A stretch of 21,027 nucleotides of DNA from a virus, in IMG/VR virus record IMGVR_UViG_3300045972_000676, positions 1 through 21,027 of that record; one strand, 5' to 3'. The notes under the pieces were generated by a model. It was not told the DNA's origin. It saw nothing but the letters and a program-made list of their open reading frames with translations, and did no database searches. Each line of letters starts with the position of its first letter. Within the stretch, counting starts at the first letter, position 1. Shown here piece by piece: positions 1 to 21,027 of this stretch. The translations under genes and the position numbers were made by a program.

Positions 1-233
1 CGGCATTGCTGGCGACACAACCGCACCGACTTATGCCGAGCTATACTCGGGTGAGTGGCAACACCCTAGATGTAGTGGGTGTGGGTCTTAACCGGATAGG
101 CATGGACCGAACGTTCTTGCGCCAAGGAAGCGGACAGCGGCGCCCGCAAGTGATTGATATCACGGGGGAGAAGGTTCGCCCCAAGCCCCGTCCCCTCCGC
201 CAATACTTTCAAAGAATAGATTCTCTGACGCAT
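1..233. other. Unassigned left-edge sequence with several small hairpins
   Basis: No recognisable gene. A plus-strand frame stays open from the window edge to base 281, but it runs through the hairpin at 234-261, uses rare codons (AGA, ATA, AGG) near its end and resembles no family I know. Short perfect stems lie close together: CCGAG/CTCGG at 36-50 and ACACCC/GGGTGT at 61-82. These, with the terminator-like stem that follows, would suit a small structured RNA, but such stems also arise by chance in GC-rich DNA. I see no tRNA, tmRNA tag, RNase P or SRP signature. It could be host DNA outside the prophage. Confidence 0.3.
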
Positions 234-261
234 AGAGCCTGGGGTGAACCCCCCAGGCTCT
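234..261 (+). terminator. Strong stem-loop, probable terminator
   Basis: A perfect 11-bp inverted repeat, AGAGCCTGGGG (234-244) and CCCCAGGCTCT (251-261), encloses a 6-base loop. Only a weak T-run follows (GTTT at 267-270). It would end transcription coming from the left edge. Confidence 0.5.
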
Positions 262-538
262 GCGCCGTTTATGGCCAGTAGCTGTTGACCGTGTGGTCTT
301 GTGGCGACAGAATTTCAGCCAATTTTCTCTTCTCTCCGCCCCGTATTCTCCACAAGCCGTTGACTGCCGCCAAACGGTACGGGTTTTGAAAGTCGCGATA
401 TTTCAATGCGTTGTGTTCCGCTAAGCTGTTGATCTTTCCGCATCTTTCGCTGACGAGGGCGAGAGTCTGGGCACGAATTGGGCAGTCAACAGCACCGACC
501 TTCCACGTATGTGGCCGTGGGGGAGGACACGTTTTTGG
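262..538. other. Non-coding stretch, nothing recognised
   Basis: About 280 bases between the terminator-like stem and the stop of the SEC-C gene. Its reading frames are short and overlap one another on both strands, so none is convincing. It is less GC-rich than the genes to its right. A left attachment site could lie here or nearby, since the integrase module is the next phage-like block, but no duplicated core can be seen without the other prophage end. Confidence 0.3.
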
Positions 539-1444
539 TCATGCTCCGCAGCATTTCTTGAATTTCTTTCCCGAGCCGCAGGGACAGGGATCGTTGCGTC
601 CGACATGACGTTGGGGGTTGATCACGGTGGCGCTCGGACGAGACGCAAGCTCCCGCGTCCGCAGCCGTTCCTTCCATTCCCGGTCCCGCTGTTCGCGTTC
701 GGCTTCGGACATGAAGCCATGCCACGTTGAGAACTCGGCAATGCAGTCCGTGAACCGACCATATCCGTCCCGCTCCATCAGCGAAGGCAGATCCGGGGCC
801 GCCAAGGCGTCTTGAAGATGGTCCTCGAAGTGCTCGAATTTCGCTGCAATTGGATCAATCCGCCCGTCGTCGTAGGCCGCGCGGACCTCCTCCTTGAGAT
901 CCGAGAACCCGAGGTACGCGCTGGCCTCCATCCAGGCGACCCACACGTAATGATCTTCCTGCGGCTGAAGCTGCCGGGCAGCATCATGGAGGTAGCGGTT
1001 GGCGTGGTCGCGATCAATCCGGCCGATGGCGGCAAGGAGTGTCCATGCCTTCAAGGCGGCACTGCGGACGAACTCGTCGACGGCGACATCCTCGATCACC
1101 GACTCCAGGGCGGCGACATCGCCATCAAACGTACTGACGAGGACGCGATCCAACGTGCCGGTGACGGCGTCCCCCAAGGCATGATCCACCCGCTCGGAAT
1201 CGGATTTCAGGAAAGTGACGAGCGGCACGAAGGCCGCGGGCTCGCCGAATTCCGCCAGGAGGTGGATGACCATGAAGAGAGCCAAGTCCTCGTCCTCCGC
1301 CAACGGATTGCCGGCGGCTGCGCGGTGCAGGATTTCGAGGAGGAACGGCACGATTTCATCGCGGTTGGCACGGCATGCCAGGATTTCCTGACGCGGCAGT
1401 CCATCGGCATGGGCGATGCCGACAAGGAGGGGGTGGAGGGACAT
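539..1444 (-). CDS. DUF1186 / SEC-C motif protein
   Basis: A 301-residue protein. The first 220 residues are helical and rich in acidic and aliphatic residues, in the style of the DUF1186 family (a repeat-like helical fold). The last 20 residues are a SEC-C motif, [16 protein letters not shown], the C-x-C-x8-CC zinc-binding tail first known from SecA. The tail usually mediates contact with a partner, often ribosomal or Sec-linked, so a role in protein quality control is possible but unproven. It stands alone, on the same strand as the recombinase module to its right but separated from it by about 70 bases. It could be a host gene next to the integration site or phage cargo. The family call is firm for SEC-C and fairly good for DUF1186. 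Confidence 0.8.
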
Positions 1445-1515
1445 CGACGATCTCGGCTGAAGAGGTGGCCCAGCCTAACCGCAGTGCCATTGCCGCGCTA
1501 CCACCATTCTGCCGG

Positions 1516-1917
1516 TCACCGCGTCGGCAATCCAAACATCTCCCGCTGCCGGTGCCATTCCACTGGCATGTCATCCATCAGATCAGCCAGTTGGAGGGTG
1601 CGTGGCTGGCGGCCGTCGAGGATGGCCTCGACGATGTCGGGGGCCAGCAAGGTCAGGCGGTAGATGCGGGTCAGGTAGGACGGATTGATCTTTTCGGCCT
1701 CGGCCAGTTCGTTCAGCGAGCGCACCAGCCCGGATTCCAGCATGCGCTTCCAGCGGTGGGCGCGGGCGAGCCCCTTCAGCAAGGTGTCGTCGGGAGTGGC
1801 CTTGGCGCGAACCGGCACGCCCTCGCCCTCGGGGACGATCACCAGCTTGCGTCCGCCGTAGCGGCGGAGCGTCAGCGGCACGCGGATGGTCAGGGTGTCG
1901 ATGGTGATGTCGGTCAT
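1516..1917 (-). CDS. ParB/KorB-like HTH protein of the recombinase module
   Basis: A 133-residue protein whose ATG overlaps the recombinase stop by 4 bases (ATGA at 1914-1917), so it is probably translated by coupling. Residues 1-45 are basic and beta-rich; residues 60-105 (LNELAEAEKINPSYLTRIYR and after) form a helix-turn-helix of the ParB/KorB kind, followed by the LLAPDIVEAILDG helix typical of such folds. Proteins like this sit directly downstream of serine recombinases in many alphaproteobacterial elements. A role as DNA-binding helper or directionality factor is an inference. It has no ParB nuclease/CTPase domain, so it is not a partition protein in itself. Confidence 0.7.
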   Translation of the reverse strand: MTDITIDTLTIRVPLTLRRYGGRKLVIVPEGEGVPVRAKATPDDTLLKGLARAHRWKRMLESGLVRSLNELAEAEKINPSYLTRIYRLTLLAPDIVEAILDGRQPRTLQLADLMDDMPVEWHRQREMFGLPTR

Positions 1918-3257
1918 GCCGCGCTCCGTTCCTTGGTCTGCAGGGCGGTGATATCGGCGATGACGCTGGCCAGCCCCTCGGCGCGCAGGCGGATTTCGGC
2001 ACCATCGGTGGCAACCCGCACCTGCTCGACCAGAAGCTGGAGAATGCGGGCCTGCTCGGCGGGGAACAATTCATCCCAAATCGCTTCGAAGCGGTCGAGG
2101 GCGGCATGCAGGTCGGCAGGCGCCAGATGCGGGGCATGGCGCTCGGCGCGGGCGCGGATTTCTGGGGCACGCAACAGGGCGCGGACTTGGCCGACCACCG
2201 CCGATTCGATCTCACCCGCGGCAATGCTGCGCACCGAGCAGGAGTCGTGGCCAACATTGATCGCCTTCATGCAGGTGTAATAGCGATACAGCCGGCCGTT
2301 CTTGCGGGTGTGGCTTGGCGTCATTGCCCGGCCGCAATGGGCGCAGATCACCAGCCCCTTCAGCGGCGCCGGGGTGGTGGCGCGGGTGGCGGCGGCACGC
2401 TTGCGCGGGGCGTTGTCGGTTTTGACCGCCTCCACCTTGTCCCAGACGGCGCGGTCGATGATGGCCGGATGCTCGCCGGCATGGGCTTCACCCTTGTGGA
2501 CCGCGTCGCCGATATAGATGCGGTTGGCCAGCAGCTTGTAGAGGAAGTTCTTGGTGATGGGCACGCCGTCGCGGGTCTTGCCGTCTTGGGTGGTCCAGGA
2601 TTTGGTGTGGTGTCCAGCGGCGTTCAGTTCCTTGACCAGCAGGGTGGCGGAGCCCACTTTCAGGAAGCGATCGAAGATGTGGCGGACCAGATCGGCCTCG
2701 GGCGGATTGACCACCAGTTTGCGCGCGACCACATCGTAGCCGAGCGGCGGCACACCCCCCATCCACATGCCCTTGCGGCGCGAAGCGGCGAATTTGTCGC
2801 GAATGCGCTCACCGATCACCTCGCGCTCGAACTGGGCGAAGGACAGCAGGATATTCAGCGTCAGCCGTCCCATGGAGGTGGTGGTGTTGAACGACTGCGT
2901 CACCGACACGAAGGTGACCGAGTTGCGGTCGAACACCTCGACCAGCTTGGAGAAATCCATCAGCGAGCGGCTGAGGCGATCGATTTTGTATACAACGACC
3001 ACATCGACCAGCCCCCGATCGATATCGGCCAGCAGGCGCTTCAAGGCTGGGCGGTCAAGATTGCCGCCGGAGAAGCCGCCGTCGTCGTAGCGGTCGGGCA
3101 CCGGCACCCAGCCTTCGGCCTTCTGGCTTAGGATGTAAGCCTCGCAGGATTCGCGCTGGGCATCGAGGCTGTTGAATTCCATTTCCAGACCCTCTTCCGA
3201 GGATTTGCGAGTGTAAATGGCGCAGCGGGTTTTGCGGATCGGCTTGGGCGGAATCAT
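1914..3257 (-). CDS. Large serine recombinase (phage integrase)
   Basis: A 447-residue site-specific recombinase that should integrate and excise the phage between attP and attB. The catalytic domain spans about residues 10-155, with the nucleophile serine in YTRKS (S19), the conserved FSGGNLDRPAL segment (62-72) and YKIDRLSRS (90-98). The recombinase domain follows (about 170-285), then a zinc ribbon with C305, C308, C329 and C340, and a short helical tail. I chose the ATG at 3257 because it overlaps the DUF2924 stop by 4 bases and starts just before the catalytic domain; the frame stays open for 55 more codons upstream, but these overlap DUF2924 and look non-coding. It is complete and no key residue is missing. 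Confidence 0.93.
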   Translation of the reverse strand: MIPPKPIRKTRCAIYTRKSSEEGLEMEFNSLDAQRESCEAYILSQKAEGWVPVPDRYDDGGFSGGNLDRPALKRLLADIDRGLVDVVVVYKIDRLSRSLMDFSKLVEVFDRNSVTFVSVTQSFNTTTSMGRLTLNILLSFAQFEREVIGERIRDKFAASRRKGMWMGGVPPLGYDVVARKLVVNPPEADLVRHIFDRFLKVGSATLLVKELNAAGHHTKSWTTQDGKTRDGVPITKNFLYKLLANRIYIGDAVHKGEAHAGEHPAIIDRAVWDKVEAVKTDNAPRKRAAATRATTPAPLKGLVICAHCGRAMTPSHTRKNGRLYRYYTCMKAINVGHDSCSVRSIAAGEIESAVVGQVRALLRAPEIRARAERHAPHLAPADLHAALDRFEAIWDELFPAEQARILQLLVEQVRVATDGAEIRLRAEGLASVIADITALQTKERSAA

Positions 3258-3703
3258 CGGGCGGCCTCCAGCTTGCCGTGTTTCCGCAGGCCGAAGAACA
3301 GCGGCCCGTTCCAGCGGGTGCCGGTGATGGCGCGGGCCACCGCCGACAGGCTCTGGTAGCGGCGGCCCTGGTATTCGAAGCCTTCCGCCAGGGCCGTCAC
3401 TTCGTGCAGCACCCCCTGCCATTCGCGGATCAGCTTGGTACCGGCGACCGGGGCGCTCATGTCCTTGGCCTTCGGCTTCTTCTTGCCATCCAATTCGCCG
3501 ACCAGATCGTCGAGGCGGCGTTCGGCCTGCACAGACAGCCCGCCGAAGGCCAATTCCTGTAGGCGGTAGGCCAGACGCTTGACCAGGAAGGTGCGGTTAT
3601 AGGGCGGCGGCTCGGTGCCGGTCAGCTCCCGCCACATTGCCTTCAGGTTGGGCGTCGGCATGGTCGGCAGCGCGGCCACCTGGGTCAGGATTGCAGTCGT
3701 CAT
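3254..3703 (-). CDS. DUF2924 domain protein
   Basis: A 149-residue basic protein with the DUF2924 signature: an N-terminal helix with LKAMWRELTGTEPPPYNR (residues 21-38), a helical middle, and a C-terminal segment YQGRRYQSLSAVARAITGTRWNGPLFFGL (about 111-139). The C-terminal part resembles small domains thought to bind DNA, but no biochemical role is established. It is almost always found beside a serine recombinase in alphaproteobacterial prophages and islands. Here it is coupled to genes on both sides by ATGA overlaps (3700-3703 and 3254-3257). Acting as an accessory of the recombinase is inferred from this linkage alone. Confidence 0.88.
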   Translation of the reverse strand: MTTAILTQVAALPTMPTPNLKAMWRELTGTEPPPYNRTFLVKRLAYRLQELAFGGLSVQAERRLDDLVGELDGKKKPKAKDMSAPVAGTKLIREWQGVLHEVTALAEGFEYQGRRYQSLSAVARAITGTRWNGPLFFGLRKHGKLEAAR

Positions 3704-3936
3704 TTGCGGGAAGCCCTCCGTTTGTTCTCCGCGCCATACACGCTCCGGTTGGCGGTGAAGTCGACGGAACAGTCTCCGCGCTCAGGGGATAAACGACTGG
3801 ACTTGCGTGCCAACAGGCGCGTGGCAGCAGCAGCCAGCATCTCGGCGATTTCGTCGAGGCGCTCGGCGGCAGTCATGTGACGGGGATGGAGGGCGTTGGA
3901 ACCAGGAAGGGGGGGCGAGGATTTGTGCATGACCAT
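3700..3936 (-). CDS. Small protein opening the recombinase operon
   Basis: A 78-residue protein with no named family. Its centre, MTAAERLDEIAEMLAAAATRLLARKSS (residues 21-47), is an amphipathic helix; the C-terminal end is basic (ENKRRASRK). Very similar short proteins precede DUF2924 in related elements, which supports it being real. Starts at 3936, 3930 or 3876 are possible; none has a clear Shine-Dalgarno sequence, and I give the longest. It is the first gene of the four-gene minus-strand module and is coupled to DUF2924 by ATGA at 3700-3703. Confidence 0.65.
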   Translation of the reverse strand: MVMHKSSPPLPGSNALHPRHMTAAERLDEIAEMLAAAATRLLARKSSRLSPERGDCSVDFTANRSVYGAENKRRASRK

Positions 3937-3974
3937 CTTATGGCCGCTGCCCCAGGGTTTGGAGAATTCCTATT

Positions 3975-4634
3975 TCATAGCCGCCGCGCAAACCAGACGA
4001 TGCGGCCGATGATCCGAATTTCCTCGACGAAGCGTTCGGTGGCGCCGTAGCGGATGTTGTCGGAGATCACCCGGATAGCCGGCGGATCGCGGCCGGGAAT
4101 ATAGTCGAGACGCTTGGCGACCAACCCGAAGCCATCGTGAAGTACGAAGATGCCGGCGGGGCTGGGGCTGGTCTGGGCGGTATCGACCATCACCACGTCC
4201 CCGTCCAGCAGCGTCGGCTCCATGCTGTCACCACGCACCAGGATTAGGCGGAGGCCCGTCGGCCCCAAACATAGGTCGTTGCGCAGCCAAGCCTTCCCAA
4301 AGTGCCAGGGCTCGCCCTCTTCCTCGTCGTCGACGATAGCGCCTCCCCCCATCGCTGCTTCCACCTTCACGAAGGGGATGGCGACGTAGTCACGGTCCGG
4401 AATCGTGCCCACGGCGGGAAGGCCATCGTCCTCGCCATACAGCAGGGACTCAGCGCTGGTTTGCAGCACGGCAGCGACCCGCATCAATTTGTCCGACCGC
4501 GGATTTTCCGATTTTCCCCGCAGGATATCGTAGACGAACGACCGCCCGACACCGGCGGCATCGGCCACCGCAGCCGGCTTCAGCTTCATCTCCCGAAGTC
4601 TCGATTTCAATCTTTCGGATAATGTTCGCGTCAT
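3975..4634 (-). CDS. S24-family phage repressor (CI/LexA-like)
   Basis: A 219-residue transcriptional repressor expected to keep the prophage silent. Residues 8-65 are an XRE-type helix-turn-helix (KPAAVADAAGVGRSFVYDIL, 19-38). Residues 125-219 are an S24 peptidase domain with the nucleophile serine in RGDSMEPTL (S137) and the general-base lysine in LVAKRL (K174), so RecA-stimulated self-cleavage on DNA damage is possible. The usual Ala-Gly cleavage site is not evident: the linker reads VEAAMGGGA (91-99). I chose the ATG at 4634 because the extra 26 codons upstream lie over the promoter region and do not resemble the family. It faces the HTH gene on the other side of the switch region. Confidence 0.9.
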   Translation of the reverse strand: MTRTLSERLKSRLREMKLKPAAVADAAGVGRSFVYDILRGKSENPRSDKLMRVAAVLQTSAESLLYGEDDGLPAVGTIPDRDYVAIPFVKVEAAMGGGAIVDDEEEGEPWHFGKAWLRNDLCLGPTGLRLILVRGDSMEPTLLDGDVVMVDTAQTSPSPAGIFVLHDGFGLVAKRLDYIPGRDPPAIRVISDNIRYGATERFVEEIRIIGRIVWFARRL

Positions 4635-4637
4635 TTT

Positions 4638-4681
4638 GGAATTAGCCCGGTAATGATTTGTTAGTAAAATAGGAATTGTCC
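4638..4681. promoter_or_regulatory. Candidate repressor operators (GGAATT direct repeats)
   Basis: Two related 10-mers in the same orientation, GGAATTAGCC at 4638-4647 and GGAATTGTCC at 4672-4681, are spaced 34 bp apart between the divergent repressor and HTH genes. The second overlaps the spacer and -10 element of the predicted rightward promoter, where a repressor would block transcription. The assignment rests on position and similarity only. Confidence 0.4.
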
Positions 4682-4686
4682 AAAAT
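4658..4686 (+). promoter_or_regulatory. Predicted early rightward promoter
   Basis: TTGTTA (4658-4663) and CAAAAT (4681-4686) each match 4 of 6 bases of the sigma-70 -35 and -10 consensus with a 17-bp spacer, in a locally AT-rich stretch between the divergent regulators. Transcription would start near 4693 and read into the early operon. The start point also argues against translation of the HTH gene from the GTG at 4702. Confidence 0.45.
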
Positions 4687-4737
4687 AACCGCCTGTCGCT
4701 AGTGTGCTGCATCCAGCATCAAATGAGTTGCGTGCAC

Positions 4738-4998
4738 ATGATGACCAGTGACGACATGGCAACGAGTGTAGAGGACTTCATCGCCACAGTTCAACGCGAG
4801 GTGGAGGATTACCTCGCGCGGACCAGAACCGCGCAGACCATGTTCTGCAAGGCGGCGGTCAATGATCCCAACCTCTTGCGCCAGATCCATGCCGGCCACC
4901 GCAAGCTCACATTTCGCATGGCCGTCCGCCTGAAGCGCCACCTTGATCAACGAGAAATGAATACGGGGCACGACGAGAGCAAGGGAGCAGCGGCATGA
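4738..4998 (+). CDS. Small HTH protein, probable Cro-like early regulator
   Basis: An 86-residue protein, first of the rightward early operon. The segment FCKAAVNDPNLLRQIHAGHRKLTFRMAVRLKRHL is a helix-turn-helix of the kind found in small phage DNA-binding proteins (compare the common pattern F...AVGDPNLVRDLRAGR). The preceding 25 residues form an amphipathic helix that could dimerise. In-frame starts are GTG 4702 and ATG 4738, 4741 and 4756; I favour 4738 or 4741 because the predicted promoter leaves no leader for 4702. Its position opposite the repressor suggests a Cro-like or anti-repressor role, which is inference. The stop overlaps the next start (ATGA, 4995-4998). Confidence 0.7.
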   Translation: MMTSDDMATSVEDFIATVQREVEDYLARTRTAQTMFCKAAVNDPNLLRQIHAGHRKLTFRMAVRLKRHLDQREMNTGHDESKGAAA

Positions 4999-5471
4999 TC
5001 CGCAATCGCGTCACTCTGGGTGACCTCACCGATATGGACATCGGCGCCATTGCCGCCCTGTCGGCGGAGGAGCTGGCGCTGCTGACCGATGAGGCACGCA
5101 ACGCGGTGGATCGAGCCAATGCCGCCAAAAGTCGCCTTGACGCCGCCCTCGATCGCAAATTCGGTGCGCGCGCCACCGAACTGCGCCAGCGCGAGGGCAA
5201 GGACACCGGCACGGTGCGATTCGACGATGGCGGCGTCACCGTGGTGGCCGATCTGCCCAAGAAGATCGAATGGGATCAGGAACAATTGGCGGCCACCGTC
5301 GAGCGCATCCGCGCCGCCGGTGATGATCCGGCCGAATACGTCGATCTCGCCTTCAAGGTGTCCGAGCGCAAATACGGTGCCTGGCCCGCCCACATCCGCA
5401 CCGCCTTCGAGGCAGCGCGCACGGTGAAATCCGGCAAGCCCAGCTTCGTGCTGAAGCCGCAAACCCCCTGA
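4995..5471 (+). CDS. Conserved phage early protein, unknown function
   Basis: A 158-residue acidic protein that I do not recognise with certainty. Residues 18-65 are probably coiled coil (ALSAEELALLTDEARNAVDR and following); residues 70-90 are a beta-rich stretch (GTVRFDDGGVTVVADLPKK); and the rest contains WDQEQLAATVERIRAAGDDP and a terminal basic FVLKPQ. It lies directly before the annealing ATPase in the early operon, and similar proteins occupy this position in other alphaproteobacterial prophages, so a part in recombination or replication is likely. An AAGGGAG ribosome-binding site precedes the ATG, which also overlaps the upstream stop. Confidence 0.7.
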   Translation: MIRNRVTLGDLTDMDIGAIAALSAEELALLTDEARNAVDRANAAKSRLDAALDRKFGARATELRQREGKDTGTVRFDDGGVTVVADLPKKIEWDQEQLAATVERIRAAGDDPAEYVDLAFKVSERKYGAWPAHIRTAFEAARTVKSGKPSFVLKPQTP

Positions 5472-5572
5472 CAATAGCGATGGGGCAGCCCGTTCCGTAA
5501 GGGCGGGCAGGTTTCCCTTCGGCGCCCGGTCAACGCCCCGTCGCCCCCGCCCTGAAACGGAGATCCATCCCC

Positions 5573-6409
5573 ATGGCCGTTCGCATTGTCACCGCCGACG
5601 AAAGGCTGTCCGCCGCCGGCAACAAGACCTCGGTGGCCATCTTCGGCCCGCCTGGGTGTGGCAAGACCTCGCTGCTGAGGACTTTACCATCCACTCATAC
5701 TGTTTGCCTGGATTTGGAGGCCGGTCTGAAGTCGGTGCAGGACTGGACCGGAATCAGTATTCCGGTGCGCAGTTTCCCCGATTTCCGCGATCTGGCGGTG
5801 ATGATCGGCGGTCCAGATCCATCGGTGGCGGCAGCAGAGTTTTACAGCACCGGCCATTACCAGCATGTCATCGCCCAATACCAGGGCAGTGGCGTGATGG
5901 AGATTCTCGCCGACCGCTCCATCATCTTCGTCGATTCCATCACTGACCTCACCCGTCAGGCCATGGCCTTCGCCAAGCAACAGCCGGAAGCCTTTTCCGA
6001 CCGCACCGGCAAGCCCGACATCCGCGGCGCCTATGGGCTACTGGGCAGGGAAGTGATCCAGGCCCTAAAGCACCTGCAACATGCGCCCGCCAAGACGGTG
6101 ATCTTCGTCGGTGTTCTGGAGAAGGTCACAGACGAATTCAACGCCAGCACTTGGCAGCCGCAAATGGAGGGATCGAAGGCGGGACGCGAACTGCCCGGCA
6201 TCGTCGATCAGGTCATGTCCATGCACCTGTTCTCCAAGGATGCCGAGGACAACTGGGAACTGAACGAAAAGGCCACCGAGCGCCGCCTCGTCTGCCAGTC
6301 AGGGAACCAATTCGGCCTCCCCGCCAAGGACCGCTCGGGTCGGCTCGACGTCACCGAAGCCCCCGATCTCGGTGCGTTGCTCACCAAGATTAACCGCATC
6401 CCCGCCTGA
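5573..6409 (+). CDS. Sak4-like RecA-fold ATPase (AAA_24), single-strand annealing
   Basis: A 278-residue P-loop ATPase. Walker A is GPPGCGKTS (residues 25-33), the acidic strand is CLDLEAG (45-51) and Walker B is SIIFVDSIT (116-124). The region around GVLEKVTDEFNASTWQPQMEGSKAGRELPGIVDQ is typical of the AAA_24/Sak4 group. Sak4 proteins are short RecA-like phage recombinases that anneal single strands and work with an SSB, which is just what the next gene appears to be. It acts on cytoplasmic DNA during replication and recombination. A GGAG lies about 11 bases before the ATG. The 100 bases before it are non-coding, so a separate start signal or RNA structure there is possible. Confidence 0.85.
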   Translation: MAVRIVTADERLSAAGNKTSVAIFGPPGCGKTSLLRTLPSTHTVCLDLEAGLKSVQDWTGISIPVRSFPDFRDLAVMIGGPDPSVAAAEFYSTGHYQHVIAQYQGSGVMEILADRSIIFVDSITDLTRQAMAFAKQQPEAFSDRTGKPDIRGAYGLLGREVIQALKHLQHAPAKTVIFVGVLEKVTDEFNASTWQPQMEGSKAGRELPGIVDQVMSMHLFSKDAEDNWELNEKATERRLVCQSGNQFGLPAKDRSGRLDVTEAPDLGALLTKINRIPA

Positions 6410-6428
6410 TTGAAGGGAAACCACTCCC

Positions 6429-7166
6429 ATGTCTTACGATTTCAACGATGCCCAGGCGCAGATGATGCCCTCGGGCGAACTGATCCCCGACGGTACCTTC
6501 GCCAAGATCCGCATGATTATCCGCCCCGGTGGCGTCAACGGTTCGGTGCCCATGGATGCCGGGTTGCTGAAGGCCGCCGCCGAGAGCGATGCCAAAATGC
6601 TTGATTGTGAATTCACCGTGGTCGAGGGGCCGTTCGTGCGGCGGAAGTTCTGGCAGAACTTTACCGTGGCTGGCGGCAAGCTCGACGACAAGGGGCAAAG
6701 CAAAGGCTGGAACATCTCCAAGGCGTCGTTCCGCGCCATGGTCGACTCTGCCCTCAACCTCAGCCCCAAGGACATGAGTGACGCCGCCAAGGCCAAGCGG
6801 GTGTTGCAGGGGCTGAAGCAATTGGACGGCATCACCTTCGTTGCCCGCATCATGGTCGAACCCGCCAGCGATCCCAAGTATCGCGATCAGAACCGTCTGG
6901 CCAATGTGGTTCTGCCCGATGAGGCGGAATATGGCCCGGTGATGAAGGGCGAAGCGGTGGTGGCCGATCCCATCAATGCCAAACCGCGCAAGCCCGCCAA
7001 TGCCGGTACCGCTGCCGGGCAGAACGCCCCGGCCTGGGCCACCGATGCTGCCCCTGCGCAAGCGCCGCAACAGCAGAGCGCCGTACCTTGGACTCAGCAG
7101 CCCGCAGCCCAGCAGTCCACTCCCCCGGCGGCGACGGCCACCGGCCCGGCCTGGCTCAACACCTGA
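6429..7166 (+). CDS. Probable phage single-stranded DNA-binding protein
   Basis: A 245-residue protein. The first 150 residues hold a beta-rich core (LIPDGTFAKIRMII, MLDCEFTVVEGPFVRRKFWQNFTVAG, GITFVARIMVE) like the OB-fold SSBs of phage (DUF669-like), and the last 75 are a disordered tail rich in Pro, Ala and Gln ending in GPAWLNT. Core plus flexible tail is the usual SSB plan, though this tail is not the acidic tip of bacterial SSB. It follows the Sak4-like gene by 19 bases with an AAGGGA ribosome-binding site, and Sak4 proteins normally pair with such an SSB. The function is inferred from fold pattern and context. Confidence 0.7.
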   Translation: MSYDFNDAQAQMMPSGELIPDGTFAKIRMIIRPGGVNGSVPMDAGLLKAAAESDAKMLDCEFTVVEGPFVRRKFWQNFTVAGGKLDDKGQSKGWNISKASFRAMVDSALNLSPKDMSDAAKAKRVLQGLKQLDGITFVARIMVEPASDPKYRDQNRLANVVLPDEAEYGPVMKGEAVVADPINAKPRKPANAGTAAGQNAPAWATDAAPAQAPQQQSAVPWTQQPAAQQSTPPAATATGPAWLNT

Positions 7167-7183
7167 CGAAGGCGGCGCCTGCC

Positions 7184-7411
7184 ATGACGGACGATGAATG
7201 GCAGGCGCATGTGACGCGCCAAGCGGCAAAGGCAATCGGCGAATGGCTCGAAGCCCGCGGAAAACTGCACCAGCCTATAAGGGCGCTCACCATGCCGGAT
7301 CTGGAAGCCCTGGCCGTGGCCGCCATCAGCCGCTTTGTGGTGCTGGGCTCTTCGCGGATCAAGGACGAGCCGGGCGAACACCCGGACCTGACCCGGTTCT
7401 TGCTGGCCTGA
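7184..7411 (+). CDS. Small unknown early protein
   Basis: A 75-residue protein, helical throughout, with no family I recognise (MTDDEWQAHVTRQAAKAIGEWL at the start). The ATG at 7184 follows a GAAGGCGG ribosome-binding site, and the SSB gene ends 17 bases earlier. The frame is open further upstream, but only as a shadow of the SSB tail. It sits tightly between SSB and the DUF6511 gene, so it is probably real and co-transcribed. Confidence 0.6.
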   Translation: MTDDEWQAHVTRQAAKAIGEWLEARGKLHQPIRALTMPDLEALAVAAISRFVVLGSSRIKDEPGEHPDLTRFLLA

Positions 7412-7413
7412 CC

Positions 7414-7779
7414 TTGTGCGCCGTGTGTGGCCGCGAGGCCAAGGGTTTCGGCTACGTCCACCGCCTGCGCCATGACGACTTTCCCCATTACGGGTTCTGC
7501 TCGATGCGCTGCCAGCAGGCTGGCGCAGCGATCGCCCGACGGAGCAACGGCATGATCGACAAAACCGCCCGCGAGACCAAGGCCATCAAGGATGCCCGGC
7601 ATCTGTTCGCCGAGGCCCTGACGGCGCTGGGGCTGATGGCCCCCTTCCTTCACCGCACCGCCGAGGACATCGACCGGCTGATCGAAGCTGCAATCACCGG
7701 CTACGTCGAATCCATGCTGCGGCAGGCCTGCGTCAAAGAACGCACCGGCACGCCCTTTGACGACGAAATTCCATTTTAG
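7414..7779 (+). CDS. DUF6511 domain protein
   Basis: A 121-residue phage protein. Its N-terminal end is a small zinc-binding domain, CAVCGREAKGFGY...FCSMRCQ, with two CxxC-type pairs (C2/C5 and C29/C33). The rest is helical and ends in TPFDDEIPF, typical of this family. No ATG fits the conserved start; TTG at 7414, three bases after the upstream stop, puts the first cysteine at position 2 and is my choice, with CTG at 7408 possible. The reading frame is open much further upstream, but that part is a shadow of the previous gene. The function is unknown. It is always found in phage replication or recombination regions. Confidence 0.75.
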   Translation: MCAVCGREAKGFGYVHRLRHDDFPHYGFCSMRCQQAGAAIARRSNGMIDKTARETKAIKDARHLFAEALTALGLMAPFLHRTAEDIDRLIEAAITGYVESMLRQACVKERTGTPFDDEIPF

Positions 7780-7792
7780 GAAGGCGGCTCCC

Positions 7793-8590
7793 ATGCTCGA
7801 TCTGAATCATGGTTCCGGCTGCCAGTACCAGGCTCCCGCCCGCGATCCCGGCATCACCGTGGCGGTCAACGCCGTCATTGATGTGGCGCTGGTCGCCCGC
7901 AACCAGGCGCAAGCCGCCCGCCAGTACGTCAGCACCTCCGGCATCGGCCGCGAATGCCTGCGCCAGATTCAGTACGACTATCTGGCTGTGCCCAAGGACG
8001 AGGGCCGGGATTTTGAACCCAAGACGCTCCGCATCTTCGAGGCTGGCCATCGCGGCGAAGATGTGGTGGCGGCGTGGCTGGTGGCCGCCGGGTTCGATCT
8101 GCGCACGCTTCGGCGCGACGGGCGGCAGTTCGGGTTCGCGGCGTTGAACGGCCGGTTCAAGGGCCACATCGACGGCTGCCTGGTTGGCGGCCCGGTGGCC
8201 ATGGATTATCCCGCCCTGTGGGAGAACAAGGCGCTGGGCGTTTCGTCGTGGAAGGACGTGGTCAAGCGCGGCGTCGTGCTGTCCAAGCCAGTCTATGCCG
8301 CTCAGCTTGCCCTCTATCAGGCATACATGGATCTGCCCGCCCCGGCGTTGTTCACGGCGATGAATCGCGACACCTGGGAAATCCACTGCGAGCTGGTGCC
8401 GTTCGACGCCGCCCTGGCCCAGGTCATGAGCGACCGCGCCATCCAGGTGGTGCAGGCCAGCGATGCCCAGGAATTGCTGCCGCGCGCCGCTGCAGAACGG
8501 ACATCGGTGGTGTGCCGTGGTGGCAAGACGGCGGGCGGCTGGCATTCGTCTTGTTCGTGGCAGGACCGTTGCTGGGGAAAGTGTCGATGA
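7793..8590 (+). CDS. PD-(D/E)XK exonuclease, Cas4/YqaJ-like, possible Fe-S cluster
   Basis: A 265-residue nuclease that should resect DNA ends for the Sak4/SSB pair. Motif order is FEAGHRGED (H86, E89), the catalytic D127 in GHIDG, E144-x-K146 in WENKA and the Q-x3-Y motif in QLALY (Q171, Y175). C55 (GRECLRQ) near the start and C254, C260, C264 near the end (C-x5-C-x3-C) recall the four cysteines that hold a [4Fe-4S] cluster in Cas4 and AddB nucleases, though the spacing is not the usual one. An in-frame ATG at 7757 lies inside DUF6511; the ATG at 7793 has GGAAGGCGG before it and is preferred. The stop overlaps the helicase start (ATGA, 8587-8590). Confidence 0.85.
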   Translation: MLDLNHGSGCQYQAPARDPGITVAVNAVIDVALVARNQAQAARQYVSTSGIGRECLRQIQYDYLAVPKDEGRDFEPKTLRIFEAGHRGEDVVAAWLVAAGFDLRTLRRDGRQFGFAALNGRFKGHIDGCLVGGPVAMDYPALWENKALGVSSWKDVVKRGVVLSKPVYAAQLALYQAYMDLPAPALFTAMNRDTWEIHCELVPFDAALAQVMSDRAIQVVQASDAQELLPRAAAERTSVVCRGGKTAGGWHSSCSWQDRCWGKCR

Positions 8591-9891
8591 CCGACATTAC
8601 CCCCTCCGACATCCAGGCCCAGGCGATCGCCGCCATTCGCGACTGGTTCCAGAATCGTAGCGAGGAGCAGCAGGTGTTCCGCCTGTTCGGTTTCGCCGGC
8701 ACGGGCAAGTCCACCGTGCTGAAATTCGCCATCGATGATTTGGGGCTCGCTCCCCACACCGAGGATCGGCCCGGTGTGGTCACCGCCACCTTTACCGGCA
8801 AGGCCGCCCTGGTACTGCGGCGCAAGGGCAGTCCGGCAAGGACCATCCACAGCCTGATCTACAGCGTCATCGAAGCGACGGAAGACGAGATCGAAGAAGC
8901 CCAGAAACGCATAGCCCAGGCGGAAATCGGTGCACGATCGTTGATGGGTTTCGACCGGACGTCCGCGGAAGCCGCCATTGAAGCCATGCGGCAGACCATG
9001 CGCGAGATGAAGAAACCGCGCTTTTCCCTCAATCCCGCCAGCGCCGCAGCCACCGCCAGGCTGATTGTGCTGGATGAGGTGTCGATGGTCGGCGAGGACA
9101 TGGCAGCCGACCTGATGAGCTTCAAGCGCCCCATCCTGGTGTTGGGCGATCCCGGTCAGTTGCCCCCCATCAAGGGTGAAGGCGCCTTCACCCAAGCCGC
9201 CCCCGACATCATGCTGACCGAGATCCACCGTCAGGCCGCCGAAAGTGCCATCATCCGGCTGGCAACGATGGCGCGGGAAGGCCAGCCCATCGGCTTCGGC
9301 CAGTACGACGACCATGCCTGGAAAATGCGCATGGCCGACGTAACCCCCGCCCAGGCCCTGCGCGGCGGTCAGGTTATCTGCGGTAAGAACGCCACCCGCT
9401 TCCAGCTCAACAACGCATTGCGCCGCGCCGCAGGTTTCGGCGGATCGTTCCTGCCTACCGGGCCGAGCGAAAAGATCATCTGCCTCAAAAACCAGAACGA
9501 TCTCGGCCTGATCAACGGCATGTTCCTGTCGCTGGCGGATGTCGTCGATGAGGGCAGCCTATATTTCTCGGCAGTGGTCACCGATGAAGACGGCAACACG
9601 GTCGGTCCCCCGACCAAGGGCGGCAAGCCGGGGCGACTGCTGCTCTACAAGGGCCATTTCGAGGATCACGTCGCCCTTGATCCCAACCGCCATGACCGCG
9701 ACTGGCGCGATAAGAAGAAGCTGACCGAGGCCACATTCGGATGGGCGATCACCTGCCACAAGTCTCAAGGATCGCAGTGGGAAAACGTCGTCGTGTGGGA
9801 TGACGGCCTCGGGCGCACGGATCAGGACCGTCGCCGCTGGCTGTACACCGCCATCACCCGGGCCGAGCGCGGCCTGGTCATTCTCGCCTGA
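8587..9891 (+). CDS. RecD/Dda-like superfamily 1B DNA helicase
   Basis: A 434-residue helicase, probably 5'-3', needed for phage DNA replication or recombination. Motifs in order: Walker A GFAGTGKST (35-43), motif Ia ATFTGKAA, Walker B IVLDEVSM (160-167), motif III LGDPGQLPP (186-194), motif IV TEIHRQ (211-216), motif V ITCHKSQGSQW and motif VI LYTAITRAERGL at the end. This matches the AAA_30 plus UvrD_C_2 arrangement of Dda and of short RecD2-like phage helicases. A coiled insert (residues 98-145) is more charged than the rest. The ATG overlaps the nuclease stop, so the two proteins are likely made together and may act as a nuclease-helicase pair. Confidence 0.93.
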   Translation: MTDITPSDIQAQAIAAIRDWFQNRSEEQQVFRLFGFAGTGKSTVLKFAIDDLGLAPHTEDRPGVVTATFTGKAALVLRRKGSPARTIHSLIYSVIEATEDEIEEAQKRIAQAEIGARSLMGFDRTSAEAAIEAMRQTMREMKKPRFSLNPASAAATARLIVLDEVSMVGEDMAADLMSFKRPILVLGDPGQLPPIKGEGAFTQAAPDIMLTEIHRQAAESAIIRLATMAREGQPIGFGQYDDHAWKMRMADVTPAQALRGGQVICGKNATRFQLNNALRRAAGFGGSFLPTGPSEKIICLKNQNDLGLINGMFLSLADVVDEGSLYFSAVVTDEDGNTVGPPTKGGKPGRLLLYKGHFEDHVALDPNRHDRDWRDKKKLTEATFGWAITCHKSQGSQWENVVVWDDGLGRTDQDRRRWLYTAITRAERGLVILA

Positions 9892-9912
9892 TGGCGATCA
9901 GGGGAGAACAGC

Positions 9913-12900
9913 ATGTTCGATCTCAACACTTGCAGCCCCCCGCCGCCCGGAGCCGTTCTGGGCCATTGGTTCCCGTCCTCGGGCGAGGATCATGATTTTG
10001 ATCTGGACGAAATCCGCGACCGATTGGCCGATACCGCCCGCGACTGGCTGCCGGGACTGTTCCCCAACGCCCGCAAGCAGCCAGACGGCAAGTCCCTGCG
10101 CTGCGCCAACCTGCGCGGCGATCCGCCCCGCAATCTCGGATCGTGCGTTCTCGACCTGTCCGGCCCACACGCCGGAACCGGCTTCGATCACGCCACCGGC
10201 GAACGCGCTGGCTCCATCGATCTGATCAAAACCGCCACCGGGCTGACCGGGCGCGATCTGTTCAAGGAAGCGGCGCGATTGGCCCGCATGGATAATCCGT
10301 TTCCACGTCCGCCATCGGCCAAGCCGCCACGCGACAAGGATCAGGACCACGCGCTGGAGATCGCCCGCATCATCGGTGGCTGCGTGCCGCTGGCCAGCAC
10401 GGTCGGCGAGACCTACCTGCGTGCCCGCGGCATCGGCGACCCGCGTTCGCCCGATCTGCTGTATCATGACGATCTCACCGATTTCGGCGGGCGACGCGGC
10501 TGGCCTGGGTTGGTGGGGATCGTCCGCGACGGTGCCGGCCATCCTGTCGGCGGCATCCACCGGACCTTCCTGCTCGACGATGGCAGCGGCAAAGCCCCAC
10601 CCGGCAAGAAAATGCTGGGGGCAGTCGACGGCGGCAGTGTGCGTCTCGCTCCCATGCCCGCTGATAGACACCTGGGCGTGGCCGAGGGCGTCGAGACAGC
10701 ACTGTCGGCGTGGACGATCTTCGGCATCCCCACCTGGGCGGCATTGTCGGCCAACGGCGTCCGCCAGTGGCAATGGCCCGAAGGCACCAGCCGCATCACC
10801 ATTTTCGCCGACGCAGGCGAGGCCGGTCAGCAGGCCGCCGCCATCCTGGCCGACCGGCTGAATGCGGCCGGAATCCCCTCCACCATCGTCTCGCCCCTAC
10901 ATGGTGACGACTTCAATGACGATCTGCGTAAGGGCGCTGTCGCCGCACATTATGCCGCACATTATATTGGGAAGCCGGCCGCCGAGGAGGTTCCGACCTT
11001 CGAGAGCCTGATGGCCCTGACCGAAGCCCTGCAAGAAGGAGACGTAATCGCGCTGGGGCGGCTCTATGCCCAGGTCGCTGCCGCCAAGCTGGAAGGCTTC
11101 GAGCAGGATACGATTCTGGCGGCAATCAAAAAACGGACCAAGATCGGCATCTTAACGTCACGGCGACAGGTGGTATCGTTGCGCCAAGCCCTCACCGGAA
11201 CCGCCGCCCCAGATGCCGACGCAGGCGAGGAGGTTGTTTTCGACGACGAGGTGACGCAGCTGGCAGCCACCTATCCGCTGCCCCGAGCCGACGGTGTCGA
11301 TCTGCGCCTGTGCCGTTCATCGCGGTCCAGTGAGATTATGGTTCATCGCAGCATGGGACACGGCAAGGACGGACGAGCCATGTGGCAGGCAGTAGCCAGT
11401 CCCTTCGGCATTTCGGCTCGGCTGCGCTATCTCGACCAGGACGATTCCTACGGCCTGCGCGTCGTCGTCCGCGACATGCATGGACGCCCACGGGTGGTGG
11501 ACGTCCCCCGTTCCGCCATCGCCCAGCAGGGAGCACAGGAAATCCGCGCCGCCCTGTTCGCGGCCGGTCTGCGCACCTGCGCCGATGGCGACCAAGTGGC
11601 CTTGATGTTGCTAAAAGCCGCCAATCCCCAGGTCGAAATCCTGGTGGTCAGCCGTCCCGGCTGGCACCGGCTGGAGGGCCGCGATCACCCCGTGTTCGTT
11701 ACCCCGGCGGGGCAGGCCATCGGCGATGCGGCAACGCTTGAACTCGCCACCAACGCCCGATGTGAATCTGTCCGCGGCAATCTCGACGGCTGGAAGGCAG
11801 CCGTAGCGGCGGCGGCAACCGTCACCGGCTGCCCCCATTTCCTCCTTGGCGTTCTGGCAGGGTTCTCGGGCGTGGTGCAGTCGCTGGCCGGTTTGGACAG
11901 TTGTGGCCTCAATCTCAGCGGCTTGTCGTCCAGCGGCAAGACCACAGCGCAAAAGCTGGCGGTGTCGGCCTGGACTTCCAGCAGGATCGGCGGGGGACTA
12001 CTGCAATCCATGCGCTCGACCGAGAATGCCGTGGAAGTCATCGCCCAGGCCGCCAGCGGAACCATTCTGGCCCTGGACGAACTGGCCCATGTTGATGGCC
12101 GCACCATCGCCAAGCTGATCTATGCGATTGCCGGCGGTCAGGGAAAGGCGCGCATGACCGCAGGCGCCATGCTCAAGCAGCGCTATGCCTGGTCGACCTA
12201 TGCCCTGCTGTCCAGCGAATGCTCCCTGGAAGAAAAGGTGCGCGCCGATGGCGGTGCCTGGATTGCCGGCATGGCGGTACGCATCGTCGACGTGGACGTT
12301 ACCGACGTGGATCGCGCCGTCCCGGCCCCCACCATGCGGGCCGTCGCGGGCATCGACAGCCACTATGGCCATGCAGGGCCTGCCTTCGTCGAGCAGATCA
12401 TCGCCGTGGGCCTGCACCAGACGCCCGAGGTTCTCCGTGAGCGCATTCTTGCCGAGGCCCGCCGACTGGCCGGCGACAGCACCGATTCGGCCCTTATCCG
12501 CGCCGCCACCTGTCTTGCCGTGCCCTTGGTCGCAGGCCACTTGGCACAAAAATTCGGGCTGATTCCTTCGTTCATCGACATCGAGGCACCGATACGGTGG
12601 GCGTGGACACGCTTCCAGAAATCGTCCGATGCCGAGGCGCTGGAACCCGCAGACCAAGTTATCTCTATGTTGCGGGCCTGGATCGCCGAACGCTGGGACG
12701 TCACCATCAAGGAGATCGACGCGGGCGGTTACGGATTTGACCGTAAGATCAACAACCGTGAAGCCCTCGCCTGGTACGACCGCGACACCATCTACATTCC
12801 GGCCCACCGCCTCCGCGAAGCCGCCGGTGAGACGCTAAAGGCCGTCCAGATCAGCAAGATCCTGATCGACCGCGACATGCTTGCACGACGCCACAACAAT

Positions 12901-13014
12901 AAGCGGGCCGTCATCCGGTTCGTGCCCGGCATCGGCCGCATCGACGCCTATGCGCTCAAACGCTCAGAACTTGGCCGTAGCGGGCACTGGTTCGATGAGA
13001 ACGAAGAGCCGTAA
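9913..13014 (+). CDS. TOPRIM primase / DUF927 helicase fusion
   Basis: A 1033-residue replication protein. Residues 55-120 form a primase-like N-terminal region, and 253-340 a TOPRIM domain (VAEGVETALSAW, IFADAGEAGQ, GDDFNDDL) like those of phage and plasmid primases. Residues 490-780 are the DUF927 helicase domain with Walker A SGLSSSGKTT (669-678) and Walker B ILALDELAH (718-726). The C-terminal 200 residues are helical and could bind DNA. It should prime and unwind at the phage origin. A GGGGAG ribosome-binding site precedes the ATG. The short gap (21 bases) to the helicase gene places it in the same operon. It ends at a convergent junction with the YozE-like gene. Confidence 0.92.
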   Translation: MFDLNTCSPPPPGAVLGHWFPSSGEDHDFDLDEIRDRLADTARDWLPGLFPNARKQPDGKSLRCANLRGDPPRNLGSCVLDLSGPHAGTGFDHATGERAGSIDLIKTATGLTGRDLFKEAARLARMDNPFPRPPSAKPPRDKDQDHALEIARIIGGCVPLASTVGETYLRARGIGDPRSPDLLYHDDLTDFGGRRGWPGLVGIVRDGAGHPVGGIHRTFLLDDGSGKAPPGKKMLGAVDGGSVRLAPMPADRHLGVAEGVETALSAWTIFGIPTWAALSANGVRQWQWPEGTSRITIFADAGEAGQQAAAILADRLNAAGIPSTIVSPLHGDDFNDDLRKGAVAAHYAAHYIGKPAAEEVPTFESLMALTEALQEGDVIALGRLYAQVAAAKLEGFEQDTILAAIKKRTKIGILTSRRQVVSLRQALTGTAAPDADAGEEVVFDDEVTQLAATYPLPRADGVDLRLCRSSRSSEIMVHRSMGHGKDGRAMWQAVASPFGISARLRYLDQDDSYGLRVVVRDMHGRPRVVDVPRSAIAQQGAQEIRAALFAAGLRTCADGDQVALMLLKAANPQVEILVVSRPGWHRLEGRDHPVFVTPAGQAIGDAATLELATNARCESVRGNLDGWKAAVAAAATVTGCPHFLLGVLAGFSGVVQSLAGLDSCGLNLSGLSSSGKTTAQKLAVSAWTSSRIGGGLLQSMRSTENAVEVIAQAASGTILALDELAHVDGRTIAKLIYAIAGGQGKARMTAGAMLKQRYAWSTYALLSSECSLEEKVRADGGAWIAGMAVRIVDVDVTDVDRAVPAPTMRAVAGIDSHYGHAGPAFVEQIIAVGLHQTPEVLRERILAEARRLAGDSTDSALIRAATCLAVPLVAGHLAQKFGLIPSFIDIEAPIRWAWTRFQKSSDAEALEPADQVISMLRAWIAERWDVTIKEIDAGGYGFDRKINNREALAWYDRDTIYIPAHRLREAAGETLKAVQISKILIDRDMLARRHNNKRAVIRFVPGIGRIDAYALKRSELGRSGHWFDENEEP

Positions 13015-13019
13015 GGCTC
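13006..13019. terminator. Short hairpin at the convergent gene ends
   Basis: GAGCC (13006-13010), a GTAA loop and GGCTC (13015-13019) overlap the stop codons of the primase and the YozE-like gene. The stem is only 5 bp and has no T-run, so it is at best a weak bidirectional terminator. Confidence 0.3.
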
Positions 13020-13239
13020 AGGCTCCCGCTTGCCGACGCAGGGCGGCGCGGTATCCCTGCCACACTGCGTGCGCCGCCTTGATGGACTCCTCACAAGCGC
13101 TTCGATTCAGCAGATAGCGCTTTAGTTCCGGCCACGACTGCACGTCGGGGAAGCGCCGGTCACGCCGTGCGTCGCCGACGAAATCGCCCTGCGGATTATC
13201 CCCACAGCGTCTCCGCTCAATGTATTCCCGGAAGGTCAT
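13018..13239 (-). CDS. YozE-like SAM-fold small protein
   Basis: A 73-residue protein that fits the YozE/SAM-like pattern: MTFREYIERRRCGDNPQGDF, then a short aspartate/arginine turn, RRFPDV, SWPELKRYLL and a final AHAVWQGYRAAL helix. The frame is open a further 53 codons upstream, but the ATG at 13239 has a GGAGGTGG ribosome-binding site and starts the conserved part. The last four bases before this ATG and the codon itself belong to a copy of the array octamer (GTGGCCCA at 13246-13239), so a protein that binds the array would cover its start. It runs against the early operon. The role is unknown; a small DNA- or protein-binding part is possible. Confidence 0.7.
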   Translation of the reverse strand: MTFREYIERRRCGDNPQGDFVGDARRDRRFPDVQSWPELKRYLLNRSACEESIKAAHAVWQGYRAALRRQAGA

Positions 13240-13694
13240 GGGCCACCTCCACCAGGATCGGATGGCCCACGATAATTGCGCCCGGCACCGCGACCAATCA
13301 AGAAGTTCTTTAAAAGTTCTCCGTCCGCAAGCCGCAGCTTGGGCCACCAGCGCCTCTATTGGGCCACCAGCACCCATCGCCGCAGGCCAGTGGGCCACCT
13401 GGACACCACCCGGTGGCCCCGGATTTTTCGAGTAAAAACAAAGCGATGACGCGGTTGTGGACCACTTGGGCCACCGTGGGCCACCTCGCCGACACGGGGT
13501 CTGGGTAACACGAAAAAATATTTTATCCGCGGACCCAAAAATTATTTTTTCAGGGTCGCGAAGAATTTATACCGGCGAAGGTGGCCCACGGTGGCCCACT
13601 ATCTATAATCTATTGTTTTTAAATAATAAAATAGTGGGCCACCCTTGGAATCAGGTGGCCCACTCGGTGGCCCACTGGCTATGATGGTGGCCCA
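13239..13694. repeat. Array of 12 octamers TGGGCCAC / GTGGCCCA
   Basis: Exact copies of TGGGCCAC start at 13239, 13340, 13360, 13391, 13467, 13477 and 13635; exact copies of the reverse form GTGGCCCA start at 13581, 13591, 13655, 13667 and 13687. One-mismatch copies lie at 13262 and 13413. The left six all face one way and five of the right six the other, with the AT-rich core of 13505-13580 between. Several neighbours are 10 or 20 bp apart, which would place sites on one face of the helix. The block is non-coding: the reading frames through it translate the repeat itself. It lies just after the primase/helicase gene, so I read it as a candidate replication origin with iterons; it could also be a regulatory array. 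Confidence 0.75.
13505..13640. other. AT-rich core of the array with hairpin, possible unwinding element
   Basis: Two AT-rich blocks, about 13509-13552 and 13600-13634, stand out in this GC-rich window. CGCGGACCC (13528-13536) and GGGTCGCG (13553-13560) form a stem with one bulge around a loop almost all A and T. TTATCCGCG (13523-13531) matches 7 of 9 bases of a DnaA box, and TTATCCCCA (13196-13204, in the YozE-like gene) 8 of 9. This would suit a DNA unwinding element. Confidence 0.45.
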
Positions 13695-13726
13695 TTCTCG
13701 ATTTTGTCCTGTCCCGGCGATTTCGA

Positions 13727-13755
13727 TTGATTGCACGATTCGCCGACCCTAGACT
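13727..13755 (+). promoter_or_regulatory. Predicted promoter of the resolvase gene group
   Basis: TTGATT (13727-13732) and TAGACT (13750-13755), each 4 of 6 to consensus, are 17 bp apart, and the resolvase ATG lies 48 bases after. It stands just right of the last array octamer, so proteins on the array could affect it. Confidence 0.35.
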
Positions 13756-13802
13756 CCCCCTCGACCAAAGCCGGAGGCCCACTGATTTCGTGAGCCTCCA
13801 CC

Positions 13803-14270
13803 ATGACCACCATTCTCGCCCTTGATCTGGGATCAAAAACCGGCTGGGCCATGCGCCTGGCCGACGGCGCTGTTGTTTCCGGCACCATGGGATTCAAGCC
13901 CGGCCGATACGAAGGCGGCGGTATGCGCTTCCTTCGCTTCCGGTCCTGGCTCGACAATCTCGAAGCCGGGGCCAAGACGATCGATCTGGTTCAATTCGAG
14001 GAAGTGCGCCGCCACGCCGGGACCGACGCAGCCCATATTTATGGCGGATTCCTCGCCCATCTCGCCGCTTGGTGTGAACTCAAGCACATCCCCTATCAGG
14101 GCGTGCCCGTCGGCACCATCAAGCGCCATGCCACAGGCAAGGGCAATGCGGGCAAGGACGCGGTGATCGCCGCCATGCGGGCACACGGCTTCAATCCCGA
14201 AGATGACAACGAAGCCGACGCCCTGGCGATCCTGTTCTGGGCCATCGACACCCAAGGCGGTGTGCGATGA
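13803..14270 (+). CDS. RuvC-like Holliday junction resolvase
   Basis: A 155-residue nuclease of the RNase H fold that should cut branched DNA before packaging or during recombination. The first strand, ILALDLGSKTGWA (4-16), carries the catalytic D8; FEEVRRH gives E66/E67; the basic GTIKRHATGKGNAGKDAV (104-121) and the late acidic pair in DNEADALAI (D135, D139) complete a RuvC-like active site. The length is about that of RuvC and phage resolvases of this type. It begins a three-gene group with overlapping ends, about 110 bases right of the octamer array. No ribosome-binding site is clear. Confidence 0.85.
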   Translation: MTTILALDLGSKTGWAMRLADGAVVSGTMGFKPGRYEGGGMRFLRFRSWLDNLEAGAKTIDLVQFEEVRRHAGTDAAHIYGGFLAHLAAWCELKHIPYQGVPVGTIKRHATGKGNAGKDAVIAAMRAHGFNPEDDNEADALAILFWAIDTQGGVR

Positions 14271-14464
14271 AGTGGCATCCCGCAGGCTTCGGCGGCAGCC
14301 GCCGTGATCCCGAACACATCAAACGAGCCGGCTGGCAGGAACGCGGTGTCCTGGTCATCGCCGAGGATGACCAGCGCCTGACGTGGCCCGAGCGTGAACT
14401 GATCCGCCAGTTGGGCGTCAAGCTGTACGGAACCCGTCCCGAAGCGGAGGCCGCCCATGACTGA
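14267..14464 (+). CDS. Small unknown phage protein
   Basis: A 65-residue protein of no known family, coupled to the resolvase by ATGA (14267-14270). It is basic at the start (KWHPAGFGGSRRDPEHIKRAGW) and ends in a helix (WPERELIRQLGVKLYG) and acidic residues. The VLVIAEDDQRLTWPERELI segment suggests a small mixed alpha/beta fold. Tight packing between two recognisable genes supports it as real. Confidence 0.6.
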   Translation: MKWHPAGFGGSRRDPEHIKRAGWQERGVLVIAEDDQRLTWPERELIRQLGVKLYGTRPEAEAAHD

Positions 14465-14954
14465 GATCACATGGACGCCCTCCCTGGTCGAAGAGCGCCT
14501 CGCCGAAGCCGCCGATACCCTGCGCCGTCTGCCCGACACCGGAGTGCAGGGACACGCCAGCACTTGGCCGCCCATGCTCCGCGAGTTGTGCGATGCCTGT
14601 GCGGCGGATGAGATCACCCTCCGTCGCCCACCACCCTCCGCAGCGGCCATCACGCGCATGGATCACGCCCTGCCATGGCTCCGGCATCTCGTTGCCACCG
14701 ATGCCAAGATCGTCTGGCTGCGGGCCACCGGTGAGCCGTGGAAGGTGATCTGCTGGAAGGCGGGCATGACCCGGTCCTCCGCCCACCGGCACTGGCTGTT
14801 CGCGCTCTGCGTCATTGCCTGGACGCTCAACGGTCGCCGCATCCCCAAGCACATCTCCAAGACCGACCTGATCGCCCGCACCCGGGCAGCAGAGGAGAGC
14901 GAAAAGTGTATCGATACATCGCAAGACGCGACAAGTGCGGCCGGTTTGGGGTAG
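14457..14954 (+). CDS. DUF6362 family protein
   Basis: A 165-residue protein beginning WTPSLVEERLAEAADTLRRLP and with the STWP and ALPWL motifs of DUF6362. Residues about 92-120 (EPWKVICWKAGMTRSSAHRHW) look like a helix-turn-helix, so it may bind DNA. Its partner is unknown. A GGAGG ribosome-binding site lies 6 bases before the ATG, inside the end of the previous gene (8-base overlap). It is the last gene before the second non-coding repeat region, which makes it a candidate binder of either array. Confidence 0.8.
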   Translation: MTEITWTPSLVEERLAEAADTLRRLPDTGVQGHASTWPPMLRELCDACAADEITLRRPPPSAAAITRMDHALPWLRHLVATDAKIVWLRATGEPWKVICWKAGMTRSSAHRHWLFALCVIAWTLNGRRIPKHISKTDLIARTRAAEESEKCIDTSQDATSAAGLG

Positions 14955-14976
14955 ATGTAATTCAAGGCTCGCGGAA

Positions 14977-15011
14977 CGGGCGGCGGTGATCATCTAATGA
15001 TCCGTCGCCCG
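14977..15011. other. Large imperfect dyad, candidate cosN or terminator
   Basis: CGGGCGGCG (14977-14985) pairs with CGTCGCCCG (15003-15011), 8 of 9 bases, and inside this GATCAT (14988-14993) pairs with ATGATC (14997-15002) around CTA. The 35-base two-fold symmetry and its GGGCGGCG start recall the lambda cohesive-end site. It has no T-run, so it is not a typical terminator, though it follows the DUF6362 stop. Confidence 0.4.
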
Positions 15012-15036
15012 GAGCCAGAGCAACAATAGAATAAAT

Positions 15037-15083
15037 CGCGGGTCCTCCCTGGCACTTTTGCTATGCGGGACGCTTTAGCGCCC
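15037..15083. other. Cos-like block GCGGGTCCTCCC and hairpin
   Basis: GCGGGTCCTCCC with the following TTTTGCTATG resembles, from memory, sequence around the cohesive ends of lambda-like phages. A hairpin follows: GGG-A-CGCT, TT, AGCG-CCC at 15067-15083. This is only a resemblance and needs direct end-mapping. Confidence 0.3.
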
Positions 15084-15112
15084 AACTTCGCTAGCGACAG
15101 CCATAAAAACTA

Positions 15113-15263
15113 GGTTTCCACCAAGGTTTCCAGTTTCCACTCAGAAGGCGCGCAAGTCCAAGGACGGCGCGCCTTTCGCATGTCTGCGCAGGTGGAAACC
15201 ACCCCTGGAAACCTGACTGGTTTCCACCCGCCGGTTTCCAGTTTCCACCAGCCCAGGTTTCCA
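15113..15263. repeat. Array of nine GTTTCCA repeats, candidate cosB
   Basis: GGTTTCCA starts at 15113, 15125, 15219, 15233 and 15256; its reverse TGGAAACC at 15193 and 15206; and AGTTTCCA at 15132 and 15240. The 16-mer GGTTTCCAGTTTCCAC is repeated exactly at 15125 and 15233. The block is non-coding and ends five bases before the methyltransferase ATG. Lambda cosB R sites, bound by the small terminase subunit, carry a similar GTTTCC core, so this may be a terminase-binding region. Repression of the methyltransferase is the main alternative. Confidence 0.7.
15145..15175. other. 9-bp perfect hairpin inside the GTTTCCA array
   Basis: AAGGCGCGC (15145-15153) and GCGCGCCTT (15167-15175) pair fully, with GTC/GAC possible in the loop. 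It divides the array into a left group of three and a right group of six repeats. It may be a leader-RNA terminator, or a bend comparable to the IHF site of lambda cosB. Confidence 0.5.
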
Positions 15264-15268
15264 CCGTC

Positions 15269-16534
15269 ATGACCCATCCGTTTCCCGACACGGTCGAGCA
15301 TTGGCGCATCGACCGGCTGATCCCCTATGGCCGCAATGCGCGCACCCATTCCGACGGACAGGTGGCGCAGATCGCCGCCAGCATCGTCGAGTTCGGCTGG
15401 ACCAATCCAGTGCTGGCCGACAGCCAGGGCAACGTTATCGCCGGCCACGGACGGCTGGCTGCCGCCAAGCATCTGGGCCTCGACACCGTGCCGGTGGTCA
15501 TTCTCGACCATCTGAGCGATGCGCAACGGCGGGCGTATATTCTGGCCGACAACAAGTTGGCGCTGAATGCCGGATGGGACGATGAGACTCTGGCCGCTGA
15601 AATGCACGCCCTCAATGGCGAAGGCTTTGCCCTCGACCTGATTGGCTTTACCGTCGAAGAATTGGACGCCCTGATGGCGCCCCTCGACGATGAGACCGAG
15701 GGAAATGCGGACGGCGAGGATGATATCCCCGAGCCGCCTGCCGATCCGGTGACGCGCCCGGGCGATCTGTGGATCTTGGGCAAGCACCGCCTGCTCTGCG
15801 GCGACAGCACAGTCGCCACCGATGTGGAGCGCCTGCTGGCTGGGGCCAAGCCGCACCTGATGGTCACCGATCCGCCCTATGGCGTCGAATACGATCCCAC
15901 TTGGCGAAACGAGGCAGGGGTGTCGTCCTCTGCCCGCACCGGCAAGGTGGCCAACGATGACCGCGCCGACTGGCGAGAAGCCTGGGCACTGTTCCCCGGT
16001 GAGGTTGCCTATGTCTGGCACGCAGCGATCTTCGCCAAGGTGGTGGCCGAAAGCCTGGAGGCCAACAACTTCAAAATCCGCGCCCAGATCATCTGGTCGA
16101 AGTCCCGCTTCGTCCTGGGCCGCGGCGATTATCATTGGCAGCATGAACCGTGCCTCTACGCTGTGCGCAAGACCGGCACCGGCCACTGGCAGGGAGCACG
16201 GGACCAAGCCACCGTCTGGGCCATCGGCTCTGGCGGTGATGAAAATGAAGCGACGGTTCACGGCACTCAAAAGCCGGTGGAATGCATGCGCCGCCCGATC
16301 ATCAACAACAGCGCCGAGGGTGACTCGGTGTACGAGCCGTTCGCCGGCAGCGGCACCACGGTGATCGCCGCCGAGACCACCGGGCGGGTCTGCTTCGCCA
16401 TGGAGTTGAACCCGGCCTATGGAGATGTGGTGATCGGACGCTGGCAGAAGCTGAGCGGGCAAAAGGCCATCCTGGATGGCGATGGCCGCTGCTTCGAGGA
16501 GATTGCCGCCGGGAAGGCGGTCAGCGCCGGGTAA
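15269..16534 (+). CDS. ParB-domain / DNA adenine or N4-cytosine methyltransferase fusion
   Basis: A 421-residue protein. Residues 10-100 are a ParB/Srx-like N-terminal domain (YGRNARTHSD, VIAGHGRLAAAK), 100-165 a linker, and 166-400 an amino-methyltransferase with motif IV DPPYG (201-205), QKPVE (334-338) and the SAM-binding motif I FAGSGTT (358-364). Motif IV before motif I marks the beta class. DPPY enzymes methylate N6-adenine or N4-cytosine; the target here cannot be read. No restriction gene is near, so it probably protects the phage genome or controls its own genes. The ParB-like domain often comes with such phage enzymes. The GTTTCCA array ends just before the ATG, without a usual ribosome-binding site. 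Confidence 0.92.
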   Translation: MTHPFPDTVEHWRIDRLIPYGRNARTHSDGQVAQIAASIVEFGWTNPVLADSQGNVIAGHGRLAAAKHLGLDTVPVVILDHLSDAQRRAYILADNKLALNAGWDDETLAAEMHALNGEGFALDLIGFTVEELDALMAPLDDETEGNADGEDDIPEPPADPVTRPGDLWILGKHRLLCGDSTVATDVERLLAGAKPHLMVTDPPYGVEYDPTWRNEAGVSSSARTGKVANDDRADWREAWALFPGEVAYVWHAAIFAKVVAESLEANNFKIRAQIIWSKSRFVLGRGDYHWQHEPCLYAVRKTGTGHWQGARDQATVWAIGSGGDENEATVHGTQKPVECMRRPIINNSAEGDSVYEPFAGSGTTVIAAETTGRVCFAMELNPAYGDVVIGRWQKLSGQKAILDGDGRCFEEIAAGKAVSAG

Positions 16535-16536
16535 TC

Positions 16537-16701
16537 CTACTTCGCCTTCCGACCGGCGGCGTAGGCCGCTTCCAGGGCGGCTTTGATCACCCAGACCGAA
16601 AGCTCGTGGAAATCCAGGCGGTCGCTGTTGCGGGTGTCCAGGGTCTCCAGGTCGAGGATCTTGGCAGCAATATCGGCCAGGGCTGTGTCGCGGTTGGTCA
16701 T
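16537..16701 (-). CDS. DUF6900 small protein
   Basis: A 54-residue protein matching the DUF6900 pattern (IAAKILDLETLDTRNSDRLDFHELSVW..KAALEAAY). I chose ATG 16701, as the 15 codons upstream in frame do not resemble the family. It converges on the methyltransferase with a 2-base gap. The function is unknown; the family is common on plasmids and phages of alphaproteobacteria. Its promoter should lie in 16702-16790, where TTGATA/TGATAA boxes are visible on the minus strand. Confidence 0.75.
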   Translation of the reverse strand: MTNRDTALADIAAKILDLETLDTRNSDRLDFHELSVWVIKAALEAAYAAGRKAK

Positions 16702-16789
16702 GGCAGTTACTCCGGATGCGGTGCGACCACTACCGCTCGCTTCCACCCGCTTATCAAGTCGATTAATCGTTCACTATCAATGAAGTAAC

Positions 16790-16801
16790 CTGATGCATCA
16801 G
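16790..16801. promoter_or_regulatory. 12-bp perfect palindrome over a start codon
   Basis: CTGATGCATCAG is a perfect palindrome and holds the ATG (16793) of the DUF7220 gene. A second palindrome, CGATTAATCG, lies at 16760-16769 in the same divergent region. Either may be an operator. Confidence 0.4.
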
Positions 16802-17002
16802 TCCCGTCGGATGTCGCTGGTGGAGGCATCCGCCAATGTGGTGATCGGCTATGGCATCGCCGTGGCCGCCCAGGTGGCGGCGTTTCCGCTCTTCGGCATC
16901 CACATTTCCCTGGCCGACGATCTGCTGATCGGCGGTCTATTCGCGATCATCTCCCTGATTCGCGGGTTCGTACTGCGACGGGTGTTCGAGATGCTGCGCT
17001 GA
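16793..17002 (+). CDS. DUF7220 two-helix membrane protein
   Basis: A 69-residue protein with two hydrophobic helices at about residues 12-32 (ANVVIGYGIAVAAQVAAFPLF) and 40-58 (DDLLIGGLFAIISLIRGFVL), each followed by basic residues, so both ends probably face the cytoplasm. The family pattern RRMSLVEASANVVIGYGIA...FPLFGIHISL is that of DUF7220, a small inner membrane protein of phages with unknown role. It is not a holin by any sign I can see. The start is inside a palindrome and has only a weak GAAG before it. Confidence 0.75.
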   Translation: MHQSRRMSLVEASANVVIGYGIAVAAQVAAFPLFGIHISLADDLLIGGLFAIISLIRGFVLRRVFEMLR

Positions 17003-17009
17003 TGGCTTG

Positions 17010-17049
17010 GATTCGGCGCGATCCGAATCTACTCTCCGGGATCGAGAGT
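17010..17049. other. Tandem hairpins before HU
   Basis: GATTCGG/CCGAATC (17010-17029, 7-bp stem) and ACTCTC/GAGAGT (17031-17049, 6-bp stem) lie back to back between the DUF7220 stop and the HU gene. They may be a weak terminator, an RNA regulator of HU or protein-binding sites. Confidence 0.4.
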
Positions 17050-17069
17050 TCACCAAGGAAACGCCAAGA

Positions 17070-17339
17070 ATGAGCAAGTCAACCCTGTCGAAGACCATCC
17101 GCGAAGCCACCGGCTGCACTGTCGCCCAGGCCGATGCCGCCGTCGAGGCGGTGCTGTCCACCATCGTCGATAGTGTGAAGACGGACGGGAAGTTTGGAAT
17201 CCTCGGCTTCGGCAGCTTTTCCAAGTCGGAGCGCCCGGCGCGACAGGGCCGCAATCCCAAGACCGGCGAGGCCATCGAGATCGCCGCTTCGACTTCGATC
17301 AAGTTCAGCACGGCGGCGGCGCTGAAGAAGGCGCTTTAA
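17070..17339 (+). CDS. HU-family DNA-binding protein
   Basis: An 89-residue histone-like protein of usual HU/IHF length. It has the N-terminal helical pair, the GFGSF hinge, the RQGRNPKTGEAIEI arm that inserts into the minor groove, and the final KFSTAAALKKAL helix. It bends DNA and could help the phage origin, the recombinase synapse or the cos site. I chose ATG 17070, with AAGGAA 9 bases before; 21 more codons open upstream lie over the hairpins. Its basic residues and family motifs are intact. A phage-encoded HU next to the packaging genes is notable. Confidence 0.93.
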   Translation: MSKSTLSKTIREATGCTVAQADAAVEAVLSTIVDSVKTDGKFGILGFGSFSKSERPARQGRNPKTGEAIEIAASTSIKFSTAAALKKAL

Positions 17340-17343
17340 CCGA

Positions 17344-17535
17344 ATGGCCATTGATCCCGCCCATTTGCAGCAAGCCGCGATGGAAATGCTTGGGCGTTAC
17401 GGGGCCAAGGCCGTGGAAATGGCTCAGGAGCGGGTGGAAAGCGCAGCGAGGGGCGGCGATCCCGCCGCCCTCAATCTGGCCCTGATGGTGTTGACCGAAG
17501 TCGAACGCCATCAGGCGGCGGCATCCAGCTTGTAA
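17344..17535 (+). CDS. Small unknown protein after HU
   Basis: A 63-residue, mostly helical protein (HLQQAAMEMLGRYGAKAVEMAQERVESAAR) with no family I recognise. It starts 4 bases after HU, so it is probably co-transcribed. Its end overlaps the convergent DUF3489 gene by 25 bases. Confidence 0.55.
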   Translation: MAIDPAHLQQAAMEMLGRYGAKAVEMAQERVESAARGGDPAALNLALMVLTEVERHQAAASSL

Positions 17536-18098
17536 ACCCGCCCTCTGGCTTCCTCTTTTTCGCTTGTGACCGTCAGGCCCAGCTTCTTCTTCAAGGCTCC
17601 GGCGATGGCGCCGCGGACCGTGTGCGCCTGCCATGCGGTCACCGCCATGATCTCGGCGATGCTGGCTCCTTCGGTCCGCTTCAACAGGGCGATCAGTGCC
17701 TGCTGCTTGGTGCCGTCGCGGGGCTTGCGGGCAGCCTTGGCTTCGGGCGCAGGTGCGCCCGTGGGCGGGGTGTTCGTTTGCCCGGCCATGTCCGGGGCCG
17801 GCTCATCTTGCCCCGCCCCATCGGCCCCCATAGCGGCCGTGGCGGGTTCGATCCCCAATGCCGCATAGGCGGCGGCGGTTGCCCGCAGCGTCAGTGGGGT
17901 ACCATTTTCGTCCTCGCGCCAGACCGGCGTGCCGGTTTCGGCCGGGATTTCCTCGATCAATTCCTTCTTGAGCAGGCTGGTCACCACCATGCCGACCGCA
18001 CCCCCTTTCAGATTGGCGGTGATCGGGAGAACCGACCCGGCTTCGCGGGCGCAGGCGGCGGACAGGATGGTGGCCTGGGTGTCGGAAAGCTGAATCAT
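17511..18098 (-). CDS. DUF3489 domain protein
   Basis: A 195-residue protein with two parts. Residues 1-90 look like a winged helix (LSDTQATILSAACAREAGSVLP, LLKKELIEEI). After a Pro/Ala-rich linker, residues 125-190 are the DUF3489 domain (KQQALIALLKRTEGASIAEI, WQAHTVRGAIAGALKKKLGL, SEKEEARGRVYKL), itself a winged helix. It is likely a DNA-binding regulator, common in alphaproteobacteria and their phages. A GGAG lies 9 bases before ATG 18098. It opposes the HU operon. Confidence 0.85.
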   Translation of the reverse strand: MIQLSDTQATILSAACAREAGSVLPITANLKGGAVGMVVTSLLKKELIEEIPAETGTPVWREDENGTPLTLRATAAAYAALGIEPATAAMGADGAGQDEPAPDMAGQTNTPPTGAPAPEAKAARKPRDGTKQQALIALLKRTEGASIAEIMAVTAWQAHTVRGAIAGALKKKLGLTVTSEKEEARGRVYKLDAAA

Positions 18099-18153
18099 GA
18101 TGGTGGTCTCCGGGGTGTGGCGCGGGCCGATTCCGCCGCCTGTACGCCCCTGA

Positions 18154-18180
18154 GCCCCGCCGGGTGAACCCGGTCGGGGC
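18154..18180. terminator. GC-rich hairpin between two minus-strand genes
   Basis: GCCCCG + CCGGG (18154-18164), loop TGAA, and CCCGG-T-CGGGGC (18169-18180) form an 11-bp stem with one bulge. It lies after the 18201-18557 gene and before DUF3489. There is no T-run, so it may only weaken read-through. Confidence 0.4.
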
Positions 18181-18200
18181 GGCTTAGGAAAGGCCGTCGA

Positions 18201-18557
18201 TCAGGCGGCGTTAACCAGAATTTCGAAGTGGGTCACGAACCCCGCCAGATAAGGCAGCCCGTGCGGGATGCCGGTGTCGCGGGCGGTGCGGCGGCTGATC
18301 CGCCACCCCATCCAGCGAGCCACCGCCGCGTCGATTGCCGCGGCCAGCGGCTGACCGGCAAAGAGTCCGTTGGCGACGTCATCGGCGAAATGCCGTCCGT
18401 GGATGCTGTCCAAGAAATCCCGCACCGCGATGTCGGGGCAACCGGTGGTCCGTTGGATCGCAGGCACCGCCAAGGCCCAAGCGGCGGCGGCGTCGGCATG
18501 GTGGCGGATCGTTCCGAAAAAGCCCCATTCGGCGTTGTCGCTGGGCAGGGTCGTCAT
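18201..18557 (-). CDS. Unknown conserved small protein
   Basis: A 118-residue protein I do not recognise. It begins MTTLPSDNAEWGFFGTIRHHADAAAAW and is helical, with DFLDSIHGRHFADDVANGL and a WMGWRISRRTARD segment. ATG 18557 has a strong AGGAGG six bases before; the 10 extra codons upstream are not used. It is minus-strand, upstream of DUF3489, and divergent from the terminase genes, so it could be a phage regulator, but nothing more can be said. Confidence 0.65.
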   Translation of the reverse strand: MTTLPSDNAEWGFFGTIRHHADAAAAWALAVPAIQRTTGCPDIAVRDFLDSIHGRHFADDVANGLFAGQPLAAAIDAAVARWMGWRISRRTARDTGIPHGLPYLAGFVTHFEILVNAA

Positions 18558-18658
18558 GCTGGCCTCCTCTGTTCGTGGGACCATCAATCGCTCTGCTGGC
18601 CCGCCACATCAACCGGATAAGCCGGTTACTTCATTGCTTTCTCAGGCGATTTCCGATC

Positions 18659-19201
18659 ATGGGATTATCCGTTCGCGAATACTCGCGGCGACGCGGGGTC
18701 AGCCATACCGCCGTGCGCAAGGCGGTGCTGGCGGGCCGCATTCCGCAGGAGCCGGACGGCACCATCGATCCCGTCAAAGCCAACGCAGCCTGGGATGCCC
18801 AGACCGATCCGGCCCGCCGTGCCGCCCCCGCGCCACGGACAGGCGCCACCGCCCCAGCTCCAACTCGTGAAGCCCCGATAGCTCCGGCGCCCACGGCCCC
18901 CGCGCCGAACACCACCAACTTCGCCCAGGCGCGGACCATGCACGAGATCGCCAAGGCGCAGCGGGCACGGTTGCAGGTGGACCGTCTCAAGGAAGAGGTG
19001 GTCGACCGGGCACGGGCTTTGGCCCTGGTGTTCAAGCTGGCCCGGCAGGAACGCGATGCATGGATCACCTGGCCGGCGCGTGTTGCAGCCCAAATGGCGG
19101 CAGAGGCCGGGATCGACCCGCACATGATGCAGACCTTGCTGGAAGCCCATGTCCGATCCCATTTCGAAGAACTCGCCGAAGTCGAGCCCAGTTTCCGATA
19201 A
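18659..19201 (+). CDS. Terminase small subunit (Nu1-like)
   Basis: A 180-residue DNA-packaging protein. Residues 1-30 (MGLSVREYSRRRGVSHTAVRKAVLAGRI) are an HTH in the style of lambda Nu1, which binds the R sites of cosB. A linker rich in Ala and Pro (55-90) follows, then a helical oligomerisation part (AKAQRARLQVDRLKEEVVDRARALALVFKLARQERD). The frame is open far upstream but as a shadow of the minus-strand gene. It overlaps the large subunit by 53 bases, the usual arrangement. The HTH is the best candidate to read the GTTTCCA array. Confidence 0.88.
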   Translation: MGLSVREYSRRRGVSHTAVRKAVLAGRIPQEPDGTIDPVKANAAWDAQTDPARRAAPAPRTGATAPAPTREAPIAPAPTAPAPNTTNFAQARTMHEIAKAQRARLQVDRLKEEVVDRARALALVFKLARQERDAWITWPARVAAQMAAEAGIDPHMMQTLLEAHVRSHFEELAEVEPSFR

Positions 19202-21027
19202 CACCTTTGCCTTCCGTGGATCGGACCTTCTGCTGCAGGCGTGGCGGGACGGCCTGCGCCCCGATCCGGCGCTGACCGTCTCGCAATGGGCCGACCGCCA
19301 CCGGGTACTGTCGTCGCGCGCTTCGGCCGAGCCGGGGCGCTATCGGACCAATCGCACGCCTTACATGCGCGACATCATGGACGCCCTGTCGCCCTCCAGT
19401 CCGGTGCAGCGGGTCGTGTTCATGAAGGCGGCGCAGGTGGGCGCCACCGAGGCCGGCTGCTGTTTCATCGGCTTCGTCATCCACCATGCGCCGGGGCCGA
19501 TGCTCTGCGTCCAGCCGACGGTGGAGATGGCCAAGCGGGCGTCGCGCCAGCGCATCGATCCGCTGATCGAGGAAAGCCCGGTCATCCGGGAAAAGGTCAA
19601 ACCGGCCCGCTCGCGCGACGCCGGCAACACCATGCTGTCGAAGGACTTCCCCGGCGGCACCCTGGTGCTGACCGGCGCCAACAGCGCAGTGGGCCTGCGC
19701 TCCATGCCGGCCCGCTATCTGTTTCTCGACGAGGTCGATGCCTATCCGGCCTCGGCCGATGAGGAAGGTGACCCGGTGGGGCTGGCCGAGGCCCGCTCGC
19801 TGACCTTCGCCCATCGCCGCAAGGTGTTTCTGGCCTCGACGCCGACCCTCCACGGGCTGTCGCGGATCGAACGTGAATACGAGGCGTCCGACCAGCGGCG
19901 ATTCTTCGTGGCCTGTCCCCATTGCGGGGCGATGCAGTGGCTGAAATTCGATCGCCTGCGCTGGGACAAGGGGCGGCCGGACAGCGCCCGCTACCATTGC
20001 GAAGGCTGCGACCAGGAGATTGCTGAACATCATAAGGCGGCCATGCTGGCGGCCGGCGAGTGGCGGGCCACGGCCATGTCGGCCGATTCCGCCACCATCG
20101 GCTTCCACATTTCGGCGCTGTATTCGCCACCGGGCTGGCAGTCATGGCGGGACATCGTTCGCCTGTGGGAGGCGGCCCAGGGGAATGACGACGCCCTTCG
20201 GGTGTTCAAGAACACCGTGCTGGGCGAAACCTGGACCGAGACCGGCGAGGCCCCCGACTGGCAGCGCCTCTACGACCGTCGCGAAACCTGGGCACCGGGC
20301 ACCGCCCCGGCGGGGGCGCTGTTCCTCACCGCCGGGGGCGACGTGCAGAAGGACCGCATCGAGATCGACGTCTGGGCCTGGGGCCGCGATCAGGAAAGCT
20401 GGCTGATTGACCATATCGTCGTCGATGGTGGTCCGGAGAAATCCGAGACCTGGGCTGCCTTGGAGCAGGTGCTCGGTCAAACCTGGAAACACGCCAATGG
20501 CGCGACGCTGAAGATCGCCCGCTTGGCCATCGACAGCGGCTACGAGGCCTCGGCGGTCTACACCTGGGGCCGTAAAATGGGCATTGCCCAGGTCTCGCCG
20601 GTCAAAGGTATCGAGGGCTTCAACCGCTCGTCGCCCGTTTCCGGCCCCACCTATGTGGACGCCACCGAGGGCGGCAAGAAGATCCGCCATGGTGCCCGGC
20701 TGTGGATTGTGGCGGTCTCGACCTTCAAGGCCGAGACCTACCGCTTCCTGCGCCTGGAGCGCCCCACCGACGAGGAATTGGCCGAGGGAGTCCGTTTCCC
20801 GGCCGGAACGGTGCATCTGCCATCGTGGGCGGACTCCGAGTGGTGCAAGCAATTCGTCGCCGAGCAACTGGTGACGGTCAAGAACCGGCGCGGCTTCACC
20901 AAGCTGGAATGGCAGAAACTGAGGGAGCGCAACGAGGCGTTGGATTGCCGGGTCTATGCCCGCGCCGCCGCCTGGATCGTCGGCGCCGACCGCTGGCCGG
21001 AAGCCAAATGGCGCGATCTGGAAGCCC
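19149..21027 (+). CDS. Terminase large subunit, GpA type (partial)
   Basis: The frame is open from ATG 19149 to the window edge, 626 codons without a stop, and is nearly complete for the family. It starts inside the small subunit gene. The ATPase part has the GpA-type Walker A, KAAQVGATEAG (93-103), Walker B YLFLDEVDAYP (190-200) and ASTPT; a zinc finger CPHCG...CEGCD follows; the nuclease part has GGDVQKDRIEIDVW (D398), AIDSGYEA and the late LDCRVYARAAAW. It translocates DNA into the prohead and cuts it at cos. The GpA class implies lambda-like packaging with cohesive ends. Confidence 0.93.
   Translation, partial: MSDPISKNSPKSSPVSDNTFAFRGSDLLLQAWRDGLRPDPALTVSQWADRHRVLSSRASAEPGRYRTNRTPYMRDIMDALSPSSPVQRVVFMKAAQVGATEAGCCFIGFVIHHAPGPMLCVQPTVEMAKRASRQRIDPLIEESPVIREKVKPARSRDAGNTMLSKDFPGGTLVLTGANSAVGLRSMPARYLFLDEVDAYPASADEEGDPVGLAEARSLTFAHRRKVFLASTPTLHGLSRIEREYEASDQRRFFVACPHCGAMQWLKFDRLRWDKGRPDSARYHCEGCDQEIAEHHKAAMLAAGEWRATAMSADSATIGFHISALYSPPGWQSWRDIVRLWEAAQGNDDALRVFKNTVLGETWTETGEAPDWQRLYDRRETWAPGTAPAGALFLTAGGDVQKDRIEIDVWAWGRDQESWLIDHIVVDGGPEKSETWAALEQVLGQTWKHANGATLKIARLAIDSGYEASAVYTWGRKMGIAQVSPVKGIEGFNRSSPVSGPTYVDATEGGKKIRHGARLWIVAVSTFKAETYRFLRLERPTDEELAEGVRFPAGTVHLPSWADSEWCKQFVAEQLVTVKNRRGFTKLEWQKLRERNEALDCRVYARAAAWIVGADRWPEAKWRDLEA

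Follow-up and report, generated by a model that had tools for sequence, protein, structure and literature searches.

A two-armed repeat array follows a primase–helicase gene

The window analyzed here, the whole 21,027-nt stretch, is a 21 kb viral record. A TOPRIM–DUF927 primase–helicase gene lies near its middle, with a Sak4-like gene and a Dda-like helicase gene upstream; a serine recombinase and a CI-like repressor are encoded farther left, and a GpA terminase at the right end. Downstream of the primase–helicase gene we found a dense repeat array, flanked and built as follows.

9913–13014, plus strand: primase–helicase gene (DUF7146, Toprim_3, DUF927 and C-terminal winged helix), the presumed initiator (Pfam DUF927 2.5e-35, Toprim_3 1.6e-25)
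13018–13239, minus strand: gene for a YozE-like SAM-fold protein of 73 aa, between the helicase gene and the array (Pfam YozE_SAM_like 2.8e-7 on a longer ORF)
13239–13485, plus strand: left arm, six TGGGCCACC iterons, the last two a pair 10 bp apart (exact matches)
13512–13551, no strand: AT-rich stretch with runs of A and T that would form part of the melting region (sequence; AT 0.60 in the 13520 bin)
13554–13560, plus strand: core motif GGTCGCG, kept where the iterons of relatives differ (comparison with relatives)
13580–13694, minus strand: right arm, minus iterons at 13580–13588, 13590–13598, 13654–13662, 13666–13674 and 13686–13694, and a plus iteron at 13635–13643 (exact matches)
13596–13635, no strand: most AT-rich 40 bp (82.5% AT), including TATTGTTTTTAAA, kept in Magnetospirillum relatives (sequence, relatives)
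13803–14270, plus strand: RuvC-like Holliday junction resolvase gene, right flank of the presumed origin (PHROG 159, 4.9e-27)

The array occupies the intergenic gap between the minus-strand YozE-like gene (13018–13239), whose start codon is touched by the first unit, and the RuvC-like gene (13803). The original prediction described 12 exact octamers with two near copies, the left six facing one way and five of the right six the other. Exact matching recovered all 12 copies of TGGGCCAC/GTGGCCCA on the plus strand (13239, 13340, 13360, 13391, 13467, 13477, 13635) and minus strand (13581, 13591, 13655, 13667, 13687), each extended by a C to the nonamer TGGGCCACC (12/12), and their arrangement across 13239–13694 is ++++++--+---, as described. 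One-mismatch near copies of the unit lie at 13261–13269 and 13412–13420, and the palindrome TGGTCCAC/TGGACCAC at 13457–13465 is a further near copy in the left arm. The unit is close to the odd palindrome GTGG[C/G]CCAC, so what gives it an “orientation” is mainly the central base together with the outer C. Units in tandem pairs are about one helical turn apart, at 10 or 12 bp in the window, and 9 bp is the commonest spacing in the family. The densest 8-mer cluster of the window contains 13 copies in 456 bp, compared with a maximum of 3 to 5 in 40 dinucleotide shuffles, and the nonamer occurs only twice in the window outside the array (1464, 7035).

Two details of the earlier description needed adjustment. 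An AT-rich stretch (13512–13551) does separate the arms, although the most AT-rich one (13596–13635) falls within the right arm; and the array does follow the primase–helicase gene, with the small YozE-like gene in between. An Rfam search of the array returned no family, and a terminator-like site at 13664–13633 was rejected, being a pair of array units.

The array keeps its place while its unit changes

The homologues we collected come from Magnetospirillum, from other Rhodospirillales and from Rhizobiales, in contigs both viral and bacterial. An array is present at or near the same place in every full-length relative examined, which answers the original prediction's question of whether homologous phages have one. 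When 8-mers were ranked by clustering without prior choice of a unit, the most clustered one lay 3′ of the gene for the helicase in 22 of 24 homologues; the array at this place is degenerate in the two exceptions, L214 and L231. The unit itself is lineage-specific and has been switched array-wide at once, reading TGGGCCACC/GTGGCCCA, GTGGCCAC, TGTGGCCACA, GTGGCCCC, GGGGCCACC, CTGGCTAC or GTGGGAAA. Among the listed relatives, all but L219 and L231 have a GGTCGCG, GATCGCG or AGTCGCG motif in the space separating the arms, and the core is weakly AT-rich (52–60%) in the rhizobial relatives. Locus L001 at first seemed to have no array; from the type of its protein we expected GTGGCCAC units, which did turn up 2.5 kb downstream, on the far side of an insert. 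That insert brings about 2.3 kb of other genes (L001:10120–12450) between the helicase gene and the array, and the YozE gene there is shortened.

The neighboring genes are less constant. The RuvC-like gene was detected in 34 of 39 loci, and the YozE gene, confined to Magnetospirillum loci, does not belong to the conserved module. In Paramagnetospirillum caucaseum SO-1, a sibling phage encodes terminase, portal, head, tape measure and tail proteins; its head and tail genes are thus complete, which makes the lineage one of ordinary temperate siphophages rather than satellites.

Array density elsewhere, a check proposed with the original prediction, was examined in the host genomes of two relatives, where the array proved not to be dense at other sites. 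Both of these Magnetospirillum genomes, searched whole (4.5 and 4.9 Mb), have paired units at the array only; single nonamers number 161 and 210, the reversed control giving 119 and 144. The sibling phage contigs G003–G006 (37–49 kb) hold one unit cluster each, and no second cluster of the P4 crr kind was found in these four. A pair-pattern scan of viral contigs yielded mainly isolated chance or unrelated repeats; at least 4 copies within 500 bp occurred only in L092, L097, L100 and L106, besides L031, which is the L005 contig. The suggested search for a GC-skew signal gave no support for an origin, since skew in the four sibling phage contigs tracks the coding strand.

Several further observations were made in these comparisons. 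Many phage contigs (L142–L207) match the primase–helicase only at approximately residues 1–430, the TOPRIM half; their C-terminal half is probably something else, suggesting that the helicase/origin-binding half has been exchanged. Sister prophages with two different origin types share a single record in L005 and L001 (IMG 2894460714; L208 and L211, strain SS-4), and likewise L002 and L004 bring both types into one host genome record (IMG 2645727833), as if matching origins were avoided within one host. The window also contains a second two-armed array, of GGTTTCCA(CC), at 15111–15265, flanked by the DUF6362 gene and a ParB_N-methyltransferase gene; its arms enclose the inverted repeat GGCGCGC...GCGCGCC. 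L005/L208 have GGTACCAC-type units at this position, and this array too seems to have undergone a concerted unit change.

The primase–helicase ends in a predicted winged helix resembling the C-terminal domain of SaPIbov1 Rep

Profile comparison with the PDB matched the helicase half of the protein to SCCmec Cch (5dgk, 2e-16) and SaPI Rep (8tch, 2e-9). We then considered the C-terminal domain and two codons within it.

12610–13011, plus strand: C-terminal winged-helix domain, residues 900–1033, the presumed iteron-binding domain (AlphaFold2 model, pLDDT 79)
12895–12897, plus strand: codon 995 (Asn) in the wing, N with unit base C and D with unit base A
12919–12921, plus strand: codon 1003 (Phe) in the wing strand, F or H with C-type units and Y or W with A-type units

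The domain of 134 residues forms a winged helix in the AlphaFold2 model. A PDB sequence search with this domain alone returned no match; the best structural match of the model is SaPIbov1 Rep 453–558 (8tch, Z 10.7), followed by TcpK (Z 9.3–9.6) and Cch (Z 7.7). The P4 origin-binding fold 1KA8 is not among the matches listed for the domain, an absence that proves nothing. The C-terminal winged helix is the best candidate for the iteron binder. This agrees with one of the binders originally suggested, the primase–helicase; of the other two, the YozE-like protein occurs only within the Magnetospirillum clade, and there are array-bearing loci that lack DUF6362. As universal partners we rejected YozE, DUF6362, the small protein at 14267 and RuvC, each being missing from some array-bearing loci. 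The DUF927 helicase is present at all array loci, partly by construction, as the loci were found through that helicase.

Two wing residues covary with base 7 of the unit

Read on the GTGGC strand, units have C at base 7 in the group of the window and in one rhizobial group, and A in the others. A whole-protein scan of 26 loci showed that residues 995 and 1003 alone divide C-type from A-type units without overlap; in the gap-free helicase half, 2 of 578 columns separate the unit types, 290 of the 578 being variable. Both residues fall in the wing hairpin of the model, with model residue 96 in the loop and 104 in the following strand. At the nucleotide level, position 1 of codon 995 is the only separating column in codons 445–1033. 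No silent site separates the types, which argues against mere hitchhiking; linkage drag as the sole cause of the covariation was rejected on this ground, and further because, at codons 945–1045, relatives of the same type are no closer to the window than those of the other type.

In a helicase tree that left out the C-terminal domain, the unit type changes four times, and at least three of these changes are forced by well-supported branches. Residues 995 and 1003 follow the unit switch in every independent pair, the three to four independent switches being too few for significance in a sign test. L248 serves as a natural experiment: outside the domain it differs consistently from its C-type sisters at five of 460 residues, yet both its wing and its entire array have gone over to the A type. 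The end of the gene and the array may have been exchanged together by local recombination in L248, in which case the domain end and the array would still travel as a unit. The arrays of L246 and L253 are degenerate and do not show the rule cleanly.

A specificity code between wing and iteron is well supported, though not proven. In its simplest form, Asn at 995 would read C and Asp would read A, with residue 1003 as partner; concerted switching would have recurred, and sister prophages would have mutually blind origins and so could coexist. We regard this simple version as possible rather than probable.

The array is very probably a phage replication origin

The original prediction named the array a candidate phage replication origin, and the position, the arms, the conservation and the kinship with SaPIbov1 Rep all support it. 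The position, the inverted arms with an AT-rich core, the lack of such clusters elsewhere, an array that is kept while its unit is not, and the Rep kinship fit an origin. Copying of the prophage DNA very probably begins at the repeat cluster, a start site of the kind known from staphylococcal pathogenicity islands. We are highly confident of an iteron origin at which the winged helix of the TOPRIM–DUF927 helicase would bind, with facing loading, melting and priming. For binding, ring loading, melting, priming and the direction of replication, we infer the following course. The C-terminal winged helix would bind the 9-bp iterons, reading them at least partly via its beta-wing. Initiators on the two inverted arms would load helicase rings face to face, one on either side of the AT-rich/GGTCGCG core; the core would melt, and the fused TOPRIM domain would prime in place.

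We weighed three other readings. An array of operators, bound by a regulator that controls the YozE and RuvC genes and uninvolved in replication, would account for the way the repeats fill a divergent intergenic region up to the YozE start codon. Arrays nonetheless persist outside the Magnetospirillum clade, where YozE is absent, and in L219, L231, L268, L269 and L271, which have no RuvC; a scan of 12950–13850 found no sigma-70-like promoter, and the covarying residues belong to the helicase, so that we consider this reading very improbable. Phage P4 has a second site, crr, for its initiator, and by this precedent the array could be an origin-linked control site at which initiator binding sets copy number, initiation taking place elsewhere. 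The single unit cluster in each of the four sibling contigs speaks against it, as do the fixed core and the AT-rich stretch between the arms, leaving it only a slight chance.

A partition (parS-like) or packaging site is scarcely credible. The ParB_N-methyltransferase gene 1.5 kb away and the terminase genes 5 kb away would favor it, but that methyltransferase has its own, different array and was undetected in many array-bearing loci, and arrays also follow the DUF927 gene in plasmids without terminase. Each flanking gene is thus absent from some loci that keep the array, and the DUF927 helicase never is, which makes all three readings less likely than a replication origin.

A probable PICI-type origin in complete prophages and plasmids

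In SaPI Rep, the C-terminal domain recognizes an iteron origin directly downstream (PMC7581432). The PICI origin, in which two iteron sets flank an AT-rich region 3′ of the initiator gene, drives plasmid replication and was held to have a layout unique among known replicons (PMC6092414). As in SaPIbov1 and the EcCICFT073 pri-rep-ori, the presumed origin of the window family lies 3′ of the initiator gene (directly after it in 22 of 24 homologues, and in the window separated from it by the YozE gene); two iteron sets surround an AT-rich region in the window, AT being weaker in rhizobial relatives; and the initiator, like SaPIbov1 Rep, is a DUF927-type helicase with a C-terminal DNA-binding domain, here a predicted one, and is related by profile and by structure. 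Unlike those satellites, the window family resides in complete siphophage prophages and plasmids, its primase is a TOPRIM domain joined to the helicase in one protein, its core GGTCGCG is fixed, and a small gene intervenes in one clade. PICIs are satellites without structural genes of their own, whereas the sibling phage has them and the window encodes a GpA terminase; the origin is therefore PICI-type, and the element no PICI. The origin type is known from PICIs, and what is new here is the variant in complete prophages and plasmids.

Other systems share parts of this arrangement. The P4 alpha protein, acting at ori and crr, likewise joins TOPRIM primase, helicase and a C-terminal winged-helix domain, origin-binding in P4 and predicted to be so here, and the P4 winged helix binds ori repeats (cited in PMC4234260). 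It differs in that the helicase of the window is of the DUF927, Cch/SaPIbov1 Rep type, that the unit is unlike that of P4, and that sibling phages lack a second unit cluster. SCCmec Cch is also a DUF927 helicase (5dgk), and the isolated C-terminal domain of Cch2 binds direct repeats downstream of its gene, although that site consists of three 5-nt iterons and the Cch2 helicase family is different. TcpK at the pCW3 oriT has a similar winged helix, whose beta-wing reads tandem 9-nt repeats in the major groove (PMC6137059), but it is a free-standing conjugation protein and no initiator.

We surveyed DUF927 genes in 289 alphaproteobacterial genomes and in plasmid and phage collections, obtaining 29 loci. 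A significant array lies within 500 bp downstream of the gene in 16 of them, with units that include GGTGGTAC, TGTTACAA, CGGTTACA, GTTGTCTA and GGGGAACA; the 16 include the window family itself (L285, L286) and units recur (GGTGGTAC in both L271 and L282), so that they represent fewer than 16 independent lineages. Among the 29 loci, no array was found upstream, where upstream sequence was present, or in the last 500 bp of the gene, and 13 distant loci had no detectable array. Arrays of GGGGAACA in Pseudomonas phage phiAH14b (L269), GGTGGTAC in Skermanella plasmid pSR-7 (L271) and GGTGTGAC in M. nodulans pMNOD05 (L268) follow the DUF927 gene and are likely unannotated origins.

Complete prophages of Magnetospirillum and of other Alphaproteobacteria thus share the layout with plasmids, and it follows over half of the surveyed DUF927 genes, which marks it as a general replicon type. 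The two-residue covariation makes it testable how an origin can take on a new word although a dozen copies have to switch at once. If the code holds, sister prophages in one cell would acquire mutually blind origins and hence could coexist.
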